A stretch of DNA of 64,000 nt. Origin: Bacteroidetes bacterium GWF2_33_16. Lineage in GTDB: Bacteria; Bacteroidota; Bacteroidia; Bacteroidales; UBA12077. The first letter of the stretch is position 1. Every line of letters begins with the position of its first letter. A program made the position numbers and the translations under genes. Location of the stretch: assembly GCA_001768565.1 (NCBI GenBank), contig MEOE01000001.1, positions 186,001 through 250,000 on the forward strand, in the 5' to 3' direction. Under the pieces are notes generated by a model. It did not search any database. It was not told the DNA's origin and worked only from the letters and a program-made list of their open reading frames with translations. This document shows positions 1 through 64,000 of this stretch, piece after piece.

Positions 1-609
1 TTCACCTATTTAAAACGTAGAAGAAGTATTATTTTAAAAAAACTGGAAAGAGATTCTTTCGTTGAGAAAATTGGTGTTTTTTTAATGAAATGGGAATCCA
101 TCTTAAATCAAAATCCAGAAAAAATAGCAAATACCAAAGTAAGTACTATAGAAATTAAAGATCTGGCAAGAAAAGAAGTATATAAAAATTACAACCAAAT
201 ACTTAGAACTGGTAAACTAATTCTTAAAACAAAAAACACAAAGAAGATACACGAATTAAGAATTCAATGCAAAAAACTAAGATATCTAATGGATATATAT
301 AAAAGCCTTTTCCCTGCAAAGAAAATTGACATTTTAATTAAACAACTTAAAATATTGCAGAATAACCTGGGTGATTATAACGATTTGTTTGTGCAACACA
401 AGTATTTAATAAATATCAGTAACAGATTTTCATTAAAAAACAAAAATTTACATGATTCGTTAATGGCAATTGGAATACTAATCGGTCTTTTACATCAAAA
501 GAGAGTTGAAACAGCACATGAATTTTATTGTATTTTTAAGAATTTTTCAAACCAAACTTTCAAGAAAAGGATCGACGAATTATTCTCAATAAATTGCAAT
601 TATCCTTGA
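1..609 (+). CDS. CHAD domain protein, 5' end cut by window edge
   Basis: The reading frame is open from base 1, so the first in-frame ATG (85) is internal and the true start lies upstream of the window. The visible 202 residues are rich in Lys and Arg, with a CHAD-like helical core: KKIHELRIQCKKLRYLMD, then LQNNLGDYNDLFV, which fits the conserved His, basic and Asp positions of this family. CHAD domains are alpha-helical and bind polyphosphate or other polyanions through basic side chains; some are fused to CYTH triphosphatases. No CYTH part is visible here, but the N-terminus is missing. The product looks cytoplasmic, with no signal peptide or membrane segment in the visible part. Function beyond polyanion binding cannot be stated. 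Confidence 0.75.
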   Translation, partial: FTYLKRRRSIILKKLERDSFVEKIGVFLMKWESILNQNPEKIANTKVSTIEIKDLARKEVYKNYNQILRTGKLILKTKNTKKIHELRIQCKKLRYLMDIYKSLFPAKKIDILIKQLKILQNNLGDYNDLFVQHKYLINISNRFSLKNKNLHDSLMAIGILIGLLHQKRVETAHEFYCIFKNFSNQTFKKRIDELFSINCNYP

Positions 610-793
610 ATTAATCTGAAGCCAATTGCTAGGATTCTATAGAAATATAAACTTTGATTCAATTAGTTCTTTTTAGTAAAAGTTCCTTGTTATTCTTTTT
701 GAATCCAATAATGCTTATTCTTTAAATCTTGGCTATTCAAAAAGCTCCTTTTCTTGATCTTCTTCCAATTTTATATACAAATAACATTTCTGG

Positions 794-801
794 TATTTTT
801 G
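794..801 (+). promoter_or_regulatory. Candidate -7 promoter element for the lipoprotein gene
   Basis: TATTTTTG matches the Bacteroidetes -7 consensus TAnnTTTG and lies 63 bases before the ATG at 864. No clear TTTG -33 box is present at the 19-21 base spacing. The rest of the 254-base gap from 610 is AT-rich, with no other feature that I can support. Confidence 0.45.
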
Positions 802-863
802 TACTTAATTGAACCATAACAGAAAATCGTTGTTAATGTAATATAAATCAAAACTATAAAACT

Positions 864-1565
864 ATGAAAAAGAGATTTGTTTTTTTCGCAATTTTAATCA
901 TGGGCACCCTATTTATATGGAGTTGTTCTGATGATGAAAAGATTATTGATCCTGGAGTAAAATTGAGCATAAGTAGTTCAATAAACAGTCCTGCTAAAAG
1001 TGTACAAGCCGGATCAGTTGTAATTACTGATTTTAAGATTTGTATTCGTGACATCATTTTTAAAAATAATGATGATTTGGAATTTGATACAAGTGAAGTG
1101 CAATTTAGAGGTCCATTTATAGTTGATTTACTGGATAGCCTTACCACTTATTCTGAAACCGTTGGTTTAATTGATTTGCCAAATGGAGTTTATGATAAAC
1201 TAAGGTTAAAATTACATAAAGCAGAAAAAGTACTTGAATCAGATGAAATGTTTGATAAGTCTATTATTATAAAGGGTTGGGTTAATGGAGTTCCATTTGA
1301 AATGTGGCATGATACAGATGTTGAATTTGATTTTGATTTCATCTCAGGGCTAAATATTGATGATAACAATTTTAATTATCAAGTTGATTTTAATATTTCA
1401 CAATTTCTGAATTCTTACTATAGTATTGACTTAACGCTGGCTCTAGATGAGGATCATGATGGAATAATTGAAATAAATCCAGAGAACGATGATAGCAACG
1501 AAGGATTTGCTGAAAAGCTTAAAGAGAATATTAAGTATGCTGCAGAGCTGATAAAAAAAGACTAA
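864..1565 (+). CDS. Predicted lipoprotein, DUF4382-like
   Basis: A 233-residue protein with a lipoprotein signal peptide: Lys/Arg at the N-terminus, a hydrophobic stretch, and the lipobox IWSC with Cys21 as the lipidated residue. The mature part begins with acidic residues and carries a beta-rich domain (about residues 35-190) with the pattern ITDFKICIRDIIF ... FIVDLLDSL ... DLPNGVYDKLRLKL. This resembles the DUF4382 group of Bacteroidota lipoproteins. The C-terminus contains an acidic DEDHDG segment that could bind calcium, then a short helix. It is monocistronic, with a promoter-like element upstream and a strong terminator downstream. No function is known to me; the DUF assignment is by pattern only. 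Confidence 0.65.
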   Translation: MKKRFVFFAILIMGTLFIWSCSDDEKIIDPGVKLSISSSINSPAKSVQAGSVVITDFKICIRDIIFKNNDDLEFDTSEVQFRGPFIVDLLDSLTTYSETVGLIDLPNGVYDKLRLKLHKAEKVLESDEMFDKSIIIKGWVNGVPFEMWHDTDVEFDFDFISGLNIDDNNFNYQVDFNISQFLNSYYSIDLTLALDEDHDGIIEINPENDDSNEGFAEKLKENIKYAAELIKKD

Positions 1566-1580
1566 TTACTATAGTTTCCT

Positions 1581-1611
1581 AAAAAAATCCTGTTACCTGC
1601 AGGATTTTTTT
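1581..1611 (+). terminator. Intrinsic terminator after the lipoprotein gene
   Basis: A hairpin of AATCCTG (1586-1592) with CAGGATT (1600-1606), loop of 7 bases, extended by a run of A on the left and T on the right. It starts 16 bases past the stop codon. Confidence 0.85.
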
Positions 1612-1688
1612 ATTTCTCATCATTTGGCTTAAACATTTATTATCTATAAATTGTTAAGTAATTAAAATTGCAAATTAAACAAACTATT

Positions 1689-2672
1689 ATGATCGACTTA
1701 TCTACAAAATACATGGGATTCGAACTAAGGAATCCAATAATCGCAGCCAGTTCAGGTTTAACAGATACATCTGACAAGATAAAAAACCTTGAGATTAAAG
1801 GAGCAGGAGCTGTTGTGCTAAAATCATTATTCGAGGAACAAATAATGATGGAAATTGATTCAATTTCTGCCAGTAACTTATATAACAACAATAGCGAAGC
1901 CGAAAACTATGTTTCGTATTATACCCGAAAACATAATCTTGATGAATATTTGCGATTGATTGAAAACTCAAAAAAAGAAGTTAAAATACCCGTAATTGCG
2001 AGTTTAAACTCTTTTTCAATTGGCCAGTGGGTAAATTTTGCAGAACGTATTGAATCTGCTGGTGCCGATGGAATAGAACTAAATTTATTTATTCTTCCGG
2101 GTGATCAAAAATTTAGTGGTCAGGAGATTGAAGAAATTTACCTTGATATTATTCGAGGTGTTCGTAAAAATACAAAACTACCTGTGGCAGTTAAACTTAG
2201 TACTTACTTTTCGGGTATGGCCGATAGTTTAATAAAAATGTCGAAAGAAGATATTTCTGCTATGGTTTTATTTAATCATTTCTATAGTCCAACAGTTGAT
2301 CTGGAAAAGGAACAAATTGTTTCATCGCGAGTATTTAGTTTACCTGAAGAAAACTCAATGTGTATACGCTGGATTGGTATGGTTTCTGATAAAGTACAGT
2401 GTGATTTAGCAGCTTCCTCAGGAATTTATGATGGATATGATGTTCTTAAGAATTTATTAGTTGGAGCAAAAGCAGTACAAGTTGCTTCTACACTTTATAA
2501 AAATACAGCAAATCATATTCCTGTAATGCTTCAACAAATGGAAAACTGGATGATTGGCAAAGGATATAATTCGCTCAATGAAGTCATCGGAAAACTTAGT
2601 TTCAAAAAAATAAGTAACCCGATGATGTATGAAAGGGCTCAGTTTATGAAGTACTTCTCAGACAATAAATAG
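1689..2672 (+). CDS. Dihydroorotate-dehydrogenase-like flavoprotein, catalytic Cys absent
   Basis: A 327-residue TIM-barrel protein of the class 1 dihydroorotate dehydrogenase family. The N-terminus (LRNPIIAASSGLTD), the KS of VVLKSLFEEQI and the later PVAVKLS segment match the FMN-binding parts. In true class 1 enzymes the active-site loop reads NxSCPN with a catalytic Cys; here the matching segment is ELNLFILPGD, so Cys is replaced by Ile and the loop is altered. The enzyme is therefore unlikely to be the pyrimidine-pathway PyrD and may reduce or oxidise another substrate. I chose ATG 1689 because the only in-frame start upstream is a TTG at 1668 that would add seven unmatched residues. No operon partner. 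Confidence 0.8.
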   Translation: MIDLSTKYMGFELRNPIIAASSGLTDTSDKIKNLEIKGAGAVVLKSLFEEQIMMEIDSISASNLYNNNSEAENYVSYYTRKHNLDEYLRLIENSKKEVKIPVIASLNSFSIGQWVNFAERIESAGADGIELNLFILPGDQKFSGQEIEEIYLDIIRGVRKNTKLPVAVKLSTYFSGMADSLIKMSKEDISAMVLFNHFYSPTVDLEKEQIVSSRVFSLPEENSMCIRWIGMVSDKVQCDLAASSGIYDGYDVLKNLLVGAKAVQVASTLYKNTANHIPVMLQQMENWMIGKGYNSLNEVIGKLSFKKISNPMMYERAQFMKYFSDNK

Positions 2673-2682
2673 GAAAATAGAA

Positions 2683-2740
2683 AGAGACTTTCAAGAATAT
2701 CATTTAGTTTCATCCAAAACAACCATTCTTGAAAGTCTCT
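2683..2740. terminator. Bidirectional terminator between convergent genes
   Basis: A perfect 16-base inverted repeat: AGAGACTTTCAAGAAT at 2683-2698 and its reverse complement at 2725-2740, with a 26-base loop, lying between two convergent stop codons. The flanks are A-rich on the left and T-rich on the right. Confidence 0.75.
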
Positions 2741-2755
2741 ATTACTTTTCTAAAC

Positions 2756-4588
2756 CTAATCTATGCTTGCAGCTTTCTTAACAATAATTAACTTTGATTT
2801 TTCTTTACTCCAACCATCATGCAATGCTTTAAAGAAAGAATAATCTTCAGATAAAATCTTTTTATTATTAATTCTTAGTAGTTTATTGACCTGAATTGTA
2901 TTCTCATTTTTATTTACTTCGAATTTAAATTCACCTACAGAATTAATTATTTCGTCTTTCATATTAGAAACTACAAACGAAAATCCTGCTGGAACAGAAT
3001 ATGTAATTTCGTAATTCTCATAAACCGGAAAACCTAAGTTTAATGGAGTCTCTCTTTTTTCGGTTAATGTTCGTAAATGAGATGCTTCAATACCTAAAGA
3101 TGATGTAAACAATGTTGCAAAATAATAACCTCCCTGGTTTTTCCAAATCTCTTTTCCATTAATATTTACCTGTATTTCGCAACTGGCTTGGTCGAAATTA
3201 ATTAGCTCAACATTTCCTATTGAACTTGAAGGGATAATAGATTCAGCTACCTTTTTAGCATTTTTAACATCCATTAAAATATCAAAATATGGATATTGGG
3301 CTCCTGAAATTTTAAGTAACAATTTACCATCGTAGTTACCATTTTCCATAATATCGATATTTCCAATAGCAGAAATCATATTCATGGTTTCTTTAATATA
3401 ATCTGGCATAGTAACCTCGTCTCCATTCACATCAATTACTTTATCATTAATAATATCAAATGCCAGGTTATTTTTTTGAGATGGATTGCATTGTAAAACT
3501 AAATTTTGCTCATCAACTTTTGTATAGGTAAATACATTGCCAAAATCCTTTAGGTTGCCTATTGCAGGATCATATGTTTGTGTTGGAAAAGAAAAAATCA
3601 ACTTGCTTTCTAATCCTAAGAACTTAGCTAACTCATTAAAAAGAATTATTTTCTCGATAGATGTTGCTCCATTCGATGACCAAACTTCAGCTAACGGGCG
3701 AATTGAGTAGCCTGTAAACTCAAAAGGAATATTAAATGTATTTATCTCATTACCCACAATTTGTTGTAGCTCTTTAATATATTGAATACCCTTTTTCTTA
3801 TCAGAAACTCTTTTTTGAACAAAACTTTTTATTTCATCTGTAAGATTTAAATCGGCATTATTAATTGTGCTCGAAACAGCCTCTTTTATATCAGTGGTGC
3901 TAAAAATAAGCCGTGGTAAGAATGAATTATCATTAGGCTGATTTGATTCATTTGCATATGCTTCAATATTTTTAAACTTCCAGCTATAAGATGTAAATCC
4001 ATTTTTTGAACTAATTGTTGGTTTCACATCAGAATTCAATAATTTATAATTTAGTACTTTACCCTCAGGAACTTTAACAAGGATCTCCATTTTTTCGATA
4101 GGAGTTGTTTGTTGAATAATGATATTGTCGTTCAGATAGGGCAAATATCCTGCATTTGAGTTTAGCTCATAATCAAAATCAACTACACATCCAAGCTCTA
4201 GTCCGGTATGCGTAACAACCATCTCGCGCAAATGATTAAAAGCGGGTGCTCCTGCAGCAAAGCGTGGTAACACCTCATTAAATGCGTTTTCTGGTGAAGC
4301 AATAAGTTGTCCGTCGACCATTTTAGTTTCAGCCTTATTTATTTTCAATTGCTGGAATCGGGGATCGTAAATAATAAAAGACTCACCAAACGCTCTGTTA
4401 AAAGAGTAATGGGTAATGTATTTCAATTTATGCTGATATTGATAATTAACCGATCCATCAATATTTAACTGGTATTCTTTTTTTATAGATTTAAAAACAG
4501 CATCGTTTTCCTGTTCCCATTTATTGGGCTGACATGATCCCATTAAAAGAACTAAAAGAATAAATATAATTATGTTTTTTGATTTCAT
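2756..4588 (-). CDS. DUF3857-type lipoprotein with degenerate transglutaminase fold
   Basis: A 610-residue predicted lipoprotein (lipobox LMGSC, Cys19). The N-terminal half matches the DUF3857 beta domain; the middle (about 250-370) aligns by position with the transglutaminase-like domain of the next gene upstream. The catalytic triad is gone: where the neighbour has Cys339, His378 and Asp394 this protein has Thr309, Val352 and Asn368. It is therefore probably a binding or scaffolding partner rather than an enzyme. It sits 26 bases after its paralog and is surely cotranscribed with it. Family members are periplasmic or surface proteins of unknown role. The alignment is by eye, and the loss of residues is inferred from motif order. 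Confidence 0.75.
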   Translation of the reverse strand: MKSKNIIIFILLVLLMGSCQPNKWEQENDAVFKSIKKEYQLNIDGSVNYQYQHKLKYITHYSFNRAFGESFIIYDPRFQQLKINKAETKMVDGQLIASPENAFNEVLPRFAAGAPAFNHLREMVVTHTGLELGCVVDFDYELNSNAGYLPYLNDNIIIQQTTPIEKMEILVKVPEGKVLNYKLLNSDVKPTISSKNGFTSYSWKFKNIEAYANESNQPNDNSFLPRLIFSTTDIKEAVSSTINNADLNLTDEIKSFVQKRVSDKKKGIQYIKELQQIVGNEINTFNIPFEFTGYSIRPLAEVWSSNGATSIEKIILFNELAKFLGLESKLIFSFPTQTYDPAIGNLKDFGNVFTYTKVDEQNLVLQCNPSQKNNLAFDIINDKVIDVNGDEVTMPDYIKETMNMISAIGNIDIMENGNYDGKLLLKISGAQYPYFDILMDVKNAKKVAESIIPSSSIGNVELINFDQASCEIQVNINGKEIWKNQGGYYFATLFTSSLGIEASHLRTLTEKRETPLNLGFPVYENYEITYSVPAGFSFVVSNMKDEIINSVGEFKFEVNKNENTIQVNKLLRINNKKILSEDYSFFKALHDGWSKEKSKLIIVKKAASID

Positions 4589-4614
4589 TTTCGATAGGTA
4601 TTAATTCGTTTTTA

Positions 4615-6570
4615 TTATCGTGATAAAATAATGTTCTCTTTTGCAAACTTATGTTGAGCATCAACAACCGATTTATAATTGATCCACTCATTGGCTTCGA
4701 AAACTCGTTTTTTAATCACTATCTTCTCATTTATTTTAACCTCGTTTGTACCAATTACGTAACCACCAGAGAATGATGCAGCAGTGCCATCAATATCATT
4801 TTCTGAAGGAATATATATTGCATTTTTAAATGCAGGCAAAGTAATTGTTTCGTTCAACTCAACAAGTCTGCTGCAACGATCAGTAAATGAATAAATACTT
4901 TCATCCCGGCTGGTATTTGTATACAAATGTGCTTGGGCTCTCATAAAAATGTTGGACGAAACTACAGGTTTAAAGATTATTTCACTACCTGTAACAACAG
5001 CATAATTAGGTATTCTATAACGTACCGAGATATTTATTGGTCCTTCCATATGACCGTAAGGATCGCTGAAATTCATCTCCAGTATTTCTATATCCTGCGA
5101 AATTGAACGAAGTTCTATTTCGAGATTTCTTTTCCAATCCATTTTTGCCCCTCGGATAAACATTCCACGTAAAGCGGCATCCGTTTGTCCATCTGCAGTA
5201 AGCGAGAAAGATCCTTCGAGTGTTCCATTCTCCAATAGGGTTGAATTCCCAAATATTTTTAACGGATGATTTTCTGGTTCGGAGATTGGAGTAATCATTA
5301 AATCAGCACCTTCGGGTATTCCCATCAGGTAGTTTTGTTGCTGTTCGGCACTTGACCATTCTTCGCGAACAAATGGCACCCAGGTTGGATCGAGCAACAT
5401 ATACTCACCACTGCTGCGCTTAACAATAGTTACGCTATGATTAAACTGGTCGGCTGGAATATTTTCAATTCTTGATCCGGCCATAGTCATTGCAGCATAC
5501 GATTCAAATCCAGCAGCACGAAGCATGGTAATAAGCATTCCTGCTTTATCTTTACAAACACCACATCGATCGGTAAAAGTCATTTCTCCCTTATGTAAGG
5601 TAAAACCTTCACCCTCACCCATCGAAATTCCTGAATAACGAATATTATCAGCTACCCAATGATTTAATTTCGAAATACTATCCATCTCATTCTTTGCTCC
5701 TTTTAAAATCTCCTTCACTTTTTTATCGATTGCAGGAGTCGATTCGAAACTGCCATAATCTTCGTTTACACCATAAAACCAACGTGATTTTTCTTCCCAC
5801 TCAGCAGTTGTTGTAATTAATAATTTTAAAGCTACATCCGAAAGAGCGACCATTCCTGGCTGTCTCTTACTTGGCATCATATTTTCTTTGGTAAAACGGT
5901 ATTGTTTTTTCTCACCCAGAACCTTTGTTTTAACATCCATCTCTCCATGAAAAACTTTGTAAATAACTTCTTTGGTATTTGGAACATTTACTTCATATAC
6001 TTTTTTAAGTACAGGTTGCGAATACCAATATTCAATAATATCGTAAAACTGACCACGCATTGGAGGTATATATTTTGAATCATCGGGCTGATTATCCTGA
6101 TATAGCAAAGCATATGTAAACCCTTTCTTAAATAGAGAAATCTCTATTCCATCGCCGGGTTCCAACCGGCCAATATCGATCATTTTCTGTCGGGCACCCC
6201 AATAAATAGCGCGTGCAGGTGCAGGGTAATCGTACACATGATCCTGATTGAGAATATCAACAGCACCAGTATGACGGTAAATTTTAATTTCTTTTATTTC
6301 GATAAATGCCGAAAGTGGCTCGTAATCGAAAACTAATTTACTAAGTTCTTTAGCTCCATTAGTAGTTAAAACCTTGTAAATCTTGTGAATGTTATTGTAA
6401 CTCAATCCTGTTTCCTGAACATCTACAAATGTTTCGTCAAGCACCACAAGGTAATCGGCTTGAGGATACTCTTTGGATGTACCAGCTTTTTTGATCAGGT
6501 CGTTTGCACCTGCAAAAACACTTAACTTAAGTAAAAGTAAAGCAATTAATAAGAACGTGTATTTTTTCAT
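4615..6570 (-). CDS. Secreted DUF3857 / transglutaminase-like protein
   Basis: A 651-residue protein with a cleavable signal peptide (about residues 1-20, ending VFAGA). DUF3857 occupies about 40-240 and a transglutaminase-like cysteine protease fold about 280-400. The catalytic triad is visible: Cys339 in DRCGVCKDKAGML, His378 in DQFNHSV and Asp394 in LLDPTW. The C-terminal 200 residues form a beta-rich DUF2569/DUF3858-like tail. Such proteins probably cleave or cross-link peptides or amides in the periplasm or on the surface; no substrate is known. First gene of a two-gene operon with a catalytically dead paralog. It is divergent from the T9SS Plug-like gene, sharing a 254-base intergenic region. 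Confidence 0.85.
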   Translation of the reverse strand: MKKYTFLLIALLLLKLSVFAGANDLIKKAGTSKEYPQADYLVVLDETFVDVQETGLSYNNIHKIYKVLTTNGAKELSKLVFDYEPLSAFIEIKEIKIYRHTGAVDILNQDHVYDYPAPARAIYWGARQKMIDIGRLEPGDGIEISLFKKGFTYALLYQDNQPDDSKYIPPMRGQFYDIIEYWYSQPVLKKVYEVNVPNTKEVIYKVFHGEMDVKTKVLGEKKQYRFTKENMMPSKRQPGMVALSDVALKLLITTTAEWEEKSRWFYGVNEDYGSFESTPAIDKKVKEILKGAKNEMDSISKLNHWVADNIRYSGISMGEGEGFTLHKGEMTFTDRCGVCKDKAGMLITMLRAAGFESYAAMTMAGSRIENIPADQFNHSVTIVKRSSGEYMLLDPTWVPFVREEWSSAEQQQNYLMGIPEGADLMITPISEPENHPLKIFGNSTLLENGTLEGSFSLTADGQTDAALRGMFIRGAKMDWKRNLEIELRSISQDIEILEMNFSDPYGHMEGPINISVRYRIPNYAVVTGSEIIFKPVVSSNIFMRAQAHLYTNTSRDESIYSFTDRCSRLVELNETITLPAFKNAIYIPSENDIDGTAASFSGGYVIGTNEVKINEKIVIKKRVFEANEWINYKSVVDAQHKFAKENIILSR

Positions 6571-6768
6571 AAAAATTTAGGGTTGATGATTAAATATAAA
6601 ATAAGAGATTATAAATATAACAAATGATTTTCAATTGATTATGCTCAATAATTAAATTTGATTAAACTTAAACTCTCTGTTATTTAAGTATAATTCTTTT
6701 TCGATTCGACTATCAATTTAGAATGTTTTTATGGTGTTAGGTTTAAAACTATAACATCAATTTACATA

Positions 6769-6805
6769 GCTGGCAAATTATTTGCCGGCAGATTCGTTAT
6801 ATTTG
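6769..6805 (+). promoter_or_regulatory. Promoter region of the Plug-like gene with operator-like inverted repeat
   Basis: TATATTTG at 6798-6805 matches the -7 consensus TAnnTTTG, 20 bases before the ATG at 6825. Just upstream, GCTGGCAAA (6769-6777) and TTTGCCGGC (6781-6789) form a 9-base inverted repeat with one mismatch around TTA. It lies where RNA polymerase would contact the upstream promoter element, so it could be an operator. Confidence 0.4.
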
Positions 6806-6824
6806 TGGATATTTAAAAATTGCG

Positions 6825-8081
6825 ATGAAAAGATTAGCTATCGGTTTAGTAATGGTACTTGTTTTTGGCGTAATCTCTGCACAAGAAATTATTCATGACA
6901 GAACCTATCAGGATAATATTAAAACAGCGATTATATATGTTGAAGATAATGAAATTTCATTCCCCTCAATTGATTTACAAGGTAATAGAAAACTCAATTT
7001 TACTTTCGACGATCTTGATGCTGATATTAAATCATATACTTACACAATAACACATTGCAATTCAGATTGGACTATCTCGAACTTATTTCAGACCGATTAT
7101 ATAGATGGATATTATGACGAGCGTGTTAACGAGTATCAATCTTCGTTTAACACGCTTATAAACTATACCCATTACACCATTACAATTCCCAATGAGTATT
7201 TAAAACCAAAACTTTCGGGCAATTACATTATTCAAATTTTTGATTCAAACTCACCCGGAAAACCAATTATTACAAAACGATTCCTAATTACTGAGTATCA
7301 TGCAAATGTTGATGCAAATGTAAAAAGCTTAAGCCAACCCGGGTATTTCTTTAACGATCAGGAACTAGAGATCAAACTCGATTTTTCGGGATCGGATCTT
7401 TATAATCCAAGCCAAAATACCAAACTAGTTGTTCTGAAAAACCACAATTGGAATGAGCAGATTTTAGTTACTAAACCTGACAAAATAAGCGATCAGGAAA
7501 TAACCTATAACAACTACCAATTTCTGAAATTTAAAGGCGGCAACGAGTATTATTCATTTAATACAAAGCATATTAGAACAGCTATTGGCAGCATAATGAA
7601 TATTGATTTTATTGATAACATGTATCATTTTCAATTGTATCCGAATACCGATAGAACTTTTAAAGACTATATATACGAACCCGATATTAACGGAAAGTTT
7701 AAAATTGATGTTGATAATGCATCTGATCCTGCTACTGAAGCTGATTATGTTTATGTATATTTTACTTTACTAATGGACGTTCCTGTTCAAAATGGCGATA
7801 TTTATATTTTCGGTGCATTAACGAATTATGGATTCTCGAATGAAAGTAAAATGGTTTATAACTTCGAACAAAAAACCTATGAATGCCGAATGTTATTAAA
7901 GCAGGGATTTTATAATTACCAATATGTTTTAATGGAAAATAACAAACCCGATTATACTTATTTAGAAGGTAACCATGCACAAACCGAAAACACCTATACG
8001 ATACTTGTTTACTATTATGATTACCGTGGAAATTATGATCGGTTAATTGGGGTAAAAGAGATTAGTTCTGTAGTTAAATAA
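6825..8081 (+). CDS. Type IX secretion system Plug-like protein (former DUF5103)
   Basis: A 418-residue secreted protein with a short signal peptide ending ISAQE. The sequence matches the DUF5103 family by characteristic segments: FPSIDLQGNRKLNFTFDDLD near the N-terminus, THCNSDW, then SGNYIIQIFD and, towards the C-terminus, FGALTNYGF and YECRMLLKQGFYNYQYV. This family was renamed after the Flavobacterium johnsoniae Plug protein, which closes the periplasmic side of the SprA translocon of the type IX secretion system when no cargo is passing. Length is typical. It stands alone between a divergent transglutaminase-like gene and a convergent peptidase. The family match is strong; the exact role in this organism is inferred. 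Confidence 0.8.
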   Translation: MKRLAIGLVMVLVFGVISAQEIIHDRTYQDNIKTAIIYVEDNEISFPSIDLQGNRKLNFTFDDLDADIKSYTYTITHCNSDWTISNLFQTDYIDGYYDERVNEYQSSFNTLINYTHYTITIPNEYLKPKLSGNYIIQIFDSNSPGKPIITKRFLITEYHANVDANVKSLSQPGYFFNDQELEIKLDFSGSDLYNPSQNTKLVVLKNHNWNEQILVTKPDKISDQEITYNNYQFLKFKGGNEYYSFNTKHIRTAIGSIMNIDFIDNMYHFQLYPNTDRTFKDYIYEPDINGKFKIDVDNASDPATEADYVYVYFTLLMDVPVQNGDIYIFGALTNYGFSNESKMVYNFEQKTYECRMLLKQGFYNYQYVLMENNKPDYTYLEGNHAQTENTYTILVYYYDYRGNYDRLIGVKEISSVVK

Positions 8082-8085
8082 TATT

Positions 8086-8126
8086 AATAAACCCTACGAG
8101 AGTTTAAAACTCTCGTAGGGTTTATT
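8086..8126. terminator. Bidirectional terminator, 20-base perfect stem
   Basis: AATAAACCCTACGAGAGTTT at 8086-8105 is perfectly complementary to 8107-8126 around a single central A. The two ends provide T runs on both strands. It serves the convergent Plug-like and S9 peptidase genes. Confidence 0.92.
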
Positions 8127-8130
8127 TTTA

Positions 8131-10686
8131 TTAGAATTTCTTATCAGGAAACATATCATTCCATTGCTGTGGCTGGTCTTTCAGTTTCTTATCGAACCAT
8201 GATGTAATAGTATAATGCCATTGGATACGTTTCTTATAATCCAATATCCAGTGGTTTTGTCCATCCACGAGTACCATTTCAACATCTTTGCCCAGGAGTT
8301 TTAAAGCTGCATAAAACTGCAAACTTTCACCTACAGGAACATTGGTATCATCGGCTCCATGTAACAATAAAATTGAATTCTGGAATTTGTCTGCATTATA
8401 AATAGGGCTATTCTCAACAAAAATATCTTTTCTGTTCCATGGATAACTATATTTTGCAGCTCCGGTATTGTATGAATAACCCCAATAGCCTTCTCCCCAA
8501 TAGCTAGTTATTGAACTAATTCCAGCATGCGAAATAGCTGTTTTAAAAATATTAGTTCTGGTTTGCAGCAGCATGGTTGTATATCCACCATACGATGCAC
8601 CAATACATCCAACATTCGAAGCATCGGCTGATGTATTCTCAGCAAGAAATTTCTTTGTTCCGTCAATAATATCATCAATAGCATCGAAACCCCAGCCATT
8701 CACATGCAATGCGGAGAAATCCTGACCAAAACCAGTTGCTCCACTGGGTTGCAAAACATAAACTATATATCCATTTGCAGCCCATGTATGTAGAGGATAT
8801 CTTCCACCAAAAGAACGTTCAATTGGTGATGTGCCTCCGTAATAATTTACGATAACAGGATATTTCTTCGAAGGATCGTAGTTGTTTGGATAGTAAATTC
8901 TACCGTAAATGGTTGTTCCATTTTTATTTACAAAATTCCAATCTTGCGTTTTTCCAAAATCAATAACTGAGTATCGCTCCTGATCTGGGAAAGAAAGCAA
9001 TGTACTTATTCCCTTTTTTAGGTCAATTAAGAAAAGTTTGTTCGGTGTATTAATGCTAGTTCCATTATAAACTGCAAGAGGTTGACTATAACAATAATCA
9101 ATATTGCCCAACACATCAACATTACTATTTATTTTAGTAAATTTCTTTGTTTTTAAATCGTAACGGTACAAATTCTCATAATCCCGCTCAGTTACTGACA
9201 TATAGATCTCATTTGTGTTATTCCAGTATACTGATCCAACTGCAGGATCAAAATCCTTTGTTATTGGTTCAATATTCTTTGTTGCTAAATCATAAATATA
9301 TAACTGTCCATCGTAGCTATTTGGGATACGACCTTCGCTAACTTTTACTCCAAGCTTACCAAAACATTCAGGGCCACCTTGAACCAGTAGTTTTTTTCCA
9401 TCGGGAGAATAACCTGCACTACCTCCATTTAATTTATCGCTCCAGATAGTATCCAGCTTACCTGTCGTAACATCAAGCTCGAAAAGGGTTTGTTTACTAA
9501 AAGGTACTTCGGTATAATCAATTTTGCTTGATGAAAACAGAATTTTTGTCCCATCAAAACGGATATCGTTAAGGTAAGTACTCTGTTTCCCTGCAGTTAG
9601 TTGAATTGTATTTCCCGATTTAGTTTCTATTTTATATAAATACGAACGATCGCGAAAATAAGGCAAGCGGTCATCAACTTCGTAAACTCGTTTTAAATCG
9701 CCAGACTTTTCGCCAGGTATACGAACTGAATATATAAGATAATCTTCGGTTGGCGACCATACAAAATAGGAAATATCTTTAATATCTTTTGCGATTAATG
9801 TTTCGACTCCATTTATAAAATCATACACAAAAATTTCTGTTTTTCCTTCGAACTCCGATGAGTAGGAAATCTTATCTGTTCTTGGTAACCACGAAACATT
9901 ATCAATATTCTTATTTCGCAAAACCAGTAAATTCTTTTTAGCTACAAGGTCATAAATTACTGAGTAGCGTTTGCTTTTGCCACTTCCAGTAACTACATCG
10001 GAATAATCTATAATAACATATTTGCCTGATGGAGAAATAGATGCCGATGATACTCGCTGACCTTCCAATACATCATTTATTGTAAGCATACGTTTTGGAT
10101 CAGTGGTAACTGATGCATTGCATCCGGCAAATTCGTCGGCAAACTCAAAAGTAGAATTAACTTTTAAGGTTTGGTCTGAAGTAATAAGTTTTACAAGTAC
10201 TTTGTGTTTTCCTATATTTAGTTTAACATCAACTTTTGTACTTTTTAGATCATCTGTACTTTTTGTTTTAACCAATTCATCATCAACATAAAACTCGAAC
10301 AAACCATTTGCTGTGAAGTTTATAGTTCCTTTTGTCCAACGATCAACATTAATATAACTAGTTAATAAAACCATATTATTCTTTTCAATGCCGGAAAATA
10401 AAACACTATCGGCAGGAATCTCTGTTACTTTCCAGCTAAACATATTTTTACCAAGAGCAATGGCATCGTTTGCTTTTGGATAGGTTCCTGCAAGTGTTAC
10501 CTGGTATTTTTTAAGTAAATCCGATTCTTTAAATGTATTTCCATCAACATCCTCTTCTGCATAGAAAACAGGCATGCTTAATTTTTCTGGTCCTGCAACA
10601 AGCCATTGGTTCATGTTAACAACATCTTGTGCTATTCCAAAATAGCTAAGTAAAACAAGGGTGATAATTATTCCAGCTTTTTTCAT
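8131..10686 (-). CDS. Exported S9 family prolyl-oligopeptidase-like serine peptidase
   Basis: An 851-residue protein with a signal peptide (ends YFGIAQD). Residues of about 190-590 carry WD40-like/DPP-type beta-propeller repeats (GKYVIIDYSD, NVSWLPRTDKISYSS, YSPDGKKLLVQGG). The C-terminal alpha/beta hydrolase domain has the complete triad: Ser698 in GASYGGYTT, Asp780 in HGADDTNVP and His812 in DGQNHW. This is the S9 architecture of dipeptidyl or acylaminoacyl peptidases, here probably periplasmic and used in peptide scavenging. About 100-170 is an extra beta domain (VLFSGIEKN ... FYVDDELVKTK) typical of long Bacteroidota members. Followed downstream by the Plug-like convergent terminator; upstream neighbour is a separate DMT transporter. 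Confidence 0.9.
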   Translation of the reverse strand: MKKAGIIITLVLLSYFGIAQDVVNMNQWLVAGPEKLSMPVFYAEEDVDGNTFKESDLLKKYQVTLAGTYPKANDAIALGKNMFSWKVTEIPADSVLFSGIEKNNMVLLTSYINVDRWTKGTINFTANGLFEFYVDDELVKTKSTDDLKSTKVDVKLNIGKHKVLVKLITSDQTLKVNSTFEFADEFAGCNASVTTDPKRMLTINDVLEGQRVSSASISPSGKYVIIDYSDVVTGSGKSKRYSVIYDLVAKKNLLVLRNKNIDNVSWLPRTDKISYSSEFEGKTEIFVYDFINGVETLIAKDIKDISYFVWSPTEDYLIYSVRIPGEKSGDLKRVYEVDDRLPYFRDRSYLYKIETKSGNTIQLTAGKQSTYLNDIRFDGTKILFSSSKIDYTEVPFSKQTLFELDVTTGKLDTIWSDKLNGGSAGYSPDGKKLLVQGGPECFGKLGVKVSEGRIPNSYDGQLYIYDLATKNIEPITKDFDPAVGSVYWNNTNEIYMSVTERDYENLYRYDLKTKKFTKINSNVDVLGNIDYCYSQPLAVYNGTSINTPNKLFLIDLKKGISTLLSFPDQERYSVIDFGKTQDWNFVNKNGTTIYGRIYYPNNYDPSKKYPVIVNYYGGTSPIERSFGGRYPLHTWAANGYIVYVLQPSGATGFGQDFSALHVNGWGFDAIDDIIDGTKKFLAENTSADASNVGCIGASYGGYTTMLLQTRTNIFKTAISHAGISSITSYWGEGYWGYSYNTGAAKYSYPWNRKDIFVENSPIYNADKFQNSILLLHGADDTNVPVGESLQFYAALKLLGKDVEMVLVDGQNHWILDYKKRIQWHYTITSWFDKKLKDQPQQWNDMFPDKKF

Positions 10687-10735
10687 GATATTTTTTTTTA
10701 GGTTTCTGTATTTGACTTAATTAATAACAACTCGT

Positions 10736-11620
10736 TTAAATTTCAGTTTTTATATTTTCAGTTTTTCTTCTATCAATATAGTTCCTGGCAACTGAATGAA
10801 AAATAACTCCAGACAAAATCATGATAGTGCCAGCAAATTCTTTCAGGTTTAGCATTTCATGCAATAAAAAATACCCGATAATTGCAGCAAAAACAGGTTC
10901 GAGCGAAAAGATAATGGCTACTTTGAGCGATGATACATATTTTTGTACCCACACTGCTACAAAGTAACAGAATAGTGTACCAATAACCCCAAGATATAGT
11001 AAGGAGATGCCTGATTTTAAACTTATTACAACAGGTGCCGCTCCTGTAATTAACCAGGCCAATAAACTTACTACCGAAGCACCCAAAAACTGATACGTAA
11101 CTAATGGCAAAGCCTCTGATTTTGTTATGAATCGGCCAGCTAAAACCAAATGAATAGCTCCCGCAACAGCTGTAGTAATGGTAATAATATCGCCAATATT
11201 TATCGATGTTTCAATATCGTATGTTAGTAAAAACAATCCTGTAATTACCATTAATACTGCAACCCAATCTATTTTTAGAATTCTTGTTTTATAAAAGAAG
11301 AAAAGAATAAAGGGTACAATAATCACCGCAGAACTGGTAATAAAAGCACTATGCCCGGTACTCGTGTATTTTAGTCCAATTGTTTGTGACGAATAAGCTG
11401 TGGCCAGCAATATGCCAAGTATTGACCCATTTAAAAATGCTCTTTTATTAATTAATTGCTTTTTAGATTTAAAAAGCTGATAAACAAAAATAAATGCAAA
11501 CGCCAAAAAACTTCTTGCAAAAACAAGAAAATATTCATTTACTGAACTTACAGTATCTTTAACTATAAAAAAGGTTGTGCCCCAAACAATTGATACTAGA
11601 ATCAGCCAAAATAAATACAT
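10736..11620 (-). CDS. DMT superfamily (EamA) transporter
   Basis: A 294-residue membrane protein with about ten hydrophobic segments arranged as two EamA repeats (about residues 5-135 and 150-280). The N-terminal WLILVSIVWGTTFFIVK and the C-terminal repeat ending IIGYFLLHEMLNLKEFAGTIMILSGV are hallmark EamA segments. These inner-membrane carriers export or import amino acids, nucleotides or other metabolites; the substrate cannot be read from sequence. It has its own candidate -7 box and is not obviously in an operon. Confidence 0.88.
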   Translation of the reverse strand: MYLFWLILVSIVWGTTFFIVKDTVSSVNEYFLVFARSFLAFAFIFVYQLFKSKKQLINKRAFLNGSILGILLATAYSSQTIGLKYTSTGHSAFITSSAVIIVPFILFFFYKTRILKIDWVAVLMVITGLFLLTYDIETSINIGDIITITTAVAGAIHLVLAGRFITKSEALPLVTYQFLGASVVSLLAWLITGAAPVVISLKSGISLLYLGVIGTLFCYFVAVWVQKYVSSLKVAIIFSLEPVFAAIIGYFLLHEMLNLKEFAGTIMILSGVIFHSVARNYIDRRKTENIKTEI

Positions 11621-11643
11621 AAAAACTTATAATTACGAGATTT

Positions 11644-11651
11644 CAAATCTA
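11644..11651 (-). promoter_or_regulatory. Candidate -7 element for the DMT transporter
   Basis: On the minus strand the bases read TAGATTTG (TAnnTTTG), 23 bases before the start codon at 11620. Confidence 0.45.
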
Positions 11652-11698
11652 CTGTTTTTTTTTAAGTCAATGATTTTTCTTTTCTCATTGCTTTTAAC

Positions 11699-11706
11699 TA
11701 AATTTG
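11699..11706 (+). promoter_or_regulatory. Candidate -7 element for the exported SOD
   Basis: TAAATTTG fits TAnnTTTG and ends 22 bases before the ATG at 11729. No clear -33 TTTG is present. Confidence 0.45.
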
Positions 11707-11728
11707 ATATAAACCAAAAAAAGATGTT

Positions 11729-12466
11729 ATGGATAAGCGTACTTTCCTAAAAACAACAGCCCTTGCAGGAGCAGGCGGTTTATTAAGCATTAAAAACCTT
11801 TCGGCAAGCCCATTGGCTTCAAATCCATTTTCTTCGCTCGATAAAATTATTGATAACAACGGAAGATATTTCCTTCATCCATTACCTTATGCATTCGATG
11901 CTCTTGAGCCCCATATTGACCATATGACATTGGTTATTCACCATGGAAAACATCATGCAGGTTATGTTAACGGATTAAATGCAGCCACCGATAAAATTAA
12001 TGAGTTGCTTACAACAGAAAATTTTTCTGAAATAAAACATTGGGAAAAACAGCTTGCTTTTAATGGAGCAGGTCATTTTTTACATACTATGTATTGGAAT
12101 AGTATGAGTCCCATTGCTTCAAAACCATCTACAACTCTTGAAAAATATATAAACAAATCATTTGGTTCGTACGATAAGTTTTTAAAATATTTTGTCGCCG
12201 CTACCGCGTCAGTCGAAGCATCGGGTTGGGGAATTCTTGCTTTTCAACCACTCGCCGATAAACTGGTAGTTTTACAGGCAGAAAAACATCAGGATTTATC
12301 GCAATGGATGAGTATTCCTATATTAGTATGCGATGTTTGGGAACATGCTTATTACCTTCGATATCAGAGCAAACGAGGTGAATATATCGATCATTTTATT
12401 CAAACAATTAACTGGGAAATGGTTTCTAACAGATTGGAGGTATTGCTGGAAAAGAATAAATCTTAA
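11729..12466 (+). CDS. Fe/Mn-family superoxide dismutase with Tat-like export signal
   Basis: A 245-residue SodFM protein that converts superoxide to hydrogen peroxide and oxygen. The metal ligands are all visible: His in VIHHGKHHAGY, His in GHFLHTMYW, and Asp and His in CDVWEHAYY. Unlike the two other SODs here it has a 40-residue N-terminal extension, MDKRTFLKTTALAGAGGLL, which resembles a twin-arginine leader with KR in place of RR. This predicts export folded and metal-loaded. At the water-coordinating position it has His (AEKHQDL), as in mycobacterial or archaeal-type enzymes, and Val two residues before the Asp ligand; both differ from its neighbours. It precedes a TonB receptor by 91 bases but that gene has its own promoter. 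Confidence 0.9.
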   Translation: MDKRTFLKTTALAGAGGLLSIKNLSASPLASNPFSSLDKIIDNNGRYFLHPLPYAFDALEPHIDHMTLVIHHGKHHAGYVNGLNAATDKINELLTTENFSEIKHWEKQLAFNGAGHFLHTMYWNSMSPIASKPSTTLEKYINKSFGSYDKFLKYFVAATASVEASGWGILAFQPLADKLVVLQAEKHQDLSQWMSIPILVCDVWEHAYYLRYQSKRGEYIDHFIQTINWEMVSNRLEVLLEKNKS

Positions 12467-12500
12467 CATACAAAATGTGTTTAAGAAAATAACGGTTTAG

Positions 12501-12531
12501 TTTTAAAGCTCCAATTACAATATTATATTTG
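12501..12531 (+). promoter_or_regulatory. Candidate promoter for the TonB receptor
   Basis: TATATTTG at 12524-12531 fits the -7 consensus; TTTT at 12501-12504 is a near match to the -33 TTTG, with a 19-base spacer. The ATG is 26 bases downstream of the box. Confidence 0.5.
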
Positions 12532-12557
12532 AACCTCAATTGTTAAAATTTACATAA

Positions 12558-14609
12558 ATGAAAAATACGATTATCATTGTAACAATCTTGTTCGCTCTTT
12601 CATTTTCACTAAAAACTAATGCTCAAACAGATAGCATAAATGTTAAAAATCTTTCCAGATCAGAAATAGTAAAACTAGATTATAATCAGCTATTAGCTTT
12701 ACCTTTTGAAGACTTAATGTTTATTGCAAATAAAATGGGTATCTCAATAGATGAGTTACTCGAAATGAGCTTAACTGTTTCGTCAAAAACAAGCTTAAAA
12801 ACAAGAGAAACACCTGGAATTGTAAGTATAATAACATCCGAAGATATTAAAACTAGTGGAGCCAGAGATTTAATTGATATTTTTCAGACATTGCCCGGAT
12901 TCAATTTTGGTTATGATGTTGATGGAATAATTGGTTTGTCAGCAAGAGGAAACTGGGGGCACGAAGGTAAAATTTTAGTTTTAGTTGATGGGCTAGAGAT
13001 GAACGAAGGTTTATATACAACTTATCAGTTTGGAAATCATTTTCCTGTTGATCAGATTGAACGCATTGAAGTTATTCGTGGGCCAGGCTCATCGCTTTAC
13101 GGAGGTTATGCCGAGCTAGGTGTAATTAATATTATTACCAAATCAGCTTATACAATTGATGGTGCTGAAATTTACGCTACTGCAGGTACTTTTTCTGATA
13201 TTCATAGTAGATCATCGGGGGGATTAAATTTTGGTAAAGCATATAAAAACTTTGTTGTTGACTTAAAAGGTTTTTATGGAAGTGGAAAACGCACGAACCA
13301 AAGATTTGTAGATTTTTATGGTGATTTATATACACCTGGTGATGATTATTTTGATTACCAAACAGTAAATATTAATTTAGGTCTTAAATACAAAGACCTT
13401 GAGTCTCGCTTTATTTTTGATGATTATATTCCTAATGCAACAGGATACGATGCTCCGGAGCGAAATCGCTTTCATGGTATATACGGACTCCTAAAATATA
13501 ACATTAATGCTAGCAGCAAATTAAAAATTCAGCCAACCATCAGTTATAAAAATCAAGTTCCATTCTGGTTTAATAATTTAGATTGGCCTTATAAAAGGTC
13601 ATATGAGCAATACAATGGCTCTCTTGATTTGGTTTACCAACCTACTGAAAAACTTGATATTATTGGGGGTGTAATTTATAAATATGAATTAGCAAAAGAT
13701 AAACTAAGTGATCCTGATGAAACTTTCTATAATGGCAAAAAGGATATTTCATTTAATACTGTTTCGGTTTATTTTCAGGGAACATATAAATCCAAATTTG
13801 CAAATTTATTTATAGGTGCAAGATACGATAGTCATTCTGAAGCAGGAAATAATATCTCTCCTAGGATAGGATTAACTAAAGCTTACAAGAAATTTCATTA
13901 TAAATTACTATATAGCAATGCTTTCAGGACTCCTTCAATAGAAAATATAAATCTTAACCTGGATATTAAACCAGAAAAAACGAATGTAGTTGAACTAGAA
14001 TTAGGGTATAAACTGAACGAAAATATGTTTCTTACTTCAAATTTATTCTATATCCTGATTAACGACCCAATTGTGTATACGCTGGATGTTGAAAACGATA
14101 CTGAAAACTATGAGAACTATAAAAAAACCGGAACTCAAGGAGTTGAAGTACAATATCTTGCAAAATATTCAAAATGGTCGCTAGATTTAAGTTATTCATA
14201 CTATAGTGCAAAGAATTTAAATGAAGTTATTCCCTATTCTGTTGAGATCGATGGTGACCTAAATGAAAATTTGCTTAAAGGAAGTCCTCAGCATAAATTT
14301 ACATTAAAGGGTACTTACAACTTTAACGAAAATATATCTGTAGCTCCATCAATGGCATACCTTGGCGAAAGGTATGGTTATATTTTTGATGATCAAAGTC
14401 AGTCAAAATTTGACCCTGCTTTACTTTTAAATGCATTTATCCTTTATAAGAATCTTGCATTTAAAAATCTCGATTTAGGAATAGGTATTTATAATATTTT
14501 AGATCAGAATTACCAAATCATTCAACCTTATGGTGATTTTGAATCGGCAGAAGCTCCTTATCCAACGGGAGGTATAGAATTTACTGTAAAGCTTGGTTAT
14601 AGATTCTAA
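12558..14609 (+). CDS. TonB-dependent outer-membrane receptor
   Basis: A 683-residue outer-membrane protein with a signal peptide ending TNAQ. Residues of about 70-190 form the plug domain: SSKTSLKTRETPGIVSIIT, then ILVLVDGLEMNE, then QIERIEVIRGPGSSLYG and GVINIITK. The remaining 490 residues are a 22-strand-type barrel ending in a C-terminal aromatic strand (LGYRF). It lacks the CarboxypepD_reg/SusC-like N-terminal domain, so it is of the vitamin, siderophore or metal type rather than a glycan SusC. A following SusD is absent. Ligand unknown; its place next to SODs makes metal uptake plausible but unproven. Confidence 0.92.
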   Translation: MKNTIIIVTILFALSFSLKTNAQTDSINVKNLSRSEIVKLDYNQLLALPFEDLMFIANKMGISIDELLEMSLTVSSKTSLKTRETPGIVSIITSEDIKTSGARDLIDIFQTLPGFNFGYDVDGIIGLSARGNWGHEGKILVLVDGLEMNEGLYTTYQFGNHFPVDQIERIEVIRGPGSSLYGGYAELGVINIITKSAYTIDGAEIYATAGTFSDIHSRSSGGLNFGKAYKNFVVDLKGFYGSGKRTNQRFVDFYGDLYTPGDDYFDYQTVNINLGLKYKDLESRFIFDDYIPNATGYDAPERNRFHGIYGLLKYNINASSKLKIQPTISYKNQVPFWFNNLDWPYKRSYEQYNGSLDLVYQPTEKLDIIGGVIYKYELAKDKLSDPDETFYNGKKDISFNTVSVYFQGTYKSKFANLFIGARYDSHSEAGNNISPRIGLTKAYKKFHYKLLYSNAFRTPSIENINLNLDIKPEKTNVVELELGYKLNENMFLTSNLFYILINDPIVYTLDVENDTENYENYKKTGTQGVEVQYLAKYSKWSLDLSYSYYSAKNLNEVIPYSVEIDGDLNENLLKGSPQHKFTLKGTYNFNENISVAPSMAYLGERYGYIFDDQSQSKFDPALLLNAFILYKNLAFKNLDLGIGIYNILDQNYQIIQPYGDFESAEAPYPTGGIEFTVKLGYRF

Positions 14610-14621
14610 TAACCTAACATT

Positions 14622-14658
14622 TAAACTGATACAATCTTCAAACCATTGTATCAGTTTA
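14622..14658. terminator. Bidirectional terminator
   Basis: TAAACTGATACAAT (14622-14635) pairs perfectly with 14645-14658, loop of 9 bases, between convergent TonB receptor and nitroreductase genes. The right arm includes the nitroreductase stop codon. Confidence 0.85.
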
Positions 14659-15228
14659 TTTCTTATTTACTATCAGCTCTTCAATTGATCTTTTCGGTAC
14701 ATGATGTATCTGATTTTCGTCCCGGTAGTATTTAATGTCTTTGTCTCTTACATCTTCAATTACTACTATTTCTTTTGGTTTACCCAGTGCAATAACTAAC
14801 AATATTTCAAAATGCTCTTCGAGGTTCAAAAGCACTTTTAATTTTGGTTTGTTTATACTTGCAAAAATGCATCCACCCAAGCCATTCTCTACTGCTCCTA
14901 AAAGCATACTTTGGGAAACAATCCCATGGTCGCACATAAAGTTGGTAGTTAATCGGGTATCACCCAAAATAACTATATATGCAGACGGTTTCTCCCCTTC
15001 TTCTGGTCCGTCCCAGTCTTTTAAATAAGCAGCCCAGCTCAATGTTGAAAAAACCTTTTCATTTGTTTCCTTGTCGGCTGACAAAAAGTACTTCAACGGT
15101 TGCAAATTTCTGCCCGAAGGTGATAATCTGGCAAGATTTACCAGCTCCTTTAAAAAGTCGTACGATATTTTATGATCCTGATAGAATCTTCTATAACTGC
15201 GGTTTTTAGAAACTAAATCTTTTATCAT
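14656..15228 (-). CDS. Nitroreductase family flavoprotein
   Basis: A 190-residue FMN-dependent nitroreductase-fold protein. The N-terminal KNRSYRRF and the NxxARLSPSGRNLQPLKYF segment are the FMN phosphate-binding signature, and GIVSQSMLLGAVENGLGGCIF near residue 115-135 is the typical second motif. These enzymes use NAD(P)H to reduce nitro compounds, quinones or flavins in the cytoplasm; the natural substrate is not known. It is downstream of rubrerythrin but separated from it by a terminator and a repeat pair, so it is probably its own unit. Confidence 0.88.
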   Translation of the reverse strand: MIKDLVSKNRSYRRFYQDHKISYDFLKELVNLARLSPSGRNLQPLKYFLSADKETNEKVFSTLSWAAYLKDWDGPEEGEKPSAYIVILGDTRLTTNFMCDHGIVSQSMLLGAVENGLGGCIFASINKPKLKVLLNLEEHFEILLVIALGKPKEIVVIEDVRDKDIKYYRDENQIHHVPKRSIEELIVNKK

Positions 15229-15252
15229 ATCATTTAATTTTGAAAAGATATA

Positions 15253-15298
15253 AAAAAAGTTGTCTGTGTTTCGACAAGCTCAACATGACAACTTTTTT
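15253..15298 (-). terminator. Intrinsic terminator of the rubrerythrin gene, with a repeat in its loop
   Basis: AAAAAAGTTGTC (15253-15264) pairs with GACAACTTTTTT (15287-15298). The loop carries most of one copy of an interspersed repeat (15270-15289). Confidence 0.75.
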
Positions 15299-15341
15299 AT
15301 CAATTTAAATAAATTGTTTAGTCATCCTGAGCCTGTCGAAG
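15270..15341. repeat. Inverted pair of REP-like Bacteroidetes intergenic repeats
   Basis: TTCGACAAGCTCAACATGAC (15270-15289) and GTCATCCTGAGCCTGTCGAA (15321-15340) are inverted copies that agree at 17 of 20 positions. This 20-base word, in the form close to TTCGACAGGCTCAGGATGAC, is recalled as a common short interspersed intergenic element in Bacteroidetes genomes. Confidence 0.7.
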
Positions 15342-15371
15342 AATACTAAACTATTTAATAATTCCTGTTTT

Positions 15372-15947
15372 TTAGTAATTCGTTTGTTCCAGCTCGAAAT
15401 ATGCTTCGGGGTGATTACAAACAGGACAATTCTTAAGTGCTTTCAAGCTCTCATGAACATATCCGCATTTACGGCAAACCCAGCGTACTTTTTCATCGCG
15501 TTCAAATACCTTACCATCTTCAATGTTTTTTAGCAATTTCAGGTATCGTTTTTCGTGTTCTGCTTCTACTTTTGCTATTAGCTTAAAAGCCGTAGCTATT
15601 TGTTTAAACCCTTCTTCTTCGGCAATTTTGGCAAACTCAGGATAAAGCTCTGTCCATTCTTCATTTTCACCAGCGGCAGCGGCTTTTAAATTTTCTGCTG
15701 TATCAGCTATAACACCAGCAGGATACATGGCTGTGATTTCAACCATTCCACCTTCTAAAAACTTAAAAAAAGTTTTTGCATGTTGTTGCTCCTGTAAAGC
15801 AGTTTCGTTAAAAAAAGCGGCTATTTGTTCATAACCATCTTGTTTTGCTTGTTTTGCAAAAAACTCATACCTGTTTTTCGCTTGCGATTCACCGGCAAAT
15901 GCTTTAAGTAAATTTTGCTCTGTACGTGTACCTTTTAACGTGCTCAT
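15372..15947 (-). CDS. Rubrerythrin
   Basis: A 191-residue classical rubrerythrin. The N-terminal ferritin-like four-helix domain carries the diiron ligands in AGESQAKNRYEFFA, ETALQEQQHAKTFF and, in the second half, KIAEEEGFKQIATAFKLIAKVEAEHEKRY. The C-terminal rubredoxin domain has the two CxxC pairs VCRKCGY and NCPVCNHPE for a single Fe(Cys)4 site. It reduces hydrogen peroxide in the cytoplasm of anaerobes and microaerophiles with electrons from rubredoxin-type donors. It lies beside three SODs, whose product is peroxide, so the genes form a logical pair of steps. Single-gene unit with its own terminator. Confidence 0.95.
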   Translation of the reverse strand: MSTLKGTRTEQNLLKAFAGESQAKNRYEFFAKQAKQDGYEQIAAFFNETALQEQQHAKTFFKFLEGGMVEITAMYPAGVIADTAENLKAAAAGENEEWTELYPEFAKIAEEEGFKQIATAFKLIAKVEAEHEKRYLKLLKNIEDGKVFERDEKVRWVCRKCGYVHESLKALKNCPVCNHPEAYFELEQTNY

Positions 15948-16010
15948 AATATCTTTTTTTGATTAGTTAATACTGTCTAAATTTCAATCCCGAAGATATA
16001 AAATCCAAAA

Positions 16011-16039
16011 TAAAAAATCAGGTAAAAGCTTACCTGATT
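16011..16039 (-). terminator. Intrinsic terminator of the Fe-type SOD gene
   Basis: AATCAGGTAA (16016-16025), loop AAGC, TTACCTGATT (16030-16039). On the minus strand the stem is followed by a T run. Confidence 0.88.
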
Positions 16040-16068
16040 AACTTATTTAAAATGATTTTAAATATGAA

Positions 16069-16647
16069 TTAGTATCTATTTGCAATTACTTCCCAGTCGA
16101 TAATTTTCCAGAAGCTTTCAATGTAATCAGGACGTCGGTTTTGGTAGTCAATATAATAGGCATGTTCCCAAACATCGCAGGTTAATATTGGTTTTAATCC
16201 ATCGCGAAGAGGGTTGCCTGCATTCGAAGTTTGAATAATATCTAATTTCCCATCTTTTTTCTCAACCAGCCAAACCCAACCGGATCCAAAAAGTGTTTTT
16301 GCTGCGGTCGAAAACTTATCTTTTAAAATATCTAATGAACCATAATCTCGGTAAACAACTTCAGAAAATGAACTAACTTTTAATACATCATATTTATCTT
16401 TACCAAACTGCTCAAAATAAAAAGTATGATTCCATACTTGTGCTCCATTATTAAAAATACCGCCATCTGCTTCCTTAATTATGGTTTCAAGTGTAGCATT
16501 TTCAAACTTGGTTCCCTTAACTAAATTGTTTAAATTATTAACATAAGCTGCATGATGTTTATCGTGATGGAACTCAAGAGTTTTTTTGCTGATTACAGGT
16601 TCTAGCGCTTCGTAAGCATATGGTAATTTTGGCAATTCGAAAGGCAT
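16069..16647 (-). CDS. Superoxide dismutase, Fe-type signature
   Basis: A 192-residue cytoplasmic SodFM enzyme without leader. Metal ligands: His in LEFHHDKHHAAY, His in VWNHTFYF, Asp and His in CDVWEHAYY. The second-sphere Gln sits in the N-terminal half (NNGAQVWNHTFYF) and the C-terminal half has SNAGNP, as in E. coli SodB; Thr stands two residues before the Asp ligand. These features predict iron preference. It has its own promoter-like element and terminator, so it can be controlled separately from the Mn-type paralog just upstream. Confidence 0.93.
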   Translation of the reverse strand: MPFELPKLPYAYEALEPVISKKTLEFHHDKHHAAYVNNLNNLVKGTKFENATLETIIKEADGGIFNNGAQVWNHTFYFEQFGKDKYDVLKVSSFSEVVYRDYGSLDILKDKFSTAAKTLFGSGWVWLVEKKDGKLDIIQTSNAGNPLRDGLKPILTCDVWEHAYYIDYQNRRPDYIESFWKIIDWEVIANRY

Positions 16648-16681
16648 AATCGTAAATATTTAAGTTTTTAGTTTATTTAAA

Positions 16682-16689
16682 CAAATGTA
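16682..16689 (-). promoter_or_regulatory. Candidate -7 element for the Fe-type SOD
   Basis: The minus strand reads TACATTTG (TAnnTTTG), 35 bases before the start codon. Confidence 0.45.
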
Positions 16690-16730
16690 TAAAATATAAG
16701 TCAATTTGTATAAAAAACTTTTATTAAAAC

Positions 16731-16761
16731 AAAAAAGCCGGTGAAAACTCCCCGACTCTTT
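16731..16761 (-). terminator. Intrinsic terminator of the Mn-type SOD gene
   Basis: AGCCGG and CCGACT pair (one G-U) around a short loop, with A6 on the plus strand giving a T run on the minus strand. It separates the two SOD genes. Confidence 0.7.
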
Positions 16762-16811
16762 CGAAACCTAACAATTACAATTTAACCCAAAATTATGATT
16801 GAGAAAACCAA

Positions 16812-17408
16812 CTACATAAATAGTTTAGTTACCTGATCCCAATCAATAACGTTCCAGAATGCATCAATATATTCAGGTCTGCGATTCTGATATTTTAAAT
16901 AATATGCATGCTCCCAAACATCCAATCCAATTATAGGAGTACCCTTTACTTCGGCAATATCCATTAAAGGATTATCCTGATTGGGTGTTGACGAAACAAA
17001 AAGCTTTCCTTCATTCTTAACAAGCCATGCCCAACCAGAACCAAAACGTGTGGCAGCAGCATTATTAAACAATTCCTTGAATTTTTCGAACGAACCAAAA
17101 TCCCTGTTTATTGCATCCAATAAATCTCCTTTTGGCAATCCTCCACCTTTAGGAGACATAATATCCCAAAAAAGATTATGATTATAAAATCCACCTCCAT
17201 TGTTACGAATAGCAACAGGATGTTTTGAAATGTTTTTTAAAATTTCTTCAATGCTTTTATTTGCCAAATCGGTGTCTTTAATAGCATTGTTTAGATTATT
17301 TGTATATGCGGCATGATGCTTGGTATGATGTATTTCCATTGTTCGCGCATCAATGTTTGGCTCAAGTGCATCATAAGCATACTTTAGTTTTGGTAATTCA
17401 AATGACAT
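16812..17408 (-). CDS. Superoxide dismutase, Mn-type signature
   Basis: A 198-residue cytoplasmic SodFM enzyme. Metal ligands: His in [12 protein letters not shown], His in FYNHNLFW, Asp and His in LDVWEHAYY. Gly replaces Gln in the N-terminal position ([13 protein letters not shown]) while Gln is in the C-terminal half (TPNQDNPL), and Gly stands two residues before the Asp ligand; this is the E. coli SodA pattern and predicts manganese. The gene is divergent from the DUF1858 gene, and an inverted repeat lies in the 98 bases between them. Confidence 0.93.
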
Positions 17409-17441
17409 AATATATAATTTTTAATTGTTTAACATTAATTT

Positions 17442-17460
17442 ATTTAGAATCTTTCTAAAT
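17442..17460. promoter_or_regulatory. Operator-like inverted repeat between Mn-SOD and DUF1858 genes
   Basis: ATTTAGA (17442-17448) and TCTAAAT (17454-17460) are perfect inverted halves with a 5-base spacer. A second small dyad, CTAAA-4-TTTAG, lies at 17478-17491. The position between divergent redox genes suggests a shared regulator; none can be named. Confidence 0.35.
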
Positions 17461-17506
17461 TATATAACAAAGACATTCTAAAATTGTTTAGTAGAAAAAA
17501 GAAAAA

Positions 17507-17704
17507 ATGAGAATCACAAAGGAAATTCGAATTGACGAACTAATTGAAATGACTCCCAAAGCAGTTGGCTTTTTAGCCCAAAAAGGAATTCATTGCATTG
17601 CTTGTGGCGAACCTGTATGGGGAACGCTTGAGGAACTGGCTAAACAAAAAGGATTAAGAGATATTGATGTTGATGAGATGGTTATTGAAATTGAAAGATT
17701 ATAG
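17507..17704 (+). CDS. DUF1858 small Cys protein
   Basis: A 65-residue cytoplasmic protein that is a stand-alone DUF1858 domain: IDELIEMTPKAVGFLAQKG, then HCIACGEPVWGTLEELAKQKG. The CxxC pair (CIAC) near residue 34 is the family hallmark and occurs in proteins linked to hybrid-cluster, Ric/ScdA-like and other redox or nitrosative stress functions. It is divergent from the Mn-type SOD. It could bind a metal or cluster; the role is unknown. Confidence 0.8.
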   Translation: MRITKEIRIDELIEMTPKAVGFLAQKGIHCIACGEPVWGTLEELAKQKGLRDIDVDEMVIEIERL

Positions 17705-17924
17705 CGATTGGTGGTTTGTTGAGTTCGTATCTCTATAATTATTGGGATCTCATCATCAATAATAATCGATAATAAAACTTAAAAATGACAAAAATGGAAT
17801 AATATTCCTTCATCATGGATACAAATCAGAAAAAAATGTGAAAAGATTTTCAAAATTTTGGGTATTAAGACTATTTAATTTCTACACTTAACTAAAAACA
17901 TGGTTAAATAAATTATTACAATAC

Positions 17925-17974
17925 AAAAAGAGTCCACTCATTATGTGTAAACAATATAAGGAGTGAATTCTTTT
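17925..17974 (-). terminator. Probable terminator of the outer-membrane barrel gene
   Basis: CACTC (17935-17939) pairs with GAGTG (17961-17965), extended by an imperfect A-rich/T-rich stem; T run on the minus strand. The rest of the 281-base gap (17705-17985) is AT-rich with no feature I can support. Confidence 0.5.
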
Positions 17975-17985
17975 GCTTCAAGAGT

Positions 17986-18588
17986 TTAGAACTCGTATCC
18001 AATACCAATCCCTATATGTTTATTTTTAGGATCCGAATTTTCAACATCATAAGGAGTTAAACCTAGACCAAACCTTAAATTTAAAACAACATAGTGATTT
18101 TGAATAGGGTGTTTAACTGAAAAACCGTAAACAACTCCCAATTCTGTTATATTGGTGTTGTCTACTAAATCCATGTTACTAGTTTCGTTATCGCTATATT
18201 TTCGTTCAGCATTTAGCAGGAATGAAACATAGGGTCCAACATATAGATTAATCCGCCAGTTTTCGTTTGCTTTTTGAAGCAAATTATAGCTTACTAAAAC
18301 CGGAACTGAAATGTAATTATAACTGTTTTTTACAATTTCGGTTTGACTTCCATTTTGCATATAATTCAATTCGGTTTGCAAACCAAAAGCTTTGTTAAAA
18401 TTATAGTTCCCAAAAACACCAACATTAAACCCTGCTTTAAAGTCATCATTGTTATAAATATCACCAATTGGTGATTGAACAGCAATATTTGCACTAGTTT
18501 GAAATCCGTATGTAATTCCCTGTGCATTCATTTGACTATAGGCTAATAACATACTTAAAGCCATTGTAATTTTTTTTATCATTTTCAT
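17986..18588 (-). CDS. Outer-membrane beta-barrel protein (PorT-like fold)
   Basis: A 200-residue protein with signal peptide (ends SQMNAQG) and alternating amphipathic strands, typical of the small outer-membrane beta-barrel (OMP_b-brl) family: GYNFNKAFGLQTELNYMQ-like strands, SYNYISVPVLVSYNL, WRINLYVGPYVSFLL and a final strand IGIGIGYEF with a C-terminal Phe. About eight strands are expected. The function of this family is unknown; it is monocistronic. Confidence 0.82.
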   Translation of the reverse strand: MKMIKKITMALSMLLAYSQMNAQGITYGFQTSANIAVQSPIGDIYNNDDFKAGFNVGVFGNYNFNKAFGLQTELNYMQNGSQTEIVKNSYNYISVPVLVSYNLLQKANENWRINLYVGPYVSFLLNAERKYSDNETSNMDLVDNTNITELGVVYGFSVKHPIQNHYVVLNLRFGLGLTPYDVENSDPKNKHIGIGIGYEF

Positions 18589-18889
18589 TTTATTATTTAA
18601 ATTTTATTAAAAATTTTGTAAATTCGAATCAAGAGTTAAATTGCTAACTTTTATAATGTCTTCTTTATCAATTAAACAATTGAATTTAGCTTATACAGGT
18701 AGTCTACCCCCATCTAAACAAAGTCTCCAGACTACGCATTTATCAATTTGAAAGGCTATGCAAATATTTAGGCAAAGCCTACTGAGATAAACCTGGTGGA
18801 GATATTAATGTAAGTTGTTAGGATTCCTCCAAACAGAGTATGAGTAGAACAAGCTGCTGTGCAGCTATTAATATCTTACCAATCATTTA
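18589..18889. other. 301-base gap with dyads and a possible decayed element
   Basis: No gene is supported. The middle is less AT-rich than other gaps and holds three dyads: GTAGTCT/AGACTAC (18699-18705 and 18729-18735), AGGCT/AGCCT (18753-18757 and 18776-18780) and AGCTGC/GCAGCT near 18863-18877. A 31-codon ORF runs 18656-18751, and another frame reads LRIYQFERLCKYLGKAY before a stop. Possibly a relic of a mobile element or a structured RNA; neither can be shown. Confidence 0.3.
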
Positions 18890-19498
18890 TTAATTAGTAT
18901 TTTTTGCTTTAGTAAAGGGAATTAACATCGGTACTTCCTTTTGATATTTAATATATGTTTCACCAAATTCTAAAACAAGCTTTTTCTCCTCAAGCAGGGT
19001 TCCAATAACAATATATACAATCAACACCAAGCTCATAATTAAATCTGCCATCGTATGTATTCGACACAATAAATAAATGGTTACAGCAAAATACATTGGA
19101 TGACGCACTATTCCTAAGAAGCCACTTCTTTTAATTTCATTAGACGGCTTTGTCTCTTTTGTTTTTCCAAACGTTAACATTTGGCGAACTCCAAAAAAAT
19201 GTAAGGAGTCATGGTCAATGAAAAAAGCCCAAAAAAACATAAGTAATGAACCGGACATAAGGATGTACCTTAAAATGTTCAAGTATTGCCCATAAACGAT
19301 AATTACATTATTATCCAGTGCTGTATATTTAATTATAGGAATTAGTGTGAACACTGAAACCAATACATAAAACAATCGATAGAATGCATAATACTTCTTT
19401 AATAATCGATCCATCAGATTTGTGAATCTAATACTTATCAAAAAACTATGAAGTACACAATATCCTATCCACAATAATGAAACAAGTAAATATTTCAT
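18890..19498 (-). CDS. NnrU / isoprenylcysteine-methyltransferase-like membrane protein, MddA-like
   Basis: A 202-residue membrane protein with about five hydrophobic segments. The SAM-binding signature of the isoprenylcysteine/phospholipid methyltransferase group is visible: GIVRHPMYFA, then IGTLLEEKKLVLEFGETYIKYQKEVPMLIP (given here as adjacent motifs LLEEKKL, FGETYIKY and VPMLIP). The segment FIDHDSLHFFGVRQ is close to that of methanethiol S-methyltransferase MddA and NnrU homologs. It probably methylates a small thiol or lipid in the membrane. ATG 19498 was preferred to 19513 because GGAGG lies 8 bases before it. It follows an ArsM-like gene by about 95 bases. Confidence 0.72.
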   Translation of the reverse strand: MKYLLVSLLWIGYCVLHSFLISIRFTNLMDRLLKKYYAFYRLFYVLVSVFTLIPIIKYTALDNNVIIVYGQYLNILRYILMSGSLLMFFWAFFIDHDSLHFFGVRQMLTFGKTKETKPSNEIKRSGFLGIVRHPMYFAVTIYLLCRIHTMADLIMSLVLIVYIVIGTLLEEKKLVLEFGETYIKYQKEVPMLIPFTKAKNTN

Positions 19499-19592
19499 CT
19501 TAAAATCCTCCATTTTAAATCAAACAAAAATTAAGTAACTGTTCATACAAGAAAAGAAATATTTAAAGGCATTTAGAAAACACCTTTAAATT

Positions 19593-20426
19593 TTATTTCT
19601 TATATGCTCTAATCGAAACGCTTGCAATTGAATTTGAAATATTTTTCACTTTTTCATGGGTAGTATTGCTGATATTTATAAAACTGGCAGCAATAGGGTC
19701 TGTAAGTAATAGCCCAATTGGGAAAGTTGACTCATTCTCAATATTTATATCTACAAATCCTGCCTTTTTAATTATATCAATATAGATGTCTTTTTGTATT
19801 GAACCAGCTAAACAGGCTATGTGACCCACAACAGATTCAGTTATAGTTTTTGGCAATTCTTTTGACCGAACTATATCAGAAATCATCATTCGTCCACCAG
19901 GCTTCAGAACTCTATAGATTTCTTTAAAGACTTGTTCTTTTTGGTTCGATAAATTGATAACACAATTTGATATTACTAGGTCAATTGAATTATCGGCAAT
20001 TGGTAGGTTTTCTATATCTCCCTCTATAAATTCAACATTTTTATAGTTGCCTTTTTGAGCATTTAGCTTTGCTTTTTCTATCATCTCGGGAGTGATGTCT
20101 ACTCCAATTACTTTACCTGTTTCACCAGTTTCTTTTGCAGCCAGAAAGCTGTCGAAACCAGCACCGGAACCTAAATCCAAAATCGTTTCACCTTTTTTAA
20201 TGCTAGCTAACGCTGTTGGATTGCCACAACCAAGCCCTAAATTGGAGCCTGATGGGGCACTGGTAAGTTCTTTTTGAGAATACCCACTTTTTTTGCTTAC
20301 ACTGTTTACAATTGCATCAGGATTACAGCAACCTGATTTAAAAGAAATTGAATTACTTAAATTGCTGAATTTTGCAATTTTCCCGTAACCTTTCTTTACA
20401 TGCTCTTTAATTTTATCATTTTCCAT
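19593..20426 (-). CDS. arsM: Arsenite methyltransferase-like SAM enzyme (ArsM)
   Basis: A 277-residue cytoplasmic Rossmann methyltransferase. The SAM motif is ILDLGSGAGFDSF (about residues 82-94). Arsenite-binding Cys positions known from ArsM are present: Cys67 in GLGCGNP, Cys155 in ISNCVINL and Cys205 in HIACLAG, with an extra pair Cys33-Cys34. ArsM transfers methyl groups to As(III), giving methylated and volatile arsenicals. The gene lies between a Crp/Fnr regulator and the MddA-like methyltransferase, not in an arsR-arsB operon. Substrate is therefore probable rather than certain. Confidence 0.85.
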   Translation of the reverse strand: MENDKIKEHVKKGYGKIAKFSNLSNSISFKSGCCNPDAIVNSVSKKSGYSQKELTSAPSGSNLGLGCGNPTALASIKKGETILDLGSGAGFDSFLAAKETGETGKVIGVDITPEMIEKAKLNAQKGNYKNVEFIEGDIENLPIADNSIDLVISNCVINLSNQKEQVFKEIYRVLKPGGRMMISDIVRSKELPKTITESVVGHIACLAGSIQKDIYIDIIKKAGFVDINIENESTFPIGLLLTDPIAASFINISNTTHEKVKNISNSIASVSIRAYKK

Positions 20427-20427
20427 C

Positions 20428-20460
20428 TTGCATCATTTTTTTAAATTAATAATGATGCAA
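20428..20460. promoter_or_regulatory. Perfect dyad in front of arsM
   Basis: TTGCATCATT (20428-20437) and AATGATGCAA (20451-20460) are perfect inverted halves with a 13-base spacer, starting one base before the arsM start codon. A second dyad GGACA-AA-TGTCC lies at 20489-20500, just after the crp/fnr gene. Both could be sites of the neighbouring regulator or RNA hairpins. Confidence 0.4.
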
Positions 20461-20505
20461 AACTAGATTGAGGAATAAATTTCCTAAAGGACAAATGTCC
20501 TCAAA

Positions 20506-21111
20506 TTAAATGTTACTATTTTTTTTAGCAACATCTCCACGAATTCTGGTTAGGGTTCTTCTTGTAACGCCGAGATATGATGCTATGTGCTGAATTGGAG
20601 CAATTTGAATTATCTGAGGTTGTTCTTCTAATAGTCGCTTATATTTTTCTATTGCAGTCTCGTTACTTAAGACAGAAACATATTTTTCCATATTAAAATA
20701 TTCATTCTGCAATATAATCCGCATAACATGCTGCCAGGCAGGACTGCTAATTAGAATTTTATTGAAGTCATCATGACTTATAATTAATAATTCAACACTG
20801 TTTAAAGCTTGAATATTTAAAGTAGAAAATGTTTTAGTGATCAAGCTTTTGTAAGAAGTTGTTAAACTGTTTTCGGGACAAAAACATGAGGTTATGTCAT
20901 CGCCTTTATCATTTATGTAGTATACTCGCAAGATACCTTTAACAATAAACCCAACATTTTTGCAAATTTGTCCTTCCTTGATAAAGTATTCGTTTTTCTT
21001 TAACTTTAGCTCTTTGAAATAAATAAAAATATCTTCGAATTCCTGCTCAGATAACGGCGAGAATTGCTTAAGATATAATCTAAAAACTTCTTTGGCTTTA
21101 ATGTCTATCAT
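20506..21111 (-). CDS. Crp/Fnr family transcription regulator
   Basis: A 201-residue regulator. The N-terminal cyclic-nucleotide-binding-type beta barrel (about residues 20-120) is recognised by KKNEYFIKEGQICKNVGFIVKGILRVYY. The C-terminal helix-turn-helix is IQHIASYLGVTRRTLTRIR. The Fnr Cys cluster for an iron-sulphur centre is absent, so it is not an oxygen-sensing Fnr by sequence. It is 79 bases upstream of arsM on the same strand and probably controls that locus, perhaps through the dyads in the gap. Confidence 0.85.
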   Translation of the reverse strand: MIDIKAKEVFRLYLKQFSPLSEQEFEDIFIYFKELKLKKNEYFIKEGQICKNVGFIVKGILRVYYINDKGDDITSCFCPENSLTTSYKSLITKTFSTLNIQALNSVELLIISHDDFNKILISSPAWQHVMRIILQNEYFNMEKYVSVLSNETAIEKYKRLLEEQPQIIQIAPIQHIASYLGVTRRTLTRIRGDVAKKNSNI

Positions 21112-21320
21112 AAAAAACTTACTTGTTTAAAATGAAAATTACAAATATTGTATATAACTAAAGTATATTTTCAATATCCCCTTAATTATATTTATGGCTC
21201 ATCAGGGATTTTGAACCACACTGTTATCCTTCATCATAAACCAATTAATATGAGAAAATATGTTCAAACCTACTTCTTCTAAAATAAACACGCTTTTACA
21301 TGGAGCTCTAGCTATAAATA

Positions 21321-22637
21321 TTATTTATTGAATCTCCATTGCTCCCAACTTTTTTGTGCTTCTACGCTTACATTTATTTGAGGATTTTGTTCTTTACTAT
21401 TTACCCTCAATGAACTAATGCTTACCTTTTCTGAAATATAATCTGAAAGTTCTTTAAAGGTTAGTTGTCCTTTTGTATCTTGTAATTTCTTTAAAAGATA
21501 ATATGTAAATATGCCATGACCTTTTTCTTTATAGGGTAAAGATGATTGGTCGCTACTACTTGCAGAAAATACAACTATGTTACCGCTTAGTAGGTTCTCC
21601 TTTGGTTTTATCTTAACGCCCCGGGCAGCCATTAATCCTTGATTTCTGGCACCTCCGCTAAAACAAGCATCAATAAATACTATTATTCTTTCGGCAGGAT
21701 ACTCAGTAAGATTGGCATATAAATCTGAAAGTTTTACCCCAAATTTAAGATCTGAACCGGTAACATCAACTGGGATTAAATATGATTCTTTAGTTGTTTC
21801 ATCTGGGAGGCCATGTCCTGCATAATAGAAAATCAGTTCTGCTCTACCTTTACTATTCTTAGCATAAAGGTTTAGCTTTGAAATTTCCCGGTTGAATTCT
21901 ATAGCTCTTGCATTAATTAGCATAACAACATTCTCTTCTGGCACTCCAAGAGTTTTGATGCAGTATTCTTTAAATGCTCTCGCATCATTCGCTGCATATA
22001 TTACATTTACTTCACTACCTAAACCATTTTGATATGTGCTATAATCCTCATTCCCGACTATTAAAGCAAATCTGTTCTCATATATTTTATTAACAGTTGG
22101 AATCTCAATATCTACATCTGAATTTCGAGATATTTCAGTAATTGACTCATTGTTTTCGTTAGAACTATTTATCACCCTATTCTCTACCAATCTATGCACA
22201 ATTATAGATTGATTATTATCCTCATTATAATCAGGCAATGATTTATAACGTCTGTCAGCAAATTCGTTTTTCCCTTCTTCTTCGCTCATCTGTAAAAAAG
22301 ATAATTTAGAACCAGCAAAATTAGCTGACTTAATTTTAATATAATATGACTTGCCTTGCTGAAGATTTATTTGCGTCATTTCACTATAGATGTATGAACC
22401 AAATTCACCATTTAGAGAAATAGTTAATTCTCCTTTTGAATAGAAATTACATTTAATTTTCTGGTTGCTCTGGATTTGATATACTTGTTTTTCATTAAAT
22501 GAAATCTGCATCACCATTTTGCTTCCTGCTTTTGGCCACTCAAAGTATAAATAGAGAGAGCTTTGCGCTGAAACATATGAATTATAAGAAATGAGAAAGA
22601 ATATAATCCCAATAAATTTTATGAAATATTTTTCCAT
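21321..22637 (-). CDS. Secreted caspase-fold (C14) peptidase
   Basis: A 438-residue exported protein (signal peptide ending YVSAQSS). Residues of about 25-120 form an N-terminal beta domain of unknown type; a polar linker follows to about 185. The C14 caspase/metacaspase domain begins RFALIVGNEDY and has the catalytic dyad His275 in FYYAGHGLP and Cys325 in FIDACFSGGA. The S1-type basic pocket residues cannot be assigned. Such proteins cleave after Arg/Lys or Asp; bacterial members act in stress, toxin or envelope processing. It is a single gene, and the 209-base gap downstream of the crp/fnr start holds no other supported feature. Confidence 0.87.
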   Translation of the reverse strand: MEKYFIKFIGIIFFLISYNSYVSAQSSLYLYFEWPKAGSKMVMQISFNEKQVYQIQSNQKIKCNFYSKGELTISLNGEFGSYIYSEMTQINLQQGKSYYIKIKSANFAGSKLSFLQMSEEEGKNEFADRRYKSLPDYNEDNNQSIIVHRLVENRVINSSNENNESITEISRNSDVDIEIPTVNKIYENRFALIVGNEDYSTYQNGLGSEVNVIYAANDARAFKEYCIKTLGVPEENVVMLINARAIEFNREISKLNLYAKNSKGRAELIFYYAGHGLPDETTKESYLIPVDVTGSDLKFGVKLSDLYANLTEYPAERIIVFIDACFSGGARNQGLMAARGVKIKPKENLLSGNIVVFSASSSDQSSLPYKEKGHGIFTYYLLKKLQDTKGQLTFKELSDYISEKVSISSLRVNSKEQNPQINVSVEAQKSWEQWRFNK

Positions 22638-22703
22638 CCTATAAATTTTCGTTTCACTTTATAAAAAAGTTTCACGTAAATAATGTATATAATCACTAAC
22701 TCA

Positions 22704-23669
22704 TTAATTATACTTGTGATTCATTAGGTAGTTTTTAACATAATCATCAACTCCAGCTTCTAAACTGGTAAACGGTTTTTCGTATCCAATTGATCGGAGT
22801 TTTTTCATGTTTGCTTCGGTAAAATACTGGTATTTATCGCGTATATCAATTGGAGTATCTATAAATTCAATATTTTCATTTACAGACATAGCCTTGAAGG
22901 TGCTTTTGGTAAGATCTAAAAATGTACGTGCCTTTCCTGTTCCCAAGTTGTAAATTCCAGAATCTTCGCGATGATGCATAAAGAAGAATAGTACATCAAC
23001 CAAATCTTTTACATATATAAAATCGCGTAACTGCTCCCCATCTTTGAATGCTGGTTTATGCGATTTAAAAAGCTTCATTTTCCCGCTTGAGCTAATTTGA
23101 TTAAAGGAATGGTATATTACTGAGGCCATTCTCTTTTTGTGATATTCGTTGGGTCCGTAAACGTTAAAAAACTTAAGACCAGCCCAGAAATAAGGCTGTT
23201 GTACCTGGTTTATTGCCCATTTATCGAAATTGTTTTTCGACTCGCCATATGGATTCAATGGCTTTAATTGCTCGATAAGCTCATGATCATCATCATATCC
23301 AAATTCCCCTCCACCGTAAGTTGCCGCGGATGAAGCATACACCATAGGAAGTCCAAATTCAATACATTTCTTCCATAGTTTCTGCGAATATCCGTAATTT
23401 AATTTATCGAAAATAGCCATATCAAATTCGGCAGTATCGGTTCTGGCTCCAATATGAAAAACAAACTGAATAAACTTCTGATTCAGGTTTATCCATTTAA
23501 ACAACTCATCGCGATGAACCTTTTGACTAAATTGCTTCCCCTTAAAATTCTTGTTTTTTTCGTCGTTCGAAAAATCATCAACTAAAACAATATCTTTAAA
23601 TCCTTCGTCATTTAGTTTTCGAACTAAATTACTTCCGATAAAACCTGCTGCTCCGGTAACTATTATCAT
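22704..23669 (-). CDS. hldD: ADP-glyceromanno-heptose 6-epimerase
   Basis: A 321-residue short-chain dehydrogenase-like epimerase. The NAD(P)-binding motif GAAGFIGSN is at residues 6-14; the family-specific HIGARTDT, SSAATYGGG, NPYGESKNNFD (YxxxK catalytic pair) and NVYGPNEYHKKRMAS are all present. HldD converts ADP-D-glycero-D-manno-heptose to the L-glycero form used in lipopolysaccharide inner core. It is the last gene of the mqnB-mqnD-hldD transcript, 23 bases after mqnD. Confidence 0.92.
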   Translation of the reverse strand: MIIVTGAAGFIGSNLVRKLNDEGFKDIVLVDDFSNDEKNKNFKGKQFSQKVHRDELFKWINLNQKFIQFVFHIGARTDTAEFDMAIFDKLNYGYSQKLWKKCIEFGLPMVYASSAATYGGGEFGYDDDHELIEQLKPLNPYGESKNNFDKWAINQVQQPYFWAGLKFFNVYGPNEYHKKRMASVIYHSFNQISSSGKMKLFKSHKPAFKDGEQLRDFIYVKDLVDVLFFFMHHREDSGIYNLGTGKARTFLDLTKSTFKAMSVNENIEFIDTPIDIRDKYQYFTEANMKKLRSIGYEKPFTSLEAGVDDYVKNYLMNHKYN

Positions 23670-23692
23670 ATGCTTTATGATTTATGCTTTGG

Positions 23693-24532
23693 CTAAGTTA
23701 AAAAGATTTGTTTATTTATTTCATGAATTATACCTAAAGAAATTGCTTTTTTATATAAAACCTGAATAGCCTCACGACCCTCTTTTCCAAGGTCAAGGCT
23801 AAAGTTATTAACATACAGATTTATATGCTTATATATCACTTCTTCATCTAGCTCCTGAGCATTTTTCTTAATGTATAAATATCCTGTTTTCGGATTTTTA
23901 AAAGCAAACTCAACGCTACTTTTTAAGATTCTATTAATTTTTAACTGGATATTAGAATCCAAATTTCTTTTGACTGCTATTCCACCTAAAGGGATTGGTA
24001 AATGTGTTTCATTTTCCCAATACTCTCCAAGATCGATTATTTTTCGCAATCCTTTCTTTTCATAGGTAAAACGATTTTCATGAATTATAAGTCCGGCATC
24101 AACCTCGTCGCTTAAAACAACATCTTCAATTTTGGAAAAAACATATTCAGTTTTATTGGTAGCCCTTGGGTAAGCAACACTAAAAAGAAGATTTGCAGTA
24201 GTATGTTTACCAGGTATTGCAATTTTCAAATCATTTATTTCGTCTGGATAAATTTTTCGTTTGCTAATTAACAAGGGTCCATTATTTTTTCCCAAAGCGC
24301 TACCTGAATCGAGCAAACAGTAATTATCAGAAATATAAGCAAAGGCATGATAACTAATTTTTGTAACATCCAGCTCCTGATTCAGAGCTCTCTTATTTAG
24401 CTCCTCAACATCAGCCATAATTATATCAAACTCCAAACCCTCGGTATCTATTTTATGATGAACCATTGCATCAAAAATAAATGTATCGTTGGGGCAACTT
24501 GAAAAACCTAAACTTATCTTTTTCATTTTCAT
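23693..24532 (-). CDS. mqnD: 1,4-dihydroxy-6-naphthoate synthase, futalosine menaquinone route
   Basis: A 279-residue periplasmic-binding-protein-fold enzyme of the MqnA/MqnD family. The start SLGFSSCPNDTFIFDAMV is the MqnD signature, and KISYHAFA plus LLDSGSALGKNNGPLL follow. It makes 1,4-dihydroxy-6-naphthoate from cyclic de-hypoxanthinyl futalosine. The start codon overlaps the mqnB stop by 4 bases (ATGA), so the two are translationally coupled. Together they show that menaquinone is made by the futalosine pathway and not by MenF-D-H-C-E-B. Confidence 0.92.
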   Translation of the reverse strand: MKMKKISLGFSSCPNDTFIFDAMVHHKIDTEGLEFDIIMADVEELNKRALNQELDVTKISYHAFAYISDNYCLLDSGSALGKNNGPLLISKRKIYPDEINDLKIAIPGKHTTANLLFSVAYPRATNKTEYVFSKIEDVVLSDEVDAGLIIHENRFTYEKKGLRKIIDLGEYWENETHLPIPLGGIAVKRNLDSNIQLKINRILKSSVEFAFKNPKTGYLYIKKNAQELDEEVIYKHINLYVNNFSLDLGKEGREAIQVLYKKAISLGIIHEINKQIFLT

Positions 24533-25227
24533 TTTATTGTTTGGTCTTTTTCTAATACAACCAAAATCTCAAAAAGTTTTGCATTTAAGTTTTCAATTGC
24601 TTTAGCAATATCCCATTTAGCAAACTTTCTTGGTTTTACGTAATTTGAGATCGCTCTTAATTGTATAAAAGGAACTTTTTGCTGTAAACAAACATAAAAA
24701 AAAGCAGCTCCTTCCATAGTTTCTATATCAGCACAAAATTTTTCTTTAAATTGGTATATGGATTCTTCTCTTCCATGAGTTGTATTTACTGTTATTGCAG
24801 TAACCGGGGTAATTTCTTTAATAAGCAATTTGCTAAAAATTGTTGTATTTATCAAAACTCCATTTTCAAATGGGAACAATGATTTTGAAATAAATCCTTT
24901 TTCGAAAAGTGTAGAAAATGAGTTCTCATCTTCAATACCTAAATCGGCAAACTGGTCTTGTTTAACAATAACAACATCTCCAACATTGAGATCTGAATCA
25001 AAACTCCCAGCAATTCCTGCATTTATAACCAGATCATATTTTGTTGTAGTAAGCTTTTGTAGTAAAGAATATGTTGTAAATACGGAACCTACCCCTGTAA
25101 CTAAAATATCAATTATAATACTTTTATATAGAAATTCCCCAGACTCATCTAATTGATTAATTGCCTTTAAGGAATTAATTAACGGAATTATTTCTTTTTC
25201 TGTTGCCGAAACAATTAAAATCTTCAC
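24529..25227 (-). CDS. mqnB: Futalosine hydrolase
   Basis: A 232-residue phosphorylase-like (PNP_UDP_1) nucleosidase. TGVGSVFTTYSL and VINAGIAGSFDSDLNVGDVV give the fold signature; DIETMEGAAFFYVCL includes the Met-Glu that contacts the ribose. It hydrolyses futalosine to hypoxanthine and dehypoxanthinyl futalosine. First gene of mqnB-mqnD-hldD; divergent from the pterin gene, with a -7 element in front. Confidence 0.9.
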   Translation of the reverse strand: MKILIVSATEKEIIPLINSLKAINQLDESGEFLYKSIIIDILVTGVGSVFTTYSLLQKLTTTKYDLVINAGIAGSFDSDLNVGDVVIVKQDQFADLGIEDENSFSTLFEKGFISKSLFPFENGVLINTTIFSKLLIKEITPVTAITVNTTHGREESIYQFKEKFCADIETMEGAAFFYVCLQQKVPFIQLRAISNYVKPRKFAKWDIAKAIENLNAKLFEILVVLEKDQTIK

Positions 25228-25250
25228 GTCTTTTCGTAATTTTATAATCT

Positions 25251-25258
25251 CAAAGATA
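25251..25258 (-). promoter_or_regulatory. Candidate -7 element for the mqn operon
   Basis: The minus strand reads TATCTTTG (TAnnTTTG), 24 bases before the mqnB start codon. Confidence 0.45.
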
Positions 25259-25334
25259 TTGTTTTTATGGCAAAATTTTTGTTTATTTAAAATTGTGATT
25301 AGAAAAATCCTGTTAAATTCACAAAAAAAGTAAA

Positions 25335-25751
25335 ATGATTTTAATTACACGACGCGAACATTTTAGTGCTGCACATAGACTTTTCAGAGACAATTGGGAT
25401 GATCAGAAAAATCTTGATACGTTTGGAAATTGTTCAAATCCCAACTGGCATGGACATAATTACAATTTATTTGTAACCGTAAAGGGAGAAATAAACCCTG
25501 AGACTGGTTTTGTGGTTAACATCAAACTATTAAGTAAAATAATTAAAGAGAATATTATTTCTAAAATTGATCATAGAAATATTAATATTGATGTTGATTT
25601 TATGAAAGGAAAGCTTGCCTCAACAGAAAACCTTGCAATAGGTATTTGGGATCAGCTCGAGCCTTTAATTAAAGTTTTGGATATAGAGTTACACTGTATC
25701 AAACTTATGGAAACAGAGAATAATTATATTGAATATTACGGAAATAAATAG
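25335..25751 (+). CDS. 6-pyruvoyl-tetrahydropterin synthase family protein, PTPS-I motif
   Basis: A 138-residue T-fold protein. Zinc ligands are the His of FSAAHRL and HGH; the catalytic Cys lies in [11 protein letters not shown], a Cx5HGH motif. In this family QueD has Cx3HGH, while eukaryotic-type 6-pyruvoyl-tetrahydropterin synthase has Cx5HGH. The Glu near the end ([10 protein letters not shown]) binds the pterin. It directly precedes folE with a 2-base gap, so it uses the dihydroneopterin triphosphate made by FolE. The motif points to a tetrahydropterin cofactor; a queuosine role cannot be ruled out. Confidence 0.85.
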
Positions 25752-25753
25752 CT

Positions 25754-26392
25754 ATGGAAATTATAAATAATGGAGTAAAAACTTTCGAAGATAGTGGTTA
25801 TACCAGAATAGATAAGTGGGACAAAGAAAAAACAGCTAAGCTAGCTGAGCATTACAAAGCAATTCTTGAATTAATTGGCGAAGATTCAAATCGCGAAGGA
25901 TTGCTGGATACGCCTATAAGAGTAGCAAAAGCAATGCAATTCTTAACAAAAGGTTACAATATTGACCCAAAAGATATTCTTAAATCAGCAACCTTTCGCG
26001 AGGATTACAAGCAAATGGTTATTGTCAAAGATATTGAGCTTTATTCAATGTGCGAGCACCACATGATTCCATTCTACGGGAAAGCCCATGTAGCATACAT
26101 TCCAAATAAATATATTACCGGATTAAGCAAAATTGCTCATGTTGTTGAAGCGTATGCAAGAAGATTACAGGTTCAGGAGCGCTTAACCATGCAAATTCGT
26201 GATTGTATTCAGGATACTTTAAATCCTTATGGAGTTGCTGTTGTTATTGAAGCATCGCACATGTGTATGCAAATGCGAGGTGTACAGAAACAAAATTCAG
26301 TTACAACAACTTCTGCTTTTACAGGATCATTCTTACGTGATACTAAAACCCGTGAAGAGTTTATTCATTTAATTGGATCAAGACTTCATTAA
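25754..26392 (+). CDS. folE: GTP cyclohydrolase I
   Basis: A 212-residue FolE1. Zinc ligands Cys and His are in [12 protein letters not shown] and Cys in [22 protein letters not shown] and TSAFTGSF complete the signature. It converts GTP to 7,8-dihydroneopterin triphosphate, the precursor of folate and, with the previous gene, of tetrahydropterins. A 165-base gap with a promoter separates it from fabD. Confidence 0.96.
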
Positions 26393-26490
26393 AATGTGAT
26401 GAATAACTACTAATTATAACGTTTCGCCGAATTAGTACGCTTCAAAATAAAAGTGTTAATTATCAATTTATTAACCATTTATTAAAAACA

Positions 26491-26521
26491 TTTGCCATTT
26501 CGTGGTAATTTCTTATTTTTG
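26491..26521 (+). promoter_or_regulatory. Consensus Bacteroidetes promoter for fabD
   Basis: TTTG at 26491-26494 and TATTTTTG at 26514-26521 with a 19-base spacer match the -33/-7 consensus of the Bacteroidetes primary sigma factor exactly. The ATG is 36 bases after the -7 box. Confidence 0.8.
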
Positions 26522-26557
26522 TCGACTATTAAAATAAAAACTAACTAATCGATTTAT

Positions 26558-27430
26558 ATGAAAGCATATGTATTCCCCGGACAGGGAGCGCAATTTGTTG
26601 GAATGGGCAAAGATTTATATGAGAAATTCCCCGTTGCTAAAGAACTATTTGAAAAAGCGAACCAGATTTTAGGATTCAGAATCACTGACCTTATGTTTAA
26701 TGGAACAGAGGAAGATCTGAAACAAACAAAAGTAACACAACCTGCTATTTTTTTACATTCAGTAATTTTAGCCAAAACGTTAGAAAATTTTAAACCCGAC
26801 ATGGTTGCTGGTCATTCATTAGGTGAGTTTTCGGCTCTAGTTGCAAATGGTGCATTATCGTTCGAAGATGGATTAACTCTTGTTTCGAAACGTGCTCTGG
26901 CAATGCAAAAAGCATGCGAAAAAGAACCTTCGACTATGGCAGCTATTATTGGAATTGATGATGATTCGGTAGAAAGAATCTGTTCTGAGATTGAGGAAGT
27001 AGTTGTTCCTGCAAATTATAACTGTCCTGGGCAATTAGTTATTTCTGGTTCGATGAAAGGTATCGAAATAGCATGTAAGAAACTAACTGAAGCAGGTGCA
27101 AAAAGAGCATTACCATTAAAAGTTGGTGGTGCATTTCACTCACCCCTTATGGAGCCAGCACGTGTTGAATTGGCTGATGCAATTAATTCTACAACATTCT
27201 CAAAACCCATATGCCCTGTTTATCAGAATGTTGATGCAAAGCCATATATTGATCCAGCACAGATTAAAGAGAATTTAATTAAACAATTAACCTCTCCTGT
27301 TAAATGGACTCAAATAATGCAAAATATGATTACTGACGGTATGTCATCACTTACCGAAGTTGGTCCAGGCAATGTGTTGCAAGGATTAATTAAAAAAGTA
27401 AGCAAAGATATGCCTACTCAAAGCGCATAA
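26558..27430 (+). CDS. fabD: Malonyl-CoA:ACP transacylase
   Basis: A 290-residue FabD. FPGQGAQFVGMG starts the fold, the nucleophile Ser is in GHSLGEFSALVA and the active-site His in GGAFHSPLM. It loads malonate onto acyl carrier protein for fatty-acid synthesis. Monocistronic, with a clear promoter and terminator. Confidence 0.96.
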   Translation: MKAYVFPGQGAQFVGMGKDLYEKFPVAKELFEKANQILGFRITDLMFNGTEEDLKQTKVTQPAIFLHSVILAKTLENFKPDMVAGHSLGEFSALVANGALSFEDGLTLVSKRALAMQKACEKEPSTMAAIIGIDDDSVERICSEIEEVVVPANYNCPGQLVISGSMKGIEIACKKLTEAGAKRALPLKVGGAFHSPLMEPARVELADAINSTTFSKPICPVYQNVDAKPYIDPAQIKENLIKQLTSPVKWTQIMQNMITDGMSSLTEVGPGNVLQGLIKKVSKDMPTQSA

Positions 27431-27433
27431 AAC

Positions 27434-27461
27434 AAAAACGTCGGGTTTTCCCGACGTTTTT
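27434..27461. terminator. Bidirectional terminator between fabD and the FG-GAP protein gene
   Basis: AAAAACGTCGGG (27434-27445), loop TTTT, CCCGACGTTTTT (27450-27461). It serves the two convergent genes. Confidence 0.93.
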
Positions 27462-27467
27462 TATTAA

Positions 27468-30400
27468 CTATTCTTTTATAATTTTAGCTTTCTGAATTAA
27501 TTTCTTTTCTCTGTTTTTTATCAAAACAATATAAGTTCCTTTGGTAAGCTCTGAAATATTTATTGAATTTTCTGTTGATTCCAAAACTTTTGTTCCTGAA
27601 AGATTAAAAAACTCAACAAATAACTCTTTATCATAATCAATTCGTATATTTTCATTTGCTGGATTTGGATAAATAACAATATTTGAACTATCAATATCTG
27701 CCATTCCAGTTGGGATATAAATTACTTCTATAGTATCATAAAGAGAAACTGATCCACAATTATTTAATGCCTTTAACCGAACATTATATGTTCCTAACTT
27801 GGGATAAACATGAATTGGGTTATTAAGGAATGAAAATCCCCCATCACCAAAATCCCAAAAGTAATTATTACTGTTTGCCGAGGTATTTGTAAAAAACACT
27901 TTAACACTATCACACTCATAGCTAAAATCAGGCAGTGCAATAGGAATTATACTTAAAGTTGTTTCTATAATACTATCGCAACCATTAACAGCAACAAAAT
28001 TACTAGTATGAACAATTGTTTCTGTAATATTATATCGAATACTCCCATCTGGGAAGGTATAATTTGATCTTTCACAAATAGACACACTCTCAGAATGATT
28101 ATATACTTGATCGCAATCACTTACATTAAGGGTAGTTATAATGATACTATCACAACCAAAAACAGTTTGTAAATTGCTCGTATAAACTACCTGATGAGTA
28201 ATGTTATTTTGAACAGTGCCATCAGGAAAGGTATAACTTTCACCACTATTTATTATAAAAGTTTCATCAATTTCAAAAATTGGATTAATATAAATAAGTG
28301 TTACATAAACCGTATCAAAACCATAATCCGAAGGAATGATAAATTCGTGGTAAATCTCAGAAGTAATATTTGTATCAGTTGTACCATCAATAAAAGTAAA
28401 GTCGGAACCATAACAAACACCTACAGTGTCAACATAATAATGGTAATCATTTTGAATATTTAAAGTGGTTTCAATTATACTATCACAGCCTAAATACGTT
28501 TGTAAGTAGCTATTGTAGGTTACAGATTCCATAATATTGTCTTGAGAAGTTCCATCCGGGAAAGTATAACTTTCACCAAAATTAATACTGATAACTTCTG
28601 ATGAATTATATATTGGATTTAATTGAACTGTAGTTTCAATAATACTATCACAACCTGTAATAGATTGCAAATAACTATTATATACAATCGGAGAAGCTAA
28701 GTTTTCCACTACATTACCATCAGGAAATGTATAAGAATCTCCAGTGCATGCAAAAACAGTTTCAGTGATTAAATAGTTTTCATAAACAGTTAATGTAGCA
28801 ACTCCTGTTGTATCAGTCAATGTTCCGGAAATTATTCCACGATACCGTACACCATTCATTTCAATATTTACGTTTGGAATAATTAAGGTATCATTGTTTT
28901 CGCCATCAAGATTTTGCCATAAAACACCTTTGTTTTCTTGCCATTGAATAGTGCTTCCCTCATCGTAATTGACAACTGCTAAAATAGCTTCGTCTCCCTC
29001 ACAAACTTTATCTTTAACCTTTACCAGTTTATCTTGTTTATAAAAAAAGACAGAACCGCTATTTTCATTAGTACTAAAATCATCCATATATGCCCCAACA
29101 AGTAAATTATCATGTGAAAGGCTAATAGCAGTTCCAAATTTATCATCAGTTACTCCATTTGGAGAATTAATTTTTACAGATTCAGTTCCAGAGATCCACT
29201 TCTTGCCATTTTCTTTCAAATAAATGTATACAGAACCTATTTTTACATTGTGGTAATTATATGGATTAGTTCCAATTACGATCCTATTTTCTGATATATC
29301 CACTGATGAACCAAAATTTTCTTCGAACACATGAGTTGAAGGTATTAGCTTCGCGATTTCAGTTGTATCTTTCCATCCACTATTTGGTTTTTCAAAAACG
29401 TAAGCGGAACCTATATATATACCATTCCCAACTGATTCACTTAATCCATTCGCTCCGACAACAACACAATTCTCAAAACAACTTACTGATTTTCCAAAAT
29501 ATGCACTAGATTTTCCATCAGAAGGAAGAAGTTCTGCTGTTTGTGTTGTGTCTACCCAGCCACCTGCAGGTCTCTCGAACAAGTATGCAGAGCCACTTCG
29601 TGCCCCATTATCATCATCATCAACAGCTCCTGTAATTATCAAGTTACCTGAAATACTTACAGTACCTCCTATACCATCGTTAATATCTGTAGTAATAAGT
29701 CTTGCTGTTTCTGTTGTATCTTTCCAACCAATAACTGGTTTTGTGTAAACATATACAGAGCCTGAATACTGGTTATAATAATAATGACCAGGTGCTCCAA
29801 CAACCACCTGATCATTAGAGATATCTACGGAAGCTCCATATGCATCATTACTTCTTCCATCATTTGATACTATCTTTGCTGTTTCATTCATATCGTGCCA
29901 ACCATCTACTGGTTTTGAAAAAATATAGGCAGCTCCGCCTCGTTCTCCAAATTTATTTTTAGCATTAATAGAACCAATTACAATCTCATTTGCTGAAATG
30001 CTTACAGAATATCCAAGCTCATCATAATAATCTCCATCTGATGCTGTTAATCTTCCTAAAGTAATCCATTCACGACCATTAAAATGCAAGACATATGCAC
30101 ACCCAGTTTTATTATGATAATGTGTTGCACCTACAACAGCATAATTACCATCTATTGAAACTGAAAAACCATAGTTATCGTCATCGGTATTGGGATCATT
30201 AGGTAAAACTGTAAAGTCTTCAGAACCATTTATCCATCCTGTGGCAGGTTTTTTAAAATAATATATCCCATTATCAAATATGCCTTTTTGTTCATCAATA
30301 AGAATATTATCTCCTGAAATACTTACAACCCTTCCAAAACCTCCACTAACACTGGCATTAGACGCTGTAAACTTTGCTGTTTCTGTCATATTTGACCAAT

Positions 30401-31493
30401 CGGTAGCGGGCATTTCAAAAATATAAACAGAACCTTCATTATTATAAGTTGCAAGTATATCATCATAACTTGCACCTATAATAACCGTATTACCTGAAAC
30501 ATCACCAGCATTCCCAAAGTTGTCATTATTAAGTCCATCCGAAGATATTAATTTAGCAGTTTCTGACATGTTAGTCCACCCGGTTGATGGTTTCTTATAA
30601 AGATAAGCCGCACCACTATTGTTAACGACTCCATTTGCATGAGCTGCACCAGCCACAATCAGATTTTCTGAAATACTTACAAAACATCCAAAATCACCAC
30701 GATTAATATCAGAAGCAAAAAGAGAAGCAGTTTCAGTTGTATCTTTCCATCCACCTATGGGTTTTTGAAAAACATATACAGCTCCAGTATCATTATGATT
30801 ATATGCACCAATTACAATATGATCCATATAACTGTCGATTGAAAAGCCAAAAGAACTTTCACTTTCTCCATCAGAAGCTTTAAGGATGGCCGTTTCTGTG
30901 GTATCTTGCCATCCATCAAATGGTTTTTCAAAAACGTAAACAGAACCACTGTTCCAACCATTTTTATCATCATTTGGAACACCAATGGCAATATAGTCAG
31001 ATTCAATTGTTACAGAATTGCCAAATAAATCGTCACTTTCACCATCTGAGGCAACAAGCTTTGCTGTTTCAGTCATATCCTGCCAACCCATTGCCGGTTT
31101 TTCGTAAACATATGCAGCACCAATTCTATATCTATACTCACCTTCTATTTCACCTTTGTCATATGGAGCTCCAACTACTGCAACATCGCCTAAAATGCTT
31201 ACTGAATATCCAAACCATTCAGTTTTATCAGAAAATGTAAGTTTTGCTTGAGTTTCCCAATCGGTTCCATTATAATGTAAAATAAATGCACAACCCTTAA
31301 AATCCTTATATTTATATGCACCTACTATTGCATAATCTCCATCTACACATATGGATGACCCAAAATTATACGTATGATAATTATCATATGGAACAGGTAG
31401 CGCTTTTGTAATTTCCAACCATTCTTGAGCTCTTGATTGTGAAACAATTATAAAGGTAAAAAAGCAAATTAAAACAAATAAATGTTTTTTCAT
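27468..31493 (-). CDS. Giant secreted FG-GAP double-propeller protein with T9SS sorting domain
   Basis: A 1341-residue secreted protein: signal peptide (ends QSRAQEW); fourteen FG-GAP-like blades starting near residues 44, 94, 157, 215, 268, 326, 386, 441, 493, 552, 609, 666, 727 and 786, that is two seven-blade propellers; an Ig-like segment (about 825-905); five modules of YTFPDG ... GCDSIIETT type (about 905-1180); a PKD domain with YFWDFGDGG; and a C-terminal T9SS type A sorting domain (YPNPANENIRIDY ... GTYIVLIKNREK). Blades 1 and 8 share an extra feature (GCAFILHYNGTDW and GCAYVLHFNGREW), so the second propeller looks like a tandem duplicate. It is probably a surface adhesin or binding protein exported by T9SS. 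Ligand unknown. Confidence 0.88.
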   Translation of the reverse strand: MKKHLFVLICFFTFIIVSQSRAQEWLEITKALPVPYDNYHTYNFGSSICVDGDYAIVGAYKYKDFKGCAFILHYNGTDWETQAKLTFSDKTEWFGYSVSILGDVAVVGAPYDKGEIEGEYRYRIGAAYVYEKPAMGWQDMTETAKLVASDGESDDLFGNSVTIESDYIAIGVPNDDKNGWNSGSVYVFEKPFDGWQDTTETAILKASDGESESSFGFSIDSYMDHIVIGAYNHNDTGAVYVFQKPIGGWKDTTETASLFASDINRGDFGCFVSISENLIVAGAAHANGVVNNSGAAYLYKKPSTGWTNMSETAKLISSDGLNNDNFGNAGDVSGNTVIIGASYDDILATYNNEGSVYIFEMPATDWSNMTETAKFTASNASVSGGFGRVVSISGDNILIDEQKGIFDNGIYYFKKPATGWINGSEDFTVLPNDPNTDDDNYGFSVSIDGNYAVVGATHYHNKTGCAYVLHFNGREWITLGRLTASDGDYYDELGYSVSISANEIVIGSINAKNKFGERGGAAYIFSKPVDGWHDMNETAKIVSNDGRSNDAYGASVDISNDQVVVGAPGHYYYNQYSGSVYVYTKPVIGWKDTTETARLITTDINDGIGGTVSISGNLIITGAVDDDDNGARSGSAYLFERPAGGWVDTTQTAELLPSDGKSSAYFGKSVSCFENCVVVGANGLSESVGNGIYIGSAYVFEKPNSGWKDTTEIAKLIPSTHVFEENFGSSVDISENRIVIGTNPYNYHNVKIGSVYIYLKENGKKWISGTESVKINSPNGVTDDKFGTAISLSHDNLLVGAYMDDFSTNENSGSVFFYKQDKLVKVKDKVCEGDEAILAVVNYDEGSTIQWQENKGVLWQNLDGENNDTLIIPNVNIEMNGVRYRGIISGTLTDTTGVATLTVYENYLITETVFACTGDSYTFPDGNVVENLASPIVYNSYLQSITGCDSIIETTVQLNPIYNSSEVISINFGESYTFPDGTSQDNIMESVTYNSYLQTYLGCDSIIETTLNIQNDYHYYVDTVGVCYGSDFTFIDGTTDTNITSEIYHEFIIPSDYGFDTVYVTLIYINPIFEIDETFIINSGESYTFPDGTVQNNITHQVVYTSNLQTVFGCDSIIITTLNVSDCDQVYNHSESVSICERSNYTFPDGSIRYNITETIVHTSNFVAVNGCDSIIETTLSIIPIALPDFSYECDSVKVFFTNTSANSNNYFWDFGDGGFSFLNNPIHVYPKLGTYNVRLKALNNCGSVSLYDTIEVIYIPTGMADIDSSNIVIYPNPANENIRIDYDKELFVEFFNLSGTKVLESTENSINISELTKGTYIVLIKNREKKLIQKAKIIKE

Positions 31494-31640
31494 AAATCAA
31501 TTTTTTCTTTGTTGTTAGCAAAATTGAGGTTTGATAATCAAAAGATAACCAAAAATTAATAACAATAGTTTTTCGTCACAAAAGTAGTATTTTAAACCAC
31601 ATCAGAAAAAGATGTTCATCAGTTAACCAATTATTTAAAA

Positions 31641-31671
31641 CAAAAAGAGCTGTTAAATTCAGCTCTTTTTG
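31641..31671 (-). terminator. Intrinsic terminator of the OsmC gene
   Basis: CAAAAAGAGCTG (31641-31652) pairs with CAGCTCTTTTTG (31660-31671), loop of 7 bases, 3 bases from the osmC stop. Confidence 0.88.
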
Positions 31672-31673
31672 TT

Positions 31674-32078
31674 TTAAAATTTAATTGATACATTCTGGAT
31701 TGTTTCAGGATGCAAACTTAATGGCACTGGCGAAACCTTAACCAAACCCTGTAAGATTTTCTTGTGTTTATCATTTAATTCACACATTGAAAAATCAAAT
31801 TCAATTTTTACTTCGGCTACGCGCCTTGGATTTTCTGACATAATCTTCCATGTTTTAGCTGTTGCCCCATCAATATTAAAGCCACTTGCCTCGGCTTTTA
31901 TTCCCATAATTGTAAAAATACAACTAGCCAATGATGTTGCTAATAAATCGGTTGGTGAAAACGTTTCACCTTTTCCATGATTATCGGTTGGTGCATCGGT
32001 AATTAATTTATTGCCCGATTGAACATGAATTGCTTCGGTTCTTAATTGCCCGGTATAAGTTGTTCTGATTGTTTCCAT
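31674..32078 (-). CDS. OsmC family peroxiredoxin-like protein
   Basis: A 134-residue OsmC/Ohr-fold protein. The first conserved Cys is in LLATSLASCIFTIMG and the second in FSMCELNDKHK, which are the redox-active pair that reduces organic hydroperoxides at the expense of dithiols. The start METIRTTY at 32078 was chosen over the longer frame (to 32135), since a TAnnTTTG element at 32101-32108 lies inside that longer version. The general peroxide-defence role fits the redox content of the window. Confidence 0.86.
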   Translation of the reverse strand: METIRTTYTGQLRTEAIHVQSGNKLITDAPTDNHGKGETFSPTDLLATSLASCIFTIMGIKAEASGFNIDGATAKTWKIMSENPRRVAEVKIEFDFSMCELNDKHKKILQGLVKVSPVPLSLHPETIQNVSIKF

Positions 32079-32100
32079 AAAAATTATTTTTATATCTAAA

Positions 32101-32108
32101 CAAATGTA
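32101..32108 (-). promoter_or_regulatory. Candidate -7 element for the OsmC gene
   Basis: The minus strand reads TACATTTG (TAnnTTTG), 23 bases before the chosen ATG. Confidence 0.45.
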
Positions 32109-32142
32109 ATCAAATTTAGGTTTCCAAAATCGCATAAAAAAT

Positions 32143-32165
32143 GCGGCTAAAAAAATTCTAGCCGC
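32143..32165 (-). terminator. Intrinsic terminator of the thioredoxin operon
   Basis: GCGGCTA (32143-32149) and TAGCCGC (32159-32165) form a GC-rich stem followed by a T run on the minus strand. Confidence 0.82.
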
Positions 32166-32189
32166 TTAATAACACCTAATATTGTTAGA

Positions 32190-32693
32190 TTACAACTTCT
32201 TAAGTAGAATTTCTTCAATAGCTTTTACAAACATCTGCTTGGTTTCCTCTTTCGATTGGCCAATTCCAGAACTCATTCTTGGTCCGCCCTCTTTCGGGCA
32301 ATACAAAAATGCGGGTATGCCCTGAACACCAAAAATAGATGCTAGCTCTTGATCCTTTTGTATATCTACTTTATAAACATTTATTCTACCTTTATATTCT
32401 TGTGCAATTTCTTCAAGAATTGGACTTGCAATACGACATGGACCACACCAATCGGCATAAAAATCAACAATACATGGTAAATCACCTTCGAACTTCCACT
32501 CCTTATTGATTTCGTAGTTCATTACTTTTTTCTTAAATTCCTCTTTTGTTAAAGTAATCATGGCCTTTTCGCTACTTTTTTCACTACTTTCAACAATCGT
32601 AGCACCCTCAGTTTTGCCATTTTTGTCTTTACCATTGCATGCATTTGAGATTCCAACTGATGTTATCAGTATGATTAGAAATAGTTTTTTCAT
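32190..32693 (-). CDS. Exported thioredoxin-fold lipoprotein
   Basis: A 167-residue protein with an N-terminal hydrophobic leader and a probable lipobox (SNAC, Cys19), a polar linker of about 50 residues and a thioredoxin domain with FYADWCGPCR (CxxC active site) and the cis-Pro segment VQGIPAFLY. It is predicted to sit on the periplasmic side and reduce or shuffle disulphides. Last gene of a three-gene operon, one base downstream of the cytoplasmic thioredoxin gene. Confidence 0.85.
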   Translation of the reverse strand: MKKLFLIILITSVGISNACNGKDKNGKTEGATIVESSEKSSEKAMITLTKEEFKKKVMNYEINKEWKFEGDLPCIVDFYADWCGPCRIASPILEEIAQEYKGRINVYKVDIQKDQELASIFGVQGIPAFLYCPKEGGPRMSSGIGQSKEETKQMFVKAIEEILLKKL

Positions 32694-32694
32694 T

Positions 32695-32997
32695 TTATAC
32701 AGTTTTTATTGTTTCACTTACTTTTTGAATTATTTCGTTCGCAGATGCAACTCCTACTTTATTCCACATAATTTGACCATTTTTGAATAATATTAAGGTA
32801 GGAATACTTCGGATATTATATTTTGCTGAAACAACAGGATTGTTATCAACATTAATTTTAATAACTTTAACATTATCACCCATTTGATCTTTTACTTGCT
32901 TTAAAATTGGAGCAACCATTTTGCATGGTTGACACCAGTCGGCATAAAAATCAACCAGAACAGGTTTTGTATCATTAATTATCTCGCTGAAGTTCAT
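32695..32997 (-). CDS. Thioredoxin with WCQPC active site
   Basis: A 100-residue thioredoxin: VDFYADWCQPCKMVAPIL and the cis-Pro segment IRSIPTLILFKNG. The active-site dipeptide is QP rather than the usual GP, which should change redox potential or partner choice. Its start overlaps the end of the DUF6132 gene by 23 bases, so they are translationally coupled. It presumably receives electrons from a thioredoxin reductase and passes them to the exported partner or to peroxidases. Confidence 0.9.
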   Translation of the reverse strand: MNFSEIINDTKPVLVDFYADWCQPCKMVAPILKQVKDQMGDNVKVIKINVDNNPVVSAKYNIRSIPTLILFKNGQIMWNKVGVASANEIIQKVSETIKTV

Positions 32998-33217
32998 CTT
33001 TCTTGGTATTTTTCTTTTTTAAATAATCATCAATAATATCCCCGACAAAATAACCTATTAAACCACCAAAAAGTACCATTGAATGCCAATTTGATGTTAT
33101 GGGACACGTACCACTTAGGCAACCTACATAGCGCCAGTATAAATAACCTGCAATAATACCGGGCACAAGAAACAGTAAACTAAATTTGTGTTTATTAATA
33201 AATTCTTTCATATTCAT
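32975..33217 (-). CDS. DUF6132 small membrane protein
   Basis: An 80-residue protein with two hydrophobic segments (about residues 12-28 and 44-62) and the conserved segment YVGCLSGTCPITSNWH, which is diagnostic of DUF6132. The two Cys residues could form a disulphide or bind a metal or sulphane sulphur. It is first in the operon with two thioredoxins, an arrangement often seen in Bacteroidota. It may link membrane thiol chemistry to the thioredoxins; role unknown. Confidence 0.82.
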   Translation of the reverse strand: MNMKEFINKHKFSLLFLVPGIIAGYLYWRYVGCLSGTCPITSNWHSMVLFGGLIGYFVGDIIDDYLKKKNTKKDELQRDN

Positions 33218-33238
33218 ATTTTTTGAAAACTATTGCAA

Positions 33239-33272
33239 CAAACATACCAATATATTCATATCTGTCAATATG
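33239..33272 (-). promoter_or_regulatory. Promoter of the thioredoxin operon with ArsR-like operator
   Basis: On the minus strand the -7 box reads TATGTTTG (33239-33246). CATAT-6-ATATG (33257-33272) is a dyad that overlaps the position of the -33 element (TTG on the minus strand, 19-base spacing). Such AT-rich dyads are typical targets of ArsR/SmtB-type repressors; no such gene is in the window. Confidence 0.5.
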
Positions 33273-33332
33273 TTTATATTTTCATTAAAACAATAGAAAT
33301 AGATATATTATTTTCTGACAATACGTCATAAA

Positions 33333-33356
33333 AAAAGGGAGCTTTGGCTCCCTTTT
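33333..33356 (-). terminator. Intrinsic terminator of gdhA
   Basis: AAAAGGGAGC (33333-33342), loop TTTG, GCTCCCTTTT (33347-33356), with a T run on the minus strand. Confidence 0.93.
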
Positions 33357-33377
33357 AGAATATATAAATGTTACTTT

Positions 33378-34715
33378 TTAGATAACACCTTGATCGAGCA
33401 TGGCGTTTGCGACTTTAAGAAATCCAGCAATATTTGCACCTTTAACGTAGTTAACATAACCTGTTGAATCTTTGCCATTTTTAACACAAGCCTCGTGAAT
33501 ACTTATCATAATTTGATGTAATCGAGCATCCACTTCTTCACTTGTCCAGCTAAGTTTCATTGAGTTTTGTGACATTTCTAAACCTGAAGTAGCAACACCA
33601 CCAGCATTAGCGGCTTTACCTGGTCCGAATAATATTTTGTTTTTCAAAAATACCTCAACTGCTTCAGGAGTACATGGCATATTTGCTCCTTCTGAAACGC
33701 AAACTACTCCATTTTTAACTAACATTTCGGCATCTTCTTTTCCTAATTCGTTTTGTGTAGCGCAAGGAAGAGCGATATCAACTTTTTGCTCCCAAGGACG
33801 TTTTCCTTCATAGAACTGTCCACTCTGGAACTGATACGAGTAAGGTTTAACAATATCTTCATTTGATGCTCTTAGTTCAAGCATAAAATTTATTTTTTCT
33901 CCAGATATTCCTTCTGGATCGTAAATATAACCATCTGGACCAGAAATAGTAACAACTTTAGCTCCTAACTCAGTTGCTTTGGTAACTGCACCCCAAGCAA
34001 CGTTTCCAAAACCTGAAACAGCAACAGTTTTGCCTTCGAACGATGATCCTTTGGTTGCTAACATTTCTTTTGCAAAATACACATTACCAAATCCAGTAGC
34101 TTCCGGACGAACTAAACTTCCGCCCCAGTTAAGTCCTTTTCCTGTTAATACACCAGTATTTTCTCTTGCCAGTTTTCTATACATTCCAAACAAATACCCT
34201 ATTTCGCGACCACCAACACCAATATCACCAGCAGGAACATCAGTTTCAGGACCAATAATTTTCCATAACTCTAGCATTAGAGATTGGCAAAAACGCATAA
34301 CTTCAGCTTCTGATTTTCCTTTTGGGTCAAAGTCGGATCCACCCTTACCTCCACCCATAGGTAATGTTGTTAATGAATTTTTGAAGATTTGTTCAAAACC
34401 AAGGAATTTAAGAATACTTAAATTTACACTTGGGTGAAAACGAAGACCGCCTTTATATGGGCCAATAGCATTATTAAACTGAATTCTATAACCAAGATTT
34501 ACCTGAACTTTACCATTATCATCAACCCATGGCACTTTAAAAGTCAAAATTCGATCAGGCTCTACCATTCTTTCAATTATACCAGCACTCTCAAATTGTG
34601 GATTTTGATTATAAACATCCTCAATTGACTCTAATACTTCTCTAACGGCCTGAAGATATTCTGCTTCACCCGGATGCTTTCTTTCAAGCTGAACCATTAA
34701 TTTATCTACATTCAT
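33378..34715 (-). CDS. gdhA: NADP-type glutamate dehydrogenase
   Basis: A 445-residue hexameric-type glutamate dehydrogenase of normal length. Glutamate-binding GGLRFHPSVN, the catalytic Lys in PMGGGKGGSDFDPKGKS, DIGVGGREIGYLFGMYRK and the Rossmann segment VSGFGNVAWG are all present. It assimilates ammonia into 2-oxoglutarate, or runs in reverse. The leader contains a 9-base inverted repeat (34748-34756 and 34772-34780). It is monocistronic, with promoter and terminator. Confidence 0.95.
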   Translation of the reverse strand: MNVDKLMVQLERKHPGEAEYLQAVREVLESIEDVYNQNPQFESAGIIERMVEPDRILTFKVPWVDDNGKVQVNLGYRIQFNNAIGPYKGGLRFHPSVNLSILKFLGFEQIFKNSLTTLPMGGGKGGSDFDPKGKSEAEVMRFCQSLMLELWKIIGPETDVPAGDIGVGGREIGYLFGMYRKLARENTGVLTGKGLNWGGSLVRPEATGFGNVYFAKEMLATKGSSFEGKTVAVSGFGNVAWGAVTKATELGAKVVTISGPDGYIYDPEGISGEKINFMLELRASNEDIVKPYSYQFQSGQFYEGKRPWEQKVDIALPCATQNELGKEDAEMLVKNGVVCVSEGANMPCTPEAVEVFLKNKILFGPGKAANAGGVATSGLEMSQNSMKLSWTSEEVDARLHQIMISIHEACVKNGKDSTGYVNYVKGANIAGFLKVANAMLDQGVI

Positions 34716-34747
34716 AATTTTAAATTTTTAGTGATGGATTTTTTAGT

Positions 34748-34790
34748 TTGTTATTTGTTTTATTGTTAATAAAATAACAATGCAAAAATA
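34748..34790 (-). promoter_or_regulatory. gdhA -7 element and leader dyad
   Basis: The minus strand reads TATTTTTG at 34783-34790 (TAnnTTTG). TTGTTATTT (34748-34756) and AAATAACAA (34772-34780) form a perfect 9-base dyad within the predicted 5' leader. Confidence 0.45.
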
Positions 34791-34907
34791 AGTTTTCCCG
34801 GCAAGAGAAAACATATTATTAAACACAGTAGAATATGATTTTGCTCATGTTTGAATTAACAATCAGCAGAACAAAAAATTTAGTAAATTATTTGAAGAAC
34901 AATCAAT

Positions 34908-35600
34908 CTAATACTTAACTATAACTTTCCATGATCCTTCTTTAATAATGATAAATTTCACATTACATTTAACTTCAAAAGTATTTAATCGGTTTAATGC
35001 AGTAAACTGCAACGATCCTTCAAAAGGAAAAGTTACACCTTCGAACCCAGAATAAGTTATAGACTTAGTTGATACACCACTATTATTTGACAACAATAGA
35101 TCATTAAAGTCCCTAACTTCTCTACCATCTCTGTTAAAAACGACTTCAATAGATCCAGGAATACCTCCCTGCTTTTCCATAATAGTAACACTTGTAACAT
35201 TAAGCATTTGTATAACTTTATATGGTAACTCAACTATTTCTCTTTCAAAGTTATCGTCTTTCCAAATACCATTTAACTTTTTATCTGTACTTGCTACATA
35301 AAGAGTACCCCTCCCATTCTTCTTTCCTGCTTTCCAATTACCTTCATAGTAGTCGCCATTAGCCCAAAAATATTTACCATTCCCATTAGGAAATCCCTCT
35401 TTAAACTTTCCTTCGTATTTATCAATACCTTGTGCTATACCTTTGCCATGAGCAAGACCATTTTTACAATCACCATTATACGATCCAGAAATGGATTCGA
35501 GTAACACTTTGCATTCATTAGATTCCTGAGCATTAGCTATAAAGCCTATTAATAATATAAAAACAAATAATACACTGTTTACAAGGATAGATTTTTTCAT
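34908..35600 (-). CDS. Secreted MORN-repeat protein
   Basis: A 230-residue protein with signal peptide (ends IANAQES). Residues of about 38-125 hold at least three MORN repeats (YNGDCKNGLAHGKG, YEGKFKEGFPNGNGKY, YEGNWKAGKKNGRG), followed by a beta-rich C-terminal domain of unknown type. MORN repeats bind lipids or proteins and occur in surface and periplasmic scaffolds. It lies 112 bases downstream of the second receiver-ATP-grasp gene on the same strand; cotranscription is possible but not shown. Confidence 0.85.
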   Translation of the reverse strand: MKKSILVNSVLFVFILLIGFIANAQESNECKVLLESISGSYNGDCKNGLAHGKGIAQGIDKYEGKFKEGFPNGNGKYFWANGDYYEGNWKAGKKNGRGTLYVASTDKKLNGIWKDDNFEREIVELPYKVIQMLNVTSVTIMEKQGGIPGSIEVVFNRDGREVRDFNDLLLSNNSGVSTKSITYSGFEGVTFPFEGSLQFTALNRLNTFEVKCNVKFIIIKEGSWKVIVKY

Positions 35601-35712
35601 AAGAGCAATTTTTAGGTTAATAATTAGTATAAGATGAACAATTAAGATTTTACCCTATAATGAGTTAAATAATAATTCTCCAAATCTTATTTAAATAATC
35701 ATGCAAGGAACT

Positions 35713-38685
35713 TTATTTATTGGGTTTAAAAATTACCCCTTTTTTGTTTTTGCCATCAATCTGCACCATAATAGGATTCTCGAACCTTATATGTCTCAGA
35801 TATTTGTTTTCTGAGTATGCCTTATGGTTTGTAAGGAATTCGAGATCATAGAAACCATCATTTAGATATGGATTTATTGTAAAATAACCAACTCTGAATG
35901 ATGTCAAGTTTTGAAAGAAATGAGTACCTTGACTAGGATCAATTCGAAAGTTCTCTAAACCCGACTCAACAATAACCCTTGCCTGAGATATGTGAGCCCA
36001 TTTAACCGGAATTCCCAAATTTGGATCACTTGACCCCCATCTACCCGGTCCGACTAAAACATAATTCTTTTTTTCTTTTACAAACATTTCGTTTAATAAA
36101 CCTAACTCGATAGCTATTTTATCACTCTCGAGCGATTTAAAAGCATCTGGTTTTACGTAAACAAAATCGAAAATATCATCTATTCGACCATTTCCAAGTG
36201 CAGATTCGCAATATATAATAGTTTCTTCTTTTTTTGTCTCGTTCAGGTTAAGATTAGTAATCTGATCATTATCAACTATTGGCCGTATTTGCAAGAAATT
36301 GAAAACAACAGGTTCTCCTTTTTCTACATTTAGATCGACAGCAAATTCAATTTCAATAGGATTACTCATTTCTCTTTGCCCTATTTCAAGCAAGGTTCGC
36401 AATATTTCGGCTAGGGGAAAAGTTTCGTGCTTTAATATATTGGCAAACGTAATAATCCGTTTACCTTCATAGATTGTTCCATCTCGTAGAATGTTGTTCT
36501 GAAAATCATATGTTGATGCAGCAAATCGCAATGAGGAATCATTTTCAGCATCTTTAATATCATATTTATTAAGATTAATGCCATCGTCGGGTGATGGAAT
36601 AAACTTAGTAGGACACATGTCTAATGCATAAAATGTTTTTTGCGAATCTTTTAATGCAAATTCGGGAGATGAAAGCTGTAATATTTTTTTAGGATGCTTA
36701 GGTGAAAATCTTAATGACACACCTCCATCAACTATTTGTTTTCCTAATCCATAGGCAATATTCGCAATTCCATCTTCGTGTTTCTCGGGATCAATAGGGT
36801 AAAAATTTATAGATCGTGCAACACCTGAGATTGTTGGATAGAATTTATTTCCAAATTGCTTACCACAAACTTCCTGCAAAACAATTCCCATTTTTTCTTC
36901 ATCAATAACATTGGATGTTGCAGCCATATATGCTTTACTACTTTTAAAGTATACCGAGGCATATACTGATTTTATTGCATCGGAAAGCATTTTTATCATT
37001 AATGTGCCATTTTCTGTTTTTGGAATCATATAGGTTGAATATATTCCGGCAAATGGCTGATAATGTGAATCCTCAAGTTTCGATGACGATCGGATTGCTA
37101 ATGGATTTTGAACCACAGATATAAAAGCATATAAGTCTTGATAAACCCTACTGGGTAATTTTGCTTGAACAAAATAATCGAGTATTTCTTCATCTGATCT
37201 ATCTGACATTCCGATTTTGTACAAATCATTTTCTTCCATAAACTCATCGAAAATATCTGTGCTAAGCACAACCGTTCTCGGAATTGTAATAATAACACCT
37301 GGAAATCTATTAAAAATTTGATTTTTTTTAATAATTGAATTAACAAATGCTAATCCTCTGGCTTTACCACCGATAGACCCATCGCCTATTCGCGAAAAAA
37401 TAAGATACTCATCGAAACTATTTTTATCAAATTTAGCTATAATACCTCGGCCTTTGCTAATTCTATAACTCGAAATTGCGCGGTATATATATGTCCTTGC
37501 TTCTTTAAGGCTTTTAAAATCACCAAGAGTTAAATATTTAAATAATTGAGCAATTGGAAAAATAGCTCTTGCATTAAGCCATTTTGATAAATCATTTCGG
37601 CTTGCATGATACTCGAGAGAATTATCTGGAATTGTAAGTATCAGATTCTGTAATGCTTGTAAATCAGAAGCATGACCAATAGGTTTCATTGTATCTGGAT
37701 CCCGAAAAACAAACTCGCCAAAAGCAAATTGTTTTATAATATAATTTCTTAATTCAATGGATAAAGTTTTTGAGTATTTGTGAATAAATCCAACATTTAA
37801 TTCATCGGAATATTTCTTGTTTTCCATATCAGATGACTGCAGCAAGAATGGCATAAACTCATCATCTTCGCGAACTTTTTGGCATAATTTAATACCTGCC
37901 AGCTTGTCTTTTACACCTTTTCGTTTATAAGTAATATCCGAAATAATGCCAAGCATATTAAACCGGTACTTTTCATAAAGTTCTATTGCCTGTTCGTAAT
38001 TTGTGGCTAGCAAGATTTTTGGTCTTCCACGCATTCTCAGCATTTGCTGATGTTCATTTAATGCTTCGCGTATATATTCTTTCGATTGCTTTAATATAAT
38101 CTTGTAAATATTTGGGAGATAGGCTGAAATATATCGAATTGAATCTTCTATAAGCAAAATGGTTTGAACACCAACCACTTCAACATCATAGTTCACGTTC
38201 ATACGATCTTCAATAAGCTTTATTATTGCCACTAACAAATCGGCATTTCCTAACCAGCAAAAAACATAGTCGATAGCACTTAAATCTTCCTTCTCGAGGC
38301 GAACAGTAACTTCACGCGAAAAATGTGTTAACACAACTATTGGTATATTCGGATATAACTGTTTCATTTCGCGAGCAAAACTGAATGTATCTGAGCTACC
38401 AATTCGCAACATACTAATTACCAAATCGATATTTTCAGCTTTCATTATCTCAAACGCCTTTTCAGCTGTATTGGCCAATATAAAAATTGGTGGATATCGC
38501 AGGTTTAAAAGCACATACTCATTAAAGATCTGCTCATCAATACGACCATCTTCTTCGAGCATAAACGAATCGTAACTGCTAGCAATTAATAGCACTTTAT
38601 GAATTCTACGCTGCATTAAAAGGTTAAAAGATGTATCACCAAAATCTATTTTTAAACCATCTTGTTGATTTGTATAAAAACTCAT
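35713..38685 (-). CDS. Receiver-receiver-PEP-synthase ATP-grasp protein (short paralog)
   Basis: A 990-residue cytoplasmic protein. Domains: degenerate receiver (about 28-160, no phosphoacceptor Asp: DLVISMLRIG); second receiver (about 173-320) with Glu180-Asp181, Asp250 in GIISDITY, Ser284-Ser285 in LLQSS and Lys303 in IHKYS, all canonical; a link region; then the N-terminal ATP-grasp domain of PEP synthase / pyruvate phosphate dikinase (about 430-803: GGKARGLAF, PLAIRSSSKLEDS, FNFLQIRPI). The phosphohistidine domain and PEP-binding barrel are absent; instead a 185-residue C-terminal module with GPGRWGSSD and GTHFFQN follows. It is 23 bases after a longer paralog. No function is established. 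It may be a phosphotransfer or energy-sensing protein. Confidence 0.8.
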   Translation of the reverse strand: MSFYTNQQDGLKIDFGDTSFNLLMQRRIHKVLLIASSYDSFMLEEDGRIDEQIFNEYVLLNLRYPPIFILANTAEKAFEIMKAENIDLVISMLRIGSSDTFSFAREMKQLYPNIPIVVLTHFSREVTVRLEKEDLSAIDYVFCWLGNADLLVAIIKLIEDRMNVNYDVEVVGVQTILLIEDSIRYISAYLPNIYKIILKQSKEYIREALNEHQQMLRMRGRPKILLATNYEQAIELYEKYRFNMLGIISDITYKRKGVKDKLAGIKLCQKVREDDEFMPFLLQSSDMENKKYSDELNVGFIHKYSKTLSIELRNYIIKQFAFGEFVFRDPDTMKPIGHASDLQALQNLILTIPDNSLEYHASRNDLSKWLNARAIFPIAQLFKYLTLGDFKSLKEARTYIYRAISSYRISKGRGIIAKFDKNSFDEYLIFSRIGDGSIGGKARGLAFVNSIIKKNQIFNRFPGVIITIPRTVVLSTDIFDEFMEENDLYKIGMSDRSDEEILDYFVQAKLPSRVYQDLYAFISVVQNPLAIRSSSKLEDSHYQPFAGIYSTYMIPKTENGTLMIKMLSDAIKSVYASVYFKSSKAYMAATSNVIDEEKMGIVLQEVCGKQFGNKFYPTISGVARSINFYPIDPEKHEDGIANIAYGLGKQIVDGGVSLRFSPKHPKKILQLSSPEFALKDSQKTFYALDMCPTKFIPSPDDGINLNKYDIKDAENDSSLRFAASTYDFQNNILRDGTIYEGKRIITFANILKHETFPLAEILRTLLEIGQREMSNPIEIEFAVDLNVEKGEPVVFNFLQIRPIVDNDQITNLNLNETKKEETIIYCESALGNGRIDDIFDFVYVKPDAFKSLESDKIAIELGLLNEMFVKEKKNYVLVGPGRWGSSDPNLGIPVKWAHISQARVIVESGLENFRIDPSQGTHFFQNLTSFRVGYFTINPYLNDGFYDLEFLTNHKAYSENKYLRHIRFENPIMVQIDGKNKKGVIFKPNK

Positions 38686-38708
38686 AATAGTAGATTTTCA
38701 ATGTTCAT

Positions 38709-41700
38709 TTATTCATCAACTGTAATTGCCGATATTCGCTTACGACCATCCATGGTAATAATAATCGGCTTTACAAATCGAATGTGTTTAAAATATTTTG
38801 TTTCTTGAATTATTTTCTGCTTATTTAGAATATCCCAGCTAATAAAATCATTTATGTTTTGATGATTTATTGAAAAATATCCAACATTCATAGAAGTTAC
38901 GTTATGAAAAAAGTGAGAACCAAGCGAAGCGTCCAGAGGAAAATCCTCAAGACTAATTTCAACAATTATCTTTGCATTTGATATTTGAGGCCAAACTACT
39001 GGAATTCCTATAAAGCGATCTCTTGTTCCCCATCTTCCAGGTCCAATTAAAACATATTGCTTCCCCTCATCTCTCATTTTTGTATTCAACATCTCTATTT
39101 CGGAAGCCATTTCGTTCGTTTGTGTATTTTCAAACTTCTCAGGTATTGCAAAAATTATATCTGTTATACTTTGAACCCGCCCATTTCCCATTGTTTTTTC
39201 GGAATAAAGAATGGTTTTTTTATTTTTAATTTCGTCAAGATCAATAACATAATCGTCCTCGTTACATACCAATGGTTTGATCTGTAACAAATAGAATGAT
39301 GCCAATCCATTTTTATCCTTATTCAAATCGACTGCAAACTCGATTTCAACAGGTGATCCTAATGCTTCTTTAACAACATCGAGAATGATACTAATGGTTT
39401 TCGCTAATGGTATATGTCCAAATTTCAAAATATTTGCAAAATTTATTATTCGAGGGCCATAGGTTTCAATACCTGGGTTAATACGATCATTTTCTGCATC
39501 ATAAACCGAAGCTAAATGTTTTAAGGTATTGTGTTTTTCTGCATCGCTAACATCTAGTTTTATTAATCCGGCATCTTCGCCTTCCAGAAGATTCAGGTTT
39601 TCCTTTTTCAGGTCAACAGCATAAAAATAAACTTGTGAACTTTTAAATAAATCTTTAGACGAAATAATCTCGAGCTCAGGATATGCCGGAGAAAATCGAA
39701 AAGCTTTTTCTCCTTCAACAACATACTGACCTAATCCCAATGCAGCAACGGCAAAGCCTTCGTCGGGCTTCATATGTGCCACCGGGTAAAAATTATGAGA
39801 CTGAGCTGTTCCGCTAATATGTGGATAATAGCATCCATCAAAATGATTACCAACTACCTCCTGAATAATAATCGCCATTTTCTCCTCTTCAACTTTATTA
39901 TCGATTGCCTTAAAATAGTTACGTGCATGCTTTGAATATATTGATGCATAAACCAATTTTATTGCATCCATGGTTTCCTGTAAGCGTATATCAAAATCCG
40001 GATTATTATTTGGGAGTATATATGTTTCAAATATACCTGAAAAAGGCTGATTAATACTGTCTTCAAACAAACTTGATGATCTAATAGCAAGTGGTTTTGT
40101 AATTAATTTTAGATAAATTTTTAATCGTTTTTTTAATGTATAAGATAATTCACCCTTTAAAAAAGCCTTTCTTAATTCAGAATAATCTGTTTCGTTAAAA
40201 ATTGTCTCTTCAAGCTTATTTGCTTCAATAAACATATCAAACTCATCAGTTCCAAGAATGCTTGTTCTGGGCGTTCGCACATTAATAAGTGGCAGAAGCT
40301 CCTGAAATTTAAAATTATAGATAAGGGTATTAATAAATGCCAAACCACGGCCTTTTCCGCCTAAAGATCCTGTTGCCAGACTTACAATATTATTTTCCTC
40401 GAGAATTGCTGTTTCACTAAAATTAACAATTTTCCCTTTCTCCTGCTCATTTCTGTATAGTTTGAGAATATTGATTAAAAAATCTCGAAGCTGCTGAGTG
40501 CTTTCAAAATCACTAATACGAAGAGGATTTATTATTTTTGCAATTTGTATTTCACCTCGCGCCATTAACCAAAGCGAAAACTGGTTCTTAACAGCATGAT
40601 AAATAAGCGAATCATCGGGGACCGTTTTAAGATATGATTCAAACTCAGCCATGGATTTTGCAACTGCAATTTGCCTTCCTTGATTATCGCGATAAACGAA
40701 ATGGCCAAAACCAAGATGATAAGTAATAAAACTTTTCAAGTCTTGCAATAAACTTTCAGAGTTTTTATTTATAAAATTCGTTTTTAATTCGTATGATTTC
40801 TTTGCATTATCAGGGTTTGATGATTGCAAAACCGTAGGTAAGTTAGGCACATTCTCCCGAACAAATTTGATAAGTTCAAATCCGGCATCCTCGTCCATTT
40901 TCCCTTCGCGAGGAAAACTAACATCAGAAATAACACACAGAAAATAATCTTTATACTGGTTAAAAATCAACATTGCCTCTTCATAATTACTTGCAAGAAG
41001 TATCTTAGGTCTGGCACGCATTTTAAGTACCTTGTATAAATCGTCAGTATTTACATCTTCAATAAGTCGGCGCGTTTGTTCCATTATAATCTTATAGAGC
41101 ATTGGAAGATACCGTGAATAATATTTGGCCGAATCTTCCACAAGTAGAATCACTCTAGTAAGTCCTCCCTGTGTATCATTTTCAACATTTACCTGATCTT
41201 CGATGAGTTTGACCATGGCAAAAAATACTTTCGAGTCGCCATTCCAGATAAAAACTTTATCAATAGATGAAAGATCTTTTTTCTGCTCTTCAAGTATAGA
41301 TAAATCACTATTATTATTGAGCAACAAGAACATAGGAATATACTTGTACTTTGATTTGAGAGTATGACTAATTTTAAGCGGGGTTTTTTTATCAACTCCC
41401 ATCATTAAAATAACCAGATCAAAATGTTTGTATTCAAGTGCTTCTATTGCTTCATCCTCGGTTGAAACACCTGTAACCCGTGGAAGTGAAGTAAGATTCA
41501 ATTGGTGATATTCACCCAAAATATGATCTGTAAACCGCCCTTCTTTTTCAATGCTGTATGCATCGTAAAGATTTGCAATAAGGAGAATCTCCTTTACCTT
41601 AAATGGCATTAAATCATGTAACTGGTCCCTATCTGAATTGTGCTTATTTAAAAATTTTTGTAACAGTTGTCTACTATTAAGCACCTTTTCCTGCGATTGC

Positions 41701-42167
41701 CCTACAACACCAGATTTAGGTTTGGAGATTTCTTGTTTCCGAATTATGTTTTTTGCTTTAAGGCTATTTATATAACCGACAAATAAATTTGCTAGATTAT
41801 TAATAAGATCTCTTTCTTCCTTTAAAAAAGGCCCCTCGAAGACTTTGGAAAAATCTTTGGTATAAAAAACCTCAACAGTTCCTTCTTCTCCATCAATTGC
41901 CTGAAAGGTTTGTTTTTGACTCCAATCTGTTTCTAAAAAACCTGGACTTAAATAGTTTATTCCTCCAAATTGTATTCTGGCAACAGTATAATCAGGATAT
42001 TGCCATGCTTTTGGCATTATAAGTACTACCTTTTGTAAAGTTTCTTCAATGGACTTGCCTTCTTTAATAATCGTAGATGTTTGATTTATGCACGAAAGTT
42101 CCTTAAGGCGTTCTTTGTTCTCGGCAAGTAATCTGCTCAATTCTTTAGGATCCATAGAGTCAATCAT
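38709..42167 (-). CDS. GAF-receiver-receiver-PEP-synthase ATP-grasp protein (long paralog)
   Basis: An 1152-residue cytoplasmic protein of the same design as its neighbour, plus an N-terminal coil and GAF-like sensor (about 15-135). The first receiver (about 190-325) lacks the phosphoacceptor (LVILMMGV). The second (about 337-485) is complete: Glu344-Asp345, Asp415 in VISDVSF, Ser449-Ser450 in LQSS and Lys468 in INKNS. It contains a long insert between the acidic pair and the acceptor Asp. The ATP-grasp part (about 595-967) has GGKGRGLAF, PLAIRSSSLFEDS and LLQIKPLV; the C-terminal module has GPGRWGTRD and GSHFFHN. No phosphohistidine or PEP-binding domain. First of a two-gene operon, downstream of korAB but past a strong terminator. 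Confidence 0.8.
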   Translation of the reverse strand: MIDSMDPKELSRLLAENKERLKELSCINQTSTIIKEGKSIEETLQKVVLIMPKAWQYPDYTVARIQFGGINYLSPGFLETDWSQKQTFQAIDGEEGTVEVFYTKDFSKVFEGPFLKEERDLINNLANLFVGYINSLKAKNIIRKQEISKPKSGVVGQSQEKVLNSRQLLQKFLNKHNSDRDQLHDLMPFKVKEILLIANLYDAYSIEKEGRFTDHILGEYHQLNLTSLPRVTGVSTEDEAIEALEYKHFDLVILMMGVDKKTPLKISHTLKSKYKYIPMFLLLNNNSDLSILEEQKKDLSSIDKVFIWNGDSKVFFAMVKLIEDQVNVENDTQGGLTRVILLVEDSAKYYSRYLPMLYKIIMEQTRRLIEDVNTDDLYKVLKMRARPKILLASNYEEAMLIFNQYKDYFLCVISDVSFPREGKMDEDAGFELIKFVRENVPNLPTVLQSSNPDNAKKSYELKTNFINKNSESLLQDLKSFITYHLGFGHFVYRDNQGRQIAVAKSMAEFESYLKTVPDDSLIYHAVKNQFSLWLMARGEIQIAKIINPLRISDFESTQQLRDFLINILKLYRNEQEKGKIVNFSETAILEENNIVSLATGSLGGKGRGLAFINTLIYNFKFQELLPLINVRTPRTSILGTDEFDMFIEANKLEETIFNETDYSELRKAFLKGELSYTLKKRLKIYLKLITKPLAIRSSSLFEDSINQPFSGIFETYILPNNNPDFDIRLQETMDAIKLVYASIYSKHARNYFKAIDNKVEEEKMAIIIQEVVGNHFDGCYYPHISGTAQSHNFYPVAHMKPDEGFAVAALGLGQYVVEGEKAFRFSPAYPELEIISSKDLFKSSQVYFYAVDLKKENLNLLEGEDAGLIKLDVSDAEKHNTLKHLASVYDAENDRINPGIETYGPRIINFANILKFGHIPLAKTISIILDVVKEALGSPVEIEFAVDLNKDKNGLASFYLLQIKPLVCNEDDYVIDLDEIKNKKTILYSEKTMGNGRVQSITDIIFAIPEKFENTQTNEMASEIEMLNTKMRDEGKQYVLIGPGRWGTRDRFIGIPVVWPQISNAKIIVEISLEDFPLDASLGSHFFHNVTSMNVGYFSINHQNINDFISWDILNKQKIIQETKYFKHIRFVKPIIITMDGRKRISAITVDE

Positions 42168-42301
42168 ATTCTATCAAATAAAATGGTAAATAAGAACTCA
42201 ATCTTAAGGATGATTTTAATAATCCATATCCTATAAATATAAATGAAATTTAGTGCAGATGAAAGAATTTTTAAATCAAATTACTTTGAAATTAGCATAA
42301 A

Positions 42302-42327
42302 AAAAGGGGCAACTTATTGCCCCTTTT
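42302..42327 (-). terminator. Intrinsic terminator of korAB
   Basis: AAAAGGGGCAA (42302-42312), loop CTTA, TTGCCCCTTTT (42317-42327), with a T run on the minus strand 18 bases past the korB stop. Confidence 0.93.
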
Positions 42328-42344
42328 CTGTTATAACATTAATG

Positions 42345-43373
42345 CTATTTTATCTCCCAAGTTTCACCACTATTGAGTAAATCGTCAACTGATTTTATTT
42401 TAGCAGTTTTCATTACTTCCAGTACCTGATCACGAACATTATCATCATAAGTTGAATCTTTCACATTACGGATAACACCTAATGCAACTGGAAATTCTGG
42501 ATATGCCATGTTTGCAAGCATCATATGAACTCCAGGATTTGCCTCAAAAGCATCATGTGTAAGAATATCATCCATCGAGAATCCTCCTTGCCCAATAGTA
42601 ACAACTTTTAGGCTAATTCCACTAAGGATAAGCCCTTTGTCACGATTCTTCCCAAATATCATTTTTTCGCCATGACGAAGAACTATTGTTCTGTCTTCAC
42701 GGTACTCCTTATCGATAACTAATGAATGTGTTTTATCATTGTAAATAACACAGTTTTGCAGTATTTCAACAACCGAAGTGCCATCATGCTTTGCAGCCTC
42801 TATCATTATCTCCGATGTTAATTTAACATCAACATCAATTGAACGGGCAAAGAATTTACCCTGAGCTCCAATAACCAATTCGCCCGGACGGAAAGGATGC
42901 TCAACTGTTCCGAATGGTGATGTTTTTGTAATGGAACCGAGCTTTGAGGTTGGAGAATATTGACCTTTAGTTAAACCATAAATCTCATTATTAAAAAGGA
43001 GAATATTGATATCAATATTACGACGAACGGCGTGAATAAAATGATTACCACCAATTGCTAAAGCATCTCCATCGCCTGTTATTTGCCATACACTTAATTT
43101 TGGATTGGCAACTTTCACACCTGTAGAAATTGCTGATGCCCGACCATGTATTCCATGAAATCCAAAGGTATTTACGTAGTACGGGAAACGACTTGAACAG
43201 CCAATACCTGAAACAAATACATAACGCTCTATATCGTAGTTAAGAGCATCCGATATCTCTGGAAGTGCTCTTTGCACTGCACTAAGAACTGCGTGGTCAC
43301 CACAACCTGGGCACCATCGTACTTCCTGATCACTCTTAAAATCTTGCGGAGTATATTTAAAATTTTCTGCCAT
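42345..43373 (-). CDS. korB: 2-oxoacid:ferredoxin oxidoreductase, beta subunit
   Basis: A 342-residue thiamine-diphosphate subunit. Cys residues for the 4Fe-4S cluster are in WCPGCGDHAVL and SGIGCSSRFPYY; the TPP-Mg motif is GDGDALAIGG followed by NNEIYGLTKGQ. With KorA it oxidatively decarboxylates 2-oxoglutarate to succinyl-CoA, or reductively carboxylates it, exchanging electrons with ferredoxin. Substrate is inferred from the two-subunit form typical of KorAB; pyruvate or branched oxoacids are possible. Two bases separate it from korA. Confidence 0.9.
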   Translation of the reverse strand: MAENFKYTPQDFKSDQEVRWCPGCGDHAVLSAVQRALPEISDALNYDIERYVFVSGIGCSSRFPYYVNTFGFHGIHGRASAISTGVKVANPKLSVWQITGDGDALAIGGNHFIHAVRRNIDINILLFNNEIYGLTKGQYSPTSKLGSITKTSPFGTVEHPFRPGELVIGAQGKFFARSIDVDVKLTSEIMIEAAKHDGTSVVEILQNCVIYNDKTHSLVIDKEYREDRTIVLRHGEKMIFGKNRDKGLILSGISLKVVTIGQGGFSMDDILTHDAFEANPGVHMMLANMAYPEFPVALGVIRNVKDSTYDDNVRDQVLEVMKTAKIKSVDDLLNSGETWEIK

Positions 43374-43375
43374 GA

Positions 43376-45229
43376 TTATTTGCTCTCCAAAATTTGATTA
43401 AATTTTTCAACTAATTCAACTACTGTGAATGGAAGACCCTGTACCTTATTAAACTGCAAATAGTTGTACTCTTGAAAGTTCATTCGTAGGTAATTAGCAA
43501 ATTGACCCATATTTAGTTCGCATACAACAATCTTTTTATAGCTTCCTAAGATTTCTTTTACGTTCTTTGGAAGTGGATTAAGATAATTAAATTGACATAA
43601 CGTAACACTTTTACCATTATCTCTCATCTCTTGAACAGCTGTTAGAAGATGTCCATATGTACCACCCCATCCAATTACAAGCAAATCGCCTTCATTATCA
43701 CCAAAAACCTCTTGTTGAGGAATAAATTCCTGAACTCTTTCTACTTTAGCGGCACGAATATCTGTCATTCTCTGGTGGTTAATCGGATCGTGTGATACGC
43801 TACCTTTAAGAAAATCCTTTTCGAGACCACCTACACGGTGCATAATACCCTTTTTACCAGGAAAAGCCCATGAACGTGCAAGTCTTTTTTCATCACGTGC
43901 ATAAGACATAAATCCTGTAGTTCCTTCAGCAACAATCGGAGGATTAATTGATGGATAATCCTTCATACTTGGAACCTTCCAAGGTTCTGTTCCATTGGCA
44001 ATATAACCATCGGTAAGCAAAACAACCGGAGTCATATGTTCCATTGTAAGTTTACCAGCAATAAATGCATAATCAAAACAATTACTTGGAGTGCTTGCAG
44101 CAATAACAATCATTGGACATTCCCCATTGCGACCAAATAAAACCTGAAAAAGATCAGATTGCTCAGTTTTAGTTGGCAATCCTGTTGATGGGCCACCTCG
44201 CTGAACGTCAACAATAACTAAAGGTAATTCAGTAATAACGGCCAAACCCATTGCTTCGCTCTTAAGCGAAAGACCTGGACCGGAGGTAGTTGTTACAGCA
44301 AAATTTCCTGCAAATGAAGCGCCGATTGCAGTACAAATTCCAGCAATCTCATCTTCAACCTGTAGTGTTTTTACACCAAGATCTTTGCGTTTTGCAAGCT
44401 CGATTAAAATCTCAGTAGCAGGAGTTATAGGATATGAGCCACAGAAAAGAGGCAATCCTGATTTCTCTGAAGCAGCAATTAATCCCCATGCAACTGCAGT
44501 ATTCCCATTGATATTACGATAAATCCCTTTTGGGGTATTTGAAGCTGGAGAAATCTGATATGTATTAGGAATTGCTTGAATATTTCCCGCATAGTTAAAA
44601 CCATCGCGAAGAACCTTTTTATTTGCTTCAACAATCTCTGGTTTTTTCTTAAACTTTGTTTCAAAGTACTTCTCAGTAAAATTTAATGGGCGTGAGAAAA
44701 TATAATATACCATACCAAGAGCAAACATATTTTTGCTTCTCAAAACACTCTTGTTATCAAGACCAGAGTCTTTTAGACTTTCTTTAGTTAATTCTGTAAT
44801 TTTTGCAAAAATTACCTTATAATCTTCAATTTTTAGCTCTTCAACTGGATTATTGGTTTTGAAACCAGCACGCAGAAGGCCTTTTTCATTAAAGGTGTCG
44901 TTATCAACAATAATCATTCCTCCAGGTTTTACCCACTTAACATTAGCTTTAAGCGCGGCTGGATTCATAGCCACTAACACGTCACAGTAGTCACCTGGAG
45001 TATGTACCTTTGAACTTCCAATGTTTACCTGAAAGCCGGAAACACCAGCAACAGTACCCTGAGGTGCTCGTATCTCCGAAGGATAATCTGGAAATGTACT
45101 GACACTATTTCCGAATAATGCAGATGCATCGGAAAACAATGTTCCAGTAAGTTGCATACCATCTCCAGAATCACCCGAGAACCGGATAACAACGTCATCT
45201 CTTTCGATGGCTTTTGCTTTTTTATCCAT
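43376..45229 (-). CDS. korA: 2-oxoacid:ferredoxin oxidoreductase, fused gamma-alpha subunit
   Basis: A 617-residue protein joining the gamma domain (about 10-190: RFSGDSGDGMQLTG, TFPDYPSEIRAPQGT) with the alpha domain (about 220-617: ASEKSGLPLFCGSYPITPATE, TTTSGPGLSLKSEAMGLA, DVQRGGPSTGLPTKTEQSDL). This fused form is the normal KorA of Bacteroidota. First gene of korAB. The 268-base region upstream holds a perfect 10-base dyad and a -7-like element. Confidence 0.9.
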   Translation of the reverse strand: MDKKAKAIERDDVVIRFSGDSGDGMQLTGTLFSDASALFGNSVSTFPDYPSEIRAPQGTVAGVSGFQVNIGSSKVHTPGDYCDVLVAMNPAALKANVKWVKPGGMIIVDNDTFNEKGLLRAGFKTNNPVEELKIEDYKVIFAKITELTKESLKDSGLDNKSVLRSKNMFALGMVYYIFSRPLNFTEKYFETKFKKKPEIVEANKKVLRDGFNYAGNIQAIPNTYQISPASNTPKGIYRNINGNTAVAWGLIAASEKSGLPLFCGSYPITPATEILIELAKRKDLGVKTLQVEDEIAGICTAIGASFAGNFAVTTTSGPGLSLKSEAMGLAVITELPLVIVDVQRGGPSTGLPTKTEQSDLFQVLFGRNGECPMIVIAASTPSNCFDYAFIAGKLTMEHMTPVVLLTDGYIANGTEPWKVPSMKDYPSINPPIVAEGTTGFMSYARDEKRLARSWAFPGKKGIMHRVGGLEKDFLKGSVSHDPINHQRMTDIRAAKVERVQEFIPQQEVFGDNEGDLLVIGWGGTYGHLLTAVQEMRDNGKSVTLCQFNYLNPLPKNVKEILGSYKKIVVCELNMGQFANYLRMNFQEYNYLQFNKVQGLPFTVVELVEKFNQILESK

Positions 45230-45273
45230 AACAAAATTAGTTTAGTAATTAATTAATAACAGGTTAAAAAATT

Positions 45274-45314
45274 TAAATGCATACAAAACAGCAGTACTAT
45301 CTTATATGCATTTA
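45274..45314 (-). promoter_or_regulatory. Perfect 10-base dyad in the korA leader
   Basis: TAAATGCATA (45274-45283) and TATGCATTTA (45305-45314) are perfect inverted halves with a 21-base loop. A minus-strand -7-like box, TACTTTTG, lies further upstream at 45372-45379, so the dyad would be in the transcribed leader. It may be a regulator site or an RNA hairpin. Confidence 0.4.
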
Positions 45315-45471
45315 TTTAGTTTCTATTTATTATCAGTCTTATTCAACAATGAATTTTTACAAATAATTTGACAAAAGTAATCAATGTAAATTAATTATTA
45401 ATACTTTTCGGTCTAATTTTCCCCTATTAAAAAATGATTTTTCTCATTCTTTTTTTACCAAATTATCGTAT

Positions 45472-45479
45472 TATTTTTG
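45472..45479 (+). promoter_or_regulatory. Candidate -7 element for the carbonic anhydrase gene
   Basis: TATTTTTG (TAnnTTTG), 18 bases before ATG 45498. It overlaps the alternative TTG start at 45477, which argues against that start. Confidence 0.5.
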
Positions 45480-45497
45480 TATAAAAAGTTATATAAA

Positions 45498-46013
45498 ATG
45501 GCATTAATAAAAAAAGTAAGAGGATTTGAACCTCAAATTGGAAAAAGCAGTTATCTGTCTGAGAATTGCACTATCGTGGGCGATGTAATTATAGGTGAAA
45601 ATTGCAGTATATGGTTTAATGCAGTAGTGCGCGGTGATGTTAATTCAATTCGGATTGGAAACAAAGTAAATATTCAGGATGGAGCAGTTCTGCATTGCTT
45701 GTATGAAAAATCGACAATTGAAATTGGAAATAATGTTTCTATTGGCCATAACGTAATTATTCATGGTGCAAAAATACACGATAATGTATTAGTAGGTATG
45801 GGGGCTATTGTAATGGATCATGTAGAAATTGGTAAAAATTCAATAATTGCAGCTGGAGCTCTGGTACTCGAAGGTACTATTGTAGAATCGGGAAGTATTT
45901 ACGGTGGTATTCCAGCCAAACGATTAAAATCAATTGATCCAATGCAAACTCACGAAATGATTGAACGAATTGCCAACAATTACCTTATGTATGCAAAATG
46001 GTACGAAGAATAA
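45498..46013 (+). CDS. Gamma carbonic anhydrase-like hexapeptide protein
   Basis: A 171-residue left-handed beta-helix protein. Hexapeptide repeats run from about residue 15 to 145 (IVGDVIIGENCSIWFNAVVRGD). Metal-ligand His positions are visible in VLHCLYEKS and NVSIGHNVIIHGA. This is the gamma-CA/YrdA type, which may hydrate carbon dioxide or act as a non-catalytic trimer; activity of YrdA-like members is uncertain. It ends 4 bases before the convergent murI stop, with no terminator seen. Confidence 0.88.
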   Translation: MALIKKVRGFEPQIGKSSYLSENCTIVGDVIIGENCSIWFNAVVRGDVNSIRIGNKVNIQDGAVLHCLYEKSTIEIGNNVSIGHNVIIHGAKIHDNVLVGMGAIVMDHVEIGKNSIIAAGALVLEGTIVESGSIYGGIPAKRLKSIDPMQTHEMIERIANNYLMYAKWYEE

Positions 46014-46017
46014 CCAA

Positions 46018-46803
46018 TTAAGCAGTTTGTATTTTATAGTTGATTTTAGTTATTTTAAAAACAAACGATTTCAAAATTTCAGAATTACCAGACGAATAAA
46101 ACTCATATTCAGGCTTTTCATTCTCTGTTCTTAGCAATTTATTTTCGGTTAGTACTTTTGCAGCTTGTTTAATTACCGCAGGTGCAGGATCAATAATTTT
46201 AACTTCAGGAGGAAGTACCTGCTGAAGTATTTCTAATAAAAAGGGATAGTGAGTACACCCTAATACCAGGTGATCAATATTCCTTTTAATCAAAGGAGCC
46301 ATTAGTTCTTCAATATGTAAGGCTGTTTCTGGGTTATAAATTTTGTTATTTTCAACAATATCGACCAATTTATCGCCAACCTTAATATGAACCTCAACAT
46401 CGGAAGCAAATTTATTCTTTGTTTCTAAATAAAGTTTCCCATTAAATGTTCCTTCGGTAGCTAGTACGGCAATACTTTTAGTTTTTGAATTTAATGCTGC
46501 TGGTTTTACAGCAGGCTCCATACCTATAAAAGGAATAGGGTAAGTAAACCTAAGATAGTCTATTGCTGCAGCTGTTGCAGTATTGCACGCAACAATAATC
46601 ATTTTTACATTTTTTGCTAATAAGAACTGAACAACCTCATCAACGATTTTTATAATTTCTTGCTGTGATTTTGGCCCATAAGGGCAATTTACAGAATCAG
46701 CGTAATAAATTACATCTTCTTTCGGTAACGCCTTTACAAATTCACGCCATACTGTTAATCCCCCAACGCCTGAATCAAATATTCCTATTGGTCTGTTTCC
46801 CAT
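46018..46803 (-). CDS. murI: Glutamate racemase
   Basis: A 261-residue cytoplasmic MurI. PIGIFDSGVGGLTV and the two catalytic Cys in VACNTATAAA and LGCTHYPFL are present. It supplies D-glutamate for peptidoglycan. I chose ATG 46803 (MGNRPIG) because the longer frame starts at 46827 inside the hairpin of the terminator of the preceding gene. Confidence 0.93.
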   Translation of the reverse strand: MGNRPIGIFDSGVGGLTVWREFVKALPKEDVIYYADSVNCPYGPKSQQEIIKIVDEVVQFLLAKNVKMIIVACNTATAAAIDYLRFTYPIPFIGMEPAVKPAALNSKTKSIAVLATEGTFNGKLYLETKNKFASDVEVHIKVGDKLVDIVENNKIYNPETALHIEELMAPLIKRNIDHLVLGCTHYPFLLEILQQVLPPEVKIIDPAPAVIKQAAKVLTENKLLRTENEKPEYEFYSSGNSEILKSFVFKITKINYKIQTA

Positions 46804-46815
46804 TTTAGAAGGTAT

Positions 46816-46847
46816 AAAAAAGACCATCTCTATTTAAAAAGATGGTC
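46816..46847 (-). terminator. Intrinsic terminator of the bamA-skp operon
   Basis: GACCATC (46822-46828) pairs with GATGGTC (46841-46847); the minus strand continues into six T at 46816-46821. It separates skp from murI. Confidence 0.88.
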
Positions 46848-46866
46848 CACTTTATAATAAAATTAA

Positions 46867-47382
46867 TTATTGAATTCCTAATTCCTTTTTAACTAAAGGT
46901 AAAATATCAATACTAAGTGCTGAGTGATATACCACTGCTCCTGCACCAAGATCGAAAATGTAAATAAAACCATTGTCTTTACCAACTTTTTCGATAGCAG
47001 CTTGAGCTTTATCCATAATTGGTTGAATTAATTCAGCTTGTTTTTGCTGATAATCCTGCTGTGCTGTAGATTGGAATTCCTGAACCCGACGTTGCATTTC
47101 TTGAATTTCGGCTTCTTTTGATTTTTTAACTAAATCAGAAAATGTAGCTTGTTTTTCTAAGTAGGCACTAACCTTTGTCTGATATTCAGTTTGCATAGCT
47201 TCCATTTCTTTCTGAAGCATTTGACTATAATCCTGCAATTGTTTGGTTGCAACCTCTCTTTCGGGCATTAAGTCTAATAATTCAGTTGAGTTAATATGTC
47301 CAAATTTTAATTCTGCTTTTTGTGCAAATGCTGTTGTTGTTACAAATAAAACAACAAATAATAATCCAATAATTTTTTTCAT
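46867..47382 (-). CDS. OmpH/Skp family periplasmic chaperone (second copy)
   Basis: A 171-residue exported protein (signal ends AFAQKAE). KFGHINSTELLDLMPER is the conserved N-terminal strand, followed by a long coiled coil (about residues 45-120, EMEAMQTEYQTKV ... FQSTAQQDYQQKQAEL) and the C-terminal core strand. Skp trimers carry unfolded outer-membrane proteins to BamA. It lies at the end of the bamA operon next to a paralog. Confidence 0.9.
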   Translation of the reverse strand: MKKIIGLLFVVLFVTTTAFAQKAELKFGHINSTELLDLMPEREVATKQLQDYSQMLQKEMEAMQTEYQTKVSAYLEKQATFSDLVKKSKEAEIQEMQRRVQEFQSTAQQDYQQKQAELIQPIMDKAQAAIEKVGKDNGFIYIFDLGAGAVVYHSALSIDILPLVKKELGIQ

Positions 47383-47419
47383 ATTTTACTTTTTTTTAAT
47401 GATTAACAAATTTAATAAA

Positions 47420-47932
47420 TTATTTTTTATACCCTAACTTTTCTAATATTTCATCGCTTTTATCATGTTTAGGATCAGTATAGATTATATTGGCTCCTCC
47501 GGCAGTATCAAAAATAATTGAGTAATTTCCAGTTTCGGCCAGTGTTTTAATCGCACCATATACCTCATCCTGTATAGGCTTCATAAGCTCTTGTCTTTTA
47601 ATAAACAACAAACCTTCCTGACCAAAATACTTTCGTTGGATATCCTTAACTGTTTTCTCCCTGCTTTCTAATTCCTTCTCGCGTACTTTCTTCATTTCAT
47701 CTGTTAATAGTACTTTTTCGGTCTGAAAGTCTTTAACCAGTTTTTCCAATTCAGCATTTTCTGCTTCAACTTCCTTTTGCCATTCTTTTGAAAGTTGGTT
47801 AAGCTTATCTTGCGCTGCCTTATAAGCAGGTATTTTGCTTAGTATATAATCAGAATCAACATAAGCAAACTTTTGACCATACGAGAAGCTAAATACAAAT
47901 ATCAGGCCTAAAATAAGGATGTTTTTTTTCAT
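47420..47932 (-). CDS. OmpH/Skp family periplasmic chaperone (first copy)
   Basis: A 170-residue exported protein (signal ends SYGQKFA). The start FAYVDSDYILSKIPAYK and a long charged coiled coil (about 40-110, rich in EKELESREK) are typical of Skp. It lies 11 bases after bamA. The two tandem skp copies are conserved in Bacteroidota. Confidence 0.9.
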   Translation of the reverse strand: MKKNILILGLIFVFSFSYGQKFAYVDSDYILSKIPAYKAAQDKLNQLSKEWQKEVEAENAELEKLVKDFQTEKVLLTDEMKKVREKELESREKTVKDIQRKYFGQEGLLFIKRQELMKPIQDEVYGAIKTLAETGNYSIIFDTAGGANIIYTDPKHDKSDEILEKLGYKK

Positions 47933-47943
47933 AGCTATAAGTA

Positions 47944-50538
47944 TTAAAACTGCTGACCAATAACAAAATGGAACTGACTACCATTTGCATCAGCATTACC
48001 TGGTATCTCATCGAAACCATATCCCCAGTCAACACCAAGCAATCCAAACATAGGTAAGAATGCTCTTAAACCTATACCCGCTGACCTTTTAACCTTAAAT
48101 GGATTAAAATTATCGAGGCTTTCCCAAGAATTACCAGCTTCAACAAAACCAAGAACATAGATTACAGCCTGTGGTTTAAGTGAAATTGGATAACGTAATT
48201 CGAAATTTATTTTCTCATAAACATTACCATTCTTATAATTACTATTGTATGGTGGTGTTAATGAGCTATTTTCATAACCTCTTAATCCGATATATTCTTC
48301 ATCGTACATATTATAACCAGATAAACCATCGCCACCTAACTTAAATTTACCAAAAGGAGCGTGACCAACATCTTTATTAAAATAACCAAGGTAACCAAAC
48401 TCAGTATTTGCTGCAAGTACCATATCTTTCCAAATCTTGATATACCAAGAACCTTTGTACTTCCATTTATGATACTCCATCCAATTATATTTACTCTGAT
48501 TTTCCTTATCTTTAATTGCAGCACTAACAAAGTATTCTAAAGGTAACCCTGTTGAACTTCTATATTCTGCAGTCTCAGTTGAAACAATTGTATCAATTTG
48601 TGCTTGTGATAGTGTCCACCATTTCTCATCTTTAAATAATGAATATGGAGGCGTTATCTGAAGAGTTAATGAGAATTGAGATCCTCTACGTGGATAAATA
48701 GGCCAATCTATTGAGTTTCTTGCAAATGTAGTACTTATACTCAGGTTATTTGCATTTCCATTACTCATAATAAATCCTGTCCAATCATTCAATCTGTAAA
48801 GCTGATAATTAATCGAATTTGAAATTGTAAAATAATCATCCGGCCATTTTAATCGTTGACCTAGTCCAACTGTTGCTCCTGTAACTTTTATAAATTCATC
48901 ACTAACTTCGTAAACATAATTTGTGTTTTTGCGCACTGTATGATAGAAAGATACTGAGAAAGAATTTGGTTTTCTTCCACCGAACCAAGGATCAACAAAA
49001 CTAAAACTATACGCTGAGTAATATTCACCATTAGTTTGAACCCTTAAGCTTAATGTTTGACCATCACCGGAAGGAATTGGTTTCCATGCATCTTTTTTTA
49101 GCACTCTGCCTATTGAGAAATTACTAAAACGCAATCCTATTGTTCCAATAAACATATTTGCTCCCCAGCCACCAGCAATTTCGAGCTGATCATTTGATTT
49201 TTCGACTAAGGTATATTCTAGATCAACAGTTCCTTCTGCCTGATTAATATTTATAGGTTCTATACCAAACTGTTCCGGATCAAAATGTCCTAATTGGGCT
49301 ATTTCACGTTGAGATCGCATAATTTCTGATTTGCTAAACAACTCACCTGGTTTAGTTCTCAGTTCTCTTCGAACAACATGCTCATTCGTTTTATCATTGC
49401 CTTTAATAATAATATTGTTCAATCTAACTCTTTTACCTTCGTAAATACGCATTTGTAGGTCGATTGAGTCACCATCAATTTTCATGATAGTTGGATTACA
49501 ATTAAAAAATAAATATCCATTATCGAGATATAAACTACTTACTGCATCTTCATCAATATTAAGTCGTTTATTCAACATCTCAGTATCATAAGGATCTCCT
49601 TTTTTAATTTTAAGAGCTACATCAAGAAGCGAAGCGGAATATTTTGTATTTCCAACCCAATCAATATTTCGGAAGAAATATTGGTTTCCTTCAAATATTT
49701 CAATTTGTATTCCTATCCTTTTATCACTAATCTTATAAATACTATCTCTAATAATTTCTGCATCACGATATCCTTTTTCGTTATATGCAGCTATAACTTT
49801 TTCTTTATCATCCTTATAATCACTTTCGATAAATTTGGACGCTTTAAAAATATTTAAATCACGGCGTTTGGTTTCTTTCATCTTACGTCGCAATTTAGCA
49901 TCAGTAATAACCTCGTTTCCAACAAAATTTATCTCTTTAATTTTCACCTTACTCCCTCGGTCAATAACCACCTTCAGGTTAACATTGTTTTGACGAGAGA
50001 TTGTATCATCAGATTGATAAATATCAATTTTAGCATTCAGATACTTTTTATTATAAAGAAAGTCTCGAATTGACCCTTTGGCTTTATTAATCGTATTTTC
50101 TGTAACCTGGACTCCCCTTTTTAGTTCCAGGGCTTCGCGAAGATCTTTTTCATGGCTTTTTTTAACACCAATTATTTCCAATTCAGATAATCGCGGTCTT
50201 TCTTGTAGATATATATCCAAAATTATACTATCACCTTGAATTTCGGCAGTAGTAATTTTGATATCAGAAAACAATCCTTGTTTCCATAATTTCTCAACTG
50301 CCCTGGTAATATCTTCTCCAGGAATTGTTATCTGTCGCTGAATAGTTAATCCAGATAATGTTATTAGGATATTTTTATCAAGGTATTTAACTCCAGAAAT
50401 TGTTATATCTTTAATAATATAATCGTTAGGCTTTTTATAATCTATAACATTTAACGATGAAAAATCAGTTTGTTCCTGTGCTAATAATTGAATTCCTAAA
50501 AATAGAATAATAATACTCAATACAAATCTTCTTGTCAT
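47944..50538 (-). CDS. bamA: BamA outer-membrane assembly factor
   Basis: An 864-residue Omp85 protein with signal peptide (ends QLLAQEQ). About five POTRA domains fill residues 40-440 (ISGVKYLDKNILITLSG, INFVGNEVITDAKLRRKMKET, FRNIDWVGNTKYSASLLDVAL, IIIKGNDKTNEHVVRRELRTKPG). A 16-strand barrel follows, with the conserved LRGYENSSLTPPY and a final aromatic residue (GQQF). It folds barrel proteins into the outer membrane. It stands in the operon porG-uppS-bamA-skp-skp. Confidence 0.95.
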   Translation of the reverse strand: MTRRFVLSIIILFLGIQLLAQEQTDFSSLNVIDYKKPNDYIIKDITISGVKYLDKNILITLSGLTIQRQITIPGEDITRAVEKLWKQGLFSDIKITTAEIQGDSIILDIYLQERPRLSELEIIGVKKSHEKDLREALELKRGVQVTENTINKAKGSIRDFLYNKKYLNAKIDIYQSDDTISRQNNVNLKVVIDRGSKVKIKEINFVGNEVITDAKLRRKMKETKRRDLNIFKASKFIESDYKDDKEKVIAAYNEKGYRDAEIIRDSIYKISDKRIGIQIEIFEGNQYFFRNIDWVGNTKYSASLLDVALKIKKGDPYDTEMLNKRLNIDEDAVSSLYLDNGYLFFNCNPTIMKIDGDSIDLQMRIYEGKRVRLNNIIIKGNDKTNEHVVRRELRTKPGELFSKSEIMRSQREIAQLGHFDPEQFGIEPININQAEGTVDLEYTLVEKSNDQLEIAGGWGANMFIGTIGLRFSNFSIGRVLKKDAWKPIPSGDGQTLSLRVQTNGEYYSAYSFSFVDPWFGGRKPNSFSVSFYHTVRKNTNYVYEVSDEFIKVTGATVGLGQRLKWPDDYFTISNSINYQLYRLNDWTGFIMSNGNANNLSISTTFARNSIDWPIYPRRGSQFSLTLQITPPYSLFKDEKWWTLSQAQIDTIVSTETAEYRSSTGLPLEYFVSAAIKDKENQSKYNWMEYHKWKYKGSWYIKIWKDMVLAANTEFGYLGYFNKDVGHAPFGKFKLGGDGLSGYNMYDEEYIGLRGYENSSLTPPYNSNYKNGNVYEKINFELRYPISLKPQAVIYVLGFVEAGNSWESLDNFNPFKVKRSAGIGLRAFLPMFGLLGVDWGYGFDEIPGNADANGSQFHFVIGQQF

Positions 50539-50559
50539 TCTAATCGTGCTATTTATTAA

Positions 50560-51306
50560 TTAACTATTTATTATTTGATCACTTGTTTTACCAAATCTTC
50601 GTTCTCTTTTTTGGTAATCTATAATTGCTTTATATAATTCATCTCTATTAAAATCTGGCCATAAAACTTCAGTAAAATATAACTCTGTATAAGCTATTTG
50701 CCAAATTAAGAAATTACTAATTCTAAACTCACCACTTGTCCGGATTAACAGATCCGGATCAGGGAATCCACATGTATTTAAATGCTTCTCAAAATAATCA
50801 TTATTAATCTGATCCAATTCTATATCGCCCTGTTTTGCTTCTGCTACAATATTTTGAACAGCATTTATTATTTCCCACCTTGCACTATAATTAAGGGCCA
50901 AAATTAATGTTAATCCTGTATTTTTTTCAGTCTTTTTAATAATTTCTGATAAATTCTGTTGAACATTTTTTGGTAAACCCGCAATATCACCAATACTTCT
51001 TAAACGAACGTTATTCTCCATTAGTGTGCCCGATTCAGAATTTAATGTTGAAACAAGTAGTGACATTAGTGCATCAACTTCTTGTTTAGGTCGATTCCAA
51101 TTCTCAGTAGAAAACGCGTAAAGGGTTAAATATTCAACTCCAATTTCACCAGCTCCTTCAACAGCTTCGCGTACTGCCTTAACTCCATTTTTATGTCCAA
51201 ATATTCTTTGATTTCCCTTCTTTTTTGCCCACCTGCCATTACCATCCATAATGATTGCAACATGTTTCGGCAGTTTTGTCCTATCAACCTTTTCTTTTAA
51301 ACTCAT
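50560..51306 (-). CDS. uppS: Undecaprenyl diphosphate synthase
   Basis: A 248-residue cis-prenyltransferase: HVAIIMDGNGRWAKK with the catalytic Asp, YLTLYAFSTENWNRP, and DLLIRTSGEFRISNF. It condenses isopentenyl diphosphate to the C55 carrier lipid for cell wall and O-antigen. 21 bases upstream of bamA and 7 bases after porG, so cotranscribed. Confidence 0.95.
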   Translation of the reverse strand: MSLKEKVDRTKLPKHVAIIMDGNGRWAKKKGNQRIFGHKNGVKAVREAVEGAGEIGVEYLTLYAFSTENWNRPKQEVDALMSLLVSTLNSESGTLMENNVRLRSIGDIAGLPKNVQQNLSEIIKKTEKNTGLTLILALNYSARWEIINAVQNIVAEAKQGDIELDQINNDYFEKHLNTCGFPDPDLLIRTSGEFRISNFLIWQIAYTELYFTEVLWPDFNRDELYKAIIDYQKRERRFGKTSDQIINS

Positions 51307-51313
51307 CTCACAT

Positions 51314-51985
51314 CTATTTTAAATATGCCGGACAATCAATTGCTTCTTTAAAAACTTTATAGGTAACAAAAATTCCACAAAACGAATACCAATCATCGTT
51401 GTGTATGGTTGGGGTATTTTCAGAATCCTGTATATTAATAACACCGTCAATTTGATCATTAAAAGTTTTTCTGAAACTCCATTCTAACCCCAGAGTAACG
51501 CGCTCAAAGATATTATATTTAATTCCTAATCCAAAAGGAATTGATATAGGATTTGAAAAACCAGATGAGTTAAACACATAATTACCTCCAATGCCAATAA
51601 AAACAAAAGGTGTAAACCGTTCATCATTTTTTCTTAAAAACCCAGAGCTTGTGAATGACATGAAATTAAACTCGACATTAACTGAGATATCAATAACGCT
51701 AGTCGAGAAGGATGCCATACGTAATTGATTTTCGGGATTATTAAAATCAGCATCATTACCATTTAACATTCCGTAATATCCTTTTAAGCCAACTATAATG
51801 TGTTTATTTATATTGTATTTTGCGATTAATCCTGCGCCAAGTGATGGTGAGTAAAATTGTTGTGAATGGTTAATATCACCATTATAATAAGATGTACCTA
51901 GAAACAATCCGTATTCTGCACGGCCTTGTGCGAAACTAAAAAAAAAAGTAACTGTAAAAACAATAATTAAGGTAATAGTTCTCAT
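51314..51985 (-). CDS. porG: PorG-like type IX secretion outer-membrane protein (DUF6089)
   Basis: A 223-residue outer-membrane barrel with signal peptide (ends FAQGRAE). AEYGLFLGTSYYNGDIN, IVGLKGYYGMLNG, FVFIGIGGNYVF and the final CPAYLK are typical of the PorG/DUF6089 group. In Porphyromonas gingivalis porG lies directly next to uppS, omp85 and two ompH genes, as here. PorG is a core T9SS component linked to the PorK/N ring. The assignment rests on both family and context. Confidence 0.78.
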   Translation of the reverse strand: MRTITLIIVFTVTFFFSFAQGRAEYGLFLGTSYYNGDINHSQQFYSPSLGAGLIAKYNINKHIIVGLKGYYGMLNGNDADFNNPENQLRMASFSTSVIDISVNVEFNFMSFTSSGFLRKNDERFTPFVFIGIGGNYVFNSSGFSNPISIPFGLGIKYNIFERVTLGLEWSFRKTFNDQIDGVINIQDSENTPTIHNDDWYSFCGIFVTYKVFKEAIDCPAYLK

Positions 51986-51991
51986 ATAATG

Positions 51992-52753
51992 TTAAAATTT
52001 AACTCGTGATCCTTTTGTTTTGGGTTTTAACTTATGAGTAATATAAAGCGAAGTAAAATAATATGAATCATTGTACTCAGAACCCTTAGGCTTAAATCCA
52101 TCAATATAGTCAGTACCAGTTAATCTGCCAGTGAATTCAAATCCGATGAAATTTCTTTGCGAAAGAGGATATTTTATTCCAATACCTACAGGTAAAACAA
52201 TACCTAAGTTTTTATCGCCAACAAATCGAGGACTATCAATAAAACTATCTCCAGCTACTGGTGCAAAATAAGCTGCTCCAATACCTATAAAGACATATAA
52301 GCTTAGCGATTTATTAAATTTTCGCAAACCATCTCGCAAAGTCATGGATGAATATTGAACCATCTGTTTTTCTTTCAATATCCAATATTCGAAATATCCT
52401 GAAAATTCATAAAGGTTAGTAGTAAAAGAATAATTCCTTGCGGCATTTATGGAATTCTCATCAGAACCTAAAAACCTGCCATAAGTTAAATTCCCTCGTA
52501 TAGTACCCCATTCATCAATTCTATATCGAAGACCAATATTTATATTTGGTCGTGTATTCAATATATCAAGATCTGAAATCCATAAAGCATCAGCACTTTC
52601 TGCGCCACCAATATCACCAAAGAAACTAACAGTTCCAACACCAACCAAAATTTCGGTTCGGGAAAGTTTCCATTTCTGACTAAATCCTACTAAGGGTAAA
52701 ATCAGAAATATTATTAGAAACCTATTTCTGCTATTTAGTAAATGTTTTATCAT
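51992..52753 (-). CDS. PorG-like outer-membrane barrel, paralog
   Basis: A 253-residue barrel protein (signal ends VGFSQK). It has the same overall plan as its neighbour: a first strand ILVGVGTVSFFGDIGG, LYVFIGIGAAYF in the middle and a DUF6089-like C-terminus (YFTSLYITHKLK). It is 6 bases upstream of porG. A duplicated or diverged PorG-like partner is the likely meaning. Confidence 0.72.
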   Translation of the reverse strand: MIKHLLNSRNRFLIIFLILPLVGFSQKWKLSRTEILVGVGTVSFFGDIGGAESADALWISDLDILNTRPNINIGLRYRIDEWGTIRGNLTYGRFLGSDENSINAARNYSFTTNLYEFSGYFEYWILKEKQMVQYSSMTLRDGLRKFNKSLSLYVFIGIGAAYFAPVAGDSFIDSPRFVGDKNLGIVLPVGIGIKYPLSQRNFIGFEFTGRLTGTDYIDGFKPKGSEYNDSYYFTSLYITHKLKPKTKGSRVKF

Positions 52754-52820
52754 TGATACAAAGGTATTTATTTTTACAAATCAAAAAAGAAATATCAATT
52801 TAATTAACTTTTTTTAAGAT

Positions 52821-53699
52821 TTAATTTCGCTTGTCGATACCCCACATGAGTTTATTTCTAAGAGTTGCGTAATAATCTGTTGAATTTAGTTTTAATAGTT
52901 TTACTTTAAATTCTGCTTTAGAAATAATAATCTCATCAGAACTATCATTAATCACATATCTATGATCAAGTGAAACCAATGAATTCATACTTCGACTTTC
53001 AACTTTGAGTTTAATAATTGACGAATCGGGAATTACAATAGGGCGAACAGTAAGATTGTGTGCACAAATAGGTGTTATAATGAAATTACCTGAATGGGGC
53101 AAAATTATTGGACCTCCGGAACTTAAAGAATAAGCTGTTGATCCGGTTGGAGTTGAAATAATTAAACCATCGGCCCAATATGTATTTAAAAATTCGTTAT
53201 TAATAAATACATGAATTGTAATCATTGTGGAATCTTTCTTTTGAACAGCAATCTCGTTGAGACTATAAGGAAAATCAGAGAATATTTTTGATTTTGAGTC
53301 AACTTTTAGAAGTGCTCTTTCGTCAATTGTATATTTATTGTTAATTATTGACTCTATAGCTGTTTGGATTTCGTCTTTCGCAATATTGGCAAGAAAACCG
53401 AGCTTGCCTGTATTAATACCAACAATAGGAATATTAGCATCTTTAACTAAAGTAACTGTTTCGAGAATGGTACCATCTCCTCCAATGCTAAAAATCATTT
53501 TAACAGCATCTTTAATATCCTCGTGAGTTTCAAAAAGTGGAGTATTTTTAAGATTCAATTGCATTTCACGAACAAGAAACTCATAGAATTTTTTATCAAT
53601 TGTAAAATCAATATTATGTTGCTTTAGAACAGTTAAAAATTCTTTAACATATTTCTCAAATTCTTTTTCAACTGTACGTCCGTAAATAGCAACTTTCAT
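52821..53699 (-). CDS. nadK: NAD kinase
   Basis: A 292-residue NAD kinase with the phosphate-binding loop FSIGGDGTILET, then VGINTGKLGFLANI and the C-terminal SSGGPIILPHS. It makes NADP from NAD. It lies in the envelope cluster, between the CBS gene and the porG-like genes. Confidence 0.95.
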   Translation of the reverse strand: MKVAIYGRTVEKEFEKYVKEFLTVLKQHNIDFTIDKKFYEFLVREMQLNLKNTPLFETHEDIKDAVKMIFSIGGDGTILETVTLVKDANIPIVGINTGKLGFLANIAKDEIQTAIESIINNKYTIDERALLKVDSKSKIFSDFPYSLNEIAVQKKDSTMITIHVFINNEFLNTYWADGLIISTPTGSTAYSLSSGGPIILPHSGNFIITPICAHNLTVRPIVIPDSSIIKLKVESRSMNSLVSLDHRYVINDSSDEIIISKAEFKVKLLKLNSTDYYATLRNKLMWGIDKRN

Positions 53700-53740
53700 A
53701 TTTATAATATTAGCATAATGATATAAAAATGTTATCGATT

Positions 53741-54406
53741 TTATATATTCAAATATTTCATAAAAAGCTCATATCTGGTATTATACAAATCATCTTGTTC
53801 GTCAAACTCCATGAACGATGCTTTAATTGTATACTCGTACCTATTGAATGTTTGAATTATAGAAGTAAGATCTGTAGCATTTAGTTTTAAAGTAACTTCG
53901 AGTTTAGTGGAGTCTGTTGCTGAACTAACATACATACTAAGGATTTTAGCATTATTAGATTCGACGATTTGAGCAATTTCTGTTAATTCATAATCGTTTT
54001 GGCTCATTTCAAGAACTATAATCCCTCCTGGTTTTTCAATAGCTGTTAATTTCGAGAAATAGTGCAATAAATCACTCATTCGCACTACGCCCATGAACTT
54101 ATTATTATAATCGAGCACTGGCACAACAGTTAACTTAAGTCTAGCAGCAAGTTCGATTATCTCATAAATATGCTGATCGAATCGAACATAGGGTCTTAAA
54201 AGCGAAAGACGATGATTTCCTATAGCTTCTTCTGGAGTATTGAGGTCATAAATATCTGCATCGGAAATAAGACCAAGAAATTCTTCATTATTTACTATTG
54301 GTAAATGTGATACACGAAAAACCTCCATCCAGTTTAGTGCTTCAACAGCAGTATCGGATGTTCGAATTGCAGGAATTTCGTCTGATATTAAATCTTTTGC
54401 CAGCAT
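53741..54406 (-). CDS. CBS-pair protein with ACT-like C-terminus
   Basis: A 221-residue cytoplasmic protein. Two CBS domains span about 1-125 (AVEALNWMEVFRVSHLPIV, LKLTVVPVLDYNNKFMGVVRMSDLL). The C-terminal 90 residues (GGIIVLEMSQNDYELTEIA) look like an ACT-type ligand-binding fold. CBS pairs bind adenylates, so it may sense AMP/ATP or SAM. It heads the nadK-porG cluster and shares a divergent promoter region with pdxJ. Confidence 0.83.
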   Translation of the reverse strand: MLAKDLISDEIPAIRTSDTAVEALNWMEVFRVSHLPIVNNEEFLGLISDADIYDLNTPEEAIGNHRLSLLRPYVRFDQHIYEIIELAARLKLTVVPVLDYNNKFMGVVRMSDLLHYFSKLTAIEKPGGIIVLEMSQNDYELTEIAQIVESNNAKILSMYVSSATDSTKLEVTLKLNATDLTSIIQTFNRYEYTIKASFMEFDEQDDLYNTRYELFMKYLNI

Positions 54407-54420
54407 CGGTTCTTGTATCT

Positions 54421-54440
54421 CAAAAATACTTGTATTTTTG
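54421..54440. promoter_or_regulatory. Back-to-back -7 elements forming a palindrome
   Basis: CAAAAATA (54421-54428), CTTG, TATTTTTG (54433-54440): a -7 consensus on each strand, facing away from each other, between the CBS gene and pdxJ. Their -33 regions must overlap the opposite promoter, so the two are probably mutually exclusive. Confidence 0.5.
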
Positions 54441-54494
54441 TCTTTTTAACAATCAAAACGCTTTAATGTTTACTATATTGCAAATTACAAAAAT

Positions 54495-55208
54495 ATGACC
54501 AGATTAAGTGTAAATATAAACAAAATTGCAACACTAAGAAATGCACGTGGAGGAAATATTCCCAGTGTGCTTGATGCAGCAATTAATTGCGAACGATTCG
54601 GCGCACAAGGAGTAACTGTTCATCCTCGACCAGACGAAAGACATATTCGTTATCAGGATGTTTATGATATTCGACCCATTATAAAAACCGAGTTTAACAT
54701 TGAGGGGTATCCTTCACAAAGCTTTATCGATTTGGTGTTAAAAGTATTGCCTCATCAGGTCACTCTTGTTCCTGATCCACCCGATGCTCTTACTTCGAAT
54801 GCTGGATGGGACACGATAAAAAATAAAAAATACCTAAAAAATATTATTGATATTTTTCATTCCAAAAATATCCGAACATCAATATTTATTGAGACTGATC
54901 CTGAGTTAATAAAAAATGCCGTAGAAACAGGAACTGATCGAATAGAACTTTATACAGAACCTTATGCTGCTAATTTCTCTACAAATAAAGAACAGGCAAT
55001 TACTCCTTTTATTAAGGCAGCCGAAACGGCCAATAAGGCTGGCTTAGGTTTAAATGCAGGGCACGATTTAAATCTGGACAATTTAAAATATTTTAAACAA
55101 AATATACCGGGATTACTTGAAGTTTCAATTGGTCATGCTCTGATTGCCGATTCAATTTATTTTGGATTGGAAAATACCATCCAAATGTATTTAAGAGAAT
55201 TAAAGTAA
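54495..55208 (+). CDS. pdxJ: Pyridoxine 5'-phosphate synthase
   Basis: A 237-residue TIM-barrel enzyme. [36 protein letters not shown] and [11 protein letters not shown] are diagnostic. It joins 3-amino-2-oxopropyl phosphate and deoxyxylulose 5-phosphate in the DXP-dependent vitamin B6 route. A 143-base AT-rich gap with a weak TCTAG/CTAGA dyad follows. Confidence 0.96.
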
Positions 55209-55351
55209 ACAAATATGATTATCAAGAATCTAGCTATTATCTAGAAATTAGTATTAAGCTTTTTTTAAGAAATGATAATTAGTTTCAACTATTCATTTTT
55301 TTAATAAATCACATCTTAAATCTTGATACTTTAATCTAATATCTAATAAAT

Positions 55352-56155
55352 ATGAATTTATTTTTCAGAAAATTAGGTCAGGGCCCACCATTAATTATAA
55401 TCCATGGTTTATATGGATCGTCAGACAACTGGGTAACCATTGGTAAAAAGCTTGCAGATAAGTTCGAGGTGTACATTATTGATCAGCGAAACCATGGGCA
55501 ATCACCGCATTCACCAGACCATAATTATTTTTTACTAAAGGAAGATCTGAAAGATTTTATGGATCAACAATCTATAGAAAGAGCAATAATATTAGGTCAT
55601 TCAATGGGGGGGAAAACAGCTATGTTTTTTTCGAGCGATTATCCAGAACGAATAACAAATCTTATTGTTGTTGATATTTCTCCTTTATCATATTTTACAA
55701 CAAATTCGATTCAACTACTTCAGCATACAGCTATTCTGGATTCAATGAATAAAATAGATTTTTCAAAAATCTTAAGTAGAAATCGGATTGATGAGATTTT
55801 ATCTGATTCTATACCACAAAAATATATACGGCAATTTCTTCTAAAAAACATAAAACGATCGAAGGATAACAAGTTATACTGGGGAATAAACATACCTGTT
55901 CTCTATGAGAAACTACCAGAAATAATTGATGGTTTAAAAGAAGAAGATTTTAAAGGAGGAAGAACGATTGCCGGGTTTCCTGTTTTATTTATAAAAGGAG
56001 AAAATTCTGATTATATTTTAGAAAAAGACATTACCGCAATAAAAAAGATTTACCCATTTGCCGAAATTGAAACTATTCCTAATGCAGGTCATTGGCTACA
56101 TGCTGAACAGCCAGAACTTTTTTTACAAATCTTGCTAAAATTTCTATTGGAATAA
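55352..56155 (+). CDS. YbfF-like alpha/beta hydrolase (esterase)
   Basis: A 267-residue serine hydrolase. HGLYGSSDNW forms the oxyanion part, the nucleophile Ser is in GHSMGGKTAM, and the catalytic His in AGHWLHAEQP. DQRNHGQSPHS matches the YbfF acyl-CoA thioesterase/esterase group. Cytoplasmic. The stop codon directly abuts the stop of the convergent exonuclease gene. Confidence 0.85.
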   Translation: MNLFFRKLGQGPPLIIIHGLYGSSDNWVTIGKKLADKFEVYIIDQRNHGQSPHSPDHNYFLLKEDLKDFMDQQSIERAIILGHSMGGKTAMFFSSDYPERITNLIVVDISPLSYFTTNSIQLLQHTAILDSMNKIDFSKILSRNRIDEILSDSIPQKYIRQFLLKNIKRSKDNKLYWGINIPVLYEKLPEIIDGLKEEDFKGGRTIAGFPVLFIKGENSDYILEKDITAIKKIYPFAEIETIPNAGHWLHAEQPELFLQILLKFLLE

Positions 56156-56887
56156 TTATGACTGTGTTGAAGCTGATTCAATATTTTCGGGTTTGATAAA
56201 AGTATCCCCTTTATATTTTAGAAAAACCTGTGCTATAGCCAACACATCCTTTTCGCAATAAATAACGATACGTTCCAAATTTTTCTCTTTCCAATAAACA
56301 TCGGCAACCATGCTGCCATCGATATCATCTTTCGGTGTTGGAATATTAAAAATATATGTTAACAAATTCAACGAAGTATAATTTTTATAATCACCAAATT
56401 TCCAAAGTTCCATAGTATCCAAAAATTGAACTTCCCAAGGTTTTTTCCCTGCCACATCAAGTATCTGAGGTATTTTAACATCATTTATAATCATACGACG
56501 GGCAATATAAGGGAAATCAAATTCTTTTCCATTATGAGCACATAGCTGAAGGTCCTTATTCGAAGAATGGTATTTCTTAAGCATTTCGGCAAATTCGACT
56601 AATACCTGCTTTTCGTCATCACCAAAAAAAGATTTGATACGCAATGTTTTTTCATCATTCCGTTTAATAATAATGCCTGCAGAAATACAAATAATTCTAC
56701 CAAACTCAGAATAAATGCCTGCTCTTTGGTAAACATCTGCTGCCGATTTATCTGGGTCTCTAAAATGCGATGATTTTTTCTCCCAAAAATTTTTAGTTTG
56801 TTCCGGAGCTTCATTAAAATCAGGATATTGAGGAATAGTTTCAATATCAATAAACAGAACATTCTCAACCTTTATAGCATCAAGCAT
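56156..56887 (-). CDS. DEDDy 3'-5' exonuclease-like protein
   Basis: A 243-residue RNase-H-like exonuclease. The DEDD residues are in LFIDIETIP (Asp, Glu), CAHNGKEFDFPYI (Asp) and IVIYCEKDVLA, where Tyr precedes Asp by four residues, the DEDDy type. It resembles the DNA polymerase B exo-domain family PF10108 and may trim DNA or RNA ends. ATG 56887 was chosen because the longer frame would overlap udk by 20 bases. Confidence 0.83.
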   Translation of the reverse strand: MLDAIKVENVLFIDIETIPQYPDFNEAPEQTKNFWEKKSSHFRDPDKSAADVYQRAGIYSEFGRIICISAGIIIKRNDEKTLRIKSFFGDDEKQVLVEFAEMLKKYHSSNKDLQLCAHNGKEFDFPYIARRMIINDVKIPQILDVAGKKPWEVQFLDTMELWKFGDYKNYTSLNLLTYIFNIPTPKDDIDGSMVADVYWKEKNLERIVIYCEKDVLAIAQVFLKYKGDTFIKPENIESASTQS

Positions 56888-56891
56888 ATTA

Positions 56892-57521
56892 CTATTTTTG
56901 TTTATATTCAAGATTTAACTTTTTCTCAATTATTGAGGCTAAAATATCGATTCCAACTTTATTGTCTCCTCCCTGAGGAATAATTATATCAGCATACCTT
57001 TTGGTTGGTTCAATAAACTGCAGGTGCATTGGCTTTACAGTTTTTTCATAGCGTTCAAGTACTTTATTAACTGAACGGCCTCTTTCAACAATATCTCGCA
57101 TAATAACACGCATCAGGCGATCGTCGTTATCGGCATCAACAAAAACCTTTATATCCATTAAATTTCTTAATTGTGCATTTGCAAGAATAAGGATTCCTTC
57201 AACTATAACTACTTTCTTAGGCTCAACTAAAATAGTCTCCTTTGATCGTGTGCAAGTTAAATATGAATAAATCGGTTGCGGAATAGAGTTCCCCGCCTTT
57301 AGTTGTTTTATATGTTCTACAAGCAGACTAAACTCTAACGAGCGAGGATGGTCAAAGTTCATTTCCTGACGCTCTTCAAGCGGCAAATTGCTATTATCTC
57401 TATAATATGAATCTTGCGGTATTATGGCAACTTCATCTTTGGGTAATCGTTCAATAATTTTTTTTACAACCGTTGTTTTACCCGATCCGGTTCCTCCTGC
57501 TATTCCTATAATAAAAGACAT
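56892..57521 (-). CDS. udk: Uridine kinase
   Basis: A 209-residue P-loop kinase with GIAGGTGSGKTTV, PQDSYYRDN, FDHPRSLEF and RDIVERGRS. It phosphorylates uridine and cytidine in pyrimidine salvage. I chose ATG 57521 (MSFIIGIAGG), which gives the usual family length; the longer frame to 57602 adds 27 unmatched residues. Confidence 0.93.
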   Translation of the reverse strand: MSFIIGIAGGTGSGKTTVVKKIIERLPKDEVAIIPQDSYYRDNSNLPLEERQEMNFDHPRSLEFSLLVEHIKQLKAGNSIPQPIYSYLTCTRSKETILVEPKKVVIVEGILILANAQLRNLMDIKVFVDADNDDRLMRVIMRDIVERGRSVNKVLERYEKTVKPMHLQFIEPTKRYADIIIPQGGDNKVGIDILASIIEKKLNLEYKQK

Positions 57522-57650
57522 ATAAATATTTTTTAATACCTTTAACACATTATTTTTATCGTGGTTGAAGATAAAAAATAAATAGGAAAAATCATTAACC
57601 AACGATTAACAGTTTTCGAAATTATTATAAATAGATTAAAAATCAATAAA

Positions 57651-58661
57651 ATGAATCAATTATATCCATTAAAATTCAAACCAATTTATAAGGAAAAGGT
57701 GTGGGGAGGTAATCGATTAAATAAAGTATTAAACAAACCTGTTTCTGAGGATCTAAAAATTGGTGAAAGCTGGGAAATATCGGGAATAGACGATAATATC
57801 TCGGTTGTCGAAAATGGTTTTCTTGCCAACAATGACCTACAGGAATTAATTGAAATTTACATGGGCGATTTGGTGGGAGAAAGAGTTTATGACCAATTCG
57901 GACTAGATTTTCCATTACTTATAAAATTTATTGATTCAAATGAGCCATTATCAGTTCAGGTGCATCCAAATGATGAATTAGCTAGCAAAAGGCATGGTGG
58001 ATTTGGCAAAACCGAAATGTGGTATATTATTAATGCAGAAAAAAATGCATTGATTTATTCTGGGTTTAATAATGAAATGGATAAAGATCATTACTTACAT
58101 CATTTAGAAAATAAGGAATTTGTTCAAATCCTAAATGATTTTAAAGCAAAGCCTAACGAAGTTTATTATTTACCTTCAGGTAGAGTTCATGCAATTGGAG
58201 CAGGCATTTTGCTTACCGAAATTCAACAAACATCTGATATAACTTATAGAATATATGATTGGGACAGAACAGATGAAAATGGAAATTCACGCGAATTACA
58301 TACTGATTTAGCAACTGATGCAATAGATTTTAAAAAATATACTAATTATAAAATTGACTATTCTTTAGTTAAGAATCAATCATCAAAGATTATCTCAAAC
58401 AAATACTTTCAGACCAATATAATTGATTTTGATAAAACAATTGAGAAAGATTACATTACCCTCGATTCATTTGTGATTTTAATGTGTATTGATGGTGATT
58501 TTGATCTAATATATTATGATAATGAACGTATTCATGTAAAAAAAGGTGAAACGATTTTGATTCCTGCAGTTATTGAACAAATAATACTAAAACCTGTTAA
58601 TCAGAGTAGAGTACTTGAAATATTTCTACCTGAAAATGCAGATGAGCCAACAGATATTTGA
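57651..58661 (+). CDS. manA: Mannose-6-phosphate isomerase, class I
   Basis: A 336-residue cupin-type isomerase of the short (Bacillus-like) class. Zinc ligands lie in LSVQVHPNDELAS and in the later GRVHAIGAG; the start FKPIYKEKVWGGNRL is characteristic. It interconverts fructose-6-P and mannose-6-P for GDP-mannose and glycan synthesis. Confidence 0.92.
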   Translation: MNQLYPLKFKPIYKEKVWGGNRLNKVLNKPVSEDLKIGESWEISGIDDNISVVENGFLANNDLQELIEIYMGDLVGERVYDQFGLDFPLLIKFIDSNEPLSVQVHPNDELASKRHGGFGKTEMWYIINAEKNALIYSGFNNEMDKDHYLHHLENKEFVQILNDFKAKPNEVYYLPSGRVHAIGAGILLTEIQQTSDITYRIYDWDRTDENGNSRELHTDLATDAIDFKKYTNYKIDYSLVKNQSSKIISNKYFQTNIIDFDKTIEKDYITLDSFVILMCIDGDFDLIYYDNERIHVKKGETILIPAVIEQIILKPVNQSRVLEIFLPENADEPTDI

Positions 58662-59058
58662 GAACAAAGGATTAATTATTTTTGATGGATATTGTAATTT
58701 ATGTTCCAGTTTAGTTCATTTTATTATAAGAAAAGATAAGAAGGATTTTTTTAGATTCGTTGCTCTGCAATCTGAATCAATCAAGCATATTACGTTACCC
58801 TTTAATTTACCTAGTAATTATTCCGAATCAATTATTCTTATTATCGATGATAAAATCTTTTTTAAATCGGATGCGGTTTTGAAAATTGCTGCAAAATTGG
58901 GAGGAACCTGTTCTATTTTACCTGGATTACGAATAATTCCGAAACCTATACGAGACTTTTTATACGACCTAATAGCCAAATATCGTTACAAACTGTTTGG
59001 CAAAAAAAATAAATGCGTGATTCCTACAGATAACCTAAAGCACAAGTTTATTAATTAA
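58642..59058 (+). CDS. DCC-family thiol-disulphide protein (DUF393)
   Basis: A 138-residue protein with the motif IIFDGYCNLCSSLVHF (DxxCxxC), the DUF393/DCC signature, plus the later HVALQ-type segment FVALQSES. It is probably a thioredoxin-fold thiol oxidoreductase. The start is uncertain: ATG 58642 overlaps manA by 20 bases, and 58636 or 58615 are alternatives. The gene ends 4 bases inside the convergent DUF4924 gene. Confidence 0.85.
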   Translation: MSQQIFENKGLIIFDGYCNLCSSLVHFIIRKDKKDFFRFVALQSESIKHITLPFNLPSNYSESIILIIDDKIFFKSDAVLKIAAKLGGTCSILPGLRIIPKPIRDFLYDLIAKYRYKLFGKKNKCVIPTDNLKHKFIN

Positions 59059-59597
59059 AATTCGATTTCACCAAGCTCAATTTGCTTGTTCCGCTTACTC
59101 AATTCTGCAATTAGTTTACTTATATGTTGCATAGCCTGAGCCGTTTCAATACTTATTGTTTTATTTTGCATTCTAAAAAGCAGCAAACCATATAAAGCAT
59201 TAAAACAAGCTTCGATCTCGCTAATTTCTTTTTGATTTGACTTTTCAACTAAATCGGTTATCCCTGGTTTTGCTAAAGCATAGAAGGCTTTATAGTCGTA
59301 TTCTGTAGGTGATTCAATCATTCTCAAATGCAGGTCATTTAAATCGTTTATGGTATTTTGAATAAATTGAAGATGTCCATTTTCAACTTTATTTTCATCT
59401 TTCATCATATTGATTAGACCTAAATACCAATCCTTCATTTCATTTTTAACCTCATCAGGTTGATCAAACTTCATAATAATCTCCGTATTAATCTTTTCAA
59501 TATCAAGATTAAGGAGTCGTATTAAGTTTTCAACTTGCCACATATATAAAATATACTCAGCAATATTTTCTTTTTTCTTAGCCTTTGCAATTATCAT
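59055..59597 (-). CDS. DUF4924 family protein
   Basis: A 180-residue, mostly helical cytoplasmic protein: IAEYILYMWQVENLIRLLN at the N-terminus and KNEMKDWYLGLINMM in the middle match DUF4924, a Bacteroidota-specific family. No motif suggests catalysis. It is 9 bases downstream of the S4 protein gene and probably shares its transcript. Confidence 0.78.
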   Translation of the reverse strand: MIIAKAKKKENIAEYILYMWQVENLIRLLNLDIEKINTEIIMKFDQPDEVKNEMKDWYLGLINMMKDENKVENGHLQFIQNTINDLNDLHLRMIESPTEYDYKAFYALAKPGITDLVEKSNQKEISEIEACFNALYGLLLFRMQNKTISIETAQAMQHISKLIAELSKRNKQIELGEIEF

Positions 59598-59606
59598 ATA
59601 AATGAT

Positions 59607-59993
59607 TTATTGAATTTTCTTTAATTCGTCGATAAGCCTGCGTTCTTTTTTTGTTGGTCGACCAATGCCCCGATCACGAATCTCAAAACCAATGTGGTTC
59701 TTAATTTCTATTATCGCTTTTTCTTCATCTGATGTAAGGTCTTCGACGTAATTAACAACTAATTTAGCCGATTGTCTATTTTCCAGAAGACCAATAATCT
59801 TAAATTGATGGTTTACAGGTGGTTTTCTTACAATTACAATTTCTCCTACTTTTATAACCCGTGACGGCTTAACCTGAACATCATTTATAATTATACGGCC
59901 CTTTCTGCAAGCTTCAGAAGCCTGACTGCGAGTCTTAAATATTCGCACAGCCCAAAGCCACTTGTCAATACGAATTTCGTGATCTTTTTCCAT
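59607..59993 (-). CDS. S4-domain RNA-binding protein (Hsp15-like)
   Basis: A 128-residue protein with an S4 domain (RIDKWLWAVRIFKTRSQASEACRKG region, residues about 6-65) and a basic C-terminal tail GRPTKKERRLIDEL. Hsp15 (HslR) binds stalled 50S subunits carrying peptidyl-tRNA to rescue ribosomes. The gene follows pth, whose product frees peptidyl-tRNA, so the neighbourhood is sensible. Confidence 0.9.
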   Translation of the reverse strand: MEKDHEIRIDKWLWAVRIFKTRSQASEACRKGRIIINDVQVKPSRVIKVGEIVIVRKPPVNHQFKIIGLLENRQSAKLVVNYVEDLTSDEEKAIIEIKNHIGFEIRDRGIGRPTKKERRLIDELKKIQ

Positions 59994-60036
59994 GAATACT
60001 AATTTGAATACAAAGTTAGGAATAAAGAATCAGTTA

Positions 60037-60603
60037 CTACTTTTTATTGAACTGATTCATTGTGTTTTCTAGTCCAACTAAACCAAAACTTTTTATTATT
60101 TCGGCAGCTATTTCGAATTTCTGAGGCAAAAGTTTCTTCTCTTCATCAGTCCATTCACCAAGCACATATTGTACTTGAAATCCCTTTGGGAAATTATCAC
60201 CTAATCCGAATCGAAGGCGTGTATAATTTTGATGTCCAAGGGTTAAATTTATATTAGCCAATCCGTTGTGCCCTGCATCACCACCCTTTGGGCGTAATCG
60301 CATTGTACCAAAAGGGATTGCGATATCATCAACCAGCACCAATAATTTTTCGACAGGAATTTTTTCTTTCTGAAGCCAATAATTAACAGACCTTCCACTA
60401 AGGTTCATATAAGTAGTTGGCTTAATTAGAATAAATGTACGTCCTTTCAGTTTATACTCAGCTCTAAAAGCCAACCTATTGTCCTGAAAAGAAATATTGG
60501 ATGCTTTGGCAAAAGCATCCAATATCTGAAACCCAACATTATGTCGTGTGTTGACGTATTCGTCACCAATATTTCCTAAACCGACAATAAGGTATTTCAC
60601 CAA
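60037..60603 (-). CDS. pth: Peptidyl-tRNA hydrolase
   Basis: A 188-residue enzyme. Catalytic His is in YVNTRHNVGF, Asn in TYMNLSGRSV and Asp in LVDDIAIPFG; GGDAGHNGLANI is also typical. It hydrolyses peptidyl-tRNA released from ribosomes. It sits 21 bases downstream of rplY, an order conserved in many bacteria. Confidence 0.95.
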   Translation of the reverse strand: MVKYLIVGLGNIGDEYVNTRHNVGFQILDAFAKASNISFQDNRLAFRAEYKLKGRTFILIKPTTYMNLSGRSVNYWLQKEKIPVEKLLVLVDDIAIPFGTMRLRPKGGDAGHNGLANINLTLGHQNYTRLRFGLGDNFPKGFQVQYVLGEWTDEEKKLLPQKFEIAAEIIKSFGLVGLENTMNQFNKK

Positions 60604-60624
60604 TTATCTGTTTGTATAAGATTA

Positions 60625-61227
60625 TTATTTTTCAGCAGTTTCTGTTTTTGCTTCACCAGGAGCAGCTGTTTCTTCAGCTACGACACCACGAGCACTCTTA
60701 ACTCGCACAACAACTGTATTCTTAGGATCAAGCAATTCGATGTTGTTATATGACAATTCGCTTACTTTTATTGTTTTTCCAATTTCAAGGTTAGTAATAT
60801 CAACCTTTAAATCATCTGGAATATTTTTAACCAGAGCTTTAATTTTTAGTTTTCTCAATTTCTGCTCTAACTTACCCCCTTTTAATACTCCCTCAGATAC
60901 ACCTTCAAGAACTACAGGTACTTCAATCCAGATAGGGCTTTTCTCATCGATTTGATAAAAATCTGCATGAATAATTTTATCACTTATTGGATGAAATTGA
61001 CGATCACGCAAAACTGCATTATATTTTTTACCTTCAATATCAAGATTTACCAGGTAAGAATTTGGTGAAAAAATTAATTCTTTAAACGATTTTTCAGTTA
61101 GTTTAAAATGAACATTTTCTCCTTTTCCATATAAAACACATGGAACCTCTTCGTTTTTTCTGATTTCTTTTGCATTTGTCTTTCCAACAGCTTCTCGCAA
61201 GTTACCTTTTACTTCAATTGATTTCAT
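60625..61227 (-). CDS. rplY: 50S ribosomal protein L25/CTC form
   Basis: A 200-residue protein: an L25 N-terminal domain binding 5S rRNA (about 1-95: GNLREAVGKTNAKEIRKNEEVPCVLYG) plus the TL5/CTC extension ending in a Glu/Thr/Ala-rich tail. It is the general-stress CTC form of ribosomal protein L25. A -7-like box TATATTTG on the minus strand lies at 61330-61337. Confidence 0.95.
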   Translation of the reverse strand: MKSIEVKGNLREAVGKTNAKEIRKNEEVPCVLYGKGENVHFKLTEKSFKELIFSPNSYLVNLDIEGKKYNAVLRDRQFHPISDKIIHADFYQIDEKSPIWIEVPVVLEGVSEGVLKGGKLEQKLRKLKIKALVKNIPDDLKVDITNLEIGKTIKVSELSYNNIELLDPKNTVVVRVKSARGVVAEETAAPGEAKTETAEK

Positions 61228-61329
61228 TTTTTCTTTATTTACGTGTTACTCAGAATAATACTAAAAATATCTCAAAAGCTTCTTATTCCCCATCACACTT
61301 TTATACAATACGCTTTTTATTTTAGTGTG

Positions 61330-61337
61330 CAAATATA
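61330..61337 (-). promoter_or_regulatory. Candidate -7 element for rplY-pth
   Basis: The minus strand reads TATATTTG (TAnnTTTG), about 100 bases before the rplY start. It would give a leader that includes a CACACT/AGTGTG dyad (61294-61299 and 61324-61329). Confidence 0.35.
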
Positions 61338-61342
61338 TACTA

Positions 61343-62278
61343 TTAAACAATAAAATTAGAACTTATTGACTGATAATTATGTACTTTATTAATTACATCT
61401 GCAAAAACACCTCCAATAGAAAGTACTTTAATCTTATCGGATATTGGTTTTATAGGTAATGAATCGGTAACAACAATTTCCAAAATTTTTGATTCGTTAA
61501 TTCTTTCATATGCAGGTCCCGACAGAACAGCGTGTGTAGCAATTGCTCTAACACTAAGAGCCCCTCTTTCCATCATCATATCTGCTGCTTTTGTAATTGT
61601 TCCAGCAGTATCAATCATATCATCAAGAATAATTATATTTTTGCCTTCAACATCGCCAATAACAGTTAACTCATCAATTACATTTGCTTTTTTTCTTGAT
61701 TTATGGCAAATAACCAATGGTGTCTCTAGAAATTTAGAATATGCATTTGCTCTTTTTGTACCACCCATATCTGGAGCTGCAATAACCAAATTATCAAGAT
61801 TTAAACTTTTTATATAAGGAACAAAAATAGATGATGCATATAAATGATCAACCGGAACATCAAAGAATCCTTGTATTTGATCGGCATGCAAATCGAGTGT
61901 CATAACTCTATCTACACCAGCAGCACTTAGTAAATTAGCGACCAATTTGGCTCCAATAGAGACTCTTGGCTTGTCTTTTCTGTCCTGACGCGCAAATCCA
62001 AAATAAGGAATCACAGCCGCTACTTTATATGCAGAGGCTCTTTTTGCTGCATCAATCATCAGCAAGAGCTCCATTAAATTATCGGATGGTGGAAATGTAG
62101 ACTGAACAATAAATACGTAAGATCCTCTAACAGTTTCTTCGAAAGCTACTTGGAACTCACCATCGCTAAACTCTATAAAGGATGTATTTCCTAATTCTAT
62201 GCCATATTCTTTTGCAATTTTTTCAGCTATATAGCGTGATTTTGTACCAGAGAAAATTTTAATTGGAGGTTGACTCAT
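61343..62278 (-). CDS. prs: Ribose-phosphate pyrophosphokinase
   Basis: A 311-residue PRPP synthase: FSDGEFQVAFEETVRG, FGFARQDRKDKPRVSI, DLHADQIQGFFDVPVDH and the PRPP loop IILDDMIDTAGTI are present. It makes PRPP for nucleotide, His and Trp synthesis. It has its own -7 element and is monocistronic. Confidence 0.97.
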   Translation of the reverse strand: MSQPPIKIFSGTKSRYIAEKIAKEYGIELGNTSFIEFSDGEFQVAFEETVRGSYVFIVQSTFPPSDNLMELLLMIDAAKRASAYKVAAVIPYFGFARQDRKDKPRVSIGAKLVANLLSAAGVDRVMTLDLHADQIQGFFDVPVDHLYASSIFVPYIKSLNLDNLVIAAPDMGGTKRANAYSKFLETPLVICHKSRKKANVIDELTVIGDVEGKNIIILDDMIDTAGTITKAADMMMERGALSVRAIATHAVLSGPAYERINESKILEIVVTDSLPIKPISDKIKVLSIGGVFADVINKVHNYQSISSNFIV

Positions 62279-62312
62279 TTTGTTGAAATATTAATTTCTT
62301 TTTTTTGCATTG

Positions 62313-62320
62313 CAAAGTTA
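62313..62320 (-). promoter_or_regulatory. Candidate -7 element for prs
   Basis: The minus strand reads TAACTTTG (TAnnTTTG), 35 bases before the prs start codon. Confidence 0.4.
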
Positions 62321-62370
62321 AAAATATCATTCTATTTTTACTTAGTTCTGAGTCAAAAATATCTATAAAA

Positions 62371-62973
62371 TTAAAAATCAACTGACCTATTCAATTTCTC
62401 TATATAGTTAAGAATTTCTTCTTGTCCCAATTTTGTTTCTGATGAAGTTGTAAAAATTTCAGGTAACGATTCCCATTTATCCAGCATCGTTGTTTTATAG
62501 AGTTCAATATTTTCGGCAAGTTTCATTTTAGGGAGTTTGTCGGTTTTGGTAAAAACAATACTAAAAGGAACCTGTTTTTCACCAAGCCACTGCATAAACA
62601 ATAAATCATTATTTTGTGGTTTATGTCTCGAATCAACAAGTACAAATAAGCATACCAGATTCAAACGAAATTCTATATAATCTTTAATAAGCCTCTGAAA
62701 GTCTTTTCTTTTTGTTTTCGCGATTTTCGCGTAACCATAGCCGGGGAGATCAACGAGGTACCATTTCCCATTAATTAAAAAATGATTTATTAATTGCGTT
62801 TTACCGGGGGTCTGTGAAGTTTTCGCTAACTGCTTTTTATCTAAAAGCATATTAATAAGTGATGATTTACCTACATTTGATCTTCCAACAAACGCATACT
62901 CAGGCAATTTGGGCTCAGGGCATTTATCGAAACTTGGATAACTAGCTAAAAATTCAGAACTAACAACTTTCAC
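62371..62973 (-). CDS. engB: Ribosome-biogenesis GTPase EngB
   Basis: A 200-residue YihA/YsxC GTPase: G1 GRSNVGKSS, G3 DLPGYGYAK, G4 TKTDK. It assists assembly of the 50S subunit. I chose GTG 62973 (VKVVSSEF): the longer frame starts at a TTG (63015) that overlaps a TAnnTTTG element at 63013-63020. It therefore probably cannot be translated from that position. Confidence 0.88.
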   Translation of the reverse strand: MKVVSSEFLASYPSFDKCPEPKLPEYAFVGRSNVGKSSLINMLLDKKQLAKTSQTPGKTQLINHFLINGKWYLVDLPGYGYAKIAKTKRKDFQRLIKDYIEFRLNLVCLFVLVDSRHKPQNNDLLFMQWLGEKQVPFSIVFTKTDKLPKMKLAENIELYKTTMLDKWESLPEIFTTSSETKLGQEEILNYIEKLNRSVDF

Positions 62974-63012
62974 GTGGCAATGCTTTAGTATTGTAAATAA
63001 TTGATAATTCGG

Positions 63013-63020
63013 CAAATATA
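63013..63020 (-). promoter_or_regulatory. Candidate -7 element for engB
   Basis: The minus strand reads TATATTTG (TAnnTTTG), 40 bases before GTG 62973; the GTG start therefore leaves a normal leader. Confidence 0.45.
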
Positions 63021-63044
63021 AGGATAAAAAAGCTACAGAAAAAG

Positions 63045-63680
63045 TTATTTAAAATACATATAGAAAATTGCAAAAATGGCAAATATACCAAAACCAGCAA
63101 TAAGTACACCTGCTATTTTGTTAATCCACCACAATTGCTTTAAGCGGAATTTTTTTCGAAATAAATCAACAAAAGAAATTAATATAACCCACCATAAAAG
63201 GGCTCCACCAAATACTCCAGCAATAACTAAAAGAGCCGAAATAATAGGCGATTCAACAGATACAACATTTATGCTTGCAAGAGCTGCAACAAATAAAAAT
63301 ACAGCAACCGGGTTAGATATAGTAAGTAAAAACACTGAAACGAAATCGTTAATAAGCTTGCTTTTACCTTGTTTATGTCTTCTCATCTGTTTTACAGGGT
63401 TTTTATAGAAAATGTTTAATCCCATAATAATTAAGATAATACCACCAACAAGTTGGATATAGAAACGCTGTTGTTCAATAAAATTGAGAATAAATGTAAG
63501 ACCTAAAGCTGCAATTAGTGCAAAGATTGCATCCACAGAAGCGGCTCCCATGCCTGATATAAATCCAGACATTCTGCCTTTGTTTAATGTGCGCTGAATA
63601 CAAACGACACCCACTGGACCTAAAGGTATAGACCCTAATAACCCTACAACAATCCCTTTTAAAAAGAATACTATTTCCAT
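63045..63680 (-). CDS. LysE family amino-acid exporter
   Basis: A 211-residue inner-membrane protein with six hydrophobic segments. The N-terminal LGSIPLGPVGVVCIQRTLNKG and SGMGAASVDAIFALIAALGL are the LysE/RhtB signature. It should export amino acids or related small molecules; the substrate is unknown. It lies 10 bases after the aldehyde dehydrogenase gene on the same strand. Confidence 0.9.
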   Translation of the reverse strand: MEIVFFLKGIVVGLLGSIPLGPVGVVCIQRTLNKGRMSGFISGMGAASVDAIFALIAALGLTFILNFIEQQRFYIQLVGGIILIIMGLNIFYKNPVKQMRRHKQGKSKLINDFVSVFLLTISNPVAVFLFVAALASINVVSVESPIISALLVIAGVFGGALLWWVILISFVDLFRKKFRLKQLWWINKIAGVLIAGFGIFAIFAIFYMYFK

Positions 63681-63690
63681 TTATAAAACT

Positions 63691-64000
63691 TTAGTAATTT
63701 ATATTTTTTATCATCAATCGGGGTTCAAGCATCTCATGTATTGCATATTTTATGCCCTCTCTGCCAAAACCCGAATTTTTTATTCCGCCATAAGGCATAT
63801 GATCAACTCTAAACGTGGGTACATCATTAATTATTACACCACCAACCTCTAGTTCGTTTTGAGCCTTATTCATCTCACCTATACTGTTTGTAAAAACACC
63901 AGCCTGCAAACCAAATTCAGAGTTATTTAAATAGTTTATTGCATCATCAAAATCGCTATATTTTTCTATCGTAACTACCGGGCCAAAAACCTCCAATGCA
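63691..64000 (-). CDS. Aldehyde dehydrogenase, C-terminal part only
   Basis: The frame is open to the window edge, so only the last 103 residues are seen. EVFGPVVTIEKYSDFDDAI, LQAGVFTN and the C-terminal PYGGIKNSGFGREGI are typical of NAD(P)-dependent aldehyde dehydrogenases. The catalytic Cys and Glu lie outside the window. The apparent start at 63996 is a TTG Leu codon inside the gene. Substrate class cannot be set from this part. Confidence 0.88.
   Translation of the reverse strand, partial: ALEVFGPVVTIEKYSDFDDAINYLNNSEFGLQAGVFTNSIGEMNKAQNELEVGGVIINDVPTFRVDHMPYGGIKNSGFGREGIKYAIHEMLEPRLMIKNINY

Follow-up and report, generated by a model that had tools for sequence, protein, structure and literature searches.

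Pyruvate phosphate dikinase (PPDK) is a full enzyme with a barrel, rifampin phosphotransferase carries a rifampin-binding part, and phenylphosphate synthase, a catabolic enzyme for phenol, is a split PEP-synthase-like system in which the donor half and the acceptor half are distinct polypeptides. PEP synthase (pyruvate, water dikinase; PDB 2ols) has in common with two large proteins considered here, P1 and P2, an ATP-grasp domain, followed in P1 and P2 by what is probably, judging from its fold, a phosphohistidine-type domain like that of PEP synthase. P1 and P2 are encoded in the window, by which we mean the whole stretch of 64,000 nucleotides analysed. Members of their family are annotated generically as 'PEP/pyruvate-binding domain-containing protein', and we found no description of the family in the open-licence literature. 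The initial annotation had proposed a family of signalling type, so far uncharacterised, that employs the PEP-synthase ATP-grasp, a view that we share.

As that annotation also had it, P1 and P2 are neighbouring minus-strand open reading frames of 990 and 1152 residues separated by 23 bases. They are paralogs (39% identity across the common part), P2 having an extra N-terminal segment. Two genes downstream of the pair lies a gene for glutamate dehydrogenase (GDH), absent from the earlier description. The features are as follows.

35713..38685, minus strand: P1, 990 aa; pseudo-receiver, receiver, middle region, ATP-grasp and phosphohistidine-like C-terminal module
38709..42167, minus strand: P2, 1152 aa; P1 paralog with an extra sensor-like N-terminal segment
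38203..38607, minus strand: P1 receiver 1, phosphoacceptor Asp lost (Met92); from alignment and model
37714..38169, minus strand: P1 receiver 2, intact (D250, S284, K303); from alignment and model
37426..37710, minus strand: P1 middle region, aa 326-420; from Pfam and model
36271..37413, minus strand: P1 ATP-grasp (PPDK_N), invariant GGK 439-441, RSS 532-534, E780, Q799
35716..36243, minus strand: P1 C-terminal module, aa 815-990, phosphohistidine-swivel-like
35920-35922, minus strand: P1 His922 codon
36034-36051, minus strand: P1 GPGRWG motif
41628..42167, minus strand: P2 N-terminal sensor-like segment, no Pfam GAF match
40698..41162, minus strand: P2 receiver 2, intact (D415); approximate bounds, from P1 homology
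39252..40403, minus strand: P2 ATP-grasp; bounds from alignment
38712..39224, minus strand: P2 C-terminal module, His1085, GSHFF aa 1083-1087
33378..34715, minus strand: GDH, recurrent neighbour (NF010633, 852 bits against a cut-off of 743)
34908..35600, minus strand: 230-aa MORN-repeat protein, between P1 and GDH
42345-43373, minus strand: 2-oxoacid:acceptor oxidoreductase beta, upstream neighbour
43376-45229, minus strand: 2-oxoacid:acceptor oxidoreductase alpha, upstream neighbour

A promoter and terminator scan gave 69 and 8 matches, respectively, compared with 61.3 and 7.4 in shuffles.

The ATP-grasp domain, assigned earlier to the N-terminal part of PEP synthase and PPDK, is recovered as PPDK_N in both proteins (E 2.3e-38 in P1, 6e-35 in P2). 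Across an alignment of 118 relatives, GGK, RSS, E538, D539, E780 and Q799 are invariant; GGK, RSS, E780 and Q799 we take to be the catalytic residues of the PPDK_N ATP-grasp. Equally invariant (118/118) are R882-W883-G884, D887, E907 and His922 in the C-terminal module. The alignment comprises members longer than 560 aa (longer than 940 aa for those from named loci), with the split member in L101, rows containing X and rows at least 80% alike removed (144 reduced to 118). The GPGRWG and HFF motifs pointed out previously are nearly or fully invariant among relatives, but the module bearing them measures about 170 residues rather than the 185 first given.

What, then, is this module? The initial annotation held that P1 and P2 lack a phosphohistidine swivel domain, leaving the ATP-grasp without a His acceptor, and named a cryptic phosphohistidine domain as a finding that would overturn its proposal. 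Fold comparison suggests that just such a domain is present. In a confident AlphaFold2 model of P1, residues 418-989 align on PEP synthase (2ols 4-467; Z 25.9, rmsd 4.5, 368 residues) and residues 428-990 on PPDK (PDB 1dik, 1kbl, residues 7-512; Z 18.4), while the best match to the whole model is rifampin phosphotransferase (PDB 5hv1/5fbu; Z 26.4, 284 residues). Taken in isolation, the module best matches the swivel domains of rifampin phosphotransferase (Z 7.0, 104 residues), pyruvate kinase and PPDK (central His domain, Z up to 6.7), a moderate range of Z 7.0-6.5. Its top matches are phosphohistidine domains (Z 7.0-5.7), although even the best VIA Z (7.0) falls short of the tool's recommended value of 8. 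In the P1 model the module comes after the ATP-grasp, just where PEP synthase has its His domain, with the invariant His starting a helix in the matching place; because of this shared order and this one invariant residue, His922, the premise of an absent acceptor is probably wrong.

No sequence profile detects the domain: PF00391 matches 0 of 118 members (HMMER filters drop most matches above E 0.1). A Foldseek search with the module returned nothing at E<=0.001, its top rows being unrelated. Aligning the module region with the PPDKs of 30 loci by hhalign gave no match in the His region, but this is a test of low power, since the ATP-grasp, a true relative, likewise scored just 5.6% probability. 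Against PDB sequences, P2 yielded one chance row, and P1 ten receiver rows plus the ATP domain of rifampin phosphotransferase at E 0.99. On the strength of the model, we consider the module to be probably a very diverged phosphohistidine swivel domain. The reported lack of a PEP barrel stands: neither protein matches a Pfam family of PEP/pyruvate barrels, and both end after the module (aa 990 and 1152), leaving no room for one.

The two receiver domains are likewise upheld, as the P1 model matches solved receivers at aa 27-161 and 173-324. Across the 104 aligned rows with a receiver 2, the phosphoacceptor site of receiver 1 is never Asp (0/104; M 79, T 14, W 4, A 3, L 2, I 2), just as had been noticed for P1 and P2 themselves, whereas E180, D250, S284 and K303 of receiver 2 are each present in 104/104 and D181 in 100/104 (N in four), so that the acidic pair, Asp, Ser and Lys are kept. 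A region of about 95 residues between receiver 2 and the ATP-grasp had been overlooked; it shows a weak similarity to DUF5752 in P2 only (E 1.2e-4, below the Pfam family cut-off). The GAF sensor formerly assigned to P2 finds no Pfam GAF match at E<=0.5. The P2 N-terminus does, however, resemble another protein encoded in this genome (32% identity over 17-133), and many relatives have a related segment at their N-terminus.

A survey of recurrent neighbours across lineages revealed linkage to GDH genes. In a sample of the phylum, GDH lies within 4.5 kb of at least 39 of 48 receiver-type copies, the linked copies being spread over at least 30 of 38 genomes and ten families; these are lower bounds, counted without the genome of the window or the rows of 1060 aa, which are divergent. 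Assuming 2.5 GDH genes per 3.8 Mb, linkage by chance would be expected for about 0.6% of copies. GDH is present in 26 of 40 fetched clusters, and 37 of the 40 GDH-type ORFs in those clusters are no more than 450 bp from a family member. Linkage extends to subfamilies of 580 and 1060 aa that have no receivers and pair with a different type of GDH: their neighbours are GDHs of 428 aa with about 32% identity to the window GDH (for the one compared, the nearest relative is archaeal GdhA). As receiver-less donor cores still adjoin GDH, it is the core, not the receivers, that goes with GDH. The family occurs in 12 of 13 genomes from the phylum of a Delongbacteria-labelled genome, and GDH is present in five of seven clusters read there, three of them ordered GDH-580-1060-phosphoesterase-FAM-GDH-FAM (FAM, family member), keeping in mind that part of the clusters read were hand-chosen among the matches. 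A genome of the genus Bacteroides has the order GDH-FAM-catalase-like ORF-GDH; in laboratory Bacteroides thetaiotaomicron the relative is the gene flanked by the catalase BT_1971 and a GDH, presumably BT_1972.

The association has its limits. Within the window's order the family occurs in 55 of 60 genomes, yet GDH is found within 5 kb in only 19 of these 55, a count for which two N-terminal fragments and all matches below 35% identity were dropped (the latter mostly receiver-only, but including G017:C234 and G052:C483, which are complete or half-length members with 30-33% identity). Three family genomes in this sample have no GDH match, and three GDH genomes no family member. GDH is missing from 47 of 80 named loci and 14 of the 40 others. 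Nor does GDH need the family, since at least 269 of 296 genomes in the phylum sample have GDH but only 49 have a match to the C-terminal module. Fifty Bacteroides genomes were searched, and exactly one copy is found in 45 of them. Three of 72,556 plasmid records match, all with Bacteroidales names; a search for viral relatives gave 20 pattern matches, none of which is a relative.

Other neighbours are less regular. That no kinase is encoded nearby is true of the 17 proteins scanned in the window but not of the relatives in L088 and L089, where a PAS/HisKA_3 histidine kinase adjoins the family gene. L088 also carries a NarL-type regulator and an ammonium transporter; as such a transporter occurs in just two of 120 loci scanned (L088, L081), it is a supporting detail only and not a general neighbour. 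A 729-aa ORF in L168, of the right length for glutamine synthetase III, is a DPP IV-type peptidase. Genes for 2-oxoacid:acceptor oxidoreductases recur upstream in part of the Bacteroidales loci (4 of 40 loci; clusters c3 and c4, 8/80 and 7/80 named loci).

Because family genes adjoin GDH in many related genomes, the family may help control ammonia assimilation. Domain order, invariant residues, fold-level match and genomic GDH linkage are observed here; from them we infer a chemistry and a target. P1 and P2 would keep the phosphoryl-donor half of PEP synthase and dispense with the PEP/pyruvate half. Signals would arrive via receiver 2, the substrate of a histidine kinase encoded elsewhere or, in some relatives, next door, with the N-terminal segment of P2 as a possible second entry. 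ATP would then phosphorylate the protein's own His922 (His1085 in P2), and the phosphate would pass in trans to an acceptor, most likely GDH itself or a protein that controls how active GDH is; 2-oxoglutarate/glutamate/ammonia flux would thereby be tuned in one direction or the other. Phosphotransfer to a separate protein, already raised in the initial annotation, is our best guess, and to P1 and P2 as dedicated GDH partners acting in this manner we assign a probability of roughly 0.45. The narrower claim, that a receiver-controlled PEP-synthase donor half phosphorylates GDH itself and, as an undescribed protein-phosphorylation system, sets ammonia assimilation in Bacteroidota including Bacteroides, is doubtful.

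Gene linkage alone cannot separate GDH as a target from GDH as a co-regulated pathway partner, and one might imagine that the phosphohistidine activates or phosphorylates a small molecule of the 2-oxoglutarate/glutamate node, the receivers merely regulating an enzyme to which GDH is a pathway neighbour. The enzymes closest in fold (PEP synthase, PPDK and rifampin phosphotransferase) act on small molecules, and the recurrence of 2-oxoacid oxidoreductase genes, in the window and beyond, fits this picture. We nonetheless think it unlikely, as no third, substrate-binding domain is recognised in P1/P2 and no other neighbour cluster approaches GDH, the commonest, in frequency (the next reaches 12/40 in fetched and 10/80 in named loci).

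Alternatively, the proteins might be pseudo-enzymes that take up ATP/AMP or a metabolite in the ATP-grasp and influence GDH allosterically, no phosphate being transferred, as a regulatory build with several extra domains and the missing PF00391 match might suggest. If so, we would not expect the ATP-grasp invariants and His922 to be retained in 118/118 relatives, unlike in a decayed enzyme (R801, however, is K in 26/118), which makes this distinctly unlikely. To an internal phosphorelay, with ATP-grasp and His922 standing in for a histidine kinase that phosphorylates Asp250 of the protein's own receiver 2, we give very little credence: a receiver 2 that is catalytically complete in nearly all rows and the kinase-free window speak for it, but receiver-less donor halves still adjoin GDH, and L088 and L089 have their histidine kinase next door.

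Bacteroidota figure prominently in the gut and in many anaerobic communities. Bacteroides fragilis GDH was reportedly inactivated reversibly in work of the 1980s, and the title of a 1996 paper by Baggio and Morrison announces a trans-acting effect on GdhA. Going by that title, the P1/P2 family is a concrete candidate gene for the effect; for gdhX and reversible GDH inactivation we found no papers in the open-licence literature. GDH is central to nitrogen assimilation in Bacteroidota, as stated for B. fragilis (PMC4539542). Our preferred reading of P1/P2 as phosphoryl donors to a GDH-directed partner would, if true, reveal a new signalling use of PEP-synthase chemistry, by a generically annotated protein that accompanies GDH in many lineages and is found in most genomes sampled from the window's order.

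How does such a system compare with those already described? Relative to PEP synthase, P1 and P2 have no PEP/pyruvate barrel, place receivers in front and possess a module to which PF00391 is blind; an ordinary 911-aa PPDK with PF00391 is encoded elsewhere in the same genome (G000:C10). Rifampin phosphotransferase has its module-like domain at 757-867, hence in another domain order than P1, and its rifampin-binding part has no counterpart seen in P1/P2. Phenylphosphate synthase differs from P1/P2 in that it is not known to have receivers or a link to GDH. With two-component response regulators the family shares a complete receiver (receiver 2), but where response regulators carry a DNA-binding domain the receivers of P1/P2 instead precede an ATP-grasp/His-type core.

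The initial annotation's placement and 23-base spacing of the two paralogous open reading frames are borne out, and both run on the minus strand:

35713-38685, minus strand, P1, open reading frame of 990 aa
38709-42167, minus strand, P2, open reading frame of 1152 aa

Pfam finds PPDK_N in both proteins. It also finds a receiver, above cut-off in P1 and weakly in P2, and P2 alone gives a DUF5752 match, which stays below threshold. PPDK_N has three matches in the 4.33-Mb assembly: P1, P2 and an ordinary 911-aa pyruvate phosphate dikinase (PPDK), which also carries the phosphohistidine domain PF00391. Upstream of P2 lie 2-oxoacid oxidoreductase subunits, which recur in 4/20 order loci and in 8/80 and 7/80 named loci. 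A MORN-repeat protein (34908-35600) sits between P1 and a glutamate dehydrogenase (GDH) gene, and 27468-31493 encodes a 1341-aa protein with 12 FG-GAP_2 repeat stretches, a PKD domain and a Por secretion tail.

Searching the order sample with P1 gave matches in 56 of 60 genomes, one of them receiver-only. Sorting the remaining matches by identity, we find a P1-like copy in 45 of the 55 family genomes, a P2-like copy in 30 and both in 20. The C-terminal module matches in 49 of 296 genomes of the phylum sample, and 45 of 50 genomes from the genus of one Bacteroides genome (G354) hold exactly one family copy. A scan of genome contigs returned at least 568 relatives; the best 80 of these bear Bacteroidota names except for three labelled Chlorobiota and one labelled Candidatus Delongbacteria, in whose phylum 12 of 13 genomes have a family match.

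The family comes in three builds: one of about 1000 aa that has two receivers; a core-only one (ATP-grasp plus C-terminal module) of about 580 aa; and one of about 1060 aa, in which a sensor segment at the N-terminus precedes the core. The last type ends in an NTP_transf_2 nucleotidyltransferase in both proteins scanned and, judged by similarity, in most others (L096 shows none, and L098 only part of it). Some P2-type proteins (L080, L121, L069, L070, L067) repeat a sensor-like N-terminal segment two to four times and reach up to 1550 aa; in L067, L069 and L080 the solitary P2-type gene is directly adjoined by a roughly 216-aa response-regulator ORF (cluster c1).

The 1060-aa type (L085 7648-10833; L162 6-3149), in which a PEP-synthase-like core is fused to the nucleotidyltransferase, frequently adjoins an archaeal-type GDH and a metallophosphoesterase, possibly forming with the latter a nucleotidylation/de-nucleotidylation pair. 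The window's own genome (L003; G000:C10, 184-1881) encodes a 278-aa protein with the sensor segment and nucleotidyltransferase of this type and without the ATP-grasp/His core; in nine further clusters, close relatives of the adjoining metallophosphoesterase gene lie next to the 1060-aa type.

When ORFs from 40 fetched clusters (20 per sample) were clustered in a neighbour survey of the kind the initial annotation had proposed, GDH emerged as by far the most frequent neighbour, at 26/40 loci (8/20 in the order sample, 18/20 in the phylum sample), ahead of NarL-kind response regulators (12/40; one regulator checked). In these clusters, 37/40 GDH-type ORFs lie less than 450 bp from the family gene. 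GDH again leads among 80 named loci, a set skewed to close relatives and including short contigs, where it occurs anywhere in the locus in 33 and the next cluster in 10. Of the 55 family genomes in the order sample, 19 have it within 5 kb; in the phylum sample, it lies within 4.5 kb in at least 30 of 38 genomes and at least 39 of 48 receiver-type copies, against a chance expectation of about 0.6% per copy. Note that the 39 linked copies are not 39 independent events, because the genomes are related; the linkage does recur across ten families, in one more phylum and with two types of GDH. Three of five neighbours tested pass the NCBIfam cut-off for NADP-specific GDH, and the other two are nearest archaeal GdhA, below its cut-off. 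In an annotated Parabacteroides distasonis record, gdhA is divergent from the family gene, and there is a second NADP-specific GDH with three genes intervening. One P. distasonis "plasmid" (NZ_OY725790.1) looks like a mislabelled chromosome fragment, since its genes include valine--tRNA ligase, ruvC and two for GDH. At L088 the order is GDH, Por-secreted protein, family member, PAS/HisKA_3 kinase, NarL-type regulator, ammonium transporter, GDH, family member and archaeal-type GDH; an ammonium transporter occurs in only 2/120 loci. Overall, the linkage to GDH is strong, and we put the probability of a functional tie at roughly 0.85.

A Bacteroides locus (L215) invites comparison with older work. 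Its genes run GDH, family member, an ORF taken for catalase solely on the basis of its sequence, second GDH. The catalase sits immediately downstream of that second GDH; beyond it, on the opposite strand, comes the family member. Two papers name BT_1971 a catalase. Should the gene order be the same in B. thetaiotaomicron, BT_1972 or BT_1970 would be the family member; we favour BT_1972, because GDH is encoded by BT_1970 and BT_1973. The family member may fit the wording "downstream of gdhA" (Baggio and Morrison, 1996), but the match is no more than suggestive, because in L215 the catalase intervenes and the family member is on the other strand. PMC4539542 shows B. fragilis GDH as three gel spots, which would fit charge forms; other explanations exist.

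Across 118 aligned proteins, GGK439-441, RSS532-534, E538, D539, E780 and Q799 of the ATP-grasp are invariant, as are N865, G881-R882-W883-G884, D887, G891, E907, S918, G920, H922, F923, F924 and Y934; position 801 is R in 92 proteins, with K in the other 26. Such conservation makes the C-terminal module, like the ATP site, look like working chemistry. The contrast that the initial annotation drew between the receivers holds in the aligned relatives: receiver 1 has no phosphoacceptor Asp in any of 104 rows, and receiver 2 is complete in the 104 rows that have it, with D181 replaced by N in four.

The AlphaFold2 model of P1 (mean pLDDT 91.6, pTM 0.87) was compared with PDB chains by VIA-align on Foldseek's top 1000. 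Rifampin phosphotransferase (RPH) matches best (Z 26.4), followed by PEP synthase 2ols, whose residues 4-467 align with 418-989 of the model (Z 25.9). Next come other ATP-grasp proteins and PPDK (1dik, Z 18.4), in which 7-512 pairs with model residues 428-990, and after them receivers. Modelled alone, the C-terminal 176 residues (pLDDT 93.9) match RPH 5fbu 757-867 (Z 7.0, rmsd 3.1, 104 residues), pyruvate kinase 2e28 475-584 (Z 6.8), PPDK 5jvn and 1vbg (Z 6.7, 6.6), more RPH and PPDK entries down to 1kbl (Z 5.7), and Enzyme I (Z 5.6), with chaperonin, LD-carboxypeptidase-like and aconitase X structures interspersed lower down. The fold class of these phosphohistidine-type matches is the "swivelling beta/beta/alpha" one. 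The initial annotation denied these proteins a phosphohistidine swivel domain; the modelled fold points to one. We hold this fold-level assignment with only moderate confidence because Z for the module stays below 8, Foldseek alone gives no significant match for the module, PF00391 is found in 0/118 members, and hhalign, a profile comparison with little power, finds nothing at the module.

Since the core persists next to GDH whether or not receivers are attached, we take it as the part that would face GDH; receivers, sensor segment or nucleotidyltransferase may then serve as inputs or additional outputs. Most economically, His922 of P1 would be self-phosphorylated and the phosphate then transferred in trans. 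That the recipient is GDH itself, phosphorylated directly by the family protein, is a guess that we consider rather doubtful.

The candidate phosphoacceptor may have a parallel in a known enzyme. In the P1 model, strands 875-880 and 902-908 precede GTH, helix 921-929 and strand 933-938. The PPDK of the same genome has the motif GGMTSH, and the known order of elements around the TSH motif in PPDK resembles that around GTH in P1, from which we infer that His922 is the counterpart of the PPDK catalytic His.
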